Positions 1 through 64,000 of a stretch of 64,000 nt of DNA are shown here, one piece after another (the stretch's first letter is position 1; each line of letters opens with the position of its first letter). Below the pieces are notes generated by a model. The model had not been told where the DNA came from. It made no database searches and was given only the letters and a program-made list of their open reading frames with translations. A program made the translations under genes and the position numbers. The DNA comes from Sphaerochaeta halotolerans. GTDB lineage: Bacteria > Spirochaetota > Spirochaetia > Sphaerochaetales > Sphaerochaetaceae. Location: NCBI RefSeq assembly GCF_003429665.1, contig NZ_QUWK01000001.1:186001-250000 (forward strand), given 5' to 3'.

Positions 1-321
1 GACATATTCACTGACATCATAGTGCATTGCTTGCTGGGCATAGGTGAACTCATCATATCCACTGAGTATTACCAAGGTGGTTGCAGGATGGACAAGTCGG
101 ATTTCCTTGATTAGATCCATACCGTCAAGGTAGGGCATCCTGATATCGGTTATGACGACATCGGGATGAAGGTCCTCAACCAGCTCAAGAGCTTCTATTC
201 CATTTCCTGCTTCTCCGACCACTGTGAAGTTATACCGCTCCCACGGGGTGCGGGAGCGAATTCCTTCTCGTACAGCAGACTCATCATCAACCAGAAGTAT
301 TGAATACGGCATAGCTACCAT
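1..321 (-). CDS. Response regulator, receiver domain (partial, C-terminus beyond window)
   Basis: The minus strand reads in from position 321 (or 312) and is cut by the window start. The visible part is a CheY-like receiver: an acidic pocket (LLVDDES), the phospho-acceptor in DVVITDIRMP, and a conserved Ser/Gly pair in LVILSGYDEF. The SGYDEF motif is typical of YesN/AraC-type regulators, so a C-terminal AraC helix-turn-helix is expected but not visible. Two in-frame ATGs nine bases apart (MVAMPYS) are possible starts; neither has a clear Shine-Dalgarno. It lies 33-42 bp downstream of the nitroreductase on the same strand. A partner histidine kinase is not in the window. Confidence 0.85.
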   Translation of the reverse strand, partial: MVAMPYSILLVDDESAVREGIRSRTPWERYNFTVVGEAGNGIEALELVEDLHPDVVITDIRMPYLDGMDLIKEIRLVHPATTLVILSGYDEFTYAQQAMHYDVSEYV

Positions 322-353
322 GGTAGAGGGAAACGAGGGAGTAAGCAAGTTTT

Positions 354-1139
354 TTAGTGCCCACACCACCAGTCAAACATGACACTGGTGGAGCGGTTCA
401 TCTCCTCCATGAACGCACTGGTATGTTTTCTCAGGTAGTAGTAGTCAGCGAGTGTGCCACTGTTCTCATAGGGAAGCGCGTGTCTTGCTCTTCTCTGCTC
501 CTCATGCTCCTTATAGGCATTTCCCAATACCTCAATATGGGGTTCCTCATATCGATTTTCCATGAAGATTGAAGAGGCGGGACAACGGGGGGTCAATTTT
601 ATGGGGCCTTTCCCTTTGGGGTAGCCGAAAATAAGCATGCAGGCAGGGATGGTGTACTGCTTCAGCTCTAGGAGGTCTTTCAGGTTCTCAAAATGCTCGA
701 TAACGTCCCCGATGTAACAGGAGCCTATGCCGAGGGCTTCTGCGGCCACTACGGCGTTCTGTGCAGCTATGATGGCATCCTGCATGCAGAGATGCAGGTC
801 TCCAAGTCCTGGTTTTCGATAGGAAACATGCTTTTGCTCTTTGCCTCTCTCAACAGCACCGCTTTCATGGAAATAATTCACCCACTTCTGCATGTCGGCG
901 AGGAATACCCAGACCAATGGGGCCTTGCTGATCATAGTTTGGTTGTCACAAATTCCAGCTAGGGTTTTCTTTTTATCACTGTTGTTGACCTCAATGACTG
1001 AGTAGAGTGCCATATTTCCTGCCGTAGGGGCACGAAGGGTTGCCTGTTTCAGGAGCGAGAGATGCTCCTCCTCGATGGGCCGCTCCTGAAAGGCGCGGAC
1101 GCTCCGTCGATTGTTCAATAGTTTCAATGTTTCTTGCAT
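354..1139 (-). CDS. Nitroreductase family FMN oxidoreductase
   Basis: About 261 residues of the nitroreductase fold: N-terminal FMN-binding NRRSVRAF, the APTAGNMALYSV segment, and a central AEALGIGSCYIGD helix-strand followed by a glycine-rich FGYPKG turn. It is longer than the minimal family (about 190 residues) and resembles NfsA/FRP-type NAD(P)H flavin reductases, which reduce nitro compounds or free flavin in the cytoplasm. The start at 1139 (MQETLKLL) is preferred over upstream in-frame codons because a TATACT hexamer ends six bases before it. No Shine-Dalgarno is visible, so the mRNA may be leaderless. It is divergent from the MFS gene at 1218. The substrate is unknown. Confidence 0.85.
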   Translation of the reverse strand: MQETLKLLNNRRSVRAFQERPIEEEHLSLLKQATLRAPTAGNMALYSVIEVNNSDKKKTLAGICDNQTMISKAPLVWVFLADMQKWVNYFHESGAVERGKEQKHVSYRKPGLGDLHLCMQDAIIAAQNAVVAAEALGIGSCYIGDVIEHFENLKDLLELKQYTIPACMLIFGYPKGKGPIKLTPRCPASSIFMENRYEEPHIEVLGNAYKEHEEQRRARHALPYENSGTLADYYYLRKHTSAFMEEMNRSTSVMFDWWCGH

Positions 1140-1145
1140 GGCTAG

Positions 1146-1151
1146 AGTATA
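1146..1151 (-). promoter_or_regulatory. -10 element of nitroreductase, likely leaderless
   Basis: On the minus strand TATACT is followed by six bases and then the ATG at 1139. Initiation about 6-7 bases after a -10 element would fall on the start codon. The -35 region is weak. Confidence 0.45.
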
Positions 1152-1204
1152 CGGCACTGTGGATGCTTCTTCCAGTGGAGATATACAAATCAGATAGAAT
1201 GCTC

Positions 1205-1210
1205 TATCCT
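1205..1210 (+). promoter_or_regulatory. Candidate -10 element of MFS gene
   Basis: TATCCT ends seven bases before the ATG at 1218 and no Shine-Dalgarno precedes that ATG. An alternative -10, TAGAAT at 1195-1200, would give an 11-base leader. No convincing -35 was seen for either. Confidence 0.3.
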
Positions 1211-1217
1211 ATATGGT

Positions 1218-2531
1218 ATGAAAAGTGTGAAGGCATATCGCTATCGATGGTTGATTCTACTCTCATTGGTACTTCAGATTCTCTCGGTGGAGGTCCATTG
1301 GCTCAACCTTTCTCCAGTGGGTAGAGTTGCAAATGAATACTATGCGTCCCAACTAACACTCACCTACGCTCGTCCAGTGGACTTGCTCTCATTGACGTAT
1401 CTTGTAGTTTTTGTGGTGGCGAGCATCCCCGCATCCTATTTATTGCACCGCCTCGGTATCCGCACGGCTACGTGGATAGCTAGTGGGTTGATCATATTCG
1501 GTTCCATGACCAAGTGGCTCTATCTCCCTACATTTTCACTGGTTCTCCTTGGTCAGTTTATCCTTGCCATTGGACAGGCTTTGGTTCTCACCAGTATCAC
1601 CGAGATTGTCAGCCGTTGGTTTCCCATCCGTGAGCGTGGTATGGCAGTTGGTATTACCAGTGCCAGTCAATATTTATCGCTTGCCGTGGTAATGATTCTT
1701 TCTCCAATCCTGGTTGTGACCAAGGCAAATGATCCCTCATGGGGGAGTGGCTTTGAGGAGTTGATGCGTTTCTATGCAATTCTCAGTTCTACCCTTGCCC
1801 TTGTTGCAGCCATTCTGATTAGGGAAAATCCACCTTCTCCATCTTCCGCTCTTCCAACCAACAACAAGGTGCACTATAAATCCTCATTCAGAGCAATCAA
1901 TGCCATTCCCTCTCTTCGTGGGTTGATGATTATCTTTGCAATTGGCTGGGGTGTTCTGATGACTTTATTCATTAAGATTGATGAAATCAGTGAGTTGCTT
2001 GGCTTTGCAGATTCAAATGGATTCCTCGGAATTGCCATGCTCGCAGGAGGTATGGTGGGAGCAATCGTACTGCCAGCCCTTTCCGACCGTTTTCGGAGGA
2101 GAAAACTCTTCTATGTCTTCTGTAATGTCTGCTCGATTCCAGGTATCCTACTTCTGGTATTTTGCCAGCAACTTGGTGCAGTATTCTTGAACAGTGAGGC
2201 AATTGCCTTGATTGGGTCCTCAATTGTAGGTCTTTCTCTGCTCTCTGCAATTCCTATCGGCTCGCAGTATGCTGCCGAGTTGGGACAGGGGATCAGTGAG
2301 GAGGTCATTCAAGGAATGTTGCTGCTCTACAGCCAGGCTGCCTGTGCAGTTATTCTTGTATTCTCTCTGGTTGTGACTGAACAATATGCCCCCATGTTGC
2401 TTGCTATTTTGGCCGCTCTCTTGGTTGCAGGGATGATCGGTAGCTCCTTCCTCAAGGAAAGTGAGATGATCATCACTGAAGAAGAGCGGCTCAAAGAGGT
2501 GATCAATCAGGAGATTGTGCATCTGCAGTAG
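1218..2531 (+). CDS. MFS transporter
   Basis: 437 residues with about 12 hydrophobic segments. MFS signs are the short charged loop between TM2 and TM3 (LLHRLGIRTATWIA), the ISRWFPIRERGMAVGITSASQY segment around TM4-TM5 typical of nitrate/hexose-phosphate-like and FLVCR-like carriers, and the mid-protein DRFRRRKLFYV loop that starts the second half. The substrate cannot be read from the sequence. It is divergent from a nitroreductase and followed tail-to-tail by a second one, so a shared detoxification role is possible but unproven. Confidence 0.85.
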   Translation: MKSVKAYRYRWLILLSLVLQILSVEVHWLNLSPVGRVANEYYASQLTLTYARPVDLLSLTYLVVFVVASIPASYLLHRLGIRTATWIASGLIIFGSMTKWLYLPTFSLVLLGQFILAIGQALVLTSITEIVSRWFPIRERGMAVGITSASQYLSLAVVMILSPILVVTKANDPSWGSGFEELMRFYAILSSTLALVAAILIRENPPSPSSALPTNNKVHYKSSFRAINAIPSLRGLMIIFAIGWGVLMTLFIKIDEISELLGFADSNGFLGIAMLAGGMVGAIVLPALSDRFRRRKLFYVFCNVCSIPGILLLVFCQQLGAVFLNSEAIALIGSSIVGLSLLSAIPIGSQYAAELGQGISEEVIQGMLLLYSQAACAVILVFSLVVTEQYAPMLLAILAALLVAGMIGSSFLKESEMIITEEERLKEVINQEIVHLQ

Positions 2532-2533
2532 GA

Positions 2534-3106
2534 TTACTTACCTTCTGGTTTCAGCTGGTTGTCAAAATGGTTGAAAGCGTGGACTTTCTCCAAGGGGAGG
2601 CGATCCCGTTTGCCATTCTCACTTTCCAGGTGTTTTTTACTCAGGTGGGAGCTGTCTCCTGGATATCCAACGACCATCAATACCATGATGGAGTCTTCCT
2701 CAGCAATGCCTAAAACGTTCTTCGCTAGTTCTGCGTTGAATCCAGCAATGGGGTGTACATAGAGTCCTTCTTGCACTGCCTGGAGTTGATACGCCATGGT
2801 AGCCATACCCAGCTCAAACGGAGCATAGTTGCGTTCACCAAGGGTCATTCCCCAAGAGTTGTTGGTCACCACAGCTACCAAGGCAGGAGCTTTCTTCGCC
2901 CAGTAGTTACCGGGGGTCAAGGCTTCCTTGAGTTGGCCCAGCACAGTTTCATCAGTGACGGTCACCAGTCTCCAGGGTTGGCTGTTCATGGAAGAGGGGG
3001 CGCTGTGTGCTGCTTCAGCAAGACGTAGCAGTACTTCTTCATCAATAGGTTTGGTATCGAGTGCACGATAGGCTCTTCTCTTTTCAATAGCTTCTAACAT
3101 TGCCAT
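2534..3106 (-). CDS. Nitroreductase family protein (short type)
   Basis: 190 residues of the compact nitroreductase family: an EKRRAYRALDTKPI FMN-binding start, SAPSSMNSQPWRLVTV in the central fold, and a VLMVVGYPGD C-terminal flavin contact. The start at 3106 (MAMLEAIEKR) has a Shine-Dalgarno GGAGGA five bases upstream. A TTG codon further upstream is in frame but overlaps that ribosome site. It would reduce nitro or quinone substrates with NAD(P)H in the cytoplasm. It ends 2 bp from the MFS stop, tail to tail. Confidence 0.87.
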   Translation of the reverse strand: MAMLEAIEKRRAYRALDTKPIDEEVLLRLAEAAHSAPSSMNSQPWRLVTVTDETVLGQLKEALTPGNYWAKKAPALVAVVTNNSWGMTLGERNYAPFELGMATMAYQLQAVQEGLYVHPIAGFNAELAKNVLGIAEEDSIMVLMVVGYPGDSSHLSKKHLESENGKRDRLPLEKVHAFNHFDNQLKPEGK

Positions 3107-3260
3107 AGGTTCCTCCAATACATCTCTTTTTAATGTACTATGGTTTTTACTGTTCGTGTACAGGAACCTTCTTCAAGAATGGTTGCCGTCTCGTTCTCGG
3201 TACGCTACTGTTGTGCTTTCATCATCGCCCTGAACAGGGGAATTCTCCATTTTGGGTATG

Positions 3261-3295
3261 AAAAAACGGGGAAGGTAGGTAGTACCATCCCCGTT
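3261..3295 (-). terminator. Intrinsic terminator after rubredoxin
   Basis: Minus-strand stem AACGGGGA/TCCCCGTT, with further GGTA/TACC pairing inside, is followed by a run of T. It lies about 20 bp past the rubredoxin stop. Confidence 0.85.
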
Positions 3296-3312
3296 CTTTG
3301 AAACCCACGAGA

Positions 3313-3474
3313 TTAGTCGCGGGGTGAAAAGTCAGACTTAAGAGCTCCGCAGAGAGGGCAAACCCAATCCTCGGGGAGATCTTCAAAGGCTGTTCCAGGC
3401 TTGATTCCGTTATCGGGATCACCTACTTTCGGGTCATATACATACCCACAAAGATCGCATTCGTACTCTTTCAT
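3313..3474 (-). CDS. Rubredoxin
   Basis: 53-residue protein with the two rubredoxin iron-binding knuckles, [10 protein letters not shown] near the N-terminus and [11 protein letters not shown] near the C-terminus, separated by the acidic aromatic core ([13 protein letters not shown]). It carries one electron on an Fe(Cys)4 centre, usually for oxidative-stress reductases or flavoproteins in anaerobes. The Shine-Dalgarno GAGGAGG lies seven bases before ATG 3474. It is monocistronic with its own terminator. No rubrerythrin or superoxide reductase gene is adjacent. Confidence 0.97.
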
Positions 3475-3528
3475 AGTTGTTTCCTCCTCTTCTTAGCATA
3501 ACGACATTCATGCCAAGGGGCAAGATAA

Positions 3529-4500
3529 TTATGACTGATAGAGGGCCAGGATTTTATTCAGCATCTTGCAGAATTTCTTCCTAAAACTATCAGGTCCCAA
3601 TATCTCCACTGAGTCACCACACTGAATGATTCTCAGATAGAGCTCTATTGAGTTCTCTGCATCCAAATTGCAGATGAGGGTTCCATCTTCCAATTTCTCA
3701 AAGACAGGAGTTCCATGCACTACCGAGCGGAAGACGTTCATTGCCGAGCGTTCCTTGAGCCTAAGGCTCAAAGGAATCATATCGATTGCCTCATAGTGTT
3801 CCTCAGGTTCATGGAACTTGAATGGTTTGAGGTTGTCTGGAATGGTATAGGTCTCATCAAGGATGATGGCACTGGTGATGGTGCTGATATCAATGGTAAT
3901 TATCTCAGTGGTATGGCGTAATCTTCCTGTAACGCTAATCGGATGCCTGCCTCCAGTGTCTTCTTCACGGAAACCTATGAAGTAGGGGGCAAGTTCGGTC
4001 TCGATAGGGTCAAACCCTTTCAGGCCTTGTACAATTCTCACAATACGCCCAGATACCCAGGAGTCGATAAGCACTTCCAACACAGAGTTGAATTTGCTAC
4101 ACTCCTTCTTCTCTTGCACCTTTTTGTCAATTTGTTCGGCGAGATTGACAATGTTCTCACTGATCTTAGGTGCATAGGACCGCATATTCATTGCAATCTT
4201 TCTCAAGCCCGATGCAAGGTGGGGATTCTGGTATTCACTGCTGGTTGCCAACATTTCCGCAGAGAGGTTGAATGCAAGGCTCTCATAGACACTGAGGGCG
4301 ATGTTCTCATCCTCTTCCCGGGTCTTGATTTTGATGAGGTTATTCTCTTCATAGATGTCAATGTACTGCTTCAATTCATCAACATATCTGCTGATTGTCG
4401 AGCGATGGACGCCTAAACGGCGTGCAATCTCAGCTCTCCTCAGTCCTTCCGGATGGGAGTGAAGCAACAACTCTAGTTGTGCAACACGTTCGCCTTTCAT
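3529..4500 (-). CDS. WYL-domain transcriptional regulator
   Basis: 323 residues. An N-terminal winged helix-turn-helix (residues about 1-55, RRAEIARRLGVHRSTISRYV) is followed by a linker with a coiled-coil-like stretch and a C-terminal ligand-sensing WYL-type region (about 135-320) that ends in a WCX-like segment. Such proteins repress or activate nearby genes on binding nucleotide-like ligands. A Shine-Dalgarno GAGGG precedes ATG 4500. It is divergent from slyX, and the shared intergenic region holds a perfect palindrome and repeated TTTGCAC/TGCAACA elements that may be its operators. Confidence 0.8.
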   Translation of the reverse strand: MKGERVAQLELLLHSHPEGLRRAEIARRLGVHRSTISRYVDELKQYIDIYEENNLIKIKTREEDENIALSVYESLAFNLSAEMLATSSEYQNPHLASGLRKIAMNMRSYAPKISENIVNLAEQIDKKVQEKKECSKFNSVLEVLIDSWVSGRIVRIVQGLKGFDPIETELAPYFIGFREEDTGGRHPISVTGRLRHTTEIITIDISTITSAIILDETYTIPDNLKPFKFHEPEEHYEAIDMIPLSLRLKERSAMNVFRSVVHGTPVFEKLEDGTLICNLDAENSIELYLRIIQCGDSVEILGPDSFRKKFCKMLNKILALYQS

Positions 4501-4545
4501 ACAATTTCCCTCTCATTTGCACCATTCTGCAACAAAATACAAGTC

Positions 4546-4573
4546 AGTATACCATGGATGTCTCATCTTACAA
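4546..4573 (-). promoter_or_regulatory. Promoter of WYL regulator
   Basis: Minus-strand TTGTAA, 16-base spacer, TATACT (positions 4546-4551). The predicted start lies about 40 bases before ATG 4500. Confidence 0.55.
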
Positions 4574-4576
4574 GGC

Positions 4577-4592
4577 TTATTTGCACAAATAA
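4577..4592. promoter_or_regulatory. Palindrome TTATTTG-CA-CAAATAA, candidate operator
   Basis: Seven-base arms with a two-base centre, just upstream of the WYL-gene -35. Copies of TTTGCAC and TGCAACA recur at about 4516-4534, and a further TGCAACA lies near 4602. An autoregulatory site is inferred. Confidence 0.4.
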
Positions 4593-4619
4593 ACACAGTT
4601 TTGCAACATACTGCGAGAG

Positions 4620-4648
4620 TTGTCGAGAAAACACACTCATGATAGGAT
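4620..4648 (+). promoter_or_regulatory. Promoter of slyX
   Basis: TTGTCG, 17-base spacer, TAGGAT, ending about 22 bases before ATG 4671. Confidence 0.5.
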
Positions 4649-4670
4649 ATGCATACAAGGAGCGACTGCT

Positions 4671-4877
4671 ATGGAAGAACGTCTGACGAAGCTTGAAATG
4701 AAACTTGCCTATGCGGAAGAGACGATTGTAACCCTCGATTCTGTGGTCACCGAACAAGCCAAAGAAATCGGACTTCTGAAGAGCCGTCTCGAATCATTGG
4801 AAAAGCGTGTTTCTGATGTGATGGATGAAATGGGGGATGGCGTAGCCCCTTCAGACCAGAGGCCACCCCACTATTAG
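4671..4877 (+). CDS. slyX: SlyX family protein
   Basis: 68 residues. It is an almost continuous coiled coil (MEERLTKLEMKLAYAEETI onward) ending in a proline-rich tail with PPHY, the hallmark of SlyX. Its molecular role is unknown. The start at 4671 has AAGGAG eight bases upstream; longer in-frame starts lack a ribosome site. The stop lies 3 bp from the stop of the convergent CoA-disulfide reductase fusion. Confidence 0.85.
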   Translation: MEERLTKLEMKLAYAEETIVTLDSVVTEQAKEIGLLKSRLESLEKRVSDVMDEMGDGVAPSDQRPPHY

Positions 4878-4880
4878 AAA

Positions 4881-7388
4881 CTAGATGAACAGATTGACTT
4901 TACTCTCGGAAGCAGCGCCCATGTAGGTGGCAACGCCTCCTACCTCGACGCCGTCAAGCAGTTCCTCTTTTGTGATGCCCATGATGTCCATCGACATCTG
5001 GCAGGCTATCATGCGGACTCCTGCATTCTTTGCGTCTTCGAACATCTGGGCAACTTGGTCGACATGTTTCTTTTTCATGCGGCTTTTCATCATTTTTGCT
5101 CCCATTCCTCCCATGTTCATGTTGGAGAGTCCAAGCCCATCCATTCCCTTGGGAAGCATGGCGGAGAACATTTTCCCCATGAAATCCTTCTTAACTGCTG
5201 GTGCGTGTTTCTTGCGAAGCACACTCAAGCCCCAGAAGGTGAAGAACATGGTAACTTGCTTCCCTGAAGCAACAGCTCCATTTGCAAGCACGAAAGAAGC
5301 CAGTGCCTTGTCCAGGTCATTGGAGAATACAATCATCGTCGCGCTATTGTCGGGAGCGCAAATGGCGGGTTTCTCACCAGCTGAGTCAGGCATTGAGCAA
5401 ATATTTGCATTCCCCTTCTCAACAACCGCTTCAATAACCCCTTCGGTAGTGGTAACCGAAACAAGGTTGTTGCCGGTAAGCTTGCTCCAGGATTGGACAT
5501 CAACACCAAAACCTGGGTCGGATGCCTTGATGATAATGCGGTCACCTTCTTCTAGGTTGTCGATCTCCTTCTTGAGCCGGATGATTGGGCCTGGACATTG
5601 CAAGCCACAGGCGTCCACCTTGAAGATTTTATTCTCTGTTCTTCTGCGGAATGACCCATCTTCGTTGAGATTGTCAATCGTGGCACTCCATTCCTTGATG
5701 TTAAGCACCGTCTTATGCTCTAGCAATTCGCGCTCGCGTATTGCATTGTCATAGGTTTTGAATCCACCTGTGAGATTTTTCACACGGGTGAAACCATTCT
5801 GACGGAGAATACGTTCAGCAAAGTATCCGCGTAACCCTATGGCACAGTTGAGGATAATGTCGCGGTCCTTTGGTACTTCTTTCAAGCGGTCACGGAGATC
5901 TGTATTGGGGATGTTTACAGCCCCTTCGATGGCACCGAGTTCGAATTCTTCTTCGCTTCTGACATCGAGCATGAAGGCACCGTTCTTGCGTGCTTGCTCT
6001 GCTTCATCCCAACTGATGGTGTCGCTCATGCCTTCGAGGACATTGACGGCAATGAACCCGACCATGTTTATAGGATCCTTTGCGCTTGAGAATGGAGGAG
6101 CATAGGCTTGTTCAAACTCTGCCAGGTCATAGACCGTTCCCTCCTTCCCGATGAAGGCGGAGATGATGTCGATGCGTTTATCGACCCCACCATAGCCAAC
6201 GGACTGTCCACCCCAGATTTTGCCTGTCTCTGGATGATAGAGCACTTTCAGGGAAAGTTGGCGTACGTTGGGATAATATCCTGCATGATTACCCGTGTGG
6301 GTAATGGCACAACGGTAGGGGAGCCCAGCAGCTTTCAAGCCTTTTTCGGTCAACCCGGTAGAAGCAACCGTCAAGTCAAAAATCTTTGCTATGCTGGTTC
6401 CAATACTACCGGTGTAAGGTTTCTTGTTTCCATCAACGATGTTGTCTGCGCAGAGACGGGCTTGTTTGTTTGCAGGCCCTGCAAGTGGGATGGTGACCGG
6501 GCTCTTTGAGAGAGGGCTGTCAAAGACAATGGCATCTCCCACTGCCCTGATGGCCTGGTCATTGGTGGTGAAGAACTCATCCACCTTGATCGCTCCGTTC
6601 TTTGCAAGGGCAATACCTGAGTCCTTGAGGAATGCAGTATCCGGTCTTACTCCTATGGAGAGAATTATCAAATCGGCATCGATCAAGGTTTCCGATTGCA
6701 GTCGTACACTGACCAGAGACCCATGATGTTCAAAGGAGGCTACTCCATCTTTCAGGAAAAGATTGATTCCTTTTGCCCTGAGGTGTTGCTGTACTTCTGA
6801 TGCCAGATCGTAGTCAATGATGTTCATGACTTGGTCAAGCGCTTCCACAACCGATACCTGCAGTCCACGTTCCTTCAGGTTTTCTGCCATTTCAAGACCG
6901 ATGAAACCTCCTCCTACAACCACTGCCCGTTTGGTAGCTGGGCTGTCAATCTTGTCCTTGATGCTATCGATATCGCTGACAGATCGGAGAGACATGATTG
7001 CTGGGTGCTCAATGCCTGGGATGGGAGGTTTTACCGGGCTGGCACCAGGAGAGAGAATGAGTACGTCATAGCGCTCATCATATTCAGTGTTGCGTTTCAG
7101 GTCTTTTACATGGATGGTCTTTGCCTCACGATCGATGGCGACAACTTCGCTCAGGATGCGAGCCTCCACACGCAGCGATTCCATGAACTTGTCAGGAGTC
7201 ATGACGAAAAGCCGGGAGCGTTCCGTTATTACATTGCCGGCGTAGTAGGGTAGACCACAGTTCGCATAGCTGATGTATTCACCACGTTCAAACATGATGA
7301 TTTGGGCGTTTTCATCCCGTCTTCTGAGTCTTGCGGCAGTACCTGCCCCTCCTGCTACTCCTCCAATGATGAGATACTTCTTTTTCAT
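4881..7388 (-). CDS. CoA-disulfide reductase fused to rhodanese, TusA and DsrE-like domains
   Basis: 835 residues in four modules. Residues 1-445 are an FAD/NAD(P)H CoA-disulfide/persulfide reductase (GGVAGGAGTAARLRR, single active-site Cys44 in SYANCGLPYY, second Rossmann VVGGGFIGLEMAE). Residues 455-550 are a rhodanese with active loop CAIGLRG (Cys515). Residues 588-660 are TusA/SirA with CGLQCPGP (Cys594, Cys598). Residues 680-835 are a DsrE/DsrF-like domain with a candidate Cys796. All expected cysteines are present. The likely role is moving sulfane sulfur from persulfide or CoA-persulfide through relay cysteines in the cytoplasm. It sits 8 bp after a MarR-type gene, so the two are probably one operon. 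Confidence 0.93.
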   Translation of the reverse strand: MKKKYLIIGGVAGGAGTAARLRRRDENAQIIMFERGEYISYANCGLPYYAGNVITERSRLFVMTPDKFMESLRVEARILSEVVAIDREAKTIHVKDLKRNTEYDERYDVLILSPGASPVKPPIPGIEHPAIMSLRSVSDIDSIKDKIDSPATKRAVVVGGGFIGLEMAENLKERGLQVSVVEALDQVMNIIDYDLASEVQQHLRAKGINLFLKDGVASFEHHGSLVSVRLQSETLIDADLIILSIGVRPDTAFLKDSGIALAKNGAIKVDEFFTTNDQAIRAVGDAIVFDSPLSKSPVTIPLAGPANKQARLCADNIVDGNKKPYTGSIGTSIAKIFDLTVASTGLTEKGLKAAGLPYRCAITHTGNHAGYYPNVRQLSLKVLYHPETGKIWGGQSVGYGGVDKRIDIISAFIGKEGTVYDLAEFEQAYAPPFSSAKDPINMVGFIAVNVLEGMSDTISWDEAEQARKNGAFMLDVRSEEEFELGAIEGAVNIPNTDLRDRLKEVPKDRDIILNCAIGLRGYFAERILRQNGFTRVKNLTGGFKTYDNAIRERELLEHKTVLNIKEWSATIDNLNEDGSFRRRTENKIFKVDACGLQCPGPIIRLKKEIDNLEEGDRIIIKASDPGFGVDVQSWSKLTGNNLVSVTTTEGVIEAVVEKGNANICSMPDSAGEKPAICAPDNSATMIVFSNDLDKALASFVLANGAVASGKQVTMFFTFWGLSVLRKKHAPAVKKDFMGKMFSAMLPKGMDGLGLSNMNMGGMGAKMMKSRMKKKHVDQVAQMFEDAKNAGVRMIACQMSMDIMGITKEELLDGVEVGGVATYMGAASESKVNLFI

Positions 7389-7396
7389 ACGTTCTC

Positions 7397-7753
7397 CTAG
7401 GTGTTGGGTGACTGAGTGAACTGTAGTTCGTTCGGAAGGTTGAGTTCAGAACAACTATAGGTTTGTACCATTGCTCTGCCTGTTTCGGTTAAAGCAACGG
7501 TAAGGCTTCTTCTATCTAAGATGCTCAAGGTTCTCTCGATAAGTTTTCTGTTTTCCAGACTATCAAGAATACGTGTGAGTCGGGAAGGAGAGAGTTCCAG
7601 TTCCTTAGCCAAGGCACTGGGTTCACAGATTCCCTTATTCACAGCACATAGTAACAAGGCATCGTTGAAAGAGAGCCCTGTTTGCTGTTTCAACTGGTCT
7701 TCAAAGCTGCGAAGGGAAGTCTGCAACTTTCGGATGGCGCAGAGATCAATCAT
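7397..7753 (-). CDS. MarR-type winged-helix regulator
   Basis: 118 residues: a MarR fold with recognition helix LELSPSRLTRILDSLE and wing IERTLSILDRRSLTVALTE (the DRR wing signature). Start 7753 has GGAGG five bases upstream. It lies directly upstream of, and co-directional with, the sulfur-transfer fusion, so it probably controls it and itself. Cysteines near both ends (including YSCSEL) could sense persulfide or oxidation, as in some thiol-based MarR proteins; that is inference. An inverted repeat sits 21 bp before its start. Confidence 0.8.
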   Translation of the reverse strand: MIDLCAIRKLQTSLRSFEDQLKQQTGLSFNDALLLCAVNKGICEPSALAKELELSPSRLTRILDSLENRKLIERTLSILDRRSLTVALTETGRAMVQTYSCSELNLPNELQFTQSPNT

Positions 7754-7773
7754 GCAAACCTCCATAACTAATT

Positions 7774-7790
7774 CAATTAAGCAATAATTG
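7774..7790. promoter_or_regulatory. Inverted repeat CAATTA-N5-TAATTG, candidate MarR operator
   Basis: Six-base arms with a five-base spacer about 20 bp upstream of the MarR start, overlapping the likely promoter. The size fits a MarR site. Confidence 0.45.
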
Positions 7791-8025
7791 CCATGGACAA
7801 GTTTACGCCGTAGCACTCATCTTGGTCAATATGTAGATAAAAAAATAGTGACTAAATTTACTATGACATAGCTAAGGACGAAACATAATAAACTGCGAGA
7901 GAACCTGCAAATTCTGCAGGAAAAACGAGGTAGGTTCTGACAGAAGCGATTATTTTTCGTTGTAAAAATAGTGCTAAAGAAAATCGATAAATTTATATAT
8001 GCAAATAGCATACGTCTGTAGTGTA

Positions 8026-8057
8026 TTGACAATTTTAAACAAACTAGCATATGCTAG
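8026..8057 (+). promoter_or_regulatory. Promoter with 14-bp palindrome over its -10
   Basis: TTGACA at 8026-8031, 18-base spacer, TATGCT at 8050-8055. The -10 lies inside the perfect palindrome CTAGCATATGCTAG (8044-8057), which looks like an operator. The first gene downstream starts 500 bp away. Confidence 0.45.
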
Positions 8058-8489
8058 CACCCAAGAAGGGATATGATAAAGAGAGAAATAGAAGGTTAGC
8101 TGGCAGGGATAAGGCCCTTCAGTCCCAGCAATGTTCTGCTACTTGGATTTACTAGCTGTTGGGTGTTTTTCTCTTTCGCGGTTGTCCGGTACTACATCTT
8201 GGTTCTACTTTTTCTGCCTAGCGACGCGGCTCCCTTGGCCAGTGGTGTTCCCGACCGCTGGTCTTTTCTATTGTAATCAATACACATGCCATATACGTGT
8301 GTTTTCCGATGAGTCCGATAGAATACGTACATTGGGGTAGACGGGAAAGCCAATTTCTCGCCAGTTCAATCGGTAATGCAGATGAGTCTACAGATGTGGG
8401 TAAAGCAATAAAAATCTATCTATATTTTCAATAAATTTATAAAACGTTATAATATAAATAAATGAAAAAATATTTTTAAAAAAATTTGT
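8058..8489. other. Non-coding stretch before the TRAP operon
   Basis: About 430 bp with no supportable gene. The first half (8100-8340) is richer in GC and contains a short open frame without a ribosome site or recognisable motif. The second half becomes very AT-rich toward the TRAP promoter. It could be a long leader from the promoter at 8026 or decayed DNA. Confidence 0.4.
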
Positions 8490-8516
8490 TTGACATACTA
8501 GAATACAAGTGATACC
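8490..8516 (+). promoter_or_regulatory. TRAP operon promoter with FadR/GntR-like operator
   Basis: TTGACA at 8490-8495, with a weak GATACC (8511-8516) as -10 at 15 bases spacing. Between them lies the imperfect palindrome ACTAGAATACAAGT (8497-8510), whose reverse strand contains TTGTATTCTA, close to the TTGTATACAA type of site used by FadR-subfamily GntR proteins. A GntR/FCD gene closes the operon at 13738. Confidence 0.45.
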
Positions 8517-8573
8517 CTATTAAGGTAATTTGAGAATATGATGCGTATTAAAGAAAGGTAAGTGAGGAATATT

Positions 8574-9092
8574 ATGGCAAGCCTTATCTATAAAACGGTC
8601 AATAAAGCCCGGTCAATAGTAATAATTTCTATATTGGTATTCACTGTATCGCTCTGCATTTTGCAGGTAACTCTACGATATTTCACATTTATCTCTATGA
8701 GACCTTTTGCTTGGGGAGACGAGATAGTAAGACTTTGTTCAATTTGGGTAATTTTCCTAGGTGTTTCATTGGGAATTAGGGAGAACAGCCACTTCTCTGT
8801 GGACTTTTTCCTAAATAAAATAACATCAAATAATGCACGGAAGATTGTAGAATACGTTCTTGATGTAGTCGCCATCATTGTATTCTTGATAATTACATAC
8901 CAAGGATACAGATATACAATTACTAATGTTACTAGCTATCTACAAAATATTCGTATTTCGATGGCATGGTTTTATGCAGCGATTCCTGTAGGTGCTTTGC
9001 TGTGTCTATTTGAATATGGCTATCGCTTGGCCTTGGGAAATTCGTATAAAATGAAGGTATTAGAAAACAGAAAGACAAGTAACAAGGAGTAG
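8574..9092 (+). CDS. TRAP transporter small membrane subunit (DctQ type)
   Basis: About 172 residues with four membrane segments. The family signature is WGDEIVRLCSIWVIFLGVSLG, with the conserved charged pair between TM1 and TM2. It anchors the large permease subunit in a Na+-driven, binding-protein-dependent importer for organic acids. ATG 8574 is chosen with GTGAGG upstream; GTG 8562 is an in-frame alternative. The stop is 7 bp before the DctM start. Low GC is shared with the next genes. Confidence 0.9.
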   Translation: MASLIYKTVNKARSIVIISILVFTVSLCILQVTLRYFTFISMRPFAWGDEIVRLCSIWVIFLGVSLGIRENSHFSVDFFLNKITSNNARKIVEYVLDVVAIIVFLIITYQGYRYTITNVTSYLQNIRISMAWFYAAIPVGALLCLFEYGYRLALGNSYKMKVLENRKTSNKE

Positions 9093-9099
9093 CGATACT

Positions 9100-10380
9100 A
9101 TGTGGCAGGTTTTTGGGATATTTGCAATATTGCTTATATTGATTTTTACAGGTCTTCCTGTGTACTTAGCATTATTACTTACTTCTATTGTGTTTATGCT
9201 TGGTATGGATCTACCTTTGAATCTGATAGTTATAAAGATGTTTGGAGGAGTAAACTCTTTTTCGTTGATGGCTATCCCCTTTTTCATCATTGCAGGGAAT
9301 ATCATGACTAAGGCGGATATTACTTACAAGATTATCGATCTTTCTGATTCTATTGTTGGTCAGTTTAAAGGTGGTCTGGGGCATGTAAATATTTTAGCTT
9401 CTATGTTTTTTGGAGGAATCCAAGGATCTGGAATTGCGGATGCTTCTGCTATCGGTGGAATGCTGATTCCTGCAATGGAAAAGCAAGGTTATGAGAAAGA
9501 TTATGCAGTAGCAATTACTGCAGGTTCATCTATGCTTAGTCCGATTATTCCACCGAGTATTGCGATGATTCTGTATTCATATTATACAGAAATCCCTGTC
9601 AGCAGCCTGTTCTTGGGCGGTGTTATTCCAGGTGTCTTGATTGCGCTTCTTCAGATGGGTGTTAATCGATTCATGTATGCTAGGCGCAAGTATGAGATAC
9701 CAACACATGCTTTCTCAATGAAGAAGTTGGCTGTATCGTTTTCTCGAAGTCTTGGAGCGCTGATGATGCCAATTATTATCATAGTTGGTATTGTAACTGG
9801 AATTGTAACAGCAACTGAAGCTGGGGTTATTGCCATTGCTTATGGGCTGATTTACGGATTTTTGATTTCCAAAAAACTAAAGTTGGCAGATTTGCCTGAA
9901 ATCCTTTTGAGCAGTGGGCACACAACTGCCATTGTCATGATAACAATCGCTTCGGCAGCAGCTCTTTCAAATGTGCTCGTACGAATGCGTTTTCAAAATG
10001 AGGTTCTCTCCTTTGTTGTAAATACAATAGGTAATCCTGTTTCCGGGACTTTGTTTTTGATGGTGGTTATCTTTATTCTAGGAATGTTTCTTGATCCTAC
10101 TGTTTTGATAGCAATGCTTGCATCGACAATTTTAGCTGTTGGCGGTGCCTTCGACTTTAACCCCATACACTATGGTGTGGTCATGGTTATCCTCATGCAG
10201 GTTGGTGCTATTACCCCGCCAGTAGGATCTTTCTTATTTGTATCTTGTGGGGTTGCGAACCTTCCAATCGAGAAAGCAGCAAAACCATTATTGCCTTTCA
10301 TTGCTATGGTATTGTTAATTGTGTTAGTTAGTTTCTTTATGCCACCTTTGGTCACTTGGTTGCCATCTGTATTAGCCTAG
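9100..10380 (+). CDS. TRAP transporter large permease subunit (DctM type)
   Basis: 426 residues with about 12 hydrophobic segments. DctM signatures include FFIIAGNIMTKADIT in the first half, GIADASAIGGMLIPAMEKQGY, and GAITPPVGSFLFVSCG near the end. It forms the ion-coupled transport channel with DctQ. AAGGAG precedes ATG 9100. The binding protein of the same system is encoded three genes downstream at 12683, with two dehydrogenases between, which suggests a sugar-acid or polyol-like substrate. Confidence 0.95.
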   Translation: MWQVFGIFAILLILIFTGLPVYLALLLTSIVFMLGMDLPLNLIVIKMFGGVNSFSLMAIPFFIIAGNIMTKADITYKIIDLSDSIVGQFKGGLGHVNILASMFFGGIQGSGIADASAIGGMLIPAMEKQGYEKDYAVAITAGSSMLSPIIPPSIAMILYSYYTEIPVSSLFLGGVIPGVLIALLQMGVNRFMYARRKYEIPTHAFSMKKLAVSFSRSLGALMMPIIIIVGIVTGIVTATEAGVIAIAYGLIYGFLISKKLKLADLPEILLSSGHTTAIVMITIASAAALSNVLVRMRFQNEVLSFVVNTIGNPVSGTLFLMVVIFILGMFLDPTVLIAMLASTILAVGGAFDFNPIHYGVVMVILMQVGAITPPVGSFLFVSCGVANLPIEKAAKPLLPFIAMVLLIVLVSFFMPPLVTWLPSVLA

Positions 10381-10389
10381 GAGGAAGCC

Positions 10390-11463
10390 ATGCAACGAAA
10401 AGATGGACAAATATATGCGCCTGTAGGTAAATATCAGGCAGTCTGTAAACCTGGTGAATTTAATGTTGGGGTAGTAGGGCTGGACCATGGTCATATCTAT
10501 GGAATGTGTAACGGTTTGGTAGAGTCAGGGGCAAGCATTACCCACGTCTGTGATGCCTCCACAGAAAGACTTGCCACCTTTGTGAAGGCTTTCCCTACTG
10601 CAAAGATTGTAACTTCTGAATCTATGATTTATGAAAATTCTACCATTGACTTGGTGGCTACAGCTGCAATTCCTTCAAAACGTTCAGGTATCATAATAAA
10701 TACATTGAAGTCAGGCAAACATGCATTTTCTGATAAGCCTGCTATGACGACTCATGCTCAGCTTGAATCAGTGCGTTCAGCAGTGATTCAAAGTAAAAAA
10801 CATCTCGCAGTCTATTTCAGTGAACGTCTTCATGTGGAAGCTGCAACCTATGCAGATCATCTGATTGCAGATGGATTAATAGGGAAAGTATTGCAAACAG
10901 TGGTTTTAGGGCCTCATCGGTTGAATAAGCCTAGCAGACCTGATTGGTTTTTCCAGAAGGAAAAATTTGGTGGGATTCTCACTGATATTGGGAGTCATCA
11001 AATTGATCAAATACTTCACTACAACAATGCTTCATCTGCAACCGTTCTTTCCAGCAAAATAGGAAATTATAATAATCCTGACCATCCAGAATTTGAAGAT
11101 TTCGGTGATGCTTCGCTGCTTTGTGAGAATGGTACGAGTGGGTATTTTCGTGTTGATTGGTTCACTCCTGATGGATTACATGCTTGGGGAGATGGGAGGA
11201 CAATAATTTTAGGAACTGATGGATATATCGAACTGAGAAAGTATGTGGATATTGCACGGAAGGATGCCCCTAATTCTGTCTATATGGCTAATCAAAAGGG
11301 AGAATATAGCTATGATGCATCCAACACAGTAGGATTTCCATTCTTTGGAAGATTTATTCGCGATTGTCTGGATGGTACAGAAAATGCAATCTCCCAAGAA
11401 TATACCCTACATGTTATGGAATTAGCTCTTACCGCTCAAGAAAAGGCTATAAAAATCTCATAG
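10390..11463 (+). CDS. Gfo/Idh/MocA family oxidoreductase
   Basis: 357 residues. An N-terminal Rossmann NAD(P) domain begins about 25 residues in (VGVVGLDHGHIYGMCNG; the usual GxGxxG is altered to GLDHGH). The catalytic EKP motif is present as FSDKPAMTT, Asp replacing Glu. The C-terminal domain has the conserved GGILTDIGSHQIDQIL with the catalytic His. It probably oxidises or reduces a sugar or cyclitol derivative taken up by the neighbouring TRAP system. GAGGAA precedes ATG 10390. It differs from the next gene, so the pair may catalyse successive steps. Confidence 0.87.
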   Translation: MQRKDGQIYAPVGKYQAVCKPGEFNVGVVGLDHGHIYGMCNGLVESGASITHVCDASTERLATFVKAFPTAKIVTSESMIYENSTIDLVATAAIPSKRSGIIINTLKSGKHAFSDKPAMTTHAQLESVRSAVIQSKKHLAVYFSERLHVEAATYADHLIADGLIGKVLQTVVLGPHRLNKPSRPDWFFQKEKFGGILTDIGSHQIDQILHYNNASSATVLSSKIGNYNNPDHPEFEDFGDASLLCENGTSGYFRVDWFTPDGLHAWGDGRTIILGTDGYIELRKYVDIARKDAPNSVYMANQKGEYSYDASNTVGFPFFGRFIRDCLDGTENAISQEYTLHVMELALTAQEKAIKIS

Positions 11464-11473
11464 GAGGAGAAGC

Positions 11474-12628
11474 ATGATTCGTTTAGGAATAATTGGAGCA
11501 GGTGCGATAGCAGCCGTTCATATTGATAGTTTTTTGCAGTTTGGTGATCTATGCGAGATAGTTGCAGTATGTGATACTTTTTCAGAAAAGGCTAAAGCCT
11601 TAATTGCAGAAAAAAAATTACATGCTAAAGCATATAGTTTGGTTGAAGATTTACTGGAACAAGCATCTGTTGATGCAATCAGTATTTGCTTGCCCCCATA
11701 TCTCCACGCTAATATTGCAATACAGGCACTGAAAGCAGGTAAGCATGTAGTTGTCGAAAAGCCAATGGCAAGTAGCTTAGAAGAATGTGACTTGATGATA
11801 AAGATGGCAGCAGAGCAAGACAAATTGCTGTGTGTTGTAAGCCAAAACCGTTGGAAAACTCCACTTTCAAAAATCAAGCGTTTAATGGAAGAGGGATACC
11901 TTGGTAAGGTTATCCATGCTTCTTTTGATTCTCTTTGGTGGCGTGGAGGAAACTATTATGACCTTTGGTGGCGGGGCACCTGGGAACAGGAAGCTGGTGG
12001 TTGTTTTACCAGCCATTCAGTTCATTACCTCGATTTGATGCAGATGCTTTTTGGTATGCCTAAGCAAGTTCAAGGGTATATCAACAACGTTAGTCATACC
12101 AATAGTGAATGTGAAGATATTGGTTTTGCTGTTTTTTCCTATGATGACAAGGTCATTGATTTTACTTCTTCATTGGTTTCACATGGAGAGAAACAAGCGA
12201 TAGTTATTGATGGGGAGAAAGCTTCGGTCTCTATGCCTTTCACAGTGTCCGCTTATGATGCCTTACCCAATGGCTTCCCACAGCAAAATAAGGAATTGGA
12301 GGAGATGATACTGCGACGGTACGAAGAGCTTGATTCTCTTCCCTTGGAAGGTCACCCAGCTCAACTGGTAAATTTTCTTAGAGCAATCGGACAACAAGAG
12401 CGGTTGGAAGTTGATGGCAATGAAGGAAGGCGAACTATTGAATTGATTCATGCTGTGTATAAGTCAGCGATAGAAATGAAGCCGGTTAGTCTACCTTTGG
12501 ATAAGGAGGACCCCTTTTATAGTAAGAGCGGGTTGGTTGGGAAGATGCCCAAATTTTTCACAAAAGGAAAGAGCGTTGAGAATTTTTCAACATCCAAGAT
12601 TACCTTGGGCCGTGATTTCAATGCATAA
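11474..12628 (+). CDS. Gfo/Idh/MocA family oxidoreductase
   Basis: 384 residues with a standard NAD(P)-binding start (IRLGIIGAGAIAAVHID), canonical catalytic VVEKPMASSLEE, and the C-terminal GGCFTSHSVHYLDLMQMLFG with the substrate-side His. GGAGGAG lies six bases before ATG 11474, and the preceding stop is 10 bp away, so it is in the TRAP operon. Like its neighbour it is expected to be cytoplasmic and to act on a polyhydroxylated substrate. The exact substrate is not visible. Confidence 0.9.
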   Translation: MIRLGIIGAGAIAAVHIDSFLQFGDLCEIVAVCDTFSEKAKALIAEKKLHAKAYSLVEDLLEQASVDAISICLPPYLHANIAIQALKAGKHVVVEKPMASSLEECDLMIKMAAEQDKLLCVVSQNRWKTPLSKIKRLMEEGYLGKVIHASFDSLWWRGGNYYDLWWRGTWEQEAGGCFTSHSVHYLDLMQMLFGMPKQVQGYINNVSHTNSECEDIGFAVFSYDDKVIDFTSSLVSHGEKQAIVIDGEKASVSMPFTVSAYDALPNGFPQQNKELEEMILRRYEELDSLPLEGHPAQLVNFLRAIGQQERLEVDGNEGRRTIELIHAVYKSAIEMKPVSLPLDKEDPFYSKSGLVGKMPKFFTKGKSVENFSTSKITLGRDFNA

Positions 12629-12640
12629 AGTAGTGTAGTA

Positions 12641-12655
12641 CCCGAAGTTTTCGGG
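12641..12655 (+). other. Intergenic hairpin before dctP-type gene
   Basis: CCCGAA-GTT-TTCGGG with no T-run, between the second dehydrogenase and the binding-protein gene. It may mark a processing point rather than a terminator. Confidence 0.4.
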
Positions 12656-12682
12656 AACAAAATATCATTAGGAGGAATCGAC

Positions 12683-13681
12683 ATGAAGAAAAGTATGATT
12701 TTGATGTTCATGATTGTTCTCGTTCTTAGTACACCGATTTTCGCACAAGGAACGAAAGAAGGTGCTGCAGAACAAACGTACAAACTCAGAGCTTCAACCA
12801 ATTTGGCAAGTACTGGTACGATTGGACGTGGATTGACGAAGTTTGTTGAAATCGTCAATGAGAAAAGTGATGGGCGAATTGAAGCAACAGCTAACTATGG
12901 TGCTGAACTTGGAAACCAATCAGAACAGGTAGAAATGGCACGTACGGGATCTTTGGAAATGGTTGTAGCAGCTCCGGGAACTGGTCCTGGAACCTGGGTT
13001 CCTCAGTTGATGATGTTTGAATTCCCATTTATCTTCAAGGATAATGACCAATACCGAAGAGTACTCAAAGGTATGGAAGGTGAAGTTAGCAAACTTGTGC
13101 AGCCATATGGCTTTATCGCTATGTCTGGTCAGTCACAGGGATCAAGACACATGCTTACCAAGACCCCTGTAACTAAACTAGAAGATCTTGCCAATATGAA
13201 GATGCGTGGGCCTAATGCTATCTACATCAGCATGTTCGAATATCTTGGAGCTGCTGGTACTACGATGGACTGGAATGAAATCTATACTGCACTACAAACT
13301 GGTGTTGTTGATGGTATGGAAGCTAGCCCAAGTATGATTTATTCGATGAGATTCCATGATGTCGCCAAGAACCTGACCATCACAGATCATATTATTGCTT
13401 GTACCTATTACTTTTTTAATGAAGAGTGGTTCAACTCCCTCCCATCTGATTTACAGGCTGTAGTACGGGAGGCTGCAGATGAAGCCGCAGCATACCAGGC
13501 TGTCATCGATGATGAAGACCAGAAAGTTTCATTGGAGAAGATGAAAGAAGAAGGTGTGACAATTCATACGCTTACTGACAGAGATAAGTGGGTAGAGGCT
13601 TGTAAGCCCATGCTTGCAGAGTATCGGGCAAAGAGTGATGGATGGAATGACTTTATTGATAAGTTGCTTGCCATCCAGTAA
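12683..13681 (+). CDS. TRAP transporter solute-binding protein (DctP type)
   Basis: 332 residues. An N-terminal signal peptide (MKKSMILMFMIVLVLSTPIFA, predicted cleavage after FA) is followed by a DctP fold: QVEMARTGSLEMVVAAPG, LTKTPVTKLEDLANMKMRG with the conserved substrate-clamping Arg, and EIYTALQTGVVDGMEAS. It captures the substrate in the periplasm and hands it to the DctQM permease encoded upstream. AGGAGGA precedes ATG 12683. Hairpins lie on both sides of the gene, which suits a need for more of this product than of the membrane subunits. Confidence 0.95.
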   Translation: MKKSMILMFMIVLVLSTPIFAQGTKEGAAEQTYKLRASTNLASTGTIGRGLTKFVEIVNEKSDGRIEATANYGAELGNQSEQVEMARTGSLEMVVAAPGTGPGTWVPQLMMFEFPFIFKDNDQYRRVLKGMEGEVSKLVQPYGFIAMSGQSQGSRHMLTKTPVTKLEDLANMKMRGPNAIYISMFEYLGAAGTTMDWNEIYTALQTGVVDGMEASPSMIYSMRFHDVAKNLTITDHIIACTYYFFNEEWFNSLPSDLQAVVREAADEAAAYQAVIDDEDQKVSLEKMKEEGVTIHTLTDRDKWVEACKPMLAEYRAKSDGWNDFIDKLLAIQ

Positions 13682-13688
13682 TAGTTGA

Positions 13689-13720
13689 TAATTAGGGTGT
13701 CCGTAAGGGCGCCCTGATTA
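13689..13720 (+). other. 14-bp intergenic stem with GTAA tetraloop after dctP-type gene
   Basis: TAATTAGGGTGTCC and GGGCGCCCTGATTA pair along their whole length with a few G-U pairs around a GNRA-type GTAA loop. No T-tract follows. It lies 8 bp after the binding-protein stop and may shield that message from 3' decay. Confidence 0.55.
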
Positions 13721-13737
13721 TATACAGGCGATTAAGT

Positions 13738-14415
13738 ATGAATATTGAAAGGAGATTGCCTAGAGAGACAGCACGGGAGTATGCTCTTCGTCAGCTGAAG
13801 GAGAACATCATTTCGTTGCAACTGGAACCTGGAAGTATGGTCAGTGAGAATGAGATTGCAGCCCAATTAGGAATCTCCCGTACCCCGGTTCGTGAAGCCT
13901 TGATTGAACTGAGTCGGGTTAATATTGTGGAAATCCTTCCCCAGAAAGGGAGCAGGATCATGCTTATTGACTATGCCATGGTTGAGGAATCCCGCTTTCT
14001 TCGTCTGGTGTTGGAGAGAGAGGTGGCAAAGCTTCTCTGTACCATGGAGGAAATCCCAGATCTCTCATTCTTGGAAGAGAATATCCGCTTGCAGAGTTTC
14101 TATATTGAACACTCCAATCCAGAAAAATTGCTGGAATTGGACAATCAGTTCCATGCTTTGCTGTTCCAGCTTGCAAACAAAGTCCAATGTTATGGCTGGA
14201 TGATTGAAGGTCTCACCATCCATTTCGACCGGGTACGTGCCATGAGTCTGAATGCTATCAAGAATATTAAGATTGTCAGTGACCATCAAGCAATTGCTGA
14301 AGCAATCAAGCAAAGGGATGCCGAACTTGCAGGTCAGTTGATGGAGAACCACCTCAGTCGATACAAGATTGATGAATCTGCTATTAGGGAGAAATATCCA
14401 ACTTACTTTCGTTGA
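13738..14415 (+). CDS. GntR family regulator, FadR/FCD subfamily
   Basis: 225 residues. The N-terminal GntR winged helix (about 1-75) includes MVSENEIAAQLGISRTPVREALI; the C-terminal all-helical FCD domain has a putative metal/ligand site (LDNQFHALLFQLANK with Asp/His, and SDHQAIAEAIKQRD). Such proteins usually repress the catabolic operon they sit in until the carboxylate substrate binds. It is the last gene of the TRAP operon, and an operator-like palindrome lies in the operon promoter at 8497-8510. The ribosome site before ATG 13738 is weak. Confidence 0.9.
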   Translation: MNIERRLPRETAREYALRQLKENIISLQLEPGSMVSENEIAAQLGISRTPVREALIELSRVNIVEILPQKGSRIMLIDYAMVEESRFLRLVLEREVAKLLCTMEEIPDLSFLEENIRLQSFYIEHSNPEKLLELDNQFHALLFQLANKVQCYGWMIEGLTIHFDRVRAMSLNAIKNIKIVSDHQAIAEAIKQRDAELAGQLMENHLSRYKIDESAIREKYPTYFR

Positions 14416-15245
14416 TTATTCCTTTGCTGTATATTGAATGGCATGCGGAGAATACTCTGTTATGGTGACTTACATACATTAAAGCCTAATCCTGGTAGGG
14501 GACGGTGGCGTATGATTAACGATGGATGGGAATACTCTTTTCCTTTCTTGGCCGCGATTTTCAGATAATTGAAGAAGGCCTCGGTGGGCGAACCACTGTT
14601 TTTGATGACCCACTTGAACCTAAGCCGCCTCGATGGCATTGTTCCCATAGGTGTTTTGGTATAGAGGAAGTCTTTGAATGTCCCAACAAGACAAAGAGCT
14701 TCCTCTTTTCTTCTCCTTTGGGGTTGCTCTCCCCTGGTCTTACCCTCTATTAAAACACAGCCTCTCCCCTATAGGAATATTTCATTTGCGGTATGAGCGG
14801 GAGTTTCCATATTGAACTAATCCGCTGCGCGGAAGCTTTTCACTCATAGTGCTCGTGAGTCCTATATACCCCTGCAAGATCCTACCGTCATGAACTGTTT
14901 CACTTACAGCTCCTTCCATATCTTGGTTGGGGTTCGTTTTTCCAAGTTTCTCAACACCTCCTACTCGTACATCTCATCCATACTCCTTCGGGCTCTTTCC
15001 ACATGAATTGAGTAATCCCCAAGTCCTCCTTGTACCATGGTTGTGGTTCCTAGAACCAAACTATTTCACATGTGGAGATGAAACGTAAGGCTTTTGCCAA
15101 AGTCCATGAAGTGGACGGCTCGCCCAAGGATTACAAGGCTACAAAAGGAATTCTTGAATTCCTTGAATCCATCTAAAAATTATGTTCTGAGTATTGATGT
15201 TCAACTTTTGCATCCATATGGACTTATGCTGCTCTACAGAACATA
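14416..15245. other. Decayed DNA without intact genes
   Basis: About 830 bp with no intact gene. A minus-strand fragment at about 14500-14645 (RFKWVIKNSG, EAFFNYLKIAAKKGKEYSH) resembles a transposase C-terminal end but is not securely assignable. A plus-strand 32-codon frame at 15078-15176 (from MKRKAFAKVHEV) is also unrecognised. The stretch borders identifiable IS66 and IS200 remnants. Confidence 0.4.
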
Positions 15246-15247
15246 TT

Positions 15248-15529
15248 AGAAAAAACTGGCTTTTTAGCCAATCTGTAGACGGTGCGGATGCCTCCGCCTT
15301 CTTCTTTTCGCTGATCGAGACCGCCAAACGTTCGGACCTGAACCCGATGGACTATGTAGAGGCCATCTGCACCTTCGGCCCCGGGGGCAAGACCGATGAG
15401 CAGTGGGAAGCACTGCTTCCCGACAAGATCGATCTTGGAAGGCTGACCGAGATGCGCGAGCGGCGCCTGGCTGCAAAGCCGGATCCTGCCAGGACCACGG
15501 CATACAACTTCGTAGGCGCCACTAGATAG
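15248..15529 (+). pseudogene. IS66 transposase (TnpC), C-terminal remnant
   Basis: The frame starts abruptly at RKNWLFSQS and continues as GADASAFFFSLIETAKR, DLNPMDYV and EQWEALLPDKI, matching the conserved C-terminus of IS66-family TnpC (R-K-N-W-L-F then SLIETAK). The catalytic DDE core that should precede it (about 350 residues) is absent; upstream sequence is unrelated. GC is higher than in surrounding DNA. It ends head-on against a TnpA-like gene in the opposite orientation, so this is a rearranged remnant rather than an intact element. Confidence 0.8.
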
Positions 15530-15851
15530 AACTCGCTTCCTTGATGCCCTTGAGCAATTCCGCCAGGTCGCCTGTCGAACTCACCTCGATCCTGGAACCG
15601 TAATACTCGACTAGGAACGTCCCTCTCCCAGTACTATCCTTCCCTAGTTTTCCCAGATTGACAAGGCTCCTTTCCGATGCCCTGGCCTTTTTTATACGTG
15701 TCTCGGGGTAAACCCTATGCAGCCACTTGTGGAAGGTGGTCCTGGGAACCCTGGCCTCCCTTGCATACGCTGTATAGGAGCCCTCTCCCTTTTCCACGTA
15801 CACTTTGGCTCTTCCCACATGCGCCAGCTTCTCTTCTTCTGTATATACCAT
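15522..15851 (-). CDS. IS66 accessory protein TnpA-like
   Basis: 109 residues: a helix-turn-helix (YTAYAREARVPRTTFHKWLH) followed by a basic linker and a C-terminal beta segment (FLVEYYGSRIEVSSTGDLAE) that recalls the RIEV-type end of IS66 TnpA. The frame is complete from ATG to stop but has no convincing ribosome site and overlaps the tnpC remnant by 8 bp in the opposite direction. Intact IS66 elements carry tnpA-tnpB-tnpC in the same direction, so this arrangement reflects rearrangement. Activity is doubtful. Confidence 0.6.
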   Translation of the reverse strand: MVYTEEEKLAHVGRAKVYVEKGEGSYTAYAREARVPRTTFHKWLHRVYPETRIKKARASERSLVNLGKLGKDSTGRGTFLVEYYGSRIEVSSTGDLAELLKGIKEASSI

Positions 15852-15900
15852 TTACTTCACCGCCCTACTGAATTCTACATTCAGTCTAGCGCTAACGCCT

Positions 15901-15984
15901 GTTAGGATTCTTCCGGATGAGGATGTGATCAAGAAGTACATCCAGAATCAGGAAGAGTCGGACAGGATAGGCGCTGACTATTGA
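15901..15984 (+). pseudogene. IS200/IS605 Y1 transposase, C-terminal scrap
   Basis: About 27 codons reading DEDVIKKYIQNQEESDRIGA then a stop. The KYIQNQ segment followed by acidic residues is the usual tail of IS200/IS605 TnpA. Nothing of the HUH or catalytic Tyr region remains upstream. Confidence 0.55.
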
Positions 15985-15989
15985 AAGGG

Positions 15990-16114
15990 GCCCCTTGAGG
16001 GGCAGCAAGTAACGGTGCGTTTCCAAGCGACTTTAGTTGCAGCTGGTACCATGCCCCTTATAGGGGCAACACAAGCCACCAGCTATGCCGGTGGTCATGA
16101 CTTCTTCAAGAAGT
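15990..16114 (+). repeat. Hairpin-rich right end of an IS200/IS605-like element
   Basis: Directly after the transposase scrap lie four small hairpins: GCCCC/GGGGC (15990-16003), TGCCCCT/AGGGGCA with a 3-base loop (16052-16068), CCACC/GGTGG with inner GC pairs (16076-16094), and ACTTCTT/AAGAAGT (16100-16114). Subterminal hairpins of this kind are recognised by Y1 transposases. The matching left end was not found. Confidence 0.5.
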
Positions 16115-16177
16115 TGACAATTATACAACACGTAACAAGTGAATAGTAGTGTTTCAATACAAATTGTCAAACATAGC

Positions 16178-16648
16178 CTATGGATTTTTTCTGTATAACT
16201 CCTCGATGGTCTTGTTGCATTGGGGGTGTATGGCCAAGGGGGCGATTTCACAAAGGGGTTGCATGACAAACCCACGTTCAAGCATCCTTGGGTGGGGGAT
16301 GGTCAGCTTTTCTTCCTGCTGGATGAGATTGCCATACAACAGGATGTCCAGATCGATGGTCCTGGGACCCCAGTGGATGAGTCTGACCCTCTTCAAGGAC
16401 TGTTCGATTTCGTTACACCTTTTCAGGAGTTGGTACGGAGTAAGCGCCGTTTTGATTCCAACAACTCCATTAAGAAAATTTGGTTGGTCCGTGTATCCGA
16501 CGGGAGCGGTTTCCCGGAATGAAGATACAGCAATGACTATGATGCCTTCTGTCTTGCCAAGTTCTGCTATTGCCTGGTCCAGGTTCTTTTCCTTATCCCC
16601 CAGATTCGAACCCAAGGCAATAAATGCCAGGACTTCACTACCAGACAT
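16178..16648 (-). CDS. folK: 2-amino-4-hydroxy-6-hydroxymethyldihydropteridine pyrophosphokinase
   Basis: 156 residues, normal for HPPK. Motifs: FIALGSNLGDKEKNLD at the start, SSFRETAPVGYTDQPNFLN in the middle, and the Mg2+/pterin signature WGPRTIDLDILLYG. It transfers pyrophosphate from ATP to 6-hydroxymethyl-dihydropterin, just before the FolP step. The start at 16648 (MSGSEV) follows GGAGACAGG and overlaps the end of folB by 11 bp, which suggests coupled translation. It is the last gene of the folate operon. No terminator is obvious between it and the IS remnants. Confidence 0.96.
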   Translation of the reverse strand: MSGSEVLAFIALGSNLGDKEKNLDQAIAELGKTEGIIVIAVSSFRETAPVGYTDQPNFLNGVVGIKTALTPYQLLKRCNEIEQSLKRVRLIHWGPRTIDLDILLYGNLIQQEEKLTIPHPRMLERGFVMQPLCEIAPLAIHPQCNKTIEELYRKNP

Positions 16649-17015
16649 TCCTGTCTCCCCGACTGCGATATAGTTCCACGGCGGTATACTCAAGATGATG
16701 TCCCATGGGGGCCCAGGGTTTCTTCAATACGATTTTCAATTGTTCGATGCAAGGGAATGTGTGAAATAGATGCTCTAATGTATGCATGGCTGTTGCCTCA
16801 ATAAGATTGTAAGATTTTTTTTGCAATACCTTTTTCACTTCATTGCATACATCTGCATAACTGAGAGTCTTAATAAGGTCATCGGTCTTGGCTGCCTGGT
16901 CAAGGTCAACACCGATTTCCAGACAGATTGTGAACATCTGTCCGAGGGTTTTTTCTTCTTCTGCCACTCCATGGTGAGCATATACCTGTAAATCTTGAAT
17001 GAGAATCTTATCCAT
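16638..17015 (-). CDS. folB: Dihydroneopterin aldolase
   Basis: 125 residues of the FolB family: IQDLQVYAHHGVAEEEKTLGQ with the catalytic-site Gly/Glu region, a central LSYADVCNEVKKV, and a C-terminal VLKKPWAPMGHHLEYTAVEL carrying the conserved Lys of the KP motif. It cleaves 7,8-dihydroneopterin to 6-hydroxymethyl-dihydropterin and glycolaldehyde. It lies 6 bp after folP and overlaps folK. The cytoplasmic enzyme normally forms octamers. Confidence 0.95.
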   Translation of the reverse strand: MDKILIQDLQVYAHHGVAEEEKTLGQMFTICLEIGVDLDQAAKTDDLIKTLSYADVCNEVKKVLQKKSYNLIEATAMHTLEHLFHTFPCIEQLKIVLKKPWAPMGHHLEYTAVELYRSRGDRNVW

Positions 17016-17021
17016 GTGACT

Positions 17022-17840
17022 TTACCTCACTATCTTGTCAGTCATCCTGGCTACCCGTACATTTCCCAATACATCATGGACACGCACGATATCCACTTTC
17101 TTGATGATACCTATGGCCGTAACAGCCAAGGTTCCCTCCAGACGGTCCTGTACTTCCAATCCCAGGGTTTTGCCTATGAAGCTTTTCCTTGAAGCCCCAA
17201 GGAGAACGGGAAAGCCAAGTTCCCGTAGCATCTCGAGGTTTCTCATCACCAACAGGCTTTGTTCCCAGGTTTTTCCGAACCCAATGCCAGGGTCCAGTAT
17301 TATACGTTCTTCCTTCACGCCGGCTTTGAAGGCAATCTCAAGGCTCTGTTCCAGATCAAGGAGGATGTCCTTCATGAGATTGGCATATACAGGTGTCTCG
17401 CGGTTATGCATGATGCATACGGGAGCTTTCAAGGATGCCGCTACTTCGGCCATTTCAGGATCTTTTTTGAGTCCCCATACATCATTGATCATATGTGCAC
17501 CTGCCCCGATTGCAAGTCGTGCCGTCTTGGCTTTGTAGGTATCGACCGAAATAGGTATCTCAATATCTTTTGACAATTGTTGGATGACTGGCACTATCCG
17601 TCTCAGCTCTTCATCAGCTGTTACAGTATCTGTTGCCCCCGGTCTGGTTGATTCCCCTCCTATATCGATGATATCGGCACCTTCGGCTTTCATGCGGCTT
17701 GCCTGGGCAAGGGCAGCTTCAAGATTCGAAAAACGCCCACCATCAGAAAAAGAATCGGGGGTTACGTTCAAAATCCCCATGATAAAGGTTTTTCTTCCCC
17801 ATTCCCAGGTTTTGCCAGCTATGGTCATCTTATCTTTCAT
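17022..17840 (-). CDS. folP: Dihydropteroate synthase
   Basis: 272 residues from ATG 17840, chosen because AAGGA lies seven bases upstream; a longer frame extends into the preceding HD gene. DHPS signatures: FIMGILNVTPDSFSDGG, ADIIDIGGESTRPGA, and a C-terminal GASRKSFIG followed by VRVHDV. It condenses the pterin pyrophosphate made by FolK with p-aminobenzoate. Third functional step encoded in the folE-HD-folP-folB-folK operon. Confidence 0.96.
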   Translation of the reverse strand: MKDKMTIAGKTWEWGRKTFIMGILNVTPDSFSDGGRFSNLEAALAQASRMKAEGADIIDIGGESTRPGATDTVTADEELRRIVPVIQQLSKDIEIPISVDTYKAKTARLAIGAGAHMINDVWGLKKDPEMAEVAASLKAPVCIMHNRETPVYANLMKDILLDLEQSLEIAFKAGVKEERIILDPGIGFGKTWEQSLLVMRNLEMLRELGFPVLLGASRKSFIGKTLGLEVQDRLEGTLAVTAIGIIKKVDIVRVHDVLGNVRVARMTDKIVR

Positions 17841-17886
17841 GTGCATATCCTTCCGTTTCCAGTCTATGGTAATACGATGGAGAATG

Positions 17887-18366
17887 TCAGTATTGAAGCA
17901 AAGGTTCTCTGCCTTCAGGAAATAGCTTGCATTCTTTGAGGCTCTTGCAAAAGAGACAAGGTCTGCAAGCCTTGTCACTTGCATATAGTATGGCACCTAA
18001 AAGGGACGTTTTGTTCTCGGCATACCGATGGGTCCGTATGGCATCTTGTATTTCCAAAGAGATTTTCTCTTCCACCCCAATGTCACCAAGAATGATTCCT
18101 GCAAGGTTGGCTCCTTGCTGTGCATGGTCAAGCCCTGATTCGTATTGTTTCCATTTCCCCAAGTCATGCAACAGGGCAGTCGCATACATAATGTCCTTTT
18201 CAATGGGCAAGTTTTTTTCCAGAACCATGCAATAGGCTACCCTGGCAACATCGAGACAATGCTGGAAATCATGGTGGCAGAATACCCTCTCTTTCTCCGC
18301 TTCTTCATTTCTTTCTAGGGAATCACGGAAAAGTGGATGGGCAATAATTTCCTCAGTGATTTTCAT
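17887..18366 (-). CDS. HD-domain phosphohydrolase within folate operon
   Basis: 159 residues. The HD fold is visible as [15 protein letters not shown] (first His), [11 protein letters not shown] (HD pair at residues 67-68) and a later [11 protein letters not shown], followed by [18 protein letters not shown] with a compact Cys cluster that may bind metal. The start at 18366 overlaps the folE end by 14 bp; an upstream in-frame ATG at 18381 is possible. The folate pathway needs removal of phosphates from dihydroneopterin triphosphate between FolE and FolB, and no Nudix gene is present here, so this protein is a candidate for that step. That is inference from position and fold. Confidence 0.8.
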
Positions 18367-18961
18367 GCAACTCTTTCCCATACATGATCATAAGCCTATT
18401 CATGAAATTTTGGTCGGTATTGAATTTTCCTCGCATGGTGGTTGTTACCGTTACGGAATTGGTGTTCTTGATACCTCTGGTGGTAACACAGGCATGTTGT
18501 CCCTCAATAATGACGGCGACATCTTCCGAACCGGTTGCCTGTTGCATTATCTGGGCAATGTCCGAACCGATTCGTTCCTGCAACTGCAACCGCTTGCCTA
18601 CCATATCCAAGATCCTTGCAATTTTGCTCAATCCCAGGATTTTCTTGTTGGGGACGTACGCAATAGTCGCCTTCATGTTATACATGAGCGCCATATGATG
18701 CTCACAGTGACTGAAGAATGAGATATCGCGCATCATAACAATTTCATTGTTGTTTTGCGGCAAATAGAGATCATCTTCAAAAGTCTTGTCAAACATCTGT
18801 GCAATCTCTTCATTCGAATAGGCAATGCCCTTAAACAACTCCTCATACATTTGTGCAACACGTTTTGGGGTGTCCAAAAGACCTTCCCTGTCAGGGTTTT
18901 CCCCCAAGGCAAGCAAAATCCCACGGACATGTTCTTCTATCTTTGCCGAATCAATTGCCAT
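18353..18961 (-). CDS. folE: GTP cyclohydrolase I
   Basis: 202 residues. Zinc and active-site signatures: [41 protein letters not shown], and [12 protein letters not shown] with the second Cys ligand and the conserved RG. It converts GTP to 7,8-dihydroneopterin triphosphate, the first committed step of folate synthesis. The ribosome site GGGAGG lies before ATG 18961. It is the first gene of the operon; a candidate promoter lies at 19058-19085, giving a leader of about 90 nt with one hairpin. Confidence 0.97.
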
Positions 18962-19057
18962 TCAAATCTCCCTCCCCCATGAAAACTCCTGCAAGATTTC
19001 TACAGTAACGGGATGTGGCAAAAGGCCACAAGGTTTTTTGGGATTATTCTTGGTCTT

Positions 19058-19085
19058 ATCTTACCGTTTGCGCCTTATTCGTCAA
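19058..19085 (-). promoter_or_regulatory. Promoter of folate operon
   Basis: Minus-strand TTGACG, 16-base spacer, TAAGAT. The leader contains TGTGGC/GCCACA around 19015-19031. A nine-codon open frame with its own AGGAG starts at 18982 and overlaps the folE start in another frame. Confidence 0.5.
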
Positions 19086-19105
19086 GGGGGGGTGTTCAAG
19101 GCGAA

Positions 19106-19140
19106 GCAAAGAAAGCCTGCTCTTGTTGGATTTGAGCAGG
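19106..19140 (-). terminator. Probable terminator downstream of alpha/beta hydrolase gene
   Basis: Minus-strand stem CCTGCTC/GAGCAGG with an 11-base loop, followed by CTTTCTTTG. It lies about 155 bp past the hydrolase stop and before the folate promoter. The rest of 18962-19295 holds nothing else recognisable. Confidence 0.5.
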
Positions 19141-19295
19141 TGAAATTCCCATAGTCAACTACTTGGAAGCAAATAATATACAGTTTCCCTGCACTACGAC
19201 CGTTGTCAATGTACGGTCCGAAGGGTAGTGTTGTATTTAGGGAAATATACCTATAAACAGGGTGTTTCTAAGGAAAAAATAGGATTAACGTTACT

Positions 19296-20378
19296 CTATT
19301 GCACGCGTGCATCGACATAATGCTTGCTTTGCTTCTTGATCTTTTTCAGCTCTTTCTTTTGTGCTTTTGCCCACTCTTTTCGGCTGATCAACGCAACCTG
19401 ATCTACCGGCCTGCCGCTGATGAACTGGATGATGGCACTTTCGGTTTCCTCTGTCCCCGTAGCCTGTGGGTAATTAATGAAGCCATGGATGGTCTTCTTC
19501 ACCTCAAGGTATTTTACCGGGGTGTCTGCTGAAGCCAATGCATCGGCATAGAGCATCCCATCATCATGGAGTGGGTCGTACTCAGCACCGATGATCAGGG
19601 TTTCGGGAAGTCTGCTATGATCTTTTGCCAACAGGGGGGAGAAGTTGGGATTGAGGATATCCTTTGGCTCTCGTTGGTAGCTGTTGATGAAAAAGGCCAT
19701 CTGTTTGTCAGTCAAGGAAGGAGCATCTTTGTGCTTCTCATAACTATTGGTCCGCATCCGGCCGTCAGTTACAGGATAGAGCAGCACCTGGCCAGCTATG
19801 GCAGGCCCTTTTCTGTCACGTGCAAGGCGACTGACCACTGCGGCAAGGTTGCCTCCGGCGCTGTCTCCGATCAAGAAGATGCGATCAGGGTCTGTCTTCC
19901 AATAGCGGCATCCCGCTGCTGCCCAGACCAAGGTGTCGTAACAGTCCTCAACCGCTGTTGGGAATTTGTACTTTGGAGCAAGGCGATAATCAACTGAAAG
20001 CACTACAGCTCCAGTGATATCGGCAAGATGGGCACAGAGAAAGTTATAGAGGTCCATATTTCCCCAAACCCAGCCACCTCCATGGTAGAAGATGATCAAG
20101 GGGGTAATATCACTGATGCCACGTGAACCTTGCTTTTCAAAAAGATACCCACTAATCATCCCATCTGTAACCGGGATGATAAAGGTCTTGGTGGTGATGT
20201 CCTTCGCACTCTTGCCAAGAAGTCTGCGGATCACCAAGTTATTAGGAATCGATATAGCGTTAAGCTCCTCGATGCGTTTTGGGGTCAGCCCTTCAGGATC
20301 AGTAATCGTAGTCTTGTTTATCAGGGCGACCATACGTTTCATCTTCGGAGACAAATCATAGTCTGTCATAGTAATCAT
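19296..20378 (-). CDS. Alpha/beta hydrolase, hormone-sensitive-lipase family
   Basis: 360 residues. HSL-family signatures: oxyanion motif IFYHGGGWVWGN, nucleophile elbow FLIGDSAGGNLAA (Ser), acid in GAEYDPLHDDG (Asp) and the catalytic His in IHGFINYPQ. It is an esterase/lipase for short acyl esters. There is no signal peptide, so it is probably cytoplasmic. A lysine-rich C-terminal extension (WAKAQKKELKKIKKQSK) goes beyond the usual fold. The ATG at 20378 lacks a Shine-Dalgarno but has TATACT five bases upstream, suggesting a leaderless mRNA. Confidence 0.92.
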   Translation of the reverse strand: MITMTDYDLSPKMKRMVALINKTTITDPEGLTPKRIEELNAISIPNNLVIRRLLGKSAKDITTKTFIIPVTDGMISGYLFEKQGSRGISDITPLIIFYHGGGWVWGNMDLYNFLCAHLADITGAVVLSVDYRLAPKYKFPTAVEDCYDTLVWAAAGCRYWKTDPDRIFLIGDSAGGNLAAVVSRLARDRKGPAIAGQVLLYPVTDGRMRTNSYEKHKDAPSLTDKQMAFFINSYQREPKDILNPNFSPLLAKDHSRLPETLIIGAEYDPLHDDGMLYADALASADTPVKYLEVKKTIHGFINYPQATGTEETESAIIQFISGRPVDQVALISRKEWAKAQKKELKKIKKQSKHYVDARVQ

Positions 20379-20383
20379 ATGGT

Positions 20384-20389
20384 AGTATA
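20384..20389 (-). promoter_or_regulatory. -10 element of hydrolase gene, likely leaderless
   Basis: Minus-strand TATACT followed by five bases and ATG 20378. No clear -35. Confidence 0.4.
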
Positions 20390-20474
20390 TCCATCAGCGT
20401 GACGCAAGTATTCGAGTCAGTACTGTTAGGTCATTTGTATATTCAATTAGTAATTATCAAACACAAAGTATGTG

Positions 20475-21830
20475 CTATTTACCACTTTCCGCTATGATTT
20501 TCTTAAAATTTAGGAAGAAGAGCAGTGTAGTAGTGACTCCTGCCAGGACATCAGCGATAGGTTCGGCCAGAAACACTCCTCGCATACCAAAATGGGATGA
20601 GAGCAGGAAGACCAAGGGAATAAGCAGGATGATTTTTCTTAGGAAGGCGAGAAAGAGTGAGATTCTGGCTTTTGAGAAGGATATGAATGCTTGTTGGCAG
20701 GCAATCTGGAAACCAAGCATCCAGAATCCTGCACTAAAGATTCGCATTGCTTCACTGGTTCTTTCTACCAGAAGTGGTTCACGGGTAAAGATCCGGACCA
20801 CCGGTTCCGGGAAGAGTACCAGGATGAGACAGACCGTGGTGGAGAAAAGAGCACTGCTGATCAATATCTTGGAGAATGCTGCCTTTACCCGTTCTGTGTT
20901 ACCCGCCCCATAGTTGTAGGAGAGTATTGGTTGCCCCCCTTGGGTAAGCCCTTGCAGTGGGGCGAGGCTGAAGAGCATGACTGATGCAAGAATCGACATT
21001 GCTCCAACGGCCAGGTCCCCACCTGTTTTCTGCAAGGTAGAGTTGAGGATAATGTTCACCAAGCTCTCGGTGGACATCATGAAGAAGGGTGAAATACCCA
21101 ATGCAAATACAGGAAGCATCACCTTCATGGTGGGACGGATTTTTTTGAAACTGATGGTCAATGTGGAACGCTTTGAAGAGAGAAAGCTCAACACCCATGT
21201 TGCACTGACTGCTTGACTGATAACCGTAGCAAGCGCTGCTCCCTTGATACCCCAGCCCAGTACAAAGATGAAAATTGGGTCGAGGATGATGTTCACCACT
21301 GAACCAAGAAGCATTGTCATCATGCTGGTCCTGCTGAATCCCTGCGCAGTTATGAATGGATTGAGCCCAAGGCTGAAGAGAACGAACGGGGTCCCCCAGA
21401 GATAGATGGAGAGATAGTCAATGCTGTAGTCGATGGTCTGGGAACTCGCACCGAATGCGAACAAGAGTGGACGTTTGGTGATCTGGAAAAAGAAGATAAG
21501 GATGACAGCCAAGATAATAAGGGTGCCTATTGCTTGGCTGAGTATGGCATCAGCCTCTTCTTTCCTCTTCTGTCCCAGTTTGATGGAAGCCTGTGGTGCG
21601 CCTCCAGCTCCTATGAGCATACTGAATGCGGCCAGAAGCATGATAATAGGGAAGCTCAGTCCGATTCCGCTTAATGCAAACGCACCGGAACCTGGGATAT
21701 GGCCGATATAGATTCTATCTATGATGGTATAGAGGGCATTAATCACCTGTGCCAGGATGGTAGGGACAGCAAGGCGCAACAGCAGTTTTCCTATCGATTC
21801 TGTTCCAAGAGAGGCAGTTGTTTGTTTCAT
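20475..21830 (-). CDS. MATE family multidrug/cation efflux protein
   Basis: About 451 residues with 12 hydrophobic helices in two similar halves. MATE signs: TESIGKLLLRLAVPTILAQVINALYTIIDRIYIG at the N-terminus (quoted in parts: LLLRLAVPTILAQ, IDRIYIGHIPGSGA), GAGGAPQASIKLGQ, and QGGQPILSYNYGAGN opening the second half. It exports drugs or metabolites with Na+ or H+. The start at 21830 is chosen because TACAGT lies six bases upstream and the sequence after it matches the family start. It is divergent from the DUF4954 gene. Confidence 0.92.
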   Translation of the reverse strand: MKQTTASLGTESIGKLLLRLAVPTILAQVINALYTIIDRIYIGHIPGSGAFALSGIGLSFPIIMLLAAFSMLIGAGGAPQASIKLGQKRKEEADAILSQAIGTLIILAVILIFFFQITKRPLLFAFGASSQTIDYSIDYLSIYLWGTPFVLFSLGLNPFITAQGFSRTSMMTMLLGSVVNIILDPIFIFVLGWGIKGAALATVISQAVSATWVLSFLSSKRSTLTISFKKIRPTMKVMLPVFALGISPFFMMSTESLVNIILNSTLQKTGGDLAVGAMSILASVMLFSLAPLQGLTQGGQPILSYNYGAGNTERVKAAFSKILISSALFSTTVCLILVLFPEPVVRIFTREPLLVERTSEAMRIFSAGFWMLGFQIACQQAFISFSKARISLFLAFLRKIILLIPLVFLLSSHFGMRGVFLAEPIADVLAGVTTTLLFFLNFKKIIAESGK

Positions 21831-21836
21831 GCCGAT

Positions 21837-21865
21837 ACTGTAATCAAAAGAAAAAAATAAAACAA
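21837..21865 (-). promoter_or_regulatory. Promoter of MATE gene, likely leaderless
   Basis: Minus-strand TTGTTT, 17-base spacer, TACAGT, six bases, then ATG 21830. No Shine-Dalgarno fits. Confidence 0.5.
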
Positions 21866-21887
21866 GCAATGACGACGCCCAAGTTTA

Positions 21888-21917
21888 TTGTGCATGCATG
21901 AAAGGTGTTGCTATACT
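21888..21917 (+). promoter_or_regulatory. Promoter of DUF4954 gene, likely leaderless
   Basis: TTGTGC, 18-base spacer, TATACT (21912-21917), six bases, then ATG 21924. It is back-to-back with the MATE promoter. Confidence 0.5.
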
Positions 21918-21923
21918 TCTTGC

Positions 21924-24113
21924 ATGAATGACATAGTGATGGTATTGCCAGAGGTGCGGTTTGGTTATGGGTTCATCCCCCCGGAATTTCTTCCTGAGGG
22001 AAAGGATGAGTATTATCTTAGGAACATCCGGAACAAGAAGGATCCAGAAAGCTATCGACATCTCAAAGAAGAGGAGATAGCGCTGCTGGAGGAGAATTTG
22101 AACACCTCACCCTGTTGGGACGATGTGCTGGTAAGTGACCCCTTTGATCCTTCCTTGATTAAAAACAGCGAATTCTATGGCTTAGTACGTATTGGAAGCA
22201 TGGCTCGTCAGATTGTCAGCTTCCATGATTTCTCTGTGCCTGTAGGGATTACCAACAGCAGAATTGTCAGTTGTGATATCGGGGACAGTTGTGCCATTCT
22301 CGATTGTAGCTATCTCAGCCACTACATTCTTGACCATCATGTCATCATCTACCGTATTGGGGAGATGCAGACCACCAACCATGCAAAGTTCGGCAGTGGC
22401 ATTCTCAAGGATGGAGAGGACCCAGAGGTGTTGACCACCATTGATATCATGAATGAGGCAGGGGGAAGGGCGATTAGACCCTTCGATGGAATGCTTCCCT
22501 CCGATGCCTACCTCTGGGGTACCTACCGGGATGATGCTGAGTTGATGCAGATTTTTGAGACCTTGACGAACAAAACCTGTGATACACGCCGAGGATACTA
22601 CGGGTTTGTCGGTCAACAGTCAGTGATTAAATCATGTGATACTGTAAAGGATGTCTGGGTTGGAGAAGGTGCCTATATCAAGGGGGCCAACAAGCTTAAG
22701 AACCTTCGTCTCCGTTCCACCTTGGCTGAACCAATACAGATTGGGGAAGGTGTTGAGCTGGTAAATGGTATCATTGGTGCGGGGAGCAGGGTGTTCTATG
22801 GATGCAAGGCAATCCGTTTCATCATGGGGGACAACTGTAATCTCAAGTATGGTGCCCGTCTTATCCACTCCTTCCTTGGGGACAACTCAACGGTTAGTTG
22901 TTGTGAACTACTCAACAACCTTATCTTTGGGGGACATGAGCAGCACCATAACAACTCCTTCCTGATTGCAAGCTTGATCAAGGGACAGTCCAACATGGCA
23001 GCAGGTGCAAATATCGGCTCCAATCACAACAGCCGTGGAAATGACGGGGAGATGGTTGCGGGCAGGGGGTTTTGGCCTGCTCTCAGCAGTACGCTCAAGT
23101 ATGACTGCAAGTTTGCAAGTTATGTCTTGATCGCCAAGGGGAATTATCCCCATGAGTTGAACATCCCCCTTCCATTCAGTCTGCTGAGTGCGGACTCCAA
23201 GGAGGGCAGAAGGGTAGTAATGCCTGCTTATTGGTGGATGTACAATCTGTATGCTTTGGAACGTAACAGCTACAAGTATCGCAAGCGTGACAAGCGGAAG
23301 GTCATCCGTCAGCAGATTGAGACGAACTACCTTGCTCCCGATACGGTCAATGAAATTTTGGAAGCATGTGACCTGCTTTGTGAGTGGGTGGGAATCAATT
23401 ACAATAGAACCCGTTCTGCTTCCCAGGAACGAGGTGACCTCATCAACCAAGGTCGCAGTCTGATCACCAGCAAGCCTTCAGAGGTACAGTCAATGCAGAT
23501 GTATGTCTGGGAGTTGGAGAACAGCAACGAACCGGTTGAGGTGCTCAAGACGGTGGAAGCATACCAAGCATATCAGCAGATGCTCCGATACTATGCTGTA
23601 AAGACACTCAGTGAGTATTGTATTGGCCATGAAATTACCATCAGTGAGTTTCAACAGACCCATGATGCTTCTCTTGAGCCTTGGCTCAATATTGGGGGAC
23701 AACTGGTCCCCGAGCGTCGGTTTGATGCACTCAGGGACGGCTTGAAGGAAGGTTCCATTACCTCTTGGGGCGAGGTGCATGATGCCTATGCCTACTGGTT
23801 CTCCCTCTATGAGGAAGACCGTGCTTTGCATGCACTTGCCACGTTGCACGCAATCTTGGGTTGCAATGCAATCAACGAAGGTCAGTGGGAGCAGGTGGTG
23901 GATGAGGTAGCTGTAATCCGCATTGAGATTGAAAATCAGGTTTTCAAGACAAAGGAGAAGGATTTCAACAACCGGTTCCGCTTTAGTACCTACCGTACTG
24001 TTGAAGAGCGAAACGCAGTGCTCGGCAGCCTCGATGATAATCCATTCATCCAGGAGTCAAAGCAGATTACCGAACAGGTACTTTCCCAGATTCGTCAGGT
24101 TCGGTTCTCTTGA
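21924..24113 (+). CDS. DUF4954 family protein, left-handed beta-helix type
   Basis: About 729 residues. The central part (about 95-420) has many short hexapeptide-like repeats (NSRIVSCDIGDSCAILDCSY, GEGVELVNGIIGAGSRVFYG, DNCNLKYGARLIHSFLGDN) that predict a left-handed parallel beta-helix like that of sugar acyl/nucleotidyl transferases. Conserved HHNNSFL and GANIGSNHNSRGNDGE look like an active-site face. The C-terminal 300 residues are helical. I recognise the family as DUF4954, found in spirochaetes and Bacteroidetes; the function is unknown. Its last 47 bp overlap the convergent HAAS-like gene. Confidence 0.8.
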   Translation: MNDIVMVLPEVRFGYGFIPPEFLPEGKDEYYLRNIRNKKDPESYRHLKEEEIALLEENLNTSPCWDDVLVSDPFDPSLIKNSEFYGLVRIGSMARQIVSFHDFSVPVGITNSRIVSCDIGDSCAILDCSYLSHYILDHHVIIYRIGEMQTTNHAKFGSGILKDGEDPEVLTTIDIMNEAGGRAIRPFDGMLPSDAYLWGTYRDDAELMQIFETLTNKTCDTRRGYYGFVGQQSVIKSCDTVKDVWVGEGAYIKGANKLKNLRLRSTLAEPIQIGEGVELVNGIIGAGSRVFYGCKAIRFIMGDNCNLKYGARLIHSFLGDNSTVSCCELLNNLIFGGHEQHHNNSFLIASLIKGQSNMAAGANIGSNHNSRGNDGEMVAGRGFWPALSSTLKYDCKFASYVLIAKGNYPHELNIPLPFSLLSADSKEGRRVVMPAYWWMYNLYALERNSYKYRKRDKRKVIRQQIETNYLAPDTVNEILEACDLLCEWVGINYNRTRSASQERGDLINQGRSLITSKPSEVQSMQMYVWELENSNEPVEVLKTVEAYQAYQQMLRYYAVKTLSEYCIGHEITISEFQQTHDASLEPWLNIGGQLVPERRFDALRDGLKEGSITSWGEVHDAYAYWFSLYEEDRALHALATLHAILGCNAINEGQWEQVVDEVAVIRIEIENQVFKTKEKDFNNRFRFSTYRTVEERNAVLGSLDDNPFIQESKQITEQVLSQIRQVRFS

Positions 24114-25047
24114 GTGTGGTGTAGGTATCTTCCCCGATGCTGAAGAGGGTGAGCAAGAGCAGTACCACAGCCGCTGCCTTGATGATGATCTGCCACTGTT
24201 CAATGGCTAGGTTGAAGAACAGTAAGGCATCCGGGTTATAAATCTGCCAACGAGTGGCAATGAAGAAGAAGTAGAAGACTCCCAGTAGATCGGAGGTTGC
24301 ACTGAACCCCAGTAGGGGTTTTGTCCATCGTCTCCTAACCATCTTGAGCATTGCCACGAAGAAGGCGATGGTGGTGGTCACCATCCAACCTATCAGGTAG
24401 GGGCGTAAAGAGGTTCCAATAAATAGGGGAATTGGTTCCCCATCTTTAGTGTAGATTCCCAGCAAATCACTGTTCATGTACAAGAATCCCAGGAATAGGA
24501 AGAAGAGTGACAAGCCTACCAAGTCGGCAATACTGTCCTTCTTCTTGATCTCCTTGGTTGGGATTTCCTCAAGGCTACGCAGTTCAGGAAGATTCCATTC
24601 CTTGATATCGGTTTTTACCTGATACCTGTCGAGTAAGGCGAAGGTGATGGTAACCCACAGGAACGCTCCTGATGCACCACTGAAGATTGATGCCAGTGCC
24701 TTTGCAACCATTTCAAAGATTGATAGACCGGATGGGGAGAGGAAGAAAGAGAGCGTTGTAAATACCAAGGTAACCAGGGAGACTACCAAGGTAACAATCT
24801 TGAGTACCATTACATATGTATCATACGTTGCAGGACCTATGAGGTGGCGTTCACTTCCACGGTATTTCGCTGCCAGTGAAGAGGGTGATCCCATTGACAA
24901 GAGTGTCTGTTCAACCTCGTTGTCACTGGGGTTTTCTGGCAACATATCGAGAATATTGGCCTCGAGTTCTTTCTCTACCTCTACCCGTTCTTCAGCTTTT
25001 AGATGACGAACCGTCTCCGCAATATATCGGCTGATGAGCTTATGCAT
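24067..25047 (-). CDS. HAAS-type membrane protein paired with PadR regulator
   Basis: 326 residues. The N-terminal 65 residues (LISRYIAETVRHLKAEERVEV, SMGSPSSLAAKYRG) match the helical HAAS/permease-associated domain of membrane proteins encoded next to PadR genes. About six to seven membrane segments follow, with a cytoplasmic loop around residues 145-170. Function unknown; such pairs are thought to sense envelope or antibiotic stress. The start overlaps the PadR gene by 8 bp, and the 3' end is antisense to the end of the DUF4954 gene for 47 bp. Confidence 0.7.
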   Translation of the reverse strand: MHKLISRYIAETVRHLKAEERVEVEKELEANILDMLPENPSDNEVEQTLLSMGSPSSLAAKYRGSERHLIGPATYDTYVMVLKIVTLVVSLVTLVFTTLSFFLSPSGLSIFEMVAKALASIFSGASGAFLWVTITFALLDRYQVKTDIKEWNLPELRSLEEIPTKEIKKKDSIADLVGLSLFFLFLGFLYMNSDLLGIYTKDGEPIPLFIGTSLRPYLIGWMVTTTIAFFVAMLKMVRRRWTKPLLGFSATSDLLGVFYFFFIATRWQIYNPDALLFFNLAIEQWQIIIKAAAVVLLLLTLFSIGEDTYTTLKRTEPDESGKVPVR

Positions 25048-25384
25048 GGCTCTCCTCCCCGAGCAACGCTTCTATGTGCGATTGTTGCTCTTTCCATTTG
25101 TTTGTAAGCGCTGTGAAGATTGTCTTTCCTTCCTCAGTGAGTTGGTAGAACTTTCTTGGTCTGTTTTCGCTGGTATTCCAACTACTTTCCAAGACCCCTT
25201 GGGTTTCCAGTCTTCTGAGCATGGGATAGAGCGTGTTGGCTTCCAACGCTATATGCTTTTCCGAAAGTATCTGCAACAGGGAGTACCCGTACTGTGGAGT
25301 GGTGAGTTGGCTGAGAACACAGAGTGTTAACGTCCCTCGGTTGAGTTCTGTTATAAAGTTGGCAAGAAGCTCTCTACTGTCCAT
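25040..25384 (-). CDS. PadR family transcriptional regulator
   Basis: 114 residues. PadR winged helix: ELNRGTLTLCVLSQLTTPQYGYSLLQIL, ANTLYPMLRRLETQGVLESSW and RPRKFYQLTEEGK. AGAGG lies six bases before ATG 25384. It probably represses its own operon with the membrane protein that follows by translational coupling. A longer frame extends upstream but crosses the small-RNA-like region and lacks homology. Confidence 0.92.
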   Translation of the reverse strand: MDSRELLANFITELNRGTLTLCVLSQLTTPQYGYSLLQILSEKHIALEANTLYPMLRRLETQGVLESSWNTSENRPRKFYQLTEEGKTIFTALTNKWKEQQSHIEALLGEESHA

Positions 25385-25462
25385 ATGAAACCTCTTAGTT
25401 ATATAAGAGTGTGTGTTACACAGTAATGTCAAGAACAAAGTATATTCCTGATACGAAAAAAT

Positions 25463-25491
25463 TTGACGGTTTTCCTGAACGATGATACGAT
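25463..25491 (+). promoter_or_regulatory. Promoter of candidate small RNA
   Basis: TTGACG, 17-base spacer, TACGAT on the plus strand, with no plus-strand gene starting nearby. Confidence 0.45.
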
Positions 25492-25497
25492 GTAATT

Positions 25498-25577
25498 GTG
25501 GTGGTGAAGAAGGGGAATAACCGAAGGAAATAACCCTGAGTAGCCAAAGAGCCCTCCCGGTCGGAGGGTTTTGTTTT
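25498..25577 (+). ncRNA. Candidate small RNA of about 80 nt
   Basis: A transcript from the promoter at 25463-25491 would end at a strong intrinsic terminator (CCCTCC/GGAGGG then TTTTGTTTT) about 80 nt later. The body is purine-rich and contains a ten-codon GTG frame (VVKKGNNRRK) that would leave room for a leader-peptide reading. No known RNA family is recognised. Confidence 0.4.
25552..25577 (+). terminator. Intrinsic terminator
   Basis: Stem CCCTCC (25552-25557) with GGAGGG (25563-25568), then TTTTGTTTT. No protein gene on the plus strand precedes it. Confidence 0.8.
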
Positions 25578-25876
25578 GGGCTTTTTCCTAAGGTCCAAAA
25601 TGCTTCATATTCCATTCCAAATATTCATCCAGTACTGTCTCAAATTGGAATACGCTCTCTTCCAAAGCTTTCCATCCTAAACCTTTTTGAGTTGTGTGGG
25701 AGCAAAGGTTAGCTATCTTGCCGTTTCCCTTGCGGTGTTCTTTCTGCCCTCATGATCCAATATCTGATCCTCCGCCATCTAAAATAGGGAACGTACGGTG
25801 CCTCCTGAGAAATTCTGCCATGATGCTTGCACCAGGAGGACAAAATTTCTATACTGCCTAAAATTTTTCTTGAGGA
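25578..25876. other. Non-coding stretch with a possible transposase scrap
   Basis: No intact gene. On the minus strand, frame ending at 25588 reads ALEESVFQFETVLDEYLEWN, which loosely recalls the C-terminal end of IS3-type integrases, but the match is too short to rely on. A minus-strand mini-frame near 25822 starts MAEFLRRHRTF and is unsupported. Confidence 0.3.
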
Positions 25877-25882
25877 GTGACG

Positions 25883-27031
25883 ATGCACAATCGTTGGATT
25901 GTCCTGATTGCCGGACTGATTATGCAAACCATACTGGGGGGGATCTATGCTTGGAGTACCCTTACCCCATGGCTTGCAGAGAGTTATGGTATCAGCAACG
26001 GGGAGAGCGGTTTTGTATTCGGCTTGAGTATTGCTGTTTTTACCTTGGTCATGGTCTACTCCGGCCACCTCTTGGCCAGGAAAGGTCCAAGGATTCCTGC
26101 CCTCATTGGTGCGCTCCTGTATCTGGCAGGATATTTCCTCGCATCCCGTTCCCACGGTTCCTTTCCCCTCTTGTTGCTTGCAGTAGGAGTTATCGCAGGG
26201 TCTGGGATTGGCTTTGCCTATGTTGTTCCTCTTTCGGTTGGGATGCAGTGGTTCCCTCGCCAAAAGGGCCTGATCACCGGTCTCTCTGTAGGCGGATTTG
26301 GAGGAGGGGCAATCATTCTTTCTTCCTGCATTGAGGCAGGCAAGCTCTCGGGTATTTCCTTGGATCGTTTCTTCCTCTTCTATAGTCTTATCAGTGGCTC
26401 GCTGCTATTTTTTGCCTCGCTGTTGCTTTCCTCTCCTCCAGCATCCACTGGAAAGGAATTAGGGGAGATGCAAGTCCATCAAAACGTAAAGAAGCCCATG
26501 CTTCTTAGCATCCTCGGAATGTTCAGTGGAACCTTTGCTGGATTGCTCCTCGTGGGCAACCTTGCTCCCTATGCCCTCTCCAAGGGACTTGTGGAGGAAA
26601 TGACAGTGCTTTCAGTTGTCTTGTTCTCAGTTGGGAACCTGAGTGGTAGAATCATTTGGGGGCATATCTTTGACAAGACAGGCTATCGTGTCATTCCCTG
26701 GTCGCTTCTGCTTGCTTCGCTTTTCTATATGCTGTTGCGCTTCGCTTCGGGTGGATTTGTATTCCTAGCAAGTGTACTTGTTCTTGGATTCTTGTTTGGC
26801 TCTCAGTTTGTGCTCTATGCGGGGTATCTCTCAAGAGCCTATGGGGTGGAAGCGTTTTCCAAGCGCTATCCTCTGGTATTCCTTTCCTATGGACTGGCAG
26901 GAATCATTGCTCCCGGTGTTGGTGGGTGGATTGCCGATAGTACTGGTTCCTACAACCCCGCGATCACACTTTGCTTGGTGCTGTTGTTTATCTCGGGTTT
27001 GGTCCTTTTTACTGCGAACAGGAAGCACTAA
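25883..27031 (+). CDS. MFS transporter, oxalate/formate antiporter (OFA) type
   Basis: 382 residues with 12 hydrophobic segments. It has the OFA-family start HNRWIVLIAGLIMQTILGGIYAWS, the GSGIGFAYVVPLSVGMQWFPRQKG segment around TM4-5, and GNLSGRIIWGHIFDKTGYR opening the second half. The family exchanges monocarboxylates or dicarboxylates such as oxalate and formate; the substrate here is not known. GAGGAG precedes ATG 25883. The 3' end overlaps the convergent phosphodiester-glycosidase-like gene by 23 bp. Confidence 0.9.
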   Translation: MHNRWIVLIAGLIMQTILGGIYAWSTLTPWLAESYGISNGESGFVFGLSIAVFTLVMVYSGHLLARKGPRIPALIGALLYLAGYFLASRSHGSFPLLLLAVGVIAGSGIGFAYVVPLSVGMQWFPRQKGLITGLSVGGFGGGAIILSSCIEAGKLSGISLDRFFLFYSLISGSLLFFASLLLSSPPASTGKELGEMQVHQNVKKPMLLSILGMFSGTFAGLLLVGNLAPYALSKGLVEEMTVLSVVLFSVGNLSGRIIWGHIFDKTGYRVIPWSLLLASLFYMLLRFASGGFVFLASVLVLGFLFGSQFVLYAGYLSRAYGVEAFSKRYPLVFLSYGLAGIIAPGVGGWIADSTGSYNPAITLCLVLLFISGLVLFTANRKH

Positions 27032-28361
27032 AAACCAGTGCAAGAGGGATCGGGCGCTCAGCTTCGCTGTTGTCCTCATACCGATCGGCAATTTTTAGAT
27101 ACCGCTTCCCTTCATAGATAATCTGTGCCGATCCCCCTCCATCAAGATTGATAATCTCTTGGTAGTGTTGCCTGTCACAGAACTGTGCCAGTTCAAGCAG
27201 GGATGCCCCTGAGCTCTCCTCCCCCACCAGGTAATTTCGTTTGCTTGCTCCCTCTGCCCACACGAGTACCGGATTGCCCTCACTGTTTGTTCCCAATGCG
27301 ATGCGTGCTGCACGGGCAGTTTCAAATGGGAGGGGATAGACGGTTGATGGGTAGGGAACCTGCTCAACCAGTGGGTTGTAGAAAGGACAACAGAGAGAGT
27401 CGACCATCATGGATTTACGCATCATGGGAGGCCCTACCTGGATACCGAACTGGTATGCCTCCAAACCAAGAAAATGAACAGTGGTATCCTTAAGAGAGAT
27501 CTCATTGGGTAGGCTGAGAACAAACCCAGCCATCGGTACTATGGTGTTTCCTCCTCGATTCACTGCCACAACTGTATTTCCGGTAATGACGACATCAGTA
27601 CCGTTGCAAGGTGGAGTGACGCGTACTTCAGGTCGGAAGTAAAAGATTGCATTCTTGTTGTGTCTGTAGTGCATGGAATCGAGTTCTATAACCAGATCAG
27701 TCAATTCAACCTGTGTGGTATAGCAAATTCCCGTATTGTCCACCAATAGACAGGGTCGATGGTTCAGCGGTGGATTGAGTACCACTCCATCCTTGAGTGC
27801 AAGACCATGAGGAGTCCCAAGCTCACAAAACGGGGAATCGAGGTCGGTGGGATCCATCAGGAAGAAATGGGAGTTAACTGCAAGGGGAAATGTAAGGGAG
27901 GAGAGAAATCCTACCTTGCCATCAATGGGGATGAAGGTGATTTCATCTTTCTTTCCTGTAACCATCTCAAGAACATGCGTTGCTTCCAATTGGCCCAGAA
28001 ATTCCTCAACAGAGGTATCCCTACATTTCCATACTCCTGCCCAATGAAGATTCCCTTCACGGACAAGCTTCTGGAGCTGTATTTTGGCAGTAATGTTCTT
28101 CGAGAAAAACTGCAAAGTTCCACTGTGGTCAGAAAAAGGAAACGCAATATCGTCAGGAACATGGAAAAAAACCAACCTCCCATAGGCAGAGGGGTTCTTC
28201 TCCACGATGTTGAGTCGGTACAACCTTGCAATCTCTGTAATGGCTCTTGGATCGAACTCAGGAACAGCAAATTGCAGGTTTTCCCAAGCAAACCCCGTTA
28301 TAACTTGAAAACGTTGTATTTCACCGTTTTGGTGGGTCTCTGTAATGATGGTGTTTCTCAT
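27009..28361 (-). CDS. Phosphodiester glycosidase family protein (NAGPA/DUF2233-like)
   Basis: 450 residues. The C-terminal half carries the NAGPA-type signature: ARAARIALGTNSEGNPVLVWAEG, ELAQFCDRQHYQEIINLDGG with the invariant LDGGGSA, and a terminal RPIPLALVF. The family hydrolyses phosphodiester-linked sugars. The N-terminal 200 residues are not recognised and there is no signal peptide, so a cytoplasmic role on an imported sugar is likely. It starts 1 bp after the ABC permease gene and is thus the last gene of the transporter operon. Confidence 0.8.
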   Translation of the reverse strand: MRNTIITETHQNGEIQRFQVITGFAWENLQFAVPEFDPRAITEIARLYRLNIVEKNPSAYGRLVFFHVPDDIAFPFSDHSGTLQFFSKNITAKIQLQKLVREGNLHWAGVWKCRDTSVEEFLGQLEATHVLEMVTGKKDEITFIPIDGKVGFLSSLTFPLAVNSHFFLMDPTDLDSPFCELGTPHGLALKDGVVLNPPLNHRPCLLVDNTGICYTTQVELTDLVIELDSMHYRHNKNAIFYFRPEVRVTPPCNGTDVVITGNTVVAVNRGGNTIVPMAGFVLSLPNEISLKDTTVHFLGLEAYQFGIQVGPPMMRKSMMVDSLCCPFYNPLVEQVPYPSTVYPLPFETARAARIALGTNSEGNPVLVWAEGASKRNYLVGEESSGASLLELAQFCDRQHYQEIINLDGGGSAQIIYEGKRYLKIADRYEDNSEAERPIPLALVFSASCSQ

Positions 28362-28362
28362 G

Positions 28363-29199
28363 CTACCCCTTGATTCCTGAGCTCATGGTGCTCTCAATAA
28401 TGTACCGTTGACTGAACGCAAAGATGACAAGCAGGGGAAGCACGGAGAGTACACTTCCAGCTAACAGTAGATTCCACTTGACTCCATACTGGTTCTGGAA
28501 CTGGGAGAGGGCGATGGTAACCGTATAGAGATCGCGGCTTGAGATGTAGAGCATTGGACGCAACAGGTCGTTCCAGTTGTTCATGAAGGCTATGATGAAG
28601 AGGGTAGCTAAAGGGCTGGTTGCCTGGGGCAGGTAGATGCGTGCGAACATCTGGTAGGCATTCACCCCGTCAATGATACCCGCGTCAAAGAGTGGGCGGG
28701 GTACCTGGGAAAAAAACTCCTTGAGCATAAAGGTGCCAAAGGCGCCGGCAAGGAAAGAAGGCACAATTAAGGGGAGATAGGTATCCATCCAGTTGAGTTT
28801 TAGGAAGAGATAATACTCAGGGATGATAGTCACCTGCACGGGAATCATAAGGGTGAAAATCAAAAGGGAGAAGATCAGGGCTTTCCCCCTGAATTGCATC
28901 GTGGAGAGGGCAAAACCAGCCAAGGAGCAAACCACAATCTGTCCAAATGCTGCCAAAGTGTATACCCAGAGGCTGTTGATGGTGTATCTGCCGAAGTTGT
29001 ACTGGGTGAAGACCTCCTTGTAGTTGTCGAGCACTTGGTCGGTGAAGAGAAGGTCAGGGATGAACTTTGGTGGGACTGAGAAGATGTTCTTCTCTGACAT
29101 GAATGAGTTGGAGAGCATCCAGAGAAAGGGGAAGATGTAGATGATTGCAACCAAGGCGATCAAGAGGAGCCGGTAGCGATCTGCTTGTTTTTGTTTCAT
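28363..29199 (-). CDS. Sugar ABC transporter permease (MalG type)
   Basis: 278 residues with six membrane segments. The conserved EAA-like loop is DAGIIDGVNAYQMFARIYLP, which docks the ATPase. It has the CUT1/MalG pattern: an N-terminal helix followed by a large periplasmic loop (NSFMSEKNIFSVPPKFIPD) and a C-terminus ending STMSSGIKG. Start 29199 has GGAGGAG four bases upstream. It pairs with the next gene upstream as the membrane channel. No ATPase gene is present in this cluster, so a shared MsmK-type ATPase is expected elsewhere. Confidence 0.95.
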   Translation of the reverse strand: MKQKQADRYRLLLIALVAIIYIFPFLWMLSNSFMSEKNIFSVPPKFIPDLLFTDQVLDNYKEVFTQYNFGRYTINSLWVYTLAAFGQIVVCSLAGFALSTMQFRGKALIFSLLIFTLMIPVQVTIIPEYYLFLKLNWMDTYLPLIVPSFLAGAFGTFMLKEFFSQVPRPLFDAGIIDGVNAYQMFARIYLPQATSPLATLFIIAFMNNWNDLLRPMLYISSRDLYTVTIALSQFQNQYGVKWNLLLAGSVLSVLPLLVIFAFSQRYIIESTMSSGIKG

Positions 29200-29210
29200 G
29201 TAACTCCTCC

Positions 29211-30098
29211 TCAATCCAAACTCTGGACCAGGTGCTTCTTGATGTAGAAGTTGAAGATGGTCATCAAGCCTACGAATATCAGAAGAATGTAGGCAATTGC
29301 AGAAGCATATCCTACCCGGTAGTAGACGAATGCATTGAGGTATACGTCATAGACCAAGGTATTGCTTGCGTTCTGTGGCCCCCCCTTGGTCATGGCGTAT
29401 ATCAGCTCGAAGTTCTTGAACGAATCGATGATGGTGATGGTGAGTACAAAGAACAGGGTCGGCATCAGCATGGGCAGGGTAATTCTGAAAAAACTCTGGA
29501 ATGCATTGGCTCCATCGACCCGTGCCGATTCCAGTGTGTCCCTGTTTATTCCTTGCAAGCCGGCTAGGAAGATAATCATGTAGTAGCCACTCATCTTCCA
29601 CACCTGTACCGAAGCTACGGTGTTCAAGGCAAGGCGGGTATCCCCAAGCCAGTACGGTGGGGTCAGCCCAATTGCCTCGATGAGGTTGTTTACCAATCCG
29701 TAGGTTGGCCCAAGCATCCAGTTCCAGATGATACCCACTGCTACAGCAGAGGTCACCACCGGGAGGTAGATGGCAGAACGAAAGAAGGCAATTCCCTTGA
29801 TTCGTACATTGATAAGCACGGCGAGGGCAAGTCCACAGACGATGGATCCTACTACGTAGATCAAGGAGAACTGAAAGGTGTTCAGCACAATTCCCAGAAA
29901 ATCCTCGCTGGACAGCAGTTCTTGGTAATTTTCCATGTTAATGAATACAGGAGAGCTTAAGAGGTTCCAATCAGTAAAACTGAGGTACAGGGATGAGACG
30001 ATTGGGATGAGCCTGAACACAAGCAGTCCGATTACCGTAGGGATGATGAATACCCATGGGGTGATCTTGCTGTGCCATCGGTATGGTGGCTGGGTCAT
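29211..30098 (-). CDS. Sugar ABC transporter permease (MalF/UgpA type)
   Basis: 295 residues with six membrane segments and the EAA loop ESARVDGANAFQSFFRITLPML. LFRLIPIVSSLYLSFTDWNL is the family's first segment. AAGGA lies nine bases before ATG 30098; TTG 30101 is an alternative. It forms a heterodimer with the MalG-type subunit. It is separated from the upstream binding-protein gene by a 10-bp hairpin, which may lower permease expression relative to the binding protein. Confidence 0.95.
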   Translation of the reverse strand: MTQPPYRWHSKITPWVFIIPTVIGLLVFRLIPIVSSLYLSFTDWNLLSSPVFINMENYQELLSSEDFLGIVLNTFQFSLIYVVGSIVCGLALAVLINVRIKGIAFFRSAIYLPVVTSAVAVGIIWNWMLGPTYGLVNNLIEAIGLTPPYWLGDTRLALNTVASVQVWKMSGYYMIIFLAGLQGINRDTLESARVDGANAFQSFFRITLPMLMPTLFFVLTITIIDSFKNFELIYAMTKGGPQNASNTLVYDVYLNAFVYYRVGYASAIAYILLIFVGLMTIFNFYIKKHLVQSLD

Positions 30099-30123
30099 CA
30101 ATTGATATCCTTACTGGTTATGG

Positions 30124-30147
30124 GGTTGCCTGGAGCCCCAGGCAACC
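30124..30147 (-). other. 10-bp intergenic hairpin between binding-protein and permease genes
   Basis: GGTTGCCTGG, four-base loop, CCAGGCAACC, perfect on both strands, with no T-run after it on the minus strand. It lies about 18 bp after the binding-protein stop. Position and shape fit an mRNA-stabilising element like those after malE. Confidence 0.6.
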
Positions 30148-30165
30148 GACCTATAAAATTGTAAT

Positions 30166-31482
30166 CTACTTGTAGTATCGCTTCAAGACGGCGTTGATGT
30201 TCTCAGTTCCCTTCTTGAACGCCTCATCAAAACCCATATGTCCGTTGATGATTGCATCTATAGTACCGTTGAGGCCAAGAGATTCCGATCCACCATAGCC
30301 TCTCCATTCGCTCCATCCCATGGTATAGCTGGTGGTCATGGGACCGTTGGCCTGTTCGATCAGGAGGTTCATCTCTTCTCCAGGCTGTTGACTGGGATCG
30401 GCAAACAGGGGATCTTCTGCAAGTTTCTTTGCAGAGGGAATCTTGCCAGCCATATATACATCCAAGCTGATACCCTCTCCTGCCACGTACTTGGCAAACT
30501 TCCATGCCGTTTCAGGATGTTTTGTATTTGGAGCAATGGCGTAACTGTCAGGCCATCCATAGGTAAGTTCGCTAGGACCGGAAGGACCACTGGGAACCCG
30601 TGCAATGCCCCATCTCATATCATCACCGACGTTCTTGCGTAGTGTATCGACGAACCATGATCCATCAACCCACATAGCCGCCACTCCCTGAGAAAATACA
30701 TCCTGCTGTTGGAAGCTGGTCATATCCTTCTGGGGAGGGGCTACCTTGTCCACAAGCACCAAGTCACACAGCATTTTGATAGCATCCATTGCGTTTTTAT
30801 CAGGATTGAACTGCATGGTATTTTTGTCGATGAGCTTTCCATTGTTCGCATACACCCAAGGCTCAATGTGAGCGTAACGTCCGTAGAACCAATGTCCCCA
30901 CTGGTCGGTTTTCCCGTCTCCATTCTTGTCAAGAGTAAGCTGCTTGGCGGCTTTCCTGAAGTCGTCCCAAGTCCAGTCATCAGTTGGGTAGGCAACCCCA
31001 GCTGCATCGAAGGCATCCTTGTTGTAGTAGAGCACCGTAGTTACCAGGGCAAAGGGGATGGCGTAGTAACTGTCTGTGTTGCTGATCTCCCGGCTTGAAT
31101 CGAATATGGATTGATAGAAGTTGTCGAAGGTATCATCACTCTCAATGAAAGCGTCGAGGTTGTAGAGAAGCCCGGCCTTCGCCCACTCCTCAATATACCC
31201 AGAGCTCATGGTAAAGACATCAGGCAACTTGTTCTGGTTTGCCTGGATACGGATTTTTGTCCAATACTCCTTGGTCCCGACAATGGTGTTGTTGATTTTC
31301 ACACCTGGATTAGCTTCTTCAAAGGCGCTGATAATCTGTTGATTCTGTTCAAGCATGTCAGGGTCCCATGTCCACCATTCCAGTTCAATTGCTTCTGTTT
31401 CAGCCTTGGTTTCTGTCCTGCCTGCTGCAAACAGAAGTCCCAATGTAAGTAGCACTACCAAAACCATCAGTAGTTTTTTCAT
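30166..31482 (-). CDS. Sugar ABC transporter solute-binding protein
   Basis: 438 residues, family 1 extracellular solute-binding protein. A signal peptide (KKLLMVLVVLLTLGLLFAAG) is followed by LEWWTWDPDMLEQNQQIISA, PDVFTMSSGYIEEWAKAGLL and a C-terminal AWKFAKYVAGEG. There is no lipobox Cys, so it is probably a free periplasmic protein. It captures an oligosaccharide or phosphodiester sugar for the two permeases encoded downstream. GAGGAGAG precedes the ATG. The leader has a LacI-like operator and a hairpin. Confidence 0.95.
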   Translation of the reverse strand: MKKLLMVLVVLLTLGLLFAAGRTETKAETEAIELEWWTWDPDMLEQNQQIISAFEEANPGVKINNTIVGTKEYWTKIRIQANQNKLPDVFTMSSGYIEEWAKAGLLYNLDAFIESDDTFDNFYQSIFDSSREISNTDSYYAIPFALVTTVLYYNKDAFDAAGVAYPTDDWTWDDFRKAAKQLTLDKNGDGKTDQWGHWFYGRYAHIEPWVYANNGKLIDKNTMQFNPDKNAMDAIKMLCDLVLVDKVAPPQKDMTSFQQQDVFSQGVAAMWVDGSWFVDTLRKNVGDDMRWGIARVPSGPSGPSELTYGWPDSYAIAPNTKHPETAWKFAKYVAGEGISLDVYMAGKIPSAKKLAEDPLFADPSQQPGEEMNLLIEQANGPMTTSYTMGWSEWRGYGGSESLGLNGTIDAIINGHMGFDEAFKKGTENINAVLKRYYK

Positions 31483-31504
31483 CGTTTTCTCTCCTCTTGT
31501 GTAT

Positions 31505-31539
31505 CAGATGTCTGGCTTGCAGACGATAGTTGACATCTG
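31505..31539 (-). promoter_or_regulatory. Leader hairpin of sugar ABC operon
   Basis: Arms CAGATGTC and GACATCTG enclose 19 bases, within which GTCTG/CAGAC can compete. It lies between the promoter and the ribosome site of the binding-protein gene. No T-run follows, so it is not a terminator. Confidence 0.4.
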
Positions 31540-31562
31540 TTCGATTCCCTGCTTCTTCTTGT

Positions 31563-31604
31563 TGCAAGCCGTTGCATTTTACCATTGTATATTTAAAAAG
31601 GCAA
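31563..31604 (-). promoter_or_regulatory. Promoter and LacI-type operator of sugar ABC operon
   Basis: Minus-strand TTGCCT, 17-base spacer, TAAAAT (31576-31581). Adjoining the -10 is TGCAA-N4-TTGCA (31563-31576), which resembles a LacI/GalR-family half-site pair. The cognate regulator is not in the window. Confidence 0.5.
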
Positions 31605-31647
31605 TCGTGGAACAATGAGATCAAAGAGGATTTTGTTCTCAGAAACG

Positions 31648-31675
31648 CAACAAACCCGCCTCTTTCGAGACGGGT
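31648..31675 (-). terminator. Terminator of tRNA-Ala
   Basis: Minus-strand ACCCGTCTC-GAAA-GAGGCGGGT followed by TTGTTG, 9 bp after the tRNA 3' end. One G-U pair in a nine-base stem. Confidence 0.75.
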
Positions 31676-31683
31676 CTCTGTGC

Positions 31684-31756
31684 TGGAGCCAAAGGGACTC
31701 GAACCCTCTACCTACTGATTGCGAACCAGTCGCTCTACCAGATGAGCTATGGCCCC
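31684..31756 (-). tRNA. tRNA-Ala (anticodon CGC)
   Basis: 73-nt cloverleaf on the minus strand. The acceptor GGGGCCA/TGGCTCC contains G3-U70, the alanine identity pair. The D arm is GCTC/GAGC, the anticodon stem ACTGG/TCAGT with loop TTCGCAA (anticodon CGC, reading GCG), and the T arm GAGGG-TTCGAGT-CCCTT. The discriminator is A. The CCA end is not encoded (GCA follows A73). A promoter and a terminator flank it. Confidence 0.95.
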
Positions 31757-31770
31757 TGAATGCATACACA

Positions 31771-31799
31771 AAACTATCGCAGAGTGAGCAAACTGTCAA
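31771..31799 (-). promoter_or_regulatory. Promoter of tRNA-Ala
   Basis: TTGACA (31794-31799), 17-base spacer, weak TAGTTT (31771-31776), overlapping the end of pyrG. The tRNA begins about 15 bases downstream. Confidence 0.4.
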
Positions 31800-33400
31800 C
31801 TCTTATGCGCAAGAGATGCAGCGATGAAGCCGCTGAAAAGTGGATGCGGGCGGTTGGGCCTGCTCTTGAACTCAGGGTGATATTGTACTCCGATGAAGAA
31901 CGGATGGGATGAAATCTCCACGGCTTCCACCAAAGTTTCATCAGGACTGGTGCCACAGATGACGAGGCCTTTTTCCTGAAGGATTTCCCTGAATGCATTG
32001 TTGAACTCATAGCGGTGCCGGTGACGTTCTCCAATACGCTCAGATTGCTTGTACACCTTGCTCATATGCGTATTCGGTTTTACCACACAAGGGTAAGAGC
32101 CAAGTCGCATGGTACCCCCCTTGGGGATGTTGCCCCGCTGGTCGGGCATCAGGGCGATGACTGGGTGCTGTGAATCAGGTGCAAATTCAGAGGAGTGTGC
32201 GTCTGGGTACCCTGCTACATGACGTGCGAATTCGATGACGGCGATTTGCATCCCCAGACATATTCCCAAATAGGGAATCTGTTGTTCTCTGGCGTACTGG
32301 GCTGAGAGGATTTTCCCTTCGATGCCTCGGTCTCCAAAGCCACCAGGGACCAGGATACCATCTGCCCCAGAGAGGAGCTTGTCGACCGTATTTTTAGTGA
32401 CCAATTCACTGTCCACCCAATCTATCTGGACTTCTGCACCGTGTTCCCATCCACCATGTTTGAGTGCCTCCATAACACTGAGGTATGCATCATGAAGCTG
32501 GATGTATTTTCCTACCAAGGCAATGCGAACCTGTTTTTTTGCACCTGCAATACGGGTGAGCATTGCCTCCCAATCAGAGAGATCGGGCTCTCTTGTTTGC
32601 AACTTCAGTTCCCTGCAGACAATCTCGTCAAGCTTCTCGGAGCGCAGCATCATCGGTGCTTCATAGAGTACCGGTACCGTCTTGTTTTCAATAACACAGT
32701 CGCGGTTTACATTGCAGAAAAGGGCAATCTTATCCTTGATGCTCTCCTCAAGCGGTTCGTCACTGCGAGTCACAATGATATCGGGGAAGATACCACTAGC
32801 CATCAACTCTTTCACCGAGTGCTGGGTTGGCTTGCTCTTGTGCTCTTTGCTACTCTTCAAATAGGGCACCAGCGTTACATGGATGAAAATACAGTTATCC
32901 TGTCCTACCTCGTGACCAATCTGTCTGATTGCCTCCAGAAAGGGTTGGCTTTCGATATCACCAGTGGTTCCCCCGATTTCGGTAATGATAACCTCGGCCT
33001 CGGTCTTCCGGTCCAATGCGTAGATAGCCTCTTTGATCTCTGTGGTTACATGGGGAATAATCTGAACAGTGGATCCCAGATAGGCTCCACTGCGTTCTTT
33101 AGACAGCACATTCCAATAGACCCTTCCGCTGGTGAGGTTGCTGTACTTGTTCAGATCCTCGTCAATGAAACGTTCATAGTGTCCCAAATCGAGGTCGGTT
33201 TCCGAACCATCCTCGGTTACGAATACTTCACCATGTTGATACGGACTCATTGTTCCAGGGTCTACGTTCATATAGGGGTCGAGTTTCTGGGCTGCAATCT
33301 TCAGTCCTCTTGCTTTCAAAAGTCTTCCCAGTGATGCTGCGGTTATGCCTTTCCCCAGACCCGAAACAACCCCGCCCGTCACAAAAATGTGTTTGGCCAT
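31796..33400 (-). CDS. pyrG: CTP synthase
   Basis: 534 residues from ATG 33400. N-terminal synthetase domain: [20 protein letters not shown] (P-loop), [11 protein letters not shown], and [20 protein letters not shown]-terminal glutaminase: [11 protein letters not shown] and nucleophile [13 protein letters not shown], with the terminal HPE in [11 protein letters not shown]. It aminates UTP to CTP with glutamine. AAGGAG lies upstream. It is the last gene of the glutamine/glutamate operon, 18 bp after the ANTAR gene, so CTP synthesis is probably co-regulated with glutamine supply. Confidence 0.98.
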
Positions 33401-33426
33401 AGATATCATTCTCCTTGTCTTTAGAT

Positions 33427-33999
33427 TTACATCTGATACGTCTTCAGTAGGGAGAGTGCAACGGCATACCGACTTTTGCGCTGGTCCATTGCCTGCTTTT
33501 CCATGTAGCGGTGTGCTTGCTGCTCATCCATACCAAGGTTTTCGATCAAGACCCATTTTGCCTTGTCGATGATTTTGATCTCTTCAATTTTCTTGTGGAG
33601 TTTCTCGTTCTCTGTATGCATTGCCGTGAGCCTTCGACGCATTGAGCGTGCGAGGCTAAGGGCTTGGAAGAACATCTGACGGATTACCGGCTTACTGACT
33701 ACAAGCACCCCTTGTTCGGAGAAGAGTGCTTCAGACTGTTCGAAGTATTGACTCCGTACCACAAGAATGGATCCTGCTAAACTCTGCTGAACAACCATCA
33801 CAGCAAGCTCTTCCCCTGATTCATCCAACAGTGGTGCATTGATGACAACCAAGTCGAGTTCCTGGTCGAGCACCAGTCTCCGAGCCTCTCCTGCGCTTAG
33901 ACAGTGAAGGAGCTCAATGGATCGGTCATACTCACGCATGAGGGAACACAATGAGTCACATCCTTTCTGTGTTGATGACACCACCAGCGCTCGAGGCAT
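33427..33999 (-). CDS. ANTAR-domain RNA-binding antiterminator with degenerate receiver
   Basis: 190 residues. Residues 1-120 have a CheY-like pattern, but the acidic pocket is VVSSTQ and the phospho-acceptor Asp is Asn ([14 protein letters not shown]), so ordinary phosphorylation is unlikely. A coiled coil (about 118-138) leads into an ANTAR domain (about 133-187: [38 protein letters not shown]). ANTAR domains bind paired RNA hexaloops and prevent termination. AGGAG precedes ATG 33999. It sits between glnA and pyrG in the gltB operon, whose leader, like those of glnN and asnB, has an A1/G4 hexaloop overlapping a terminator. Confidence 0.9.
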
Positions 34000-34010
34000 G
34001 GACACTCCTT

Positions 34011-35294
34011 CTACGTCGTCAGGAAATAGGCCTTTCGACTCGCTTCGAATGGGTCGACAGCCTTCTCATAGGACCTCCACTCTGCTCCCTTTGCCTCAAG
34101 AAAACAGGTAAGCAGACGCTCAGGGAGAATGGATTGTACAAAATCACTATGCTTTGCCAGCTCCATGGCTTCTTCCAAGGAGGAGGGGAGCATACGACCG
34201 GTTTGTTTCTGATACGCTGAGCCTTGGTACTCTTCCTCAAGGGGGAGGTCTCCACGAATACCTTCCAAAGCTGCAGTAAGCAGTAAGGTAATGGCAAGGT
34301 ACGGGTTGCAGGCTGGGTCGGCTGAACGCACCTCAATCCGTCGATACTCCCCACTGGTGTAGGGAATGCGGATGAGCAAGGAGCGGTTTGCCCGGCCCCA
34401 ACCAACATACTTGGGAGCTTCGAAGGACCCTAGTCGCTCGAAGGAGTTTGCAAGCGGGTTGAGGAAGAGGGATATTTCCTGGATTCTGTTCAGAATCCCT
34501 GCACTCATTGCTGCCTCAATCTTGCTGTATTGTTCCCCCTCAGCCTTGATGGATAGGTTGAAATGCAGACCGCTTCCACTCTCTCTTTGCATAGGTTTGG
34601 GGAGGAATGAGGCAAACAAACCGCTGCGGTCTGAGATGGTTTTTACTACTGATTTGAAGGTAATGAAGTTATCCGCCGCCTCAATAGGAGTTCCGTACTT
34701 GAAGTCAATCTCATTCTGCCCGGGACCTGACTCATGATGACTGCGCTCGGTGTAGAAACCCATCTGTTCAAGGGTAAGGCAGATTTCTCTACGTACATTC
34801 TCCCCCTTGTCCAGCGGCGCAACATCGAGGTAGGTGCCATCATCCAATGGCTGGTAGGTTGGTTTTCCCTCTTCATCAGTTTTGAAAAGGTAGAACTCAC
34901 ACTCGGGTCCTACTCCAAAGGAGTAACCCTGCAGAGAGGCTTTTCTCACTGTCTCTTGCAAGAGAGAACGCGTGTCTCCCTCGAAGAGCGTTCCATCGGG
35001 CCTTTTTATCGAGCAGAAGAACCGCACCACACGGCCCTGAGCCGGACGCCAGGGGAGGATGGAGAGGGTTGCAGGGTCGGGGAAGAGCAACAGGTCGCTC
35101 TCCTCAACTGAAAGGAAGCCTTTTACCGAGGATGCATCGAAACTGATGCCACTGGAAAAAGCCCGCTCCAGCTCACTTGCTGAGATGGAAATATTCTTGA
35201 TCTGTCCGAAAATATCGCAGAAGACCAGACGGGCAAACCGAACATCCTGTTCCTTGATGAACTGCATCACCTCTTGCTGGGTATTTCTCATCAT
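34011..35294 (-). CDS. glnA: Glutamine synthetase (type I family)
   Basis: 427 residues. Beta-grasp N-domain (VRFARLVFCDIFGQIKNIS), catalytic FGVGPECEFYLF with metal-binding Glu, ESGPGQNEIDFKYG, GSGLHFNLSI, and RIEVRSADPACNPYLA. It is shorter than enterobacterial GlnA and lacks the adenylylation Tyr loop, as in the I-alpha/GlnT-like group. A classical glutamine-forming role fits its place after the glutamate synthase genes, but GS-like amide ligases of this size cannot be excluded. GGGAGGAG precedes ATG 35294. Confidence 0.9.
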   Translation of the reverse strand: MMRNTQQEVMQFIKEQDVRFARLVFCDIFGQIKNISISASELERAFSSGISFDASSVKGFLSVEESDLLLFPDPATLSILPWRPAQGRVVRFFCSIKRPDGTLFEGDTRSLLQETVRKASLQGYSFGVGPECEFYLFKTDEEGKPTYQPLDDGTYLDVAPLDKGENVRREICLTLEQMGFYTERSHHESGPGQNEIDFKYGTPIEAADNFITFKSVVKTISDRSGLFASFLPKPMQRESGSGLHFNLSIKAEGEQYSKIEAAMSAGILNRIQEISLFLNPLANSFERLGSFEAPKYVGWGRANRSLLIRIPYTSGEYRRIEVRSADPACNPYLAITLLLTAALEGIRGDLPLEEEYQGSAYQKQTGRMLPSSLEEAMELAKHSDFVQSILPERLLTCFLEAKGAEWRSYEKAVDPFEASRKAYFLTT

Positions 35295-35310
35295 TCTTCT
35301 CCTCCCTCTG

Positions 35311-36036
35311 TCATACATGGGTATACATCATCCGATAGGGCGTGGTGCTGTTGGCACTCAGTACGTAAAAATGCGATGCAAGCAACTGTGCTTTATCGAG
35401 CTTGAAAAGGGCACAGTACTCATCCAGTAACTCAAACAGGAGCGCTTTGTCATCTTCATCGGCATCATGCACTGCAACCTGTGGTGGCAAGCCCTGAGGA
35501 AGTGTATCACAGCGTAAATAGATTGTGCCACCATGCATCCCTGTCCCACAGAAATATCCTACCGGAGCTTTCCCTTCTTGGTTCATACCCAACACAATGA
35601 TGGTACCACCTGCTTGGTACTCCCCAAGGAAACTGCCGGCCCTGTCGCCGATGATCAGAAGCGGTTGCCTCTCTTCGAACGCTTTCATATGAATGCCACA
35701 GCGGTAGCCAGCACTGTCGCGGATATAGAGCTTTCCCCCTCGCATCGCATATCCTGTCCCGTCCCCACAGGAGCCATGTACAATGATAGCGCCTTCGTTC
35801 ATGGTATCACCCGTTGCATCCTGTGCATTGCCGTTCACAATGAGCGTTGCACCGTCCAGATAGGAACCAAGACCATTGCCCGGAGTACCATTGATGGTAA
35901 TGGTCTTGTCTTTCTGAGCACACCCAATGTACCGCTGACCGGTTACTGAGGACAGTATAAATTGCTTTGCTTTACTCTCTCGTATTTGTTCATTCAATTG
36001 GCGGTATTGCATCATTCCTACGTCAATGTGTTTCAT
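35311..36036 (-). CDS. Glutamate synthase GXGXG-domain subunit (GltB domain 3)
   Basis: 241 residues of the right-handed beta-helix that forms the C-terminal domain of classical GltB: repeated G-x-x-G units such as GTPGNGLGSYLDGATLIVNG, NEGAIIVHGSCGDGTGYAM and GDRAGSFLGEYQAGGTIIVL. It is a structural part of the glutamate synthase complex. Here it is a separate polypeptide, the archaeal/Thermotoga-like arrangement. Its start overlaps the FAD subunit gene by 4 bp. Confidence 0.92.
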   Translation of the reverse strand: MKHIDVGMMQYRQLNEQIRESKAKQFILSSVTGQRYIGCAQKDKTITINGTPGNGLGSYLDGATLIVNGNAQDATGDTMNEGAIIVHGSCGDGTGYAMRGGKLYIRDSAGYRCGIHMKAFEERQPLLIIGDRAGSFLGEYQAGGTIIVLGMNQEGKAPVGYFCGTGMHGGTIYLRCDTLPQGLPPQVAVHDADEDDKALLFELLDEYCALFKLDKAQLLASHFYVLSANSTTPYRMMYTHV

Positions 36037-37265
36037 TGTGCCCTCCCAAGCTGTTCACTTCGCACCTTCTGTGCAAACGCCATCAAGGCCGGTTGTTCGC
36101 TGATCATGGCAAAGTCGAGTGTTCTGAGGTCTGTTCTGCTTCTAATCAGATTAGTATAGATTCCCCCTCGCGCAACCTGGTCCCCTATCAGGATGCATCC
36201 AACAAGGTGATCGTCCTTGATGAAAAGTCGCTTGTATCCTTTCTCCGTGGCAAAACAAAGATCCTCCCCTTGGTATATCCCGGCTGTAATGATATGCAAG
36301 CCGAAGAAGCCAATCGCATTCATTGCAATGGCATTCTCAAAGCGTTGCTCATTTTCAGCCATGGAATATCCAGCGGTCTCTCCCTGCATATAGGCATTCG
36401 GCAGCAGGGCAAGATTCCGTCTTTCCCCGCTCAAAAGCTCCCACCCCTCACTGCAGTCCCCTCCAGCCCAGATATGTGGATTGCTGGTTCTGCATGCTTG
36501 GTCGATGAGAATTCCCTTGTTGACAGCAAGTCCAGCATCCTTCGCCAATGCTATGTTTGGCTTTACCCCAACAGCCAGTACGAGGATATCGAACCCCACG
36601 ACCTTGCCACTGGTCAGGAGTGCCTCCTGGCCACAGAACTCACGGACGCTGTCTCCTAGATGGAAACGAATTCCTATCTGTTCCAGATGGGTCTGTACCC
36701 GCGCCGAGCCTTCTTCGTCGAGAATGCTGGAGAGTATTCTGTCTGCCAAATCGACAACCGTCACCGATTGTACACGTTCCAGAATTCCCTCGGCACACTT
36801 GAGTCCGATCAAACCGGCCCCGATGATGAGCACTCGGCTGCTGGGTTGCAGTTCTGCTTCAAGCTCCTTTGCATCAGATAAGGAGAGAAAGGTATGGCGA
36901 TGCTCCACCTCCTCAAGATTTTTCATAGGTGGGATGAAGGGAATGGAGCCTGTTGCTATGAGTAGCTTGTCATACTGCATGGATGAACCATCATCCAAGC
37001 GAAGTAGCTGTCCTTCCACTTCAATCTTTTCCACTCTCCTTCCTGTGAGCACCTGTACTCCATGCTTTTGGTAGAATCCTTCATCCCGATAGGTCATCTT
37101 CTGCTCATCAGTCTTACCTTGTAATAGGTAGGAGATGAGGGGCCGGGCATAGATGGGATGGTTTTCTTCCCCGATGACCGTGATAGCTCCTGTGGTATCA
37201 TGTTTTCGGATGGATTCAATGCAACCCACACTGGTGATGGAGTTTCCGATAATGACATACTGCAT
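36033..37265 (-). CDS. FAD-dependent pyridine-nucleotide oxidoreductase of glutamate synthase operon
   Basis: 410 residues. FAD site YVIIGNSITSVGCIESIRK, NAD(P) site RVLIIGAGLIGLKCAEGI, and FAD-closing IWAGGDCSEGW. It resembles rubredoxin/nitrite-reductase-type NAD(P)H reductases without a redox disulfide. It probably passes electrons from NAD(P)H, through the FeS protein next to it, to the FMN subunit, replacing the usual GltD. Start 37265 has GAGGAG upstream; the FeS gene ends 1 bp before it. Confidence 0.88.
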   Translation of the reverse strand: MQYVIIGNSITSVGCIESIRKHDTTGAITVIGEENHPIYARPLISYLLQGKTDEQKMTYRDEGFYQKHGVQVLTGRRVEKIEVEGQLLRLDDGSSMQYDKLLIATGSIPFIPPMKNLEEVEHRHTFLSLSDAKELEAELQPSSRVLIIGAGLIGLKCAEGILERVQSVTVVDLADRILSSILDEEGSARVQTHLEQIGIRFHLGDSVREFCGQEALLTSGKVVGFDILVLAVGVKPNIALAKDAGLAVNKGILIDQACRTSNPHIWAGGDCSEGWELLSGERRNLALLPNAYMQGETAGYSMAENEQRFENAIAMNAIGFFGLHIITAGIYQGEDLCFATEKGYKRLFIKDDHLVGCILIGDQVARGGIYTNLIRSRTDLRTLDFAMISEQPALMAFAQKVRSEQLGRAQ

Positions 37266-37266
37266 G

Positions 37267-37695
37267 CTACCGCTCCTCATAAACGATGGCCTGGTTTGGG
37301 CATCCTTGTACACAAACAGGGAGTCCATGGCTGTTTGTGGCACAGAGTTCGCACTTTTGCATAACCCCACTTTCACTTGGCATCAAGGCACCATAGGGGC
37401 ATGCCATGATGCAGCTGTAGCAACCGACGCACTTGTCCTGGTCGATAACGATCAGGCCATCTTTCTCTGTGATGGCACCGGCTATGCAGCTCTTCAGGCA
37501 CAATGGTTCACTGCAATGGCGGCAGTTCACCGCAAAGCTTACTGTCCCTCTCTGTTCCACCTGTATCCTCGGATGCAAGGGTTTGTCCTTCAATGCCTGC
37601 ACCATGTCGGAGAGTCCGCTGTTTGCATACGCACAGTAATATTCACAAAGATGACAGGCCAAACACCACTGTTCATTGACGTAGATCTTTTTCAT
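37267..37695 (-). CDS. 4Fe-4S ferredoxin-type electron-transfer subunit
   Basis: 142 residues. Cysteines group as CLACHLCEYYCAYA, CRHCSEPLCLKSC, CVGCYSCIMACPYG and CELC...CVQGCP, enough for four [4Fe-4S] clusters in a HycB/DmsB-like layout. It would carry electrons between the FAD reductase and the FMN glutamate synthase subunit. The order and tight spacing (1 bp and 9 bp to its neighbours) support a single complex. Confidence 0.9.
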   Translation of the reverse strand: MKKIYVNEQWCLACHLCEYYCAYANSGLSDMVQALKDKPLHPRIQVEQRGTVSFAVNCRHCSEPLCLKSCIAGAITEKDGLIVIDQDKCVGCYSCIMACPYGALMPSESGVMQKCELCATNSHGLPVCVQGCPNQAIVYEER

Positions 37696-37704
37696 CAGTT
37701 CCTC

Positions 37705-39210
37705 CTACGCCCCGGCATGTTTGATACCGAGGATGTTCAGCTCAGTCTCATGCAGGCCGATACCTCTGAGCATCAAGCGGTTTCCTCTGAGTGCCTCGAT
37801 GGAGTTTATCCCCATTCCTCCCATCATCTCCTTGAGTTCATGGTTCCAGGCAGTGATAAGGTTGACCAATCGCTCGCTACCCACCTCTGGGTTGAGACGT
37901 TTGACCAACTCGGGGTTCTGGGTTGCAATTCCCCAGTTGCACTTCCCGCTATGGCAGGTGCGGCAAAGATGGCAGCCAAGGGCGATTAGGGCACTGGTGG
38001 CTACATAGACCGCATCTGCACCCAAGGCTATGGCCTTCAATACATCACTGCTGCTGCGGATTGAACCACCTACCACAAGACTTACATTGCCGCGTATGCC
38101 TTCTTGACGCAGTCGTTCATCAACACTGGCCAAGGCCAGTTCGATGGGAATTCCGACATTGTCTCTTGTCCTGGCAGGAGCTGCCCCGGTTCCTCCTCGA
38201 AAGCCATCGATTGCGATGATGTCTGCACCGCTACGGGCAATACCACTGGCGATTGCACTGATGTTGTGTACTGCAGCCACTTTTACAATGATCGGTTTGG
38301 TATAGGCAGTCGCTTCCTTGAGGGCAAAGACCAGCTGTCTGAGGTCCTCAATGGAGTAGATGTCATGATGGGGTGCTGGGCTGATCGCATCACTGTGGAG
38401 CGGGATCATCCGGGTCTTTGAGATATCTTCCCCAATCTTGGAACCGGGAAGGTGTCCCCCGATGCCGGGCTTCGCTCCCTGTCCCATCTTGATCTCAATG
38501 GCTGCTCCTGCATTCAAGTAACCGGGGTGTACCCCAAATCTGCCGCTGGCTACCTGGACGATAGTGTTCTTTCCATACTGATAGAAGTCCTCATGCAAGC
38601 CCCCTTCACCGGTGTTGTAGTAGATACCGAGTTCTTGGGCAGCAAGCGCGAGGGATTTGTGGGCGTTGTAGGAGATGGACCCATAGGACATGGCACTGAA
38701 CATGATGGGAATCTCCAGCTTCAGCTGGGGAGCGGTCTTGGTGATTATTTTTCCATTTGCATCCCTCTTTATTACAGATTCTTTCTGCCCAAGGTAGGTT
38801 CTGGTCTCCATTGGCTCGCGAAGCGGGTCGATGGAAGGGTTGGTTACCTGGCTCGCATTCACCAGCATTTTGTCCCAGTAGACTGGATAGTCCTTGGGGG
38901 TGCCCATTGAGGCTAGCAGAACACCACCGCTCTCTGCCTGCCGATAGATATCCTGGATGACCTCTCCCTTCCAGTTTGCATTTTCCTTGAACGTATGGTC
39001 CGTCTTGACAATCTTCAGGGCACGGGTAGGGCAGAGGGAAACGCAGCGATGACAATTGACGCACTTGCTTTCATCAGCTTTCATGCGACCTGTGGCCTCA
39101 TCAAATGAGTGGACCTCATTCGCACATTGCCTTTCGCACACCCTGCAGGAGATGCATCTATCTTGGTTTCTTACTACTTCAAAGTCCGGATACAGGTAAT
39201 TGATGCCCAT
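37705..39210 (-). CDS. Glutamate synthase FMN/FeS subunit (GltB domain 2)
   Basis: 501 residues. An N-terminal ferredoxin domain (CISCRVCERQCANEV, CVNCHRCVSLCPTRAL) is fused to the FMN-binding synthase barrel: PIMFSAMSYGSISYNAHKS, GEGGLHEDFYQYG, GQGAKPGIGGHLPGSKI, IDGFRGGTGAAP, and the 3Fe-4S motif CHLCRTCHSGKCNWGIA. It reduces the 2-oxoglutarate/ammonia adduct to glutamate. ATG 39210 has AAGGAGG upstream and overlaps the amidotransferase gene by 32 bp. Confidence 0.95.
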   Translation of the reverse strand: MGINYLYPDFEVVRNQDRCISCRVCERQCANEVHSFDEATGRMKADESKCVNCHRCVSLCPTRALKIVKTDHTFKENANWKGEVIQDIYRQAESGGVLLASMGTPKDYPVYWDKMLVNASQVTNPSIDPLREPMETRTYLGQKESVIKRDANGKIITKTAPQLKLEIPIMFSAMSYGSISYNAHKSLALAAQELGIYYNTGEGGLHEDFYQYGKNTIVQVASGRFGVHPGYLNAGAAIEIKMGQGAKPGIGGHLPGSKIGEDISKTRMIPLHSDAISPAPHHDIYSIEDLRQLVFALKEATAYTKPIIVKVAAVHNISAIASGIARSGADIIAIDGFRGGTGAAPARTRDNVGIPIELALASVDERLRQEGIRGNVSLVVGGSIRSSSDVLKAIALGADAVYVATSALIALGCHLCRTCHSGKCNWGIATQNPELVKRLNPEVGSERLVNLITAWNHELKEMMGGMGINSIEALRGNRLMLRGIGLHETELNILGIKHAGA

Positions 39211-40327
39211 CTTGCCCTCCTTGTTGACCTTCCAGGGTGACGATGACCGGTTTCCCACCACTTGGGTACCAGAGCCGGTCGGGTTCAGGACAAATGACCC
39301 TGATAGCTGCTTCCTCACTGGCCAGGTAGACCCGGTCATCCTTCTCTGCTGCGACAAGGCTTCTGAGTTTGAGTCTGTCGTTGAGTGCCATCAGCCCTCC
39401 ACTGAAGCCGAGGATGATGGAGAATGGTCCGGTGATCAGCATGCTTGCAAAGGTATTTCTCAAATAGGTACACACCTCTTTTTCCTCTTGGGATTTTCTT
39501 TCAATGGTCGACCAGAAGGGAGCTGCAATGACATTGGCTACCTCTTCAAAACTCAAACCTTGTTTTCTGTGGAGGTAGTCGATCATATAGGTAATGACCT
39601 CGGTGTCGGTCATCAAGGTGCAGGAATAGCCGAACATCTCAATGAAACGCCGGTTTGCGTCATAACTCGATATTTCCCCATTGTGTACTACGCTGTAATC
39701 GAGCAGGCTGAAGGGGTGGGCTCCTCCCCACCAACCGGGGGTGTTGGTCGGGTAGCGACCATGGACGGTCCAACTGTATCCTTCGTAGTCGTCGAGACGA
39801 TAAAACTCACCAACGTCCTCCGGATAGCCCACTGCCTTGAAGACACCCATGTTCTTTCCGGATGAAAAGACATAGGCACCATCAATTTCTCGGTTTATCT
39901 TGATGACACATCTTGCGGTGTATTCATTTTCATCCAACTGACTGGATGCAAGTTTGGTAGGAAGTGGCGTGACGAAGTAACGCCAGATGAGTGGCTCATC
40001 AGTGATGGCGTGGTGCTTCGTGGTAGGAATTTTGGAGAGGTTGATCAAATCGAAGTGCTCTTCAAGGAAGTCCTCGCAACTCCGTTTTGCCTCACTGGAA
40101 TAATAAAAGACATGCAGCGCATAGAAGTCAGCATATTCGGGGTAGATGCCATACCCGGCAAAGCCTCCTCCGAGTCCGTTCGAGCGATCGTGCATGACAG
40201 CAATTGAGGAGATGGCTTCCCGTCCGGAAAATCGTTTTCCGCTCCGTGAAATAATGCCACTGATAGCACATCCGCTGGGAATGCGGACCTCTCCCTCCAA
40301 AGGTGTTCGTTGATGGTATCCGTTCAT
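39179..40327 (-). CDS. Glutamate synthase glutamine-amidotransferase subunit (GltB domain 1)
   Basis: 382 residues, class II (Ntn) amidotransferase. The nucleophile is expected to be Cys20 in IPSGCAISGIISR, preceded by a 19-residue propeptide, so processing is needed. Further motifs: HDRSNGLGGGFAGYGIYP, SWTVHGRYPTNTPGWWGGAHPFS, and DYSVVHNGEISSYDANRR. It releases ammonia from glutamine for the synthase subunit. AAGGAG lies ten bases before ATG 40327; longer in-frame starts run through the leader terminator. First gene of the operon, downstream of a hexaloop/terminator leader. Confidence 0.93.
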   Translation of the reverse strand: MNGYHQRTPLEGEVRIPSGCAISGIISRSGKRFSGREAISSIAVMHDRSNGLGGGFAGYGIYPEYADFYALHVFYYSSEAKRSCEDFLEEHFDLINLSKIPTTKHHAITDEPLIWRYFVTPLPTKLASSQLDENEYTARCVIKINREIDGAYVFSSGKNMGVFKAVGYPEDVGEFYRLDDYEGYSWTVHGRYPTNTPGWWGGAHPFSLLDYSVVHNGEISSYDANRRFIEMFGYSCTLMTDTEVITYMIDYLHRKQGLSFEEVANVIAAPFWSTIERKSQEEKEVCTYLRNTFASMLITGPFSIILGFSGGLMALNDRLKLRSLVAAEKDDRVYLASEEAAIRVICPEPDRLWYPSGGKPVIVTLEGQQGGQDGHQLPVSGL

Positions 40328-40345
40328 AGGGCTTCTCCTTGGATA

Positions 40346-40407
40346 CGAAAAAAAGGCGCCCACCACAGATACCTTGCATACGCGAGGTACCTCTGATGGA
40401 CGCCTTT
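40346..40407 (-). terminator. Leader terminator (attenuator) of gltB operon
   Basis: Minus-strand arms at 40385-40407 and 40352-40374 pair over 23 positions (AAAGGCG...CGCCTTT, one mismatch and a few G-U pairs), ten-base loop, then seven T. It ends about 20 bases before the gltB1 start, so read-through is required for expression. Confidence 0.88.
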
Positions 40408-40412
40408 GTCCA
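40397..40412 (-). promoter_or_regulatory. Hexaloop hairpin TGGAC-AAAGGC-GTCCA, candidate ANTAR target (gltB)
   Basis: Five-base stem with a six-base loop carrying A1 and G4, the ANTAR recognition pattern. The loop and 3' arm are also the first bases of the terminator 5' arm, so hairpin and terminator exclude each other. Confidence 0.65.
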
Positions 40413-40426
40413 ATTGAATATGCCTT

Positions 40427-40455
40427 ATCATAGCGAAAATGCATGTGTTTGTCAC
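40427..40455 (-). promoter_or_regulatory. Promoter of gltB operon
   Basis: Minus-strand GTGACA, 17-base spacer, TATGAT (positions 40427-40432). The predicted start is about 40420, only about 8 nt before the hexaloop hairpin. Confidence 0.65.
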
Positions 40456-40596
40456 GAGGGGAGGGAATGAGAAGGGATATATGTATCTAAGTCTTTATTA
40501 TTGAATAAAATATGTAAAATGATGGACTTGTCTTTGGGTATTGATACTTTTCATTCTGCATAACACAGATTGGGGTATATGAAGAGATTGATGGTG

Positions 40597-41730
40597 CTAC
40601 GAAACCAATATATGCATGATCGCATCATACTGATTACAATAGCTTTGCCTTGCAATTTCGCTCATCTTCTGCCAATCTCTCAGGATTTTCTTCTTGACCC
40701 ATTTTTTCCCATCTTCAAATCCCAACCCTTTTTTTTCGTATGCCATGAAGAACAAGGAAGGGAGGTCAGACATATGCGCAACGGCATCGGCATCAGCGAG
40801 GCATCGCTCTTCCGGTGTTTCCTTTGGCAGTATAACACTACCTCTATGGTGCAGTATGCACCTTGCAACCAGGTCGGTTTTATCTGAAGGATATCCTGCT
40901 TCTTGTAAGAGGTGCTTGGCTCTCTGCGCTCCATGGATGTGATGATCTGCTGCTTTGGAATAATCCTCAATACCTGCCAGGTCATGGAGCAGTATGGCTA
41001 TGCGAACAATTTCTGCATCAGCTCCGTGGAGCTCTGACAATGCATTTCCTATAGGTACCATTGGACAAATATGGTTTTCCCACATTCCATATCCATAGAC
41101 ATTCTTCTCAGACATGCAAGCTTTCTCTACGAGTTCAGAAAGCGTTCGCTCAAGATCTGTTTCATAGGAATAAGGCTTACAAACATTGCCTTGTGTAAGG
41201 TGTCTTGCCAATGTATACCTATCCTGATACAGAGACTGGGAGAGAGGGCTTACCTGTGCCCAGCATGATTCCACCCAGTTTTTCCCTTCAGCAATGCCAA
41301 GATGCTCATGATGGTATGCATCATAAAACAGGCTTGGAATATCCACGATCTTTATGAGTTCATGGGCATCAGCCACACACTGTTCCTCAGGGATGTTCAA
41401 GTCGGCTGTATGATTCTGAATACACCTTGCGACCAGTTCAGTTTTATCAACGGGATATTGATACATTGCAAGAACTTCTCGAGCACGTTGGGCAGCAGAG
41501 TTAGGATAAAATTCCCTTTTTGCAATATCCTCTACTTCCGCCAAGTCATGGAGCAAGACAGCCAGCGTCACAATTTCTTCATCCGCTTTATGGACGACAG
41601 CAAGTTCTTGTGCGATGGGAATCATCGGCTTGATATGAGACTTCCAGAGCTCATACCCAATCTTGTTTCGTTCTGAAGCGCAGGCTTGTTCCACCATTTC
41701 AGAAATTGTTTTGATCAGAGTTGCATTCAT
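40597..41730 (-). CDS. Tandem HD-domain protein
   Basis: 377 residues made of two similar halves (about 1-190 and 191-377). Each has the same order: CASERNKIGYELWKSHI or CMSEKNVYGYGMWENHI, then LAVLLHDLAEVED or IAILLHDLAGIED (HD pair), then VARCIQNHTAD or VARCILHHRGS, then AHELIKIVDIPSLF or ADAVAHMSDLPSLF. Metal ligands appear in both halves, so both may be active phosphohydrolases. The substrate is unknown. It lies between the gltB operon promoter and an HAD gene. No strong Shine-Dalgarno precedes ATG 41730. Confidence 0.8.
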   Translation of the reverse strand: MNATLIKTISEMVEQACASERNKIGYELWKSHIKPMIPIAQELAVVHKADEEIVTLAVLLHDLAEVEDIAKREFYPNSAAQRAREVLAMYQYPVDKTELVARCIQNHTADLNIPEEQCVADAHELIKIVDIPSLFYDAYHHEHLGIAEGKNWVESCWAQVSPLSQSLYQDRYTLARHLTQGNVCKPYSYETDLERTLSELVEKACMSEKNVYGYGMWENHICPMVPIGNALSELHGADAEIVRIAILLHDLAGIEDYSKAADHHIHGAQRAKHLLQEAGYPSDKTDLVARCILHHRGSVILPKETPEERCLADADAVAHMSDLPSLFFMAYEKKGLGFEDGKKWVKKKILRDWQKMSEIARQSYCNQYDAIMHILVS

Positions 41731-41894
41731 ATCCCAAGCCTATCCCTGGAAATAGCATTTTGCAAGGTGAGTAGTGCCTTTCATTACCAGTCATGGAAGG
41801 TACTGATTCTGTATGGATACATCAGCTGGCTCTCCACACAAGCATCAAACTCGATTAGAATCGTTACAAGAACGTTCATGCAAAGAGGATAGTA

Positions 41895-42512
41895 ATGGGG
41901 ACCATACGAGATGTATTCCAATTGGATTTGCACGCAATGCAGGTGAAGGCTCTTGCCGTCGATTTTGGGGGAGTTATGAGTGACTTCATCGATAGAGACA
42001 CCCTCAGTCTCTTGGCAGATATGGCTCAGGTGCCACTTGATGCGTTTGAAATTCCCTATTGGGAACGAAGAGATAGGCTCGATTCAGGTGAATATGATGC
42101 ATATTGTTACTTTCATCATGTGTTGACTGATTGTTACAGTCCTCTCAGAGATGATGAGGAGACCCTGCAATTGCTCTTTACCATAGATCTTCTTGGTTTC
42201 TCACACATACGGCCCAGGATGGTGAGGTGGGTATGTGATATGCGTAGTAGGGGGATCAAGACAGTGCTGGTATCAAATATGGCCTCAGAGACCTATGAGC
42301 GGCTTGTGCACGGTACCTACTGGGCAACTGCTTGCTTTGATTTGTTTGTCATCTCAGGAATCCTGGGGATGAATAAGCCAGAAAAGCCAATCTTCCATCA
42401 CGTCATAGAGCAAGTACAGACAGCCCCTCAGCACATTCTGTTCATAGACGATGCGAAACGCAATATCGAGACTGCAAAATCCATGGGGATGCAAACCTTT
42501 CTCTATACCTGA
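41895..42512 (+). CDS. HAD family hydrolase (subfamily IA)
   Basis: 205 residues. Motif I is VDFGGVMSD with the nucleophile Asp, motif II VLVSNMASE, the Lys is in NKPEKPIFHHV, and motif IV is ILFIDDAKRNIETAKSMG. It is a cytoplasmic phosphatase or phosphonatase-like enzyme of unknown substrate, closest in pattern to the YihX/epoxide-hydrolase-N group. AGAGGA lies six bases before ATG 41895; ATG 41937 is a shorter alternative without a ribosome site. An 8-bp hairpin without T-run follows at 42522-42543. Confidence 0.85.
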   Translation: MGTIRDVFQLDLHAMQVKALAVDFGGVMSDFIDRDTLSLLADMAQVPLDAFEIPYWERRDRLDSGEYDAYCYFHHVLTDCYSPLRDDEETLQLLFTIDLLGFSHIRPRMVRWVCDMRSRGIKTVLVSNMASETYERLVHGTYWATACFDLFVISGILGMNKPEKPIFHHVIEQVQTAPQHILFIDDAKRNIETAKSMGMQTFLYT

Positions 42513-42568
42513 TACGTAGTGTTCATCTCACTTTCGAGGTGAATAAGAAGGAAACCAAGGCTCCCTGA

Positions 42569-42596
42569 TTGACAGAAGTACCCGCTCTGGTGTAAA
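42569..42596 (+). promoter_or_regulatory. Promoter of glnN
   Basis: TTGACA, 16-base spacer, TGTAAA. The predicted start is about 42603, about 3 nt before the hexaloop hairpin. Confidence 0.55.
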
Positions 42597-42605
42597 AAGA
42601 AACAT

Positions 42606-42619
42606 CAGCAAAGGCGCTG
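42606..42619 (+). promoter_or_regulatory. Hexaloop hairpin CAGC-AAAGGC-GCTG, candidate ANTAR target (glnN)
   Basis: Four-base stem with the same AAAGGC loop as the gltB leader but different, compensating arm bases. The loop and 3' arm form the beginning of the terminator 5' arm. Confidence 0.65.
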
Positions 42620-42647
42620 TAGTCCAGTTTGGGCTACAGCGCCTTTT
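42610..42647 (+). terminator. Leader terminator (attenuator) of glnN
   Basis: AAAGGCGCTGTAG (42610-42622) pairs perfectly with CTACAGCGCCTTT (42634-42646) around 11 bases, with a T-run at the 3' side. It could also end HAD transcripts, but it lies after the glnN promoter and about 120 bp before the start codon. Confidence 0.88.
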
Positions 42648-42690
42648 GTGCGTTTCCGGCAGAAGGATTCTTGTCGGATTGGGGCAGGTG

Positions 42691-42731
42691 GGTAGCCCAG
42701 GCGATGCTGTAAGCAAAGCGCCCGGGCTGCC
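42691..42731 (+). other. Second stem-loop in glnN leader
   Basis: GGTAGCCC/GGGCTGCC with one internal mismatch then GGCG/CGCC, enclosing a 15-base loop that itself can form TGC/GCA. It lies between the attenuator and the ribosome site. No known riboswitch is recognised. Confidence 0.45.
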
Positions 42732-42770
42732 GGGGACCCCGTTTGTGCATTATAGAGAGTGGAGGACTGT

Positions 42771-44864
42771 ATGAAAGAACGAGCAGATCAGTATTTTGGG
42801 AGCATGGTATTTGGGTACGAGAAGATGAAAGAGTATCTCTCAAAAGACACCTACCGCCAGCTGAAAGAGACCATCAGGGTAGGAAAAGAACTGAATCTGG
42901 ATATTGCCAACCAGGTTGCCCATGCCATGAAGGAGTGGGCCTTGAGTGAAGGTGCTACCCACTATTGTCACTGGTTTCAGCCCATGACCAGCATTACCGC
43001 AGAAAAGCATGAGAGTTTTTTGGTTCCTTCCTCTGAAGGTATCGCCCTTATGGAGTTCAGTGGAAAAGAGTTGATCAAGGGAGAGCCTGATGCATCTTCG
43101 TTCCCGTCCGGTGGCCTCAGGGCAACCTTCGAGGCGCGTGGGTATACTGCTTGGGACCCTTCCAGTTATGCATTTATCAAGGAGAATACACTCTGTATCC
43201 CTACTGCGTTCTGCTCTTATAGCGGAGAAGTATTGGACAAGAAAACCCCATTGCTTCGTTCCATGGAAGTCATAAGCCGTGAGGCCATCAGGATTCTGAA
43301 ACTCTTTGGGCGAAGTGATGTGAAGCGTGTGGTGACCACGGTAGGACCTGAGCAGGAGTATTTCCTGGTTGATAAGGACCTCTACCTGCAACGCAAGGAC
43401 TTGATCCACACTGGTCGTACCCTTGTAGGGGCACGCCCCCCAAAGGGCCAGGAGTTGGAGGACCACTACTTCGGCAATCTCAAGAGTCGTGTTTCTGCCT
43501 TCATGCAGGAGCTGGATGAAGAACTTTGGAAACTTGGAATCTTTGCCAAGACAGAACATAACGAGGTTGCTCCCAGCCAGCATGAGCTTGCTCCCGTCTT
43601 TACCACAAGCAACCTTGCCGTCGATCAGAACCAGCTGACTATGGAAATAATGAAGAAAATTGCCAATAAGCATGGTCTTGTCTGTTTACTGCACGAGAAA
43701 CCGTTTGCTGGGGTGAACGGATCAGGGAAACACAACAACTGGTCGATCTCAACGGACACAGGGCTGAACCTTCTGGAACCGGGAGACAACCCAAAGGACA
43801 ATGCTCAGTTCCTGCTCTTCCTTGTAGCGGTAATCGCTGCTGTGGATGAGTATCAGGACCTGCTTCGCGTCTCGGTTGCCAGTGCAGGGAATGATCATCG
43901 CCTCGGTGCCAATGAGGCTCCTCCGGCCATCGTCAGCATGTTCCTTGGGGAAGAGTTGACTGAAATTCTTGATTCCCTTGTTGACGGAACCGATTATCCC
44001 AATAAAGAGAGATCCTCCATGCTGCTTGGAGTAAACCTCTTGCCTCCATTCCCCAGGGATACCACCGACCGAAACCGCACCAGTCCATTTGCCTTTACCG
44101 GCAACAAATTCGAGTTCCGTATGCTCGGTTCCTCGTTCTCTGTCTCTGGACCAAACTTTGTCCTGAATACGATAATTGCTGAGCAACTCTCCCGTTTTGC
44201 CAATCAGTTGGAGCAGGCAAAGGATTTCGAAAGTGAACTCTCTGCCTTGGTAAAAGAGACCTATAGCAAGCACAGAAGGATTGTGTTCAATGGCAACAAC
44301 TATGCACCTGAATGGATTGATGAGGCAAAGAGAAGGGGATTGCTGAACCTCGTAAGCACCCCTGAAGCCCTCCCCACCTTTATTCATGCGAAAAACATTG
44401 CGCTGTTTGAGAAGTTCGGGGTGCTCTCCTCATCAGAGATGCATAGTCGCTATGAGATTGTCCTGGAAAACTATTGCAAGACACTCAATATCGAGGCGCT
44501 CACGCTCGTCGATATGATGAGAAAACAAGTACTTCCTGCCCTGAGTGCTTTCAGCGGGGCACTGGCAAGAAGTTTTCTGGACAAGAAAGCAGCAGTATCC
44601 TCCCTTTCACTTTCCTATGAGGCAGGGCTGATTGCTGAGTTGAGTAATCTTGCCGATGGATTGGATAAGGAAGTAGCTCTGCTGGAACAGCAACTCCTGG
44701 AAGCGAGAATGGTAGAAGATATAAGCAGTGAAAGCTACTTCTATCATGATACAGTCCTTGCCCAGATGGCACAGGTTCGCTCTCTGTGTGATACTGCTGA
44801 ACTCCTCACTGATCAGCAGTACTGGCCCATTCCCACATACGAATCACTTCTGTATTCCGTGTAA
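42771..44864 (+). CDS. glnN: Glutamine synthetase type III
   Basis: 697 residues, the size of GSIII. Family motifs: HYCHWFQPMTSITAEKHESF, FPSGGLRATFEARGYTAWDP, VGPEQEYFLVDKDL, KTEHNEVAPSQHELAPVF, HEKPFAGVNGSGKHNNWS and RTSPFAFTGNKFEFRMLGSS. It makes glutamine from glutamate, ammonia and ATP and usually forms dodecamers. ATG 42771 has GGAGG seven bases upstream; a GTG 12 bases earlier is in frame but overlaps that site. It is the second glutamine synthetase in the window besides glnA and has its own attenuator leader. Confidence 0.97.
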   Translation: MKERADQYFGSMVFGYEKMKEYLSKDTYRQLKETIRVGKELNLDIANQVAHAMKEWALSEGATHYCHWFQPMTSITAEKHESFLVPSSEGIALMEFSGKELIKGEPDASSFPSGGLRATFEARGYTAWDPSSYAFIKENTLCIPTAFCSYSGEVLDKKTPLLRSMEVISREAIRILKLFGRSDVKRVVTTVGPEQEYFLVDKDLYLQRKDLIHTGRTLVGARPPKGQELEDHYFGNLKSRVSAFMQELDEELWKLGIFAKTEHNEVAPSQHELAPVFTTSNLAVDQNQLTMEIMKKIANKHGLVCLLHEKPFAGVNGSGKHNNWSISTDTGLNLLEPGDNPKDNAQFLLFLVAVIAAVDEYQDLLRVSVASAGNDHRLGANEAPPAIVSMFLGEELTEILDSLVDGTDYPNKERSSMLLGVNLLPPFPRDTTDRNRTSPFAFTGNKFEFRMLGSSFSVSGPNFVLNTIIAEQLSRFANQLEQAKDFESELSALVKETYSKHRRIVFNGNNYAPEWIDEAKRRGLLNLVSTPEALPTFIHAKNIALFEKFGVLSSSEMHSRYEIVLENYCKTLNIEALTLVDMMRKQVLPALSAFSGALARSFLDKKAAVSSLSLSYEAGLIAELSNLADGLDKEVALLEQQLLEARMVEDISSESYFYHDTVLAQMAQVRSLCDTAELLTDQQYWPIPTYESLLYSV

Positions 44865-44885
44865 CACGTTGTGTTGCTTCGTGCT

Positions 44886-44924
44886 GGGGGCTTTCTGAGT
44901 TGTGTCGGAAAGCCCCCTCTTTGT
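44886..44924 (+). terminator. Terminator of glnN
   Basis: GGGGGCTTTC and GAAAGCCCCC pair perfectly around a 12-base loop, followed by TCTTTGT, 22 bp after the glnN stop. Confidence 0.88.
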
Positions 44925-44996
44925 AGGGTATTCAGTGTCTTCTTTCTTACAAATAACCGTACAAGCCAATTGAATTCCTTGCTTTTGCAGACTACC

Positions 44997-45944
44997 ATGT
45001 GGGGTATGAAAACGAAGCAAGAACAGACTATTCCTCTCCTTGATGATATTTCAAGGTCACTGTTCAACACCATTCCAGACCCTTTTATCGTGGTGGGTGA
45101 GGATGGTACCTATCTTGAGGTACTCGGAGGAACAGAACGCTCGCTTTATGATGATGGAATTCCCTTGAAAGGAAAGAACATCTATGGCTTTATGCCCAAG
45201 AAGTTTGCTGACTTCTTCATGGGGCAGGTGCATCATACCTTGGAATCAGGAAAACTGAACACCTTCGATTACCAGTTGGAAACCGAGGACGTCACCCTTA
45301 CCACCAAGAATGGCCCGGGGGGAACGCAATGGTTTGAGGCCCGGATGTATCCCTTGGAGAAACCCTATCAGGGGCAGCGGGCTGTGTCAGTGCTGATCAT
45401 CAACATCACGGAGAGGCGGACCCTGCATAAGCAACTCAGGGATCTTTCCAATATAGATCCCCTGACTGGATTGTATAATCGTCGCTACTTCCTGCAACGT
45501 GTTTCTCTTCATCTCAGGGAAGCGGGGAGGGCTCATATCCTGATCTGTGACATCGATCATTTCAAGAATATCAACGACACCTATGGGCACCTAGCTGGGG
45601 ACGCGGTGCTTCAGGAGTTTGCCTCTCGTGTAAGAGAGGTAATCAAGCATAGTAGAGCTATTGCACGATACGGTGGGGACGAGTTTATCATTGCAGTGAC
45701 AAACAAGAGCGATACTGAGGCAGTTGCAATTGCAGAGGATTTGCGAATACATGTCGCTTCAAAGCCGTTCTTCTTCCAGAACCTGGAATTGAATGTTCAC
45801 ATCTCTATAGGTGTTGCCCGGGTGCAAGGTCCTAATATTTCTTCCATCTCTTTGATTAGCGAAGCTGATATTGCCTTGTATAGAGCAAAAGCGTCAGGAA
45901 GGAATAAGGTATGTTTGTTTACCCCATCTATGAGGGAACTCTAA
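44997..45944 (+). CDS. PAS-like/GGDEF diguanylate cyclase
   Basis: About 315 residues. A PAS-like sensor (about 10-140: TIPDPFIVVGEDGTYLEVLG, ending VLIINITERRTL) precedes a GGDEF domain (about 150-312) with DPLTGLYNRRYF, LICDIDHFKNINDTYGH and the intact active motif RYGGDEFI. It makes cyclic di-GMP. There is no inhibitory RxxD site at the usual position. The start is uncertain (44997 or 45006; neither has a good ribosome site). The stop overlaps the next gene's ATG by one base, so the two are co-translated. Confidence 0.9.
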   Translation: MWGMKTKQEQTIPLLDDISRSLFNTIPDPFIVVGEDGTYLEVLGGTERSLYDDGIPLKGKNIYGFMPKKFADFFMGQVHHTLESGKLNTFDYQLETEDVTLTTKNGPGGTQWFEARMYPLEKPYQGQRAVSVLIINITERRTLHKQLRDLSNIDPLTGLYNRRYFLQRVSLHLREAGRAHILICDIDHFKNINDTYGHLAGDAVLQEFASRVREVIKHSRAIARYGGDEFIIAVTNKSDTEAVAIAEDLRIHVASKPFFFQNLELNVHISIGVARVQGPNISSISLISEADIALYRAKASGRNKVCLFTPSMREL

Positions 45945-47950
45945 TGGCTAATGTTCTCTTCAACATTGCAATGTTGTTGACCCTCAGTGTCTTTTTCGCT
46001 ACCTATCCATTCAAGAACCCAGAAAAGGTATATTCCTACCATATCCTGATTGGGTTCATTATTGGTGTCGTAGGAATCTTGGTAATGCTCAACCCTTTCA
46101 TTCTCGAACAAGGTGTTGTATTTGATTCTCGTTCCATCCTTATTGTCGTCTCGGGTATGGTCTTTGGAATACTACCGACATTTATTGGAAGCTTGATGAT
46201 GGCAATATTCAGAGTCTTGAATGGCGGAGCTGGTCTCTATGCAGGATTAGCGACTATCATTTCAAGTACAATTGTTGGAACGCTTTGGCATCATTTCCGC
46301 TACACCACAGTGCTTGAGAAACGGAGCAATATCAATATCGAGTTCTATCTTGTTGGTTTGTTGAACCATGTAATCATGCTCCTGTGCATGTTGCTTATGC
46401 CCTCTTCGGTGAGGGTTCAGGTCTTTTCTGTGATGACATTTCCCATTCTGGTTTTCTATCCGATAGGAACATACTTGCTCTGTCTCCTGCTCTTCAGCCA
46501 AGTCTACCGTTTGAACGATATCGCTGCCTTGAGAAAAAGCGAACATCAGTTTAAGACAATATTTGAAAAAGCACCGATTGGGATGTCACTGACCAACCTC
46601 AGAACGGGGGAAATTGAGAATATCAACCAGAGTTATCTCGATATATTGGGATATTCAAGGGAAGAGGTGCTTGGTCATACTTGGGCAGAATTCACCCACC
46701 CTGAAGATGTGAAGATGAGCAACAGCGTCACACAAAGGATGTATACTGGGGGAGAGGACTCCCTTACGTTGGATAAGCGTTTCCTGAAAAAGGATGGCTC
46801 AACCGTCTGGGCGAATCTGTCCCTCTGTGTATTCCCTGAAGAGAACCTTGTAGATATAAACAGCCTCTGTATGACCGTCGATATCACTAAACGGAAGCTT
46901 GCTGAACAGCAGATTCTCTATGCATCTACTCACGATGCACTAACTGATCTATACAACCGGGTAGAGTTCGAGCGGGTGATCAGCAGCATGCCTTTGGAGG
47001 GGAATCTACCCTTGAGTGTCGTGTTTTCTGACATGAATCGGCTTAAGATTATCAATGAGGCCTTTGGACGGGAGGAAGGAAATCGAATCCTGAAACAGGT
47101 CGCTGTCATATTGCAAGAAACCTTCCCTGATTGCTCGTTCCTTTTCAGAGTTGGAGGCGATGAGTTTGCACTCTTGCTGCCTGGCTATACAGCAAGGGAG
47201 TGTGAGCCTCGTCTTGAGGTTGCCTCGGAGGAAGTATCACGTCTCAGAGTAATGGATGCTGTTGCTCCTTCAATCAGTTTCGGACTCTATGTGGTAGAGG
47301 ATGCACCATTTGATTTGAATGAGGCCGTACAGTTGGCTGAGAAGCACCTTGCCACACAAAAGTTGCTCGATAGCCCCCAGATGCAGGGGAAAGCAGTCTA
47401 TGCCATTATCAACACGCTCCATGAGAAGAATAAACGGGAAGAGGCCCACTCAAGGCGAGTCAGTGAACTCAGTGAACAGTTGGGAAGAGCCTTTGGTCTC
47501 AGTGAACGATTGTGTACTGAGTTGCGTCTGGTGGGATTGCTGCATGATATCGGAAAAATTGCCATTGCTGAAAACATTCTCAACAAGGATGGAAAGCTGT
47601 CCCCCTTGGAGTGGGAGGAGATGAAAAGGCATGCAGAGATTGGCTTTCGTATTCTCAGCTCAGTAGAGGACATGCAAGCGTTGGCACCCTATGTGCTTGC
47701 CCATCATGAGCGCTATGATGGAACTGGATATCCCAAGGCCATACGAGGAACGACAATTCCTCTGCAATCCAGAATGATTGCCATTGTTGATGCGTATGAT
47801 GCGATGACCAGTGAGAGAACGTACCGCAAAGCAGTCTCTACCCTTGAAGCAGCAAAGGAGATTAAGCGGTGCGCAGGATCCCAGTTCGATCCTGAGCTTG
47901 CTAAACTCTTCATTGAACAGGTACTTGTCATCTCCTATGACGACCTGTAA
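45944..47950 (+). CDS. 5TMR-LYT/PAS/GGDEF/HD-GYP membrane protein
   Basis: 668 residues. Residues 1-190 have about six membrane segments with the LytS-YhcK 5TM signature (VSGMVFGILPTFIGSLMMAI, LNGGAGLYAGLATI). A PAS domain follows (about 200-320, EKAPIGMSLTNL to VDITKRKL), then GGDEF with RVGGDEFALL, then HD-GYP with LLHDIGKIAIAE and HHERYDGTGYP. The protein may both make and break cyclic di-GMP, or the GGDEF may be regulatory. GAGGGA precedes the ATG, which overlaps the upstream cyclase stop. Confidence 0.93.
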   Translation: MANVLFNIAMLLTLSVFFATYPFKNPEKVYSYHILIGFIIGVVGILVMLNPFILEQGVVFDSRSILIVVSGMVFGILPTFIGSLMMAIFRVLNGGAGLYAGLATIISSTIVGTLWHHFRYTTVLEKRSNINIEFYLVGLLNHVIMLLCMLLMPSSVRVQVFSVMTFPILVFYPIGTYLLCLLLFSQVYRLNDIAALRKSEHQFKTIFEKAPIGMSLTNLRTGEIENINQSYLDILGYSREEVLGHTWAEFTHPEDVKMSNSVTQRMYTGGEDSLTLDKRFLKKDGSTVWANLSLCVFPEENLVDINSLCMTVDITKRKLAEQQILYASTHDALTDLYNRVEFERVISSMPLEGNLPLSVVFSDMNRLKIINEAFGREEGNRILKQVAVILQETFPDCSFLFRVGGDEFALLLPGYTARECEPRLEVASEEVSRLRVMDAVAPSISFGLYVVEDAPFDLNEAVQLAEKHLATQKLLDSPQMQGKAVYAIINTLHEKNKREEAHSRRVSELSEQLGRAFGLSERLCTELRLVGLLHDIGKIAIAENILNKDGKLSPLEWEEMKRHAEIGFRILSSVEDMQALAPYVLAHHERYDGTGYPKAIRGTTIPLQSRMIAIVDAYDAMTSERTYRKAVSTLEAAKEIKRCAGSQFDPELAKLFIEQVLVISYDDL

Positions 47951-47960
47951 GGGCCGTTCC

Positions 47961-47989
47961 TTGACAGCTGAGAGGTACGGACTTACCAT
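47961..47989 (+). promoter_or_regulatory. Promoter of cytidylate-kinase-like gene
   Basis: TTGACA, 17-base spacer, TACCAT; start of the gene 22 bp downstream. Confidence 0.5.
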
Positions 47990-48011
47990 GGAATTACCAG
48001 AGGAGGTGTCT

Positions 48012-48665
48012 ATGGGAGTCATTACTATTTCCCGTCAGATTGGCAGTGAAGGAACCTTTATTGCCAAGCAAGTGGCCGAGCAACTGGGGCTTTCCTTCGT
48101 GGACAAGCAAGATATTGAGAAAATCATGCATGAGTATGGCTTCAGTGGGTTTGACGAAGTCTATGACAGTCTTCCTACATTTTGGGAACGATTTGACCAA
48201 CACCGCTACCTGACCGTTGACTTTCTGCTTGCAGTCATGCGTGCATTTGCTAAGGTTGGCAATGTAGTCATGCTCGGACGAGGAGGGTTTGGTCTTCTGC
48301 AAGGCTATACTGATGTCCTGAATGTAAGGATAAAGGCTCCACTTGAACTCAGGGTCCAGAGAAAGCAGAAAGAGCGGGGTGGAACTGATGAACAGACAAG
48401 GAAAGCGCTCATAGATCAGGAACTGGTAAGAACATCCTTTGTACAGTCCGACTTGCAGTACAACCAACGTGATGCTTCTCTCTTCGATCTAGTCATTGAT
48501 ACCGGTATCGTACCACCAGAAACAGCAACGCTTTGGATTGCTGATGCCTATCAGCAATTGATGAAGCGACCAAGAATTGATGCCAAGACCAGCCGAGCAG
48601 ACCTTGTGGTTGATGACGTATTGCTCAAGCTTGTTGAAAAGATGCTTGGATCAGATGAAGCATGA
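48012..48665 (+). CDS. Cytidylate kinase-like family protein
   Basis: 217 residues. The start GVITISRQIGSEGTFIAKQV matches the P-loop-like N-terminus of the Cmk-like family (SRQIGSGG type), followed by VDKQDIEKI, VMLGRGGFGLL and KAPLELRVQRKQKERG. It is probably a nucleoside or small-molecule kinase; this family is distinct from true Cmk and its substrate is not established. GAGGAGG lies five bases before ATG 48012. The stop overlaps the next ATG by four bases. Confidence 0.85.
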   Translation: MGVITISRQIGSEGTFIAKQVAEQLGLSFVDKQDIEKIMHEYGFSGFDEVYDSLPTFWERFDQHRYLTVDFLLAVMRAFAKVGNVVMLGRGGFGLLQGYTDVLNVRIKAPLELRVQRKQKERGGTDEQTRKALIDQELVRTSFVQSDLQYNQRDASLFDLVIDTGIVPPETATLWIADAYQQLMKRPRIDAKTSRADLVVDDVLLKLVEKMLGSDEA

Positions 48666-49033
48666 GAGAACGATCACCGAGTGCAATCTTGATGGTGGTG
48701 GGAACTGCAGTGCTCTTGGTATTGCTCCTTACACCCGTATTGCTCGCCCTGTTTACCTTGATAGTTTCCAGGGAGTTCTTCTTTAATTACCTCCTTACTG
48801 CTGAGCTCGGGTTGGTAGCCTGTATTGGGGCCTTGTTCCTAACCATTGGAACCATGACAAGAAGGATGGATGCGACCTTGCTGTTCATCTTTCTCCCGTT
48901 GATGCTTTGTACCCTCTTTGCGCTGATGGTACTGAGGGATCCCTCTCCTGTCTTGTCTGGGTTCATGCTGGTTCTCTATAACCTCAGTCTTGTCGGGCTG
49001 ACCTTTCATGGAATTAAGAGTCTGAGAGACTGA
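48662..49033 (+). CDS. Small four-helix membrane protein
   Basis: 123 residues with four predicted membrane segments (about 8-34, 43-63, 70-90, 97-118) and short loops; a positively charged TRRMD turn sits between TM2 and TM3. No family is recognised. The ATGA overlap with the kinase-like gene indicates a shared operon. Confidence 0.65.
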   Translation: MRERSPSAILMVVGTAVLLVLLLTPVLLALFTLIVSREFFFNYLLTAELGLVACIGALFLTIGTMTRRMDATLLFIFLPLMLCTLFALMVLRDPSPVLSGFMLVLYNLSLVGLTFHGIKSLRD

Positions 49034-49058
49034 CAGATGCACAATCTTGAGTTACAGT
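49030..49058 (+). promoter_or_regulatory. Promoter of GNAT gene, likely leaderless
   Basis: CTGACA, 17-base spacer, TACAGT (49053-49058), five bases, ATG 49064. No Shine-Dalgarno. Confidence 0.5.
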
Positions 49059-49063
49059 AGGCT

Positions 49064-49750
49064 ATGGATGTAATCGAAACACTCTCCCTAAGGGGGAGAA
49101 CTACCTATATTGACCTGATTGAACCATTGGAAGAGGGCGTAGCAGAAGTTCTCATTGCTGATGAAGATGGTGTATTGCTCCATGTTCAGGATACAGCGTA
49201 TGTCGCCACACTATTCAATCCAGAGGCAGCAGACACCTTTGCCGAGGCTGTGCCTACCAGTAAAGGTCCAATCTCTGTACACGCAGGACCTCTCGTTTCT
49301 GCATTCAAGGAGCGGGGACTCACTGATCCGCTGGAGTGCATGCAGGCTGTCTATCCCTCCACACAATTGCTTGTTGAAGATGAGTCCATCATCATACGCC
49401 CCCTTATGGATCGTGATCTTCCTGTGGTGTTGCAACACTACAAGCTTGTCGATGAAGCGTATATCCTTGAACGATTTCAAGCAGGGGTCATGATAGCTGC
49501 AGAGACTGATGGCAATCTAGCTGGTTTCATGGGTAGACATATTGAGTGTTCAATGGGCATGTTGGAGGTGCTGCCCCAGTATCGCAGGCGACATGTAGGG
49601 GAAGCACTGGAGCGTACCTACATCAATCACCTGCTTTCCCAGGACATAACCCCCTACTGCCATGTGGTGGCAGGCAATACGGCGTCTCTCTCACTCCAGA
49701 GGAAGCTTGGATTGGAGGTTTCTGCAGAGCTGGTGTATTGGTTTAATTAA
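49064..49750 (+). CDS. GNAT family N-acetyltransferase
   Basis: 228 residues. The N-terminal 110 residues are not recognised; the C-terminal half is a GNAT fold of the FR47-like kind, with acceptor-side MGMLEVLPQYRRRHVGEAL (acetyl-CoA P-loop region RRRHVG) and a final VVAGNTASLSLQRKLGLEV. The substrate is unknown. It precedes argC but has a separate promoter region between, so a link to arginine synthesis is not shown. Confidence 0.8.
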   Translation: MDVIETLSLRGRTTYIDLIEPLEEGVAEVLIADEDGVLLHVQDTAYVATLFNPEAADTFAEAVPTSKGPISVHAGPLVSAFKERGLTDPLECMQAVYPSTQLLVEDESIIIRPLMDRDLPVVLQHYKLVDEAYILERFQAGVMIAAETDGNLAGFMGRHIECSMGMLEVLPQYRRRHVGEALERTYINHLLSQDITPYCHVVAGNTASLSLQRKLGLEVSAELVYWFN

Positions 49751-49766
49751 TATTTATACACAATTA

Positions 49767-49822
49767 TGTGAAAATATATGCAAAGAGTCTGGTCAAAGAG
49801 GAATATTTTTGTATAATTATAC
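49767..49822 (+). promoter_or_regulatory. argC promoter with ARG-box-like sites
   Basis: TGGTCA (49790-49795), 16-base spacer, TATAAT (49812-49817). The -10 lies inside the perfect palindrome GTATAATTATAC (49811-49822), which resembles ArgR sites of the TGAATAATTATTCA kind. A second weaker match, TGTGAAAATATATGCA, is at 49767-49782. No argR gene is in the window. Confidence 0.5.
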
Positions 49823-49847
49823 TAATATTGATGATACGGAGGAACGT

Positions 49848-50888
49848 ATGCTACAAGTTGGAGTCATTGGTGCTACAGGCTATGCAGGGTCACAATTGGT
49901 TGCCCTTTTGGTAAATCATCCATTGGTGGAGATTGCCTACCTTGCCTCACACTCCTACAGCGGAAAGCGTTTCAGTGAGATATATCCCTCTCTTCAGGGA
50001 GGATGTGACCTGCTATTGGAAGAGGAGGACATTGAGGAAGCCAGCAAGCGGTGCTCTGTTTTGTTTCTTGCCCTTCCCCATGGGATGGCGAGTCATAAGG
50101 TGACCAAGGAGATACTGGAGCGTTGCATCATTATTGACCTCGGTGCTGACTATCGGCTCAGCAACAGCAGTGTCTATGAAAGCTGGTACAAGAGTGACCA
50201 TGGGAGCAAGGATTTGCTTGGGGAGGCAGTCTATGGGCTGTGTGAATTGCATCGTGATCGTATTGGAACAGCAAACCTGATTGCAAACCCCGGTTGCTAT
50301 ACCACCTGCAGTATTCTCACCCTGGCTCCCTTGGTTGCAGAGAAGCTTGTCGATCCAACTTCCTTGATCATAGACAGCGCAAGCGGTGTCAGTGGTGCTG
50401 GTCGATCTGAGAAGCTGGGCTCATTGTTCTGTGAGGTCAATGAGTCATATAAGGCATATAGTGTGGCAACCCATCGCCATACCCCGGAGATTGAACAAGA
50501 GTTGAGTGCACTAAACGGTGCAGACCTTGTCGTGCAGTTCACCCCGCATCTGGTTCCCATGCATCGAGGGATTCTCTCTACCTGTTACGCCAATCTGAAG
50601 GAAGGGGTCAGTGAAGCGGAAATAACCTCGGCATACCGGAAGTGGTACGCTGGTGAATCATTTATACGCTTGATGGGCTCCAGTCTTCCTGAGACCCGAT
50701 ATGTCAAGAACACGAACATGTGTGCCATCGGTTGGAAGGTTGATGGAAGAACCAATCGAGTTATTGCTATTGGAGCTATCGACAACTTGGTCAAAGGAGC
50801 TGCCGGTCAGGCAGTGCAAAATATGAATATCCGGTGCAACCTGGGCGAAGAGTCTGGTCTTGCCTCCACGGTTGCCAGCCCCCTATAG
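49848..50888 (+). CDS. argC: N-acetyl-gamma-glutamyl-phosphate reductase
   Basis: 346 residues, normal for ArgC. NADP site VGVIGATGYAGSQLVALL; catalytic Cys in NLIANPGCYTTCS; conserved DSASGVSGAGR and SVATHRHTPEIEQ with the active-site His. It reduces N-acetylglutamyl phosphate to the semialdehyde. CGGAGG lies upstream of ATG 49848, and a longer frame into the GNAT gene is rejected. First gene of argC-argJ-argB-argD. Confidence 0.97.
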   Translation: MLQVGVIGATGYAGSQLVALLVNHPLVEIAYLASHSYSGKRFSEIYPSLQGGCDLLLEEEDIEEASKRCSVLFLALPHGMASHKVTKEILERCIIIDLGADYRLSNSSVYESWYKSDHGSKDLLGEAVYGLCELHRDRIGTANLIANPGCYTTCSILTLAPLVAEKLVDPTSLIIDSASGVSGAGRSEKLGSLFCEVNESYKAYSVATHRHTPEIEQELSALNGADLVVQFTPHLVPMHRGILSTCYANLKEGVSEAEITSAYRKWYAGESFIRLMGSSLPETRYVKNTNMCAIGWKVDGRTNRVIAIGAIDNLVKGAAGQAVQNMNIRCNLGEESGLASTVASPL

Positions 50889-50901
50889 GAGAAATAGAGT
50901 G

Positions 50902-52122
50902 ATGCAGATAATAGATGGTGGCGTTACCGCTGCCTTGGGATTTTCAGCCAATGGTGTAGCCTGCGGTGTCAAGAAACGCAAAAAAGACCTTGCCTTGGTG
51001 CACAGTGAGGTTCCTTGTAGTTTTGCAGGATCCTTTACCACCAATCTGGTGAAAGCAGCCCCGGTTCTCTGGGACCAGAAGCTGGTTTCTTCTTCTCCCC
51101 AGGCTCGGGCTATTGTGATCAACAGTGGCAATGCCAATGCATGCACTGCTTCCCAAGGGGAGAGGGATGCAGAGGCTATGGCCGTGCATACAGCCAAGAC
51201 GTTGGGTTTGCTGCCTGAAGAAGTACTGGTCTGTTCTACCGGCATCATCGGGCTTCCTTTGCCCATGGATAAGATTGTCACTGGGATTGATGCCTGCGCA
51301 AAGGTGCTTGCTTCCTCGAGAGAAGGTGCTCGTGAAGCTGCGAAGGCTATTCTCACCACCGACACCTTCACCAAAGAAATTGCTGTCTCCCTTGAGATTG
51401 ATGGAAAGCAGGTAACCATCGGTGGTATGGCGAAGGGTTCTGGGATGATTCATCCCAACATGGCAACCATGTTGAGTTTCATTACCACCGATGCAACCAT
51501 CGATAAGGCAGTACTGCAAGCGTTGCTTGGGTCCTCCATCCGTGACACCTACAATATGATCAGTGTGGATGGGGATACCTCGACCAATGATACCGTCCTG
51601 GTCCTTGCCAATGGCAAGAGTGGGTGTAATGCGCTTTCTCCTTCCCACAGTCAGTGGGAAGCCTTTACCCAGGCTTTCCTGTATGTCCATAAGGAGCTCG
51701 CAAAGGCAATCGTTCGTGATGGCGAAGGGGCTGGAAAGTTCCTTGAGGTAACAGTCAAGGGAGCAAAGGACAAACAGTCTGCCCAAACCCTTGCCCGTTC
51801 AATCATTAGCAGTAATCTGGTCAAGACAGCCTTCTTTGGCAGTGATGCCAACTGGGGACGGATTCTGTGTGCCATGGGGTACAGTGGAGCTTGTTTTGAT
51901 CCGAATGGTGTGGACCTCTTTTTCTCTTCTTCCAAGGGGACGATACAAGTGGTAGCCGGTGGTTCTCCCTTGGATTTTGACGAGCATATGGCCAAGGGAA
52001 TCCTGCTTGAGAGGGATGTGCAGACGCTTGCAATACTCGGGGACGGAGAGGGGGAAGGCACCGCTTGGGGCTGTGACCTCTCCTACGAATATGTTCGGAT
52101 CAATGGAGATTATAGAAGCTGA
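50902..52122 (+). CDS. argJ: Ornithine acetyltransferase / amino-acid acetyltransferase
   Basis: 406 residues. ArgJ signatures: NSGNANACTASQGERDA, STGIIGLPLPMDKI and the self-cleavage site in GMIHPNMATMLSF, where the Thr before MLSF becomes the new N-terminal nucleophile. It recycles the acetyl group from N-acetylornithine to glutamate, giving the cyclic arginine pathway. AGGAG lies before ATG 50902, with GTG 50899 as an alternative. The stop overlaps the argB start by one base. Confidence 0.96.
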   Translation: MQIIDGGVTAALGFSANGVACGVKKRKKDLALVHSEVPCSFAGSFTTNLVKAAPVLWDQKLVSSSPQARAIVINSGNANACTASQGERDAEAMAVHTAKTLGLLPEEVLVCSTGIIGLPLPMDKIVTGIDACAKVLASSREGAREAAKAILTTDTFTKEIAVSLEIDGKQVTIGGMAKGSGMIHPNMATMLSFITTDATIDKAVLQALLGSSIRDTYNMISVDGDTSTNDTVLVLANGKSGCNALSPSHSQWEAFTQAFLYVHKELAKAIVRDGEGAGKFLEVTVKGAKDKQSAQTLARSIISSNLVKTAFFGSDANWGRILCAMGYSGACFDPNGVDLFFSSSKGTIQVVAGGSPLDFDEHMAKGILLERDVQTLAILGDGEGEGTAWGCDLSYEYVRINGDYRS

Positions 52123-53009
52123 TGAAACACAGGATGGAAAACGAGATTCTCAAGGCTGAGGTACTCATCGAGGCGATTCCCTACATCAGGACATTCGCCG
52201 GAAGTATTGTCGTGGTCAAATATGGCGGTTCGGCTATGGTTGACGAACAGCTGAAAAAGTCGGTTATCCAAGACATCGCAATGCTCAAGTACATCGGTTT
52301 GAAACCAGTGGTTGTCCATGGCGGAGGCAAGGAGATTACCAACATGCTCGACCGTCTGGGAAAAAAGAGCCAGTTCCTTGATGGACTGCGTGTAACCGAT
52401 GCTGAGACAGCCCAGGTTGCCGAGATGGTACTCAGTGGTTCCATCTCCAAGAGTCTGGTCAGTGAGTTGGAGCAGGTAGGCATCAGTGCAGTCGGCATCA
52501 GTGGTAAGGATGGGAGTACACTGCTTTGTTCAAAGAAGTTGGATGAGAAAGGACGCGACCTTGGCTACGTTGGCACTGTAGAGAAGGTCGATACGAGTTT
52601 ACTTGAGACACTACTATCCAACAACTTTGTTCCGGTGGTCTCCCCGGTTGGATCGGATGAGGAAGGAAGTACCTACAACATCAATGCAGACTATGCGGCC
52701 AGTGCTGTTGCTGGTTCCCTTTCCGCACAGAAGCTGGTGTTTCTCACCGATGTGGAAGGGATTCTCAAGGACAAGGATGATCCTTCCTCCATCATCAGAA
52801 CGCTAAGTACCAAACAGGCTGAGGCATACATACAGGATGGTACGATCAATGGTGGCATGATCCCCAAGGTACAGTGTTGTCTCGATGGATTGGCAAAAGG
52901 GGTAAAAAGTGTTCACATACTTGATGGTAGGGTTCCTCATGCCATCCTGCTTGAGATATTCACTACACGGGGGATCGGGACCATGGTAACCAAGGAGGAA
53001 CGCTCATGA
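52122..53009 (+). CDS. argB: Acetylglutamate kinase
   Basis: 295 residues. SIVVVKYGGSAMVDEQLKKS, VVVHGGGKEITNML, the NINADYAASAVAGSL substrate/ATP region, and GGMIPKVQCCLDGL near the end. It phosphorylates N-acetylglutamate. A basic N-terminal helix (ENEILKAEVLIEAIPYIR) of the kind found in arginine-inhibited hexameric kinases is present, so feedback inhibition is possible. One-base overlap with argJ and four-base overlap with argD. Confidence 0.97.
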   Translation: MKHRMENEILKAEVLIEAIPYIRTFAGSIVVVKYGGSAMVDEQLKKSVIQDIAMLKYIGLKPVVVHGGGKEITNMLDRLGKKSQFLDGLRVTDAETAQVAEMVLSGSISKSLVSELEQVGISAVGISGKDGSTLLCSKKLDEKGRDLGYVGTVEKVDTSLLETLLSNNFVPVVSPVGSDEEGSTYNINADYAASAVAGSLSAQKLVFLTDVEGILKDKDDPSSIIRTLSTKQAEAYIQDGTINGGMIPKVQCCLDGLAKGVKSVHILDGRVPHAILLEIFTTRGIGTMVTKEERS

Positions 53010-54199
53010 GCATGCAAGAGACGATACAGACAGGAAAGCATTACTTATTAGATACTTACGCCCAGGTACCAGTGGTTTTTACCGGTGGAAAGGGTATGAA
53101 CCTCATTGATGAGGAGGGTAAGCACTATCTCGACTTTGTTGGCGGAATCGCCGTCAATGCCCTTGGATATGGTGACCCTGGTCTTTCTGATGCAATCAAC
53201 AAGGTTGTTTCCGAGGGACTCTTGCATTGTTCAAACCTGTACTACAACAAGGTAGGGGTGGAAGCGGCAAAGGAGCTCTGCACACTTGCAGAGATGGAGC
53301 GAGTGTTCTTTTGCAATAGCGGGGCGGAAGCCATTGAGGCTTCCCTCAAGCTTGCCAGGAAGTTCGGGCACCAGAGTGAGGCCCCCCGTAGCGAAATCAT
53401 CTCCATGATGAATTCATTTCATGGCAGGACCTACGGTGCCGTTACCGCAACTGGACAGAAGAAGTACCATAAGAACTTTGCACCCCTTCCGCAAGGGTTC
53501 AGCTACGCAGAGTTTAATAATCTTGAGAGTGTGAAAGCCCTCATTACCGAAAAGACCTGTGCCATCATTGTGGAGCCGATCCAGGGGGAGGGAGGAATTG
53601 TTCCCTCCGAACCTGCATTCCTGAGGGGGCTTCGCTCCCTCTGTGACGAGCACAATCTTTTGCTCATCTATGATGAGGTGCAGTGTGGGATGGGACGTAG
53701 TGGAAAGCCTTTTGCGTATCAGGCCTATGGCGTGAAACCCGATGTCCTTACCACGGCGAAGGCCTTGGCAGGTGGAGTCCCCTGTGGCGCAATGCTTACT
53801 ACAGGAAAAGCAAGCCACATCTTCACCCCTGGTGACCATGCTTCTACTTTTGGGGGCAATCCACTGGCAATGGCGGCAGTGAGAGAGATGGTCAGGCGTC
53901 TCAGCGATCCTGCTTTCTGCGCCCATGTCCAGGAGATGGGGGAGTATCTGAGAGCGAAGCTTGAGCAGCTGGTGGTTCGCTACCCTGATCTCTGCATTGC
54001 GGTCAGGGGCAAGGGACTGATCAATGGGTTGGTTCTCACCGTTCCTCCCCGTCAGGTGGTGGATGCCTGTTTTGCCAAGGGTGTGCTGGTGGCAAGTGCG
54101 GGAAGTGATGTGCTGCGCTTTGTTCCTCCCTTGGTTGTAGAGAAAAAAGATATTGATGCTGTACTCGCTGTAGTGGATGAGGTACTTGCAACTTTGTAA
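53006..54199 (+). CDS. argD: Acetylornithine aminotransferase
   Basis: 397 residues, class III PLP aminotransferase. FCNSGAEAIEASLKLARKFG, SMMNSFHGRTYGAVTATGQ, IYDEVQCGMGRSGKPFAYQ with the PLP-contacting Asp, and TTAKALAGGVPCGAML with the Schiff-base Lys. It converts N-acetylglutamate semialdehyde to N-acetylornithine. ATGA overlap with argB. The asnB promoter lies across its last codons. Confidence 0.95.
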   Translation: MSMQETIQTGKHYLLDTYAQVPVVFTGGKGMNLIDEEGKHYLDFVGGIAVNALGYGDPGLSDAINKVVSEGLLHCSNLYYNKVGVEAAKELCTLAEMERVFFCNSGAEAIEASLKLARKFGHQSEAPRSEIISMMNSFHGRTYGAVTATGQKKYHKNFAPLPQGFSYAEFNNLESVKALITEKTCAIIVEPIQGEGGIVPSEPAFLRGLRSLCDEHNLLLIYDEVQCGMGRSGKPFAYQAYGVKPDVLTTAKALAGGVPCGAMLTTGKASHIFTPGDHASTFGGNPLAMAAVREMVRRLSDPAFCAHVQEMGEYLRAKLEQLVVRYPDLCIAVRGKGLINGLVLTVPPRQVVDACFAKGVLVASAGSDVLRFVPPLVVEKKDIDAVLAVVDEVLATL

Positions 54200-54214
54200 A
54201 AGAGCAGGTAGTAT
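54186..54214 (+). promoter_or_regulatory. Promoter of asnB
   Basis: TTGCAA, 17-base spacer, TAGTAT, across the argD stop. The predicted start is about 54221, 2 nt before the hexaloop hairpin. Confidence 0.5.
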
Positions 54215-54222
54215 CCTTCCAA

Positions 54223-54236
54223 GAACAAAGACGTTC
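54223..54236 (+). promoter_or_regulatory. Hexaloop hairpin GAAC-AAAGAC-GTTC, candidate ANTAR target (asnB)
   Basis: Four-base stem with loop AAAGAC, again A1 and G4. As in the gltB and glnN leaders the loop is the first part of the terminator 5' arm. Confidence 0.6.
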
Positions 54237-54268
54237 CTACCCAAATACTGGGCAAGGAGCGTCTTTTT
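54227..54268 (+). terminator. Leader terminator (attenuator) of asnB, also argD terminator
   Basis: AAAGACG (54227-54233) pairs with CGTCTTT (54260-54266); inner CCT/AGG and CCCA/TGGG continue the stem; five T follow. It ends about 18 bp before the asnB start, so asnB transcripts must read through it. Confidence 0.85.
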
Positions 54269-54285
54269 ACGTTTGGAGGTATATG

Positions 54286-55962
54286 ATGTGTGGATTTGTA
54301 GGAATGTTTGACATCCAGCGTAGTGCGAAGGACTTTCGTTCCCAGATTCTTTCCATGTCAGGGAAGATTCGTCACCGTGGTCCCGATTGGTCGGGGGTGT
54401 ATGAAGGGGAGAAGGCCATCATCAGTCATGAACGACTAGCTATTGTCGACCCACTCTCAGGAGGTCAGCCGCTGTATAGCGCAGACAGGAATGTGGTGTT
54501 GGCTGTCAACGGTGAAATCTACAATCATCAGCAGATCAGAAAAAAGTATGAGGGAGTCTATGCGTTTCAGACGCAGAGTGACTGCGAAGTCATCCTGGCT
54601 CTGTATCAGGAGAAAGGCCCTGACTTCCTTGAGGATTTGAATGGTATCTTTGCTTTTGCCCTCTATGACCAGAAAAAGGATGTGTACCTCATTGCCCGTG
54701 ACCATATCGGTATCATTCCTCTCTACCAAGGGTGGGATGACCAGGGGCACTATTATGTGGCAAGTGAGTTGAAAGCCTTGGAAGGAACCTGTAGTGCTAT
54801 TGAACTCTTTCCTCCTGGACAATCTTACTACAGTCCTGAGCGAACACTCAAGAAGTGGTATGAACGTTCTTGGACCAGGTATGATGCGGTCAAGGACAAT
54901 GGTGGTACGATAGAACAGGTTCGTGAGGCACTGGAAGCAGCGGTAAAGCGTCAGCTGATGAGTGATGTTCCCTACGGGGTGTTGCTCTCCGGCGGTTTGG
55001 ACAGTTCCATCATTGCGGCAATCACCTCAAAATATGCACAAAAACGTGTGGAAAGTGCCGATACGGAGGATGCCTGGTGGCCACGGCTCCACTCATTCGC
55101 CATTGGACTCGAAGGTTCTCCCGACCTGAAAGCTGCACGCATTGCAGCTGATCATCTCAAGACGGTGCATCATGAGGTACATTTCACCATCCAGGAGGCT
55201 CTCGATGCCCTCAGTGATGTCATCTACCATCTGGAGACCAGTGATATCACCACGGTCAGGGCAGCAACACCGATGTACCTGCTTGCCCGCGTAATCCGCT
55301 CAATGGGGATCAAGATGGTGCTTAGTGGAGAAGGAAGTGATGAACTCTTCGGTGGGTATCTCTATTTTCATAAGGCACCCAATGCCAGGGAGTTCCATGA
55401 GGAGACAGTCAGGAAGCTCTCCAAGCTGCATCTCTATGACTGCCTGAGGGCGAACAAGTCATTGGCTGCTTGGGGTGTTGAGGGACGGGTACCGTTCCTG
55501 GACAAGGAGTTCATCGATGTTGCGATGAATTTGAACCCTGATATGAAGCTCTGCCCGGTTGTTGGGGAGAACAAGCGCATAGAGAAGTGGATTCTTCGAG
55601 AGGCGTTCAAGGAGTATCTTCCAGATGAGATTGTCTGGAGGCAGAAGGAGCAGTTCAGTGACGGGGTAGGTTATAGCTGGATTGATACGTTGAAACAGCT
55701 TACCAGCTCTTTGGTCAGCGATGAACAGTTTGCCTTGGCGGCAAAACGCTACCCGATCCACACCCCTGCCACCAAGGAGGAGTACTACTACCGTACCCTT
55801 TTTGCTTCCCACTTCCCCAGTGAGAGTGCGGCGCGCTGCGTTCCACGGGAAGATTCTGTTGCCTGTTCCACGGCGACGGCTCTGGAATGGGATCGCGCTT
55901 TCAAGGCAATGAATGAACCGAGTGGGAGAGCGGTAGCCGGGGTGCATGAGTCCGCCTACTAG
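54286..55962 (+). CDS. asnB: Asparagine synthase B, glutamine-hydrolysing
   Basis: 558 residues. The class II glutaminase starts directly with Cys2 (MCGFVGMFDIQ) and has RHRGPDWSGVY and the AVNGEIYNHQQIRKKY segment. The synthetase half has the ATP PP-motif VLLSGGLDSSIIAAI and LSGEGSDELFGGYLYF. It makes asparagine from aspartate with glutamine nitrogen. The second of two adjacent ATGs (54286) is chosen because Cys must follow the initiator Met. GGAGG lies upstream. Confidence 0.97.
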   Translation: MCGFVGMFDIQRSAKDFRSQILSMSGKIRHRGPDWSGVYEGEKAIISHERLAIVDPLSGGQPLYSADRNVVLAVNGEIYNHQQIRKKYEGVYAFQTQSDCEVILALYQEKGPDFLEDLNGIFAFALYDQKKDVYLIARDHIGIIPLYQGWDDQGHYYVASELKALEGTCSAIELFPPGQSYYSPERTLKKWYERSWTRYDAVKDNGGTIEQVREALEAAVKRQLMSDVPYGVLLSGGLDSSIIAAITSKYAQKRVESADTEDAWWPRLHSFAIGLEGSPDLKAARIAADHLKTVHHEVHFTIQEALDALSDVIYHLETSDITTVRAATPMYLLARVIRSMGIKMVLSGEGSDELFGGYLYFHKAPNAREFHEETVRKLSKLHLYDCLRANKSLAAWGVEGRVPFLDKEFIDVAMNLNPDMKLCPVVGENKRIEKWILREAFKEYLPDEIVWRQKEQFSDGVGYSWIDTLKQLTSSLVSDEQFALAAKRYPIHTPATKEEYYYRTLFASHFPSESAARCVPREDSVACSTATALEWDRAFKAMNEPSGRAVAGVHESAY

Positions 55963-56019
55963 AAATGAGGATGCTCAGTTGAGCAACGACATTGGGTTTT
56001 GGTGCAACCAGAGCGAGCA

Positions 56020-56053
56020 GTTGTTCAGGGAGGACAAGTCCTCCCTGGGCAAC
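56020..56053 (+). repeat. Long perfect hairpin after asnB
   Basis: GTTGTTCAGGGAGGAC pairs with GTCCTCCCTGGGCAAC over all 16 positions (two G-U) around a two-base AA loop. No T-run follows on either strand, so it is not a standard terminator. It lies 57 bp after the asnB stop. Confidence 0.7.
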
Positions 56054-56300
56054 AGGTGTGCCAGGGGGTATTCGGACGATTCTGTTTTCTCTAGGAATGA
56101 TCCAAAATGGATTTGCAAGTACAATTCTGAAATTGGATTGTTGGTTTTCAGAATATATTGTAAGTTATTCATAAATACTATGCAGAGAATATATTGAACG
56201 AGGCAAATTGCTCGGTCAGCATCAATGATCTGGATATTGACCTGTCTTCCTGCACAACGAACAGCGTGTGGAGGCATCCTCAATTGGATTGCTGAAGAGA

Positions 56301-56330
56301 GGAGCCGATAGGACACTAATCCCATCGGCT
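56301..56330. terminator. Bidirectional terminator
   Basis: GAGCCGAT and ATCGGCTC enclose 14 bases. TTTCTT follows on the plus strand; a pyrimidine-rich CTCTCTTC follows on the minus strand. It separates asnB from the convergent FAH gene. Confidence 0.7.
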
Positions 56331-56336
56331 CTTTCT

Positions 56337-57089
56337 TCAAGCTATGGTGTTGCGAAGCACACCAAGTCCTTCGATCAGGATCTCCACCGTATCTCCCTTG
56401 TGCATCCCGCTGATACCTCCTGGCGTTCCAGTGAGGATGATGTCTCCGGGAAGCAATGTCATTACTTGGGATAGGTAGCTTACCAGGAAGGGTACGGAGA
56501 AGATTAGGTTGCTGGTATTGGACTTCTGCATGGTCCTGCCGTTGACCCTGCTTTCAATCGTAAGATTACTCGGGTCGACCTCATTGCTGATGTATGGTCC
56601 AAAGGGACAGAATGTGTCAAAACTCTTAGCCACCGTCCACTGACCCTGCTTTGGTTGCAGGTCCCGCGCTGTAATATCGTTGGCGCACGTGTACCCGAGT
56701 ATGTAAGAAGCAGCATTTTCCTCACTGACAAAATGAGCCTTCTTCCCGATAACCACGGCAAGTTCAGCCTCGTAATCGAGACGGTTGCTCATCTCTGGGT
56801 AGATGATTTCCTTGTTCGGTGCAAGTGCAGCAGTGGAAGGCTTCATGAAAACCACCGGTTCAGTGGGGATGGGAAGTTGGAATTCCTTGGCATGGTCACT
56901 ATAGTTCAAACCAATACAGATGGCTTTTGAATAATCACAGGGAGTAAGCAATGCAACCTCTTCCAAGGAGAGCTTTTCATTGGTTTCGGTATAGCTTGTA
57001 AAGGGTGAACCTTTGAGCACCTGGATGGTATTCTCTGAGAGCAGGCCATATAAGACCTCTTCTTGGTATTTGAATCGTACGTATTTCAT
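56337..57089 (-). CDS. Fumarylacetoacetate hydrolase family protein
   Basis: 250 residues. FAH core: ICIGLNYSDHAKEF, VVFMKPSTAALAP, the metal-binding RLDYEAELAVVIGKKA, GYTCANDITARDLQ and LLPGDIILTGTPGGISGM. The family hydrolyses or decarboxylates acylpyruvate-type compounds such as 2-hydroxyhepta-2,4-dienedioate or acylpyruvate. A specific substrate cannot be assigned. The start at 57089 lacks a Shine-Dalgarno but has TATGCT six bases upstream. Confidence 0.93.
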   Translation of the reverse strand: MKYVRFKYQEEVLYGLLSENTIQVLKGSPFTSYTETNEKLSLEEVALLTPCDYSKAICIGLNYSDHAKEFQLPIPTEPVVFMKPSTAALAPNKEIIYPEMSNRLDYEAELAVVIGKKAHFVSEENAASYILGYTCANDITARDLQPKQGQWTVAKSFDTFCPFGPYISNEVDPSNLTIESRVNGRTMQKSNTSNLIFSVPFLVSYLSQVMTLLPGDIILTGTPGGISGMHKGDTVEILIEGLGVLRNTIA

Positions 57090-57095
57090 AGCGTA

Positions 57096-57101
57096 AGCAT
57101 A
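57096..57101 (-). promoter_or_regulatory. -10 element of FAH gene, likely leaderless
   Basis: Minus-strand TATGCT, six bases, ATG 57089. The best -35 at 17 bases is a poor TTGTAT. Confidence 0.35.
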
Positions 57102-57160
57102 CCAAAGAGAGTGGACAAATACAATTGACAAACATCGCTTTTACCCGCACCGTAGTGGGT

Positions 57161-58753
57161 ATGGAAACCTATGCCAAATGTCCCGCACTTCGTGTCTGCG
57201 GTCACTGTCCACTCATGGAACACCCCTATCACAAGCAGCTGGAGATCCAAAGTACTTACCTACATACCCAGTTTGCACAGCTTGCCGATCGTGTAGAGCC
57301 AATGGTCGGAATGGAGGAGAAAGAAGGGTTCCTGTACCATGTGGAAGCTCAATTTGGATTGGACTGGCGTGGAAAGTTCGCTTCAGGAGTAGTAAGTACA
57401 AGGCAGAATCAATTCCTTGCCTTGGAGGCATGCATGCTTAGGCATCCCTTGGCCGAGCGGATACTGAAGACCATCAAACGTCTTGCAATTGAACACGACC
57501 TCGATACTTCCTTCCCGGCAACAAAAGTGTCACTGCGTCTCAGAGGGGACCTGGAACAGGTACTCCTGTGCTTTACCCTTTCAGAGGAGATAGAGCCTCC
57601 TTTTGCTTCTTTTTTGCACGCATTGCGAAGGGAGCATGCTGAGATAATCGGTATTGTCCTGACTGACGGGGTGAACAATCCCCTTCCATTTTGGGGTCGT
57701 TCAGCAATCGAGGAGACCCTCTGTACTCTGAAATTCTCCCTTCCTCCTACTTCTGACTTCCCCAGTTCTCCCTCCCAGGCGGAGGTACTCTACAAGAAAG
57801 TGATGGAACTTGCCCATATCAAGAAGGGGGATGTTGTAATTGACTGCTGCACCATGCATGGCATTTTGGCTTTGCTTTCTGTGGGAGAAGGAGCAAGCCA
57901 GGGTTATGTACTGCAGGAACATACCCCCTATTGTGATGAGGCAGCACTGAATGACCTTGAGCATGTACAGCGTTTTGTGGGAAACAACGAGAAACAGCTC
58001 CGGCAACTTGCAAAACGGGGAAAGGCCTGTGACATTCTCTTTCTCTCTCCATCGGAAGAGGGATGTAAACGTTCTCTTTTGGAGTCCGTTATTACCATCA
58101 GACCAAAGCGGATAATCTATCTCAGCAGGCAGGAGCGTACCTTGAAAAGGGACCTACAGTACTTGGTTCAAAACGGATTCTACCAGGTACAGGTCGTCCA
58201 AGGGGTGGATATGCATCCCCATAGTGCGAACATGCAGGTAATAGCCTCTCTGAAGTATGTACTTGCCATTCGACCTCTATGGAGAAGAGAATATGCGTTG
58301 CTCAACCATTTCTTGTATGAAGCCATCTATGTGGCTGAAGGTGAAGTGCCTCCTCCTTTATCAGTTCTGGATGATCCTTCACTCCGTCACTATGTGCAGG
58401 ACTTTGGCAGGGAAGGAGATTACGCATTGGTTGGAGAAGTCCAAGGCAAGGTGGTTGGTGCTGTTTGGGTACGGTTGTTTGATTCCCATGACCCAGGGTA
58501 TGGATTTTTGGATAAAGAAACGCCAGAGCTCTGTATTTCCATAGACTCCTCCTACCGCAGTAAGGGCCTGGGTAGTCAGCTTATTGAGGAGATGTGTACC
58601 GTTGTGAGCAATGCTGGATATCAAAGGGTATCTCTCTCCGTGCAGAAAGAGAACAGGGCTTGCAGTCTTTATCAACGCCTTGGGTTCGCTGTTGTCGATG
58701 AGAGAGGGGATGCGTATGTGATGGTGAAGTATCTTGGAAAGAGAAGTGAGTAG
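57161..58753 (+). CDS. RlmD/TrmA-like protein lacking catalytic Cys, fused to GNAT domain
   Basis: 530 residues. The first 365 follow the RNA m5U methyltransferase plan. A C7-x5-C13-x2-C16 plus C91 set matches the Fe-S cluster ligands; SQAEVLYKKVMELAHIKKGD resembles the start of the SAM domain; IRPKRIIYLSRQERTLKRDL matches the motif whose catalytic Cys (VSCNP) is here Arg323; a final VDMHPHSANMQVIASL matches the DMFPHT-type end. The SAM motif is also changed (VIDCCTMHG). Residues about 370-525 are a GNAT domain (SSYRSKGLGSQLIEEM). It is probably not a methyltransferase; RNA binding combined with acetyl transfer is a possibility. Confidence 0.8.
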   Translation: METYAKCPALRVCGHCPLMEHPYHKQLEIQSTYLHTQFAQLADRVEPMVGMEEKEGFLYHVEAQFGLDWRGKFASGVVSTRQNQFLALEACMLRHPLAERILKTIKRLAIEHDLDTSFPATKVSLRLRGDLEQVLLCFTLSEEIEPPFASFLHALRREHAEIIGIVLTDGVNNPLPFWGRSAIEETLCTLKFSLPPTSDFPSSPSQAEVLYKKVMELAHIKKGDVVIDCCTMHGILALLSVGEGASQGYVLQEHTPYCDEAALNDLEHVQRFVGNNEKQLRQLAKRGKACDILFLSPSEEGCKRSLLESVITIRPKRIIYLSRQERTLKRDLQYLVQNGFYQVQVVQGVDMHPHSANMQVIASLKYVLAIRPLWRREYALLNHFLYEAIYVAEGEVPPPLSVLDDPSLRHYVQDFGREGDYALVGEVQGKVVGAVWVRLFDSHDPGYGFLDKETPELCISIDSSYRSKGLGSQLIEEMCTVVSNAGYQRVSLSVQKENRACSLYQRLGFAVVDERGDAYVMVKYLGKRSE

Positions 58754-58756
58754 TTC

Positions 58757-59006
58757 ATGAAGATTGATTATATGACCAAGAACGGAATTGTGGTTGCAAA
58801 GGTGTCCTCAAAGGAAGTTTTATTCTCAGATTGCTGGAGAAGTGCTCCAGAAATTTGTGACCTACCAGATGCGGCTTGCCATTGTAGGGGATTTCACCTC
58901 TCTTGGTAGCTCCAGTTTGCGCTCCTTTATCCTGGAAAGCAACAAGGGAAAGGAAATTTACTTCACAGAAGAGGAAGAAAAGGCAATGAATTGGCTGGTT
59001 AGCTAA
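58757..59006 (+). pseudogene. DUF4180 protein, internally deleted and frameshifted
   Basis: The first frame gives an N-terminal DUF4180-like piece (MKIDYMTKNGIVVAKVSS). After KEVLF the homology moves to another frame with the family C-terminus: QIAGEVLQKFVTYQ, RLAIVGDF, LRSFILESNKGKEIYF, EEEEKAMNWL. About 35-40 residues expected between the parts are missing. The break lies near 58815-58825. It begins 3 bp after the methyltransferase-like gene. Confidence 0.7.
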
Positions 59007-59066
59007 ATTTCTTCTGCTGATTTCCACTATTCTCTGGTACAATGCAGGAAATCTCGAGGAGTCAAA

Positions 59067-60590
59067 ATGCTTAGCTTCCCCGTCCTTTTCTTTAATTTGC
59101 TTTCCATTGGTATGCTTCTCAGCGTGCTTGTTGCAGTCTGGAAAGTTCGAAGCAAACGTGCTGCAAAAGAGTTGTTCATTACAGTTCTGTTCATGCTTGT
59201 TTGGTCTGTGACCTCTTTCGCAGAAATGGTCAGCTATACCTATTTTTTCAAAGTGCTATGGCGCAATATCTGCCAAATTGGAGTATTCTACACTCCTGTT
59301 GCCTCCTTGCTTTTTTGTTTGGCATATACAGGATATTGGAGAGACAGGCAAAAACAGATTGGTAGGATACTCTATCTCTACCAGGGGGTAGGCATCTTCT
59401 TGGTAGGGACAGATTTCCTGCACCATTGGATTCGTAATTCCATAACCCTGGTGAATTCTTCACAATTTTCAGTTTTGGTGGTAGAGACTACGGTCCTCGG
59501 CAAATTCCTGATCTCAGGTAACTTCTTCCTCATGGTTTTTTCTCTCGTATTGGTAATCATCTTTGTTGCAACCACCAGTTCCTCCATGAGAAAACAGTCA
59601 TACATTCTTCTATTGGGTGCAGTGATTCCCTTTCTGTATGCCATGGCAAAGGTAGTGAGTAATGAACAATTTCTTCAGATATTGCCCATCAGTGGGGTCT
59701 TTGCCCTCTCTGGGCTCTTCTTTCTTTTTGGAATGTATCGTTTTGACCTACTCAAGCTTGCCCCACTTGCAAGGGAACAGGCTTTTCGCTTTCTAGGAGA
59801 AGGCATTGTCATCTGTGATGGGGAAGGTCGCGTTGTAGACATGAATCCTGCAGCAAAGGAACTTCTGGACACTGATATGGGTTCGGTTGAAGAGCAGATG
59901 TATCTTCAGATTCCCAGGTGGGGAAACGCTGTACGCAAGAATGAGAGAGCCTCCTTTGATTTTACCTTGAATGGAAAGTCACTGCTCGCTGAACTCTACC
60001 CGATTACCTCGAAAACCACGGAGGTCATTGGGGTCATCACCCTGATCCAGAATATTACCTTGCTCAAGCGGCGTACCTTAGAACTACAGCAACGTGCAGA
60101 GATTGATGGGCTTACAGGGCTTTATAACAGACAGACGTTCATAGAAAAGGTGGAAAAACAGCTCTCCCTGACCTCTGGATTATCACATCTCATTTACTTC
60201 GATCTTGACCACTTCAAGCAGGTCAATGACCAGTGGGGGCATCGCTGTGGTGATGCAGTCCTGCAATCCATCGGTGCCATACTCAAAGTGGAAGTTGATA
60301 AATCGAGCATAACCTGTAGGTTTGGCGGTGAAGAGTTTGCCATCTTCAGTTCCCATAAAAGCAGGGAAGAGGCGGTTGCTTTTGCCGAACATCTCAGGAG
60401 GTATGTAGAAAATCAGGTGTTCAACCATGAGCAGCACTCCATTCGTCTGACCGTATCCCTGGGAGTTTCCTCTGGTCGATCCACCAGTTTTGACCAACTC
60501 TATCGAGAGGCTGATGATTGCCTGTATGAGGCAAAAAAAGCAGGAAGGAACTGTGTCCGCTTCCGAGGCAAACCTCTGGACAGAGCCTAA
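59067..60590 (+). CDS. 7TM receptor/PAS/GGDEF diguanylate cyclase
   Basis: 507 residues. Residues 1-225 have seven membrane segments like the histidine-kinase N-terminal 7TM sensor; residues 230-340 form a short PAS domain (GEGIVICDGEGRVVDMNPAA); residues 345-505 form a GGDEF domain with DGLTGLYNRQTF, YFDLDHFKQVNDQWGH and active motif RFGGEEFAIF. It makes cyclic di-GMP in response to an unknown membrane-level signal. GAGGAG precedes the ATG, and TACAAT about 30 bp upstream may be its -10. Confidence 0.92.
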   Translation: MLSFPVLFFNLLSIGMLLSVLVAVWKVRSKRAAKELFITVLFMLVWSVTSFAEMVSYTYFFKVLWRNICQIGVFYTPVASLLFCLAYTGYWRDRQKQIGRILYLYQGVGIFLVGTDFLHHWIRNSITLVNSSQFSVLVVETTVLGKFLISGNFFLMVFSLVLVIIFVATTSSSMRKQSYILLLGAVIPFLYAMAKVVSNEQFLQILPISGVFALSGLFFLFGMYRFDLLKLAPLAREQAFRFLGEGIVICDGEGRVVDMNPAAKELLDTDMGSVEEQMYLQIPRWGNAVRKNERASFDFTLNGKSLLAELYPITSKTTEVIGVITLIQNITLLKRRTLELQQRAEIDGLTGLYNRQTFIEKVEKQLSLTSGLSHLIYFDLDHFKQVNDQWGHRCGDAVLQSIGAILKVEVDKSSITCRFGGEEFAIFSSHKSREEAVAFAEHLRRYVENQVFNHEQHSIRLTVSLGVSSGRSTSFDQLYREADDCLYEAKKAGRNCVRFRGKPLDRA

Positions 60591-60663
60591 AGCGCTCGCT
60601 ACAGTGCTAGAGCCGGTAGGGAGAACCTATTTCCCTGTTCTTATAGAAACCCATGGTACTACT

Positions 60664-61890
60664 ATGAAAACAAAACGCAACAATGCTCTTTTTACGAAAT
60701 CTGTTGTCCTGTTTCTTATAAGCCAAAATCTTTCCCTATTTGGTTCCTCAGTCGTAGGATATGCCATTATCTGGTACATCACCCTTGAGACCTCATCAGG
60801 AGTGTTCCTGATGTATGCCACCCTTGCCCAGATGGTTCCCCATCTCCTGATCAGTCTTTCCAGTGGGGTGTGGGCAGACCGGTACAACCGGAAGCACCTG
60901 ATCATGCTCTCTGATAGTTTCATCGCCCTAGCCACGCTAGGCCTTGTCCTCTTCTATGCAAGGGGTTCATCTTCCATTGGAGCCCTGCTTGCTGTTTCAG
61001 TGGTACGTTCCATTGGAAGCGGGATACAGACCCCTGCCGTGAATGCCATCATTCCCCAATTGGTCAGTGAGGAACACCTGGTGCGTATCCAAGGGGTGAA
61101 CCAGAGCATCAATTCAGTGTTGTTGTTGCTCTCTCCCGCTGTTGGTGGCATGATGCTGGGGCTATTTGATCTTACCTGGACGCTCTTGCTCGATGTGGTC
61201 ACTGCCATTTTTGCAGTGGTGACCTTTTCCTTCATCAAAGTAGGGGCTAGGAAGCGACTGGAGGAAGGGACCAGTATGATACAAGACATTAAAAAGGGTC
61301 TCTCCTATACCTTCCATAAGCCTCTGTTGCGTAATCTCCTGATCTGTTATGGTTTTTCCTTTTTTCTCATCACCCCAGCTGCAATCCTGACCCCTCTGTT
61401 GGTGGAACGGAGCTTTGGTAGTGATGTGTGGAAGTTGACTGCCAATGAAATGGTATGGACGGCAGGTACCTTGTTGGGTGGGTTGATCATAACCCTAAAG
61501 GGATCTTTTTCCAACAAGGTTCGTGCCATTGCACTTTCCTTGGTTGCCTTTGGTTTGAGTTTCGCCCTTTTGGGCGTTGCGCCCACCTTTCTTATTTATC
61601 TCATCATCCTTGGACTTGGAGGAATCTTTGTCCCGGTGATGAACTCTGCTGAGATTGTCATGATCCAGGAGATAACAGATGAAGATAAGATGGGAAGGGT
61701 ATTCTCTATTGTGCAACTGCTGAGCGGTAGTGCAATCCCGCTGGGAATCTTGCTCTTCGGCCCCTTGGCCGACAGGGTTCCTGTGGAGTGGCTGTTAATC
61801 ATCTCGGGAATTCTGCTTGCTGTCGTTGGCCTGGTCTATGGATCAACACAGAAAACCTACCAGGCGGGTAGTGTAACCAGGGAGAGCTGA
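60664..61890 (+). CDS. MFS transporter (MacAB/enterobactin-exporter-like)
   Basis: 408 residues with 12 hydrophobic segments. It starts at KTKRNNALFTKSVVLFLISQ and has the MFS motif SSGVWADRYNRKHLIMLSD between TM2 and TM3, IGSGIQTPAVNAIIPQLV, and VNQSINSVLLLLSPAVGG. This pattern is shared by MefA-like macrolide exporters and EntS-type exporters. The substrate is unknown. ATG 60664 is chosen by alignment to the family start; there is no clear Shine-Dalgarno, and the longer frame overlaps the GGDEF gene. Confidence 0.9.
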   Translation: MKTKRNNALFTKSVVLFLISQNLSLFGSSVVGYAIIWYITLETSSGVFLMYATLAQMVPHLLISLSSGVWADRYNRKHLIMLSDSFIALATLGLVLFYARGSSSIGALLAVSVVRSIGSGIQTPAVNAIIPQLVSEEHLVRIQGVNQSINSVLLLLSPAVGGMMLGLFDLTWTLLLDVVTAIFAVVTFSFIKVGARKRLEEGTSMIQDIKKGLSYTFHKPLLRNLLICYGFSFFLITPAAILTPLLVERSFGSDVWKLTANEMVWTAGTLLGGLIITLKGSFSNKVRAIALSLVAFGLSFALLGVAPTFLIYLIILGLGGIFVPVMNSAEIVMIQEITDEDKMGRVFSIVQLLSGSAIPLGILLFGPLADRVPVEWLLIISGILLAVVGLVYGSTQKTYQAGSVTRES

Positions 61891-61924
61891 TCGTACTATT
61901 GCTCACATTGTAGACTGGTTTCCG

Positions 61925-64000
61925 TCAGGATTGAGCCTTTACTACCTTGGTTATGAATGTTTCAAGCAATGCTGGGTTGAAATAGGTATTTGACCGTTCC
62001 TGCATGAATGCAATGGTCTTCTCCAACCCCAGTGAGGGAAGGTGGTCTGCATATGTGTTTGCAATGGCAAGGATTTGGGCGCTCTCTGGAATTTCTTCCT
62101 GTTTCAGACCCTGTGGATATCCACTACCATCCCACTTTTCGTGATGATGCAACACCGCCTCTGCAAAGGGGGCATACTCCCCAACAGAGCGAAGAATGTT
62201 GTATCCGATTTCAGTGTGTCTCTGCAATTCCATGACCTGGGTTCGGGTGAGCTCTTCCTTTGGTTTGGAGAGAATGGACGGGGTGATGGCAATCTTGCCC
62301 AGGTCATGGTACAGCCCTGCAAGCCTGAGATTTTTCACCTCTTCCTTACGATATCCAAGCACCTCAGCAAACGCACTCGCCAAGGATGCAACCAGATTGC
62401 TATGTTCCTCGGCTCCTTCCTCCTGTTCAAAAAGCTTGGAGAGCAGGGTGTCGATTACCTGTTTCTTGAAGGTCATGCTCTGCTTGAGCTTGTTGCGGTA
62501 CATTGAGTCCTCTGCAACCTTGAATGTATCCTCGTAACTCTCCTCGTCCTTTTCCTTTACTGCATAGCCAAAGGAGACAGAGAGCTGGATTCCCCTGATC
62601 TTCTCCTTCTCCAAAGCCTTGTTGATACGATTTACAATGGACTGTGCATGAAGCGCATCGGTTTGAGGAAGCAGAAGTACGAACTCATCACCACCAATCC
62701 TGCTGACAATATCGTCATCCCTGCAGGTCTTGCGCATGATTTCAGAGACCTTGCGCAGCAACTCGTCACCAGTCTTATGACCGAACGCATCATTGGTAAG
62801 CTTGAGCCCGTTTACATCGGCAAGTACCAAGGTAAGGGGGTAGTAGGGCTCCTCATTCAACTCCTCTTTTGCTTGCTCATAATAGCGCCGGTTGGGGAGC
62901 GTGGTCAGGGGGTCTGTCACGCTCAGCATCCGGATCTCATCCTGCTTGACCCGTTGGTTGGTACTGTCCCTGAAGACAAGGACAACACCGGTAACGTTTT
63001 GGTTGGCGCTGAGAATGGGGGCTGTGCTGTCGTTGATGAAACGTTCGTCCCCATCACGTGCGATCAGAATGGTATCCTCGTCCAGTTCAACCTGTCTCTT
63101 GGTCTCCAGTACCTGTTTCACTGGATTTGGACAAGGGTGGCGGTCGCTTCCGCAGAGAATCTTGAACACCTCTTCAAATGGCCGGCCTTTTGCCTCGTCT
63201 GCCTGCCAGCCGGTGAGCTTTTCAGCTACCTTGTTCATGAATTGAACATTCCCCTCTGCATCGGTGGAAATAACACCATCACCAACAGAGAGCAGTGTGG
63301 TTTCGAACAGGGTCTTCTCATAGTATAATTGTTTTTCCATCTGCTTTTGGCCAGTGATGTCATCGATGATCATGGCAAAGTAGCCATATGAAGGGCTGAA
63401 TGAGGAGATCCTGAAGAGTCGGTTCAAGTCACTGTTGAAAGCCTCAAACGTTTTTGATTTCCCTGTAAGTGCAACCTCCCCGTTATGAGTGAACCAATAG
63501 GGCTCTACATGCGGCAAGAGTTCTGTGATTCGCTTCCCCACAGAAAACTCAGGAATGAGGCCGGTCTGTGTTTCAAAGTTCTTGTTTACCCTGAGGATGA
63601 GAAAGTCATTGGGGTTCCCTTCCTCGTCAAGGAGAATCTGGCAGTATGCGAAGCCTTGGTTCATTGCCTCAAAAAGTCTTCTGCTCTCTTCTTCGCTTTG
63701 CTCAAGTGCTTCTGCCTGGAGGACGCGCTCAGTGATGTCTGCATGGGTTCCGCTCATGAGCAGGGCCTTTCCATTCTCATCGCGGCTTATCACTTGTCCA
63801 CGATCGAAGACCCAGATCCAATGGCCATCCTTGTGTTGCATCCTAAGATCACAACTATAGAATTCACTCTTGCCGAGTTTGTGATCTTCAAGCAGCTTCA
63901 AGGCCCTATCAAGGTCCTTGGGGTGAACGAAGCGGGTGAAGGTATCAAAGGTGGTGGGCTCCAGCTCTTCTTTTGTGTATCCAAGCATCTCTGCCCACAT
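61925..64000 (-). CDS. Multi-PAS/GGDEF/HD-GYP protein (partial, N-terminus beyond window)
   Basis: 691 residues visible; the start is outside the window. Order: PAS/PAC (HKDGHWIWVFDRGQVISRD), a second PAS (about 105-220), a third PAS (TLLSVGDGVISTDAEGNVQF), GGDEF with RIGGDEFVLLLP, then HD-GYP with LYHDLGKIAITPS and HHHEKWDGSGYPQG. It is a cytoplasmic sensor that may both synthesise and degrade cyclic di-GMP. The long PAS chain suggests redox or ligand sensing. It is convergent with the MFS gene. Confidence 0.93.
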   Translation of the reverse strand: MWAEMLGYTKEELEPTTFDTFTRFVHPKDLDRALKLLEDHKLGKSEFYSCDLRMQHKDGHWIWVFDRGQVISRDENGKALLMSGTHADITERVLQAEALEQSEEESRRLFEAMNQGFAYCQILLDEEGNPNDFLILRVNKNFETQTGLIPEFSVGKRITELLPHVEPYWFTHNGEVALTGKSKTFEAFNSDLNRLFRISSFSPSYGYFAMIIDDITGQKQMEKQLYYEKTLFETTLLSVGDGVISTDAEGNVQFMNKVAEKLTGWQADEAKGRPFEEVFKILCGSDRHPCPNPVKQVLETKRQVELDEDTILIARDGDERFINDSTAPILSANQNVTGVVLVFRDSTNQRVKQDEIRMLSVTDPLTTLPNRRYYEQAKEELNEEPYYPLTLVLADVNGLKLTNDAFGHKTGDELLRKVSEIMRKTCRDDDIVSRIGGDEFVLLLPQTDALHAQSIVNRINKALEKEKIRGIQLSVSFGYAVKEKDEESYEDTFKVAEDSMYRNKLKQSMTFKKQVIDTLLSKLFEQEEGAEEHSNLVASLASAFAEVLGYRKEEVKNLRLAGLYHDLGKIAITPSILSKPKEELTRTQVMELQRHTEIGYNILRSVGEYAPFAEAVLHHHEKWDGSGYPQGLKQEEIPESAQILAIANTYADHLPSLGLEKTIAFMQERSNTYFNPALLETFITKVVKAQS

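Follow-up and report, generated by a model that had tools for sequence, protein, structure and literature searches.

A probable ANTAR-type attenuator with a single hexaloop hairpin before the glutamate synthase operon of Sphaerochaeta halotolerans

The gltB operon and its leader

The window, a stretch of 64,000 nt of the Sphaerochaeta halotolerans genome, carries on its minus strand a run of seven ORFs: gltB1, gltB2, an FAD oxidoreductase gene, gltB3, glnA, the gene of an ANTAR protein and pyrG (Table 1). An earlier sequence-only reading had counted eight genes down to pyrG. The closest named relative, at 82% identity, is a Sphaerochaeta MAG (L032). In some family genomes (L020, L021, L026 and L031) the match to gltB1 crosses one in-frame TGA, and possibly extends past the true stop.

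Table 1. Features of the gltB, GSIII and asnB loci, in positions of the window
Feature	Position	Strand	Basis
Predicted gltB operon promoter: -35 GTGACA 40455-40450, 17 nt, -10 TATGAT 40432-40427	40427..40455	-	sequence and conservation
P2 antiterminator hairpin TGGAC[AAAGGC]GTCCA, hexaloop with A1 and G4	40397..40412	-	pattern and covariation
Intrinsic terminator followed by a T-run; P2 overlaps its 5' arm	40352..40407	-	folding and covariation
gltB1, glutamate synthase amidotransferase subunit, class-II GATase; first gene	39179..40327	-	
gltB2, glutamate synthase domain with 4Fe-4S; true start probably just past gltB1	37705..39357	-	
FAD/NAD oxidoreductase	36033..37376	-	
gltB3, GXGXG domain subunit of glutamate synthase	35311..36036	-	
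glnA, type-I glutamine synthetase	34011..35318	-	
ANTAR protein gene: pseudo-receiver, coiled coil, ANTAR domain; sixth gene	33427..34005	-	
pyrG, CTP synthase; final gene of the run	31796..33409	-	
Putative GSIII promoter: TTGACA 42569-42574, weak -10 (TGTAAA/TAAAAA)	42569..42598	+	sequence; TTGACA kept in genus
Second P2 hairpin CAGC[AAAGGC]GCTG, before GSIII	42606..42619	+	pattern
Terminator overlapping GSIII P2	42609..42654	+	pattern and folding
Type-III glutamine synthetase (GSIII)	42771..44864	+	
Predicted asnB promoter TTGCAA-17-TAGTAT	54186..54214	+	sequence; position kept in genus
Third P2 hairpin GAAC[AAAGAC]GTTC, before asnB	54223..54236	+	pattern
Terminator overlapping asnB P2	54226..54274	+	pattern and folding
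Asparagine synthase asnB	54283..55962	+	

The same reading had placed a promoter GTGACA-17-TATGAT before gltB1, with a start near 40420 and a leader of about 93 nt, and here its coordinates and geometry proved correct, the predicted start being consistent with 93 nt to the gltB1 ATG at 40327. The promoter matches the consensus at 10 of 12 positions and is the top site within 10 kb; a site of this quality is unremarkable taken alone (9 found, 10.9 expected). Nine leaders, from the genus and its named relative, keep it amid drifting flanks. Equally exact was the overlap that had been drawn between the P2 hairpin and the 5' arm of the terminator, which share the 11 bases 40407-40397.

RNA folding gave the terminator, with about 24 pairs, as the minimum free energy fold of this leader (-40.8 to -42.3 kcal/mol, z -6.0 to -7.6), and no shuffled sequence was equally stable. 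The P2 stem is longer than the 3 bp that we took as the minimum, and its hexaloop carries A1 and G4, the bases read by ANTAR proteins (PMC3369931); the overlap of P2 with the terminator's 5' arm is likewise the arrangement of an ANTAR attenuator. No Rfam family matched the leader above its gathering score, the weak matches all lying below the cut-off. We consider it very likely that the gltB leader is an ANTAR-type transcription attenuator whose transcript bears just one hexaloop hairpin, right at its 5' end.

Two alternative folds and a probable lack of P1

From 110 homologous gltB1 loci we collected 78 leaders with a hexaloop hairpin overlapping a terminator, which reduce to 62 distinct core sequences. 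Among these, two-sided changes number 39 in the P2 stem (14.3 after shuffling) and 58 in the terminator arm (15.9 after shuffling); in neither case did any of 500 shuffles reach the observed number. Pairing was 92% for the P2 stem (29-47% with slid partners) and 95% for the terminator arm (37-44% with slid partners), percentages which are partly built in given that the leaders were picked for having P2 and a terminator, although the choice among pair types is unaffected by this. Outside the search criteria, the A at loop position 2, a purine at loop position 5 and the C-G closing pair are each invariant (62/62). In a promoter-anchored test that did not depend on pairing, the first AANGR past the -10 box was often a site other than the P2 loop. 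Because both stems covary, one and the same P2 3' strand has retained two partners, and judging from the compared leaders the two folds are genuinely alternative, as the claim that antiterminator and terminator are mutually exclusive had supposed.

In all three leaders of the window (gltB, GSIII and asnB), the terminator state was 11-15 kcal/mol more stable than the state in which P2 was forced. P2 alone reached only -1.6 to -5.6 kcal/mol, against -33 to -82 kcal/mol for the terminator-formed leader folds, and such a weak hairpin might be the mere by-product of the palindromic base of a fixed terminator, which would attenuate the operon constitutively by polarity with no regulator. We regard this as very improbable, since the 5' strand of P2, although no part of the terminator, is conserved and covaries, loop positions A1, A2, G4 and R5 are invariant, and the element goes together with nitrogen genes and with the glnA-ANTAR pair.

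ANTAR antitermination is generally accepted to require two hairpins. In the eut leaders, both P1 and P2 are needed, which has been tied to dimerisation (PMC3369931; PMC8934654), and the linker between them measures 5-12 nt, later surveys allowing as much as 25 nt. In the gltB leader we found no second hairpin upstream at such a short linker, and the predicted start lies too close to P2 for one. For this reason the leader has been filed as a variant and not as a classical dual-hairpin member. The same arrangement is common among its relatives. In 59 of the 78 gltB leaders, which come from spirochaetes and Clostridia, the gap from a predicted -10 box to P2 is 5-23 nt, where shuffled sequences would give 3.55 such leaders, and in 25 of 31 GSIII leaders it is 8-12 nt. 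In this gap, none of the 55 distinct leaders with such a close promoter carries a G4 hexaloop hairpin, and only seven of them offer at least 12 nt of room. With the promoters as predicted, P1 has no space in close-promoter leaders.

Four leaders from one sister genus (L016-L019) differ in having the promoter 48-67 nt from P2, and in these a P1 is present, for example AGAC[AATGAA]GTCT. The wide gap and P1 occur together here, in support of the promoter calls and likewise of a lack of P1 in the other leaders. The linker between P1 and P2 in these four leaders is 25-40 nt, exceeding that of the eut leaders.

The gltB leader might still be a classical two-hairpin leader if its true start lay further upstream and a P1 overlapping the -10 box were transcribed. 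P1 and P2 are present in every characterised ANTAR terminator, the sister-genus leaders have P1 as well, and a 4-bp hexaloop hairpin is possible in TATGATAAGGCATA. However, the candidate over the -10 box, TATG-ATAAGG-CATA, was rejected: its loop has no G4, and it is not conserved, being lost in the relatives L009-L012, which keep the -10-like bases. Besides the empty gaps of the close-promoter leaders, the distance from promoter to P2 is largely bimodal, 5-23 nt without P1 and 48-67 nt with it. Accordingly a hidden P1 seems to us unlikely, and a single hairpin remains the preferred reading.

Nor was a convincing P1 seen at the elements in the gap between GSIII and amtB, although room is unlimited there. 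As an independent two-hairpin control we turned to eut genes, without success: no convincing leader lay around EutP in either of two single-hairpin genomes, and among 31 eutP loci an ANTAR-like leader was found in L212 only, where the promoter is 78 nt off and an intervening G4-loop hairpin can be drawn by eye. On the whole we think it probable that single-hexaloop ANTAR antiterminators form a widespread class in spirochaetes and Clostridia, serving GS/GOGAT, GSIII, asnB and amtB genes, either at the 5' end of the transcript or in the GSIII-amtB gap.

The ANTAR protein and the other nitrogen leaders

The protein encoded by the sixth gene has 192 residues, matches PF03861 with E = 5e-16 and is encoded by the sole ANTAR gene in the 2.93-Mb genome, so that the cognate protein of the leader would come from its own operon. 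Its nearest solved relatives are Rv1626, EutV, AmiR and NasR, and its AlphaFold model (mean pLDDT 95) has RNA-bound EutV as top Foldseek match. The RNA-contact residues K150, E161 and M173, equivalent to K149, E160 and M172 of EutV, are invariant in 76 proteins, and the position of EutV Y164 is occupied by His (H165) in all 76 of these relatives, as in AmiR. Three other EutV contacts are changed: R142 to Ile, R168 to Glu and R177 to Ser. The receiver lacks the phospho-accepting Asp and has Asn at position 56; in the 76 relatives this position is Asn in 59 and Asp in five. Because Asn replaces Asp, control by phosphorylation of this residue is unlikely. Perhaps a partner protein, which may be the GlnA encoded just upstream, holds the ANTAR protein instead, an idea that follows from the receiver being without the Asp that is normally phosphorylated. 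That GlnA would do the sensing is suggested by the linkage of glnA with the ANTAR gene, and by AmiC-AmiR and NasS-NasT.

Of 100 genomes in the family, 50 had both gltB1 and ANTAR, two and four had one of them alone, and 44 had neither (Fisher 4e-21, the genomes being related and so not independent). The operon's own ANTAR gene, the covariation of both RNA partners and this co-occurrence together support the sequence-only reading in its proposal of an ANTAR regulator for the GS/GOGAT operon. In 41 of 51 loci glnA is the neighbour of ANTAR, and the pair stays together even where displaced from its usual place (L036, L039). A P2 leader was found in 36 of the 41 loci with adjacent glnA-ANTAR versus none of the ten where ANTAR occurs without glnA (p = 2e-7); of the five glnA-ANTAR loci in which our finder saw no P2, two (L101 and L106) show GAAC[AAAGGC]GTTC by eye. 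Proximity of ANTAR to gltB was, by itself and with the short flanks available, weakly associated with a P2 leader (35/16/16/13); the comparisons that inform are those by genome and by glnA linkage. Eight loci (L057, L059, L062, L063, L075, L102, L110 and L111) have ANTAR homologues of 25-33% identity directly after gltB3, with no glnA, and their gltB leaders are without P2.

A search of the whole genome for P2 plus terminator returned three places, all before nitrogen genes and all within the window, whereas the reversed pattern used as control returned one. Two of them, before GSIII and asnB, had escaped the sequence-only reading, as had the absence of a canonical P1. A fourth copy, ACGTC[AAGGGC]GATGT with a terminator, lies about 110 nt before an amtB match (L172/L178, G000:C46:56658-56690, minus strand), and patterns with an AATGRC loop gave nothing convincing in this genome. 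The gltB, GSIII and asnB leaders were found again in relatives within the genus, and in Clostridia the P2-plus-terminator element precedes GSIII, which is divergent from gltB, and also occupies the GSIII-amtB gap. Bare pattern counts for the family were left out, the backwards-pattern control being noisy at that scale. All four targets, gltB, GSIII, asnB and amtB, are steps of ammonium uptake or assimilation. GSIII, asnB and amtB are probably controlled in trans by the same ANTAR protein, which would also amplify its own synthesis.

The four copies in the genome also bear on whether the inverted repeat could serve a DNA-binding repressor as its operator at +1, with a terminator that is only incidental. 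A palindrome right after the -10 box does stand at the usual position of an operator. However, the copies differ in their arms (GGAC, CAGC, GAAC and ACGTC) and tolerate G-U pairs while the loop is nearly constant, and variable arms around a near-constant loop point to recognition of a loop in RNA and not to a DNA half-site. Furthermore, the repeat covaries with the terminator arm, and the copies in the GSIII-amtB gap have no promoter nearby. We find an operator extremely improbable and retain the RNA attenuator.

Some related elements depart from the arrangement before gltB. In L034, L041, L042, L043, L058, L104 and others, the element lies inside an operon, in the GSIII-amtB gap, with no nearby promoter. 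In L096, L097, L098 and L109, two tandem P2-plus-terminator modules about 60-80 nt apart are found upstream of GSIII, on the minus strand and about 170-320 nt before gltB1, and they look like two attenuators in series. In L116 (G049), the leader GTTGC[AAAGGC]GCAAT with a terminator, and with TTGACA upstream, precedes the gene of an amino-acid ABC substrate-binding protein.

A proposed mechanism and comparison with known systems

We propose that by default the leader RNA would form the terminator, and, from the energies, that transcription would halt about 70-75 nt from the start. Active ANTAR protein would grip the A1/G4 hexaloop as P2 emerges, and P2 held in this way would keep its 3' strand and loop bases away from the terminator. 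What is left of the terminator would be its upper hairpin, no longer abutting the U tract, and the polymerase would read through into the GOGAT-GS-ANTAR-pyrG operon, including the ANTAR gene itself. For the trapping of P2, a median of roughly 43 nt of transcription would be available, counted from the end of P2 to the U tract. We infer both protein binding to P2 and relief of termination. The switch is likely to be on when nitrogen is short, an expectation taken from the ANTAR protein NitR of Clostridium saccharobutylicum, which induces GS/GOGAT genes under nitrogen limitation, as cited in PMC6316151.

If every ANTAR protein worked like EutV, a single hairpin should fail. The structure of RNA-bound EutV leaves the two-hairpin rule unexplained, both loops being too many for one dimer, and its authors called for a bioinformatic survey of single-hexaloop sites, which they expected only where the transcribing polymerase sets no time limit (PMC8934654). 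That limit applies here, because the single-hexaloop leaders are terminators. Should the class be real, ANTAR antitermination does not depend on P1 in general, and an ANTAR subfamily that is not phosphorylated engages RNA in a mode of its own. About 90 nt of leader and one protein would then offer a simple natural system for asking whether P1 is a recruitment site. In a literature search confined to papers free of subscription, we found no single-hexaloop terminator leader, no account of its spread in Clostridia and spirochaetes or of its tie to an ANTAR protein with an Asn receiver, and no match for ANTAR with Sphaerochaeta.

The eut leaders of Enterococcus faecalis, controlled by EutV/EutW, resemble the gltB leader in their P2 with an A1/G4 hexaloop and a 3' strand overlapping the terminator (PMC3369931, PMC8934654), and EutV shares with the present protein the receiver, coiled coil and ANTAR domain in the same fold. 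They differ in needing P1 and P2 at tight spacing where one hairpin is found here, and EutV is activated by phosphorylation whereas the present receiver has Asn instead of Asp. In AmiR-AmiC (amiE) and NasT-NasS (nas), the ANTAR protein is under a partner protein and not a kinase, the likeness that we propose here, and AmiR also has His at the position stacking on G4. In contrast to those systems, no AmiC-like or NasS-like partner adjoins the ANTAR gene, whose neighbour is GlnA.

Control of nitrogen genes by ANTAR proteins, glutamate synthase included, is already known: in Desulfotomaculum reducens, ANTAR targets precede glutamate synthase genes, with the same kind of target gene and of control (PMC3369931). 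These targets were found using a two-hairpin model, by which leaders like that of gltB would score low or be missed. Such leaders suggest that searches of that type have overlooked a part of the anaerobes' nitrogen regulon. NitR likewise belongs to the ANTAR regulators and is tied to genes for glutamine synthetase and glutamate synthase, and antitermination has been proposed for it; the present operon differs in being spirochaetal, in its split GOGAT and in including pyrG.
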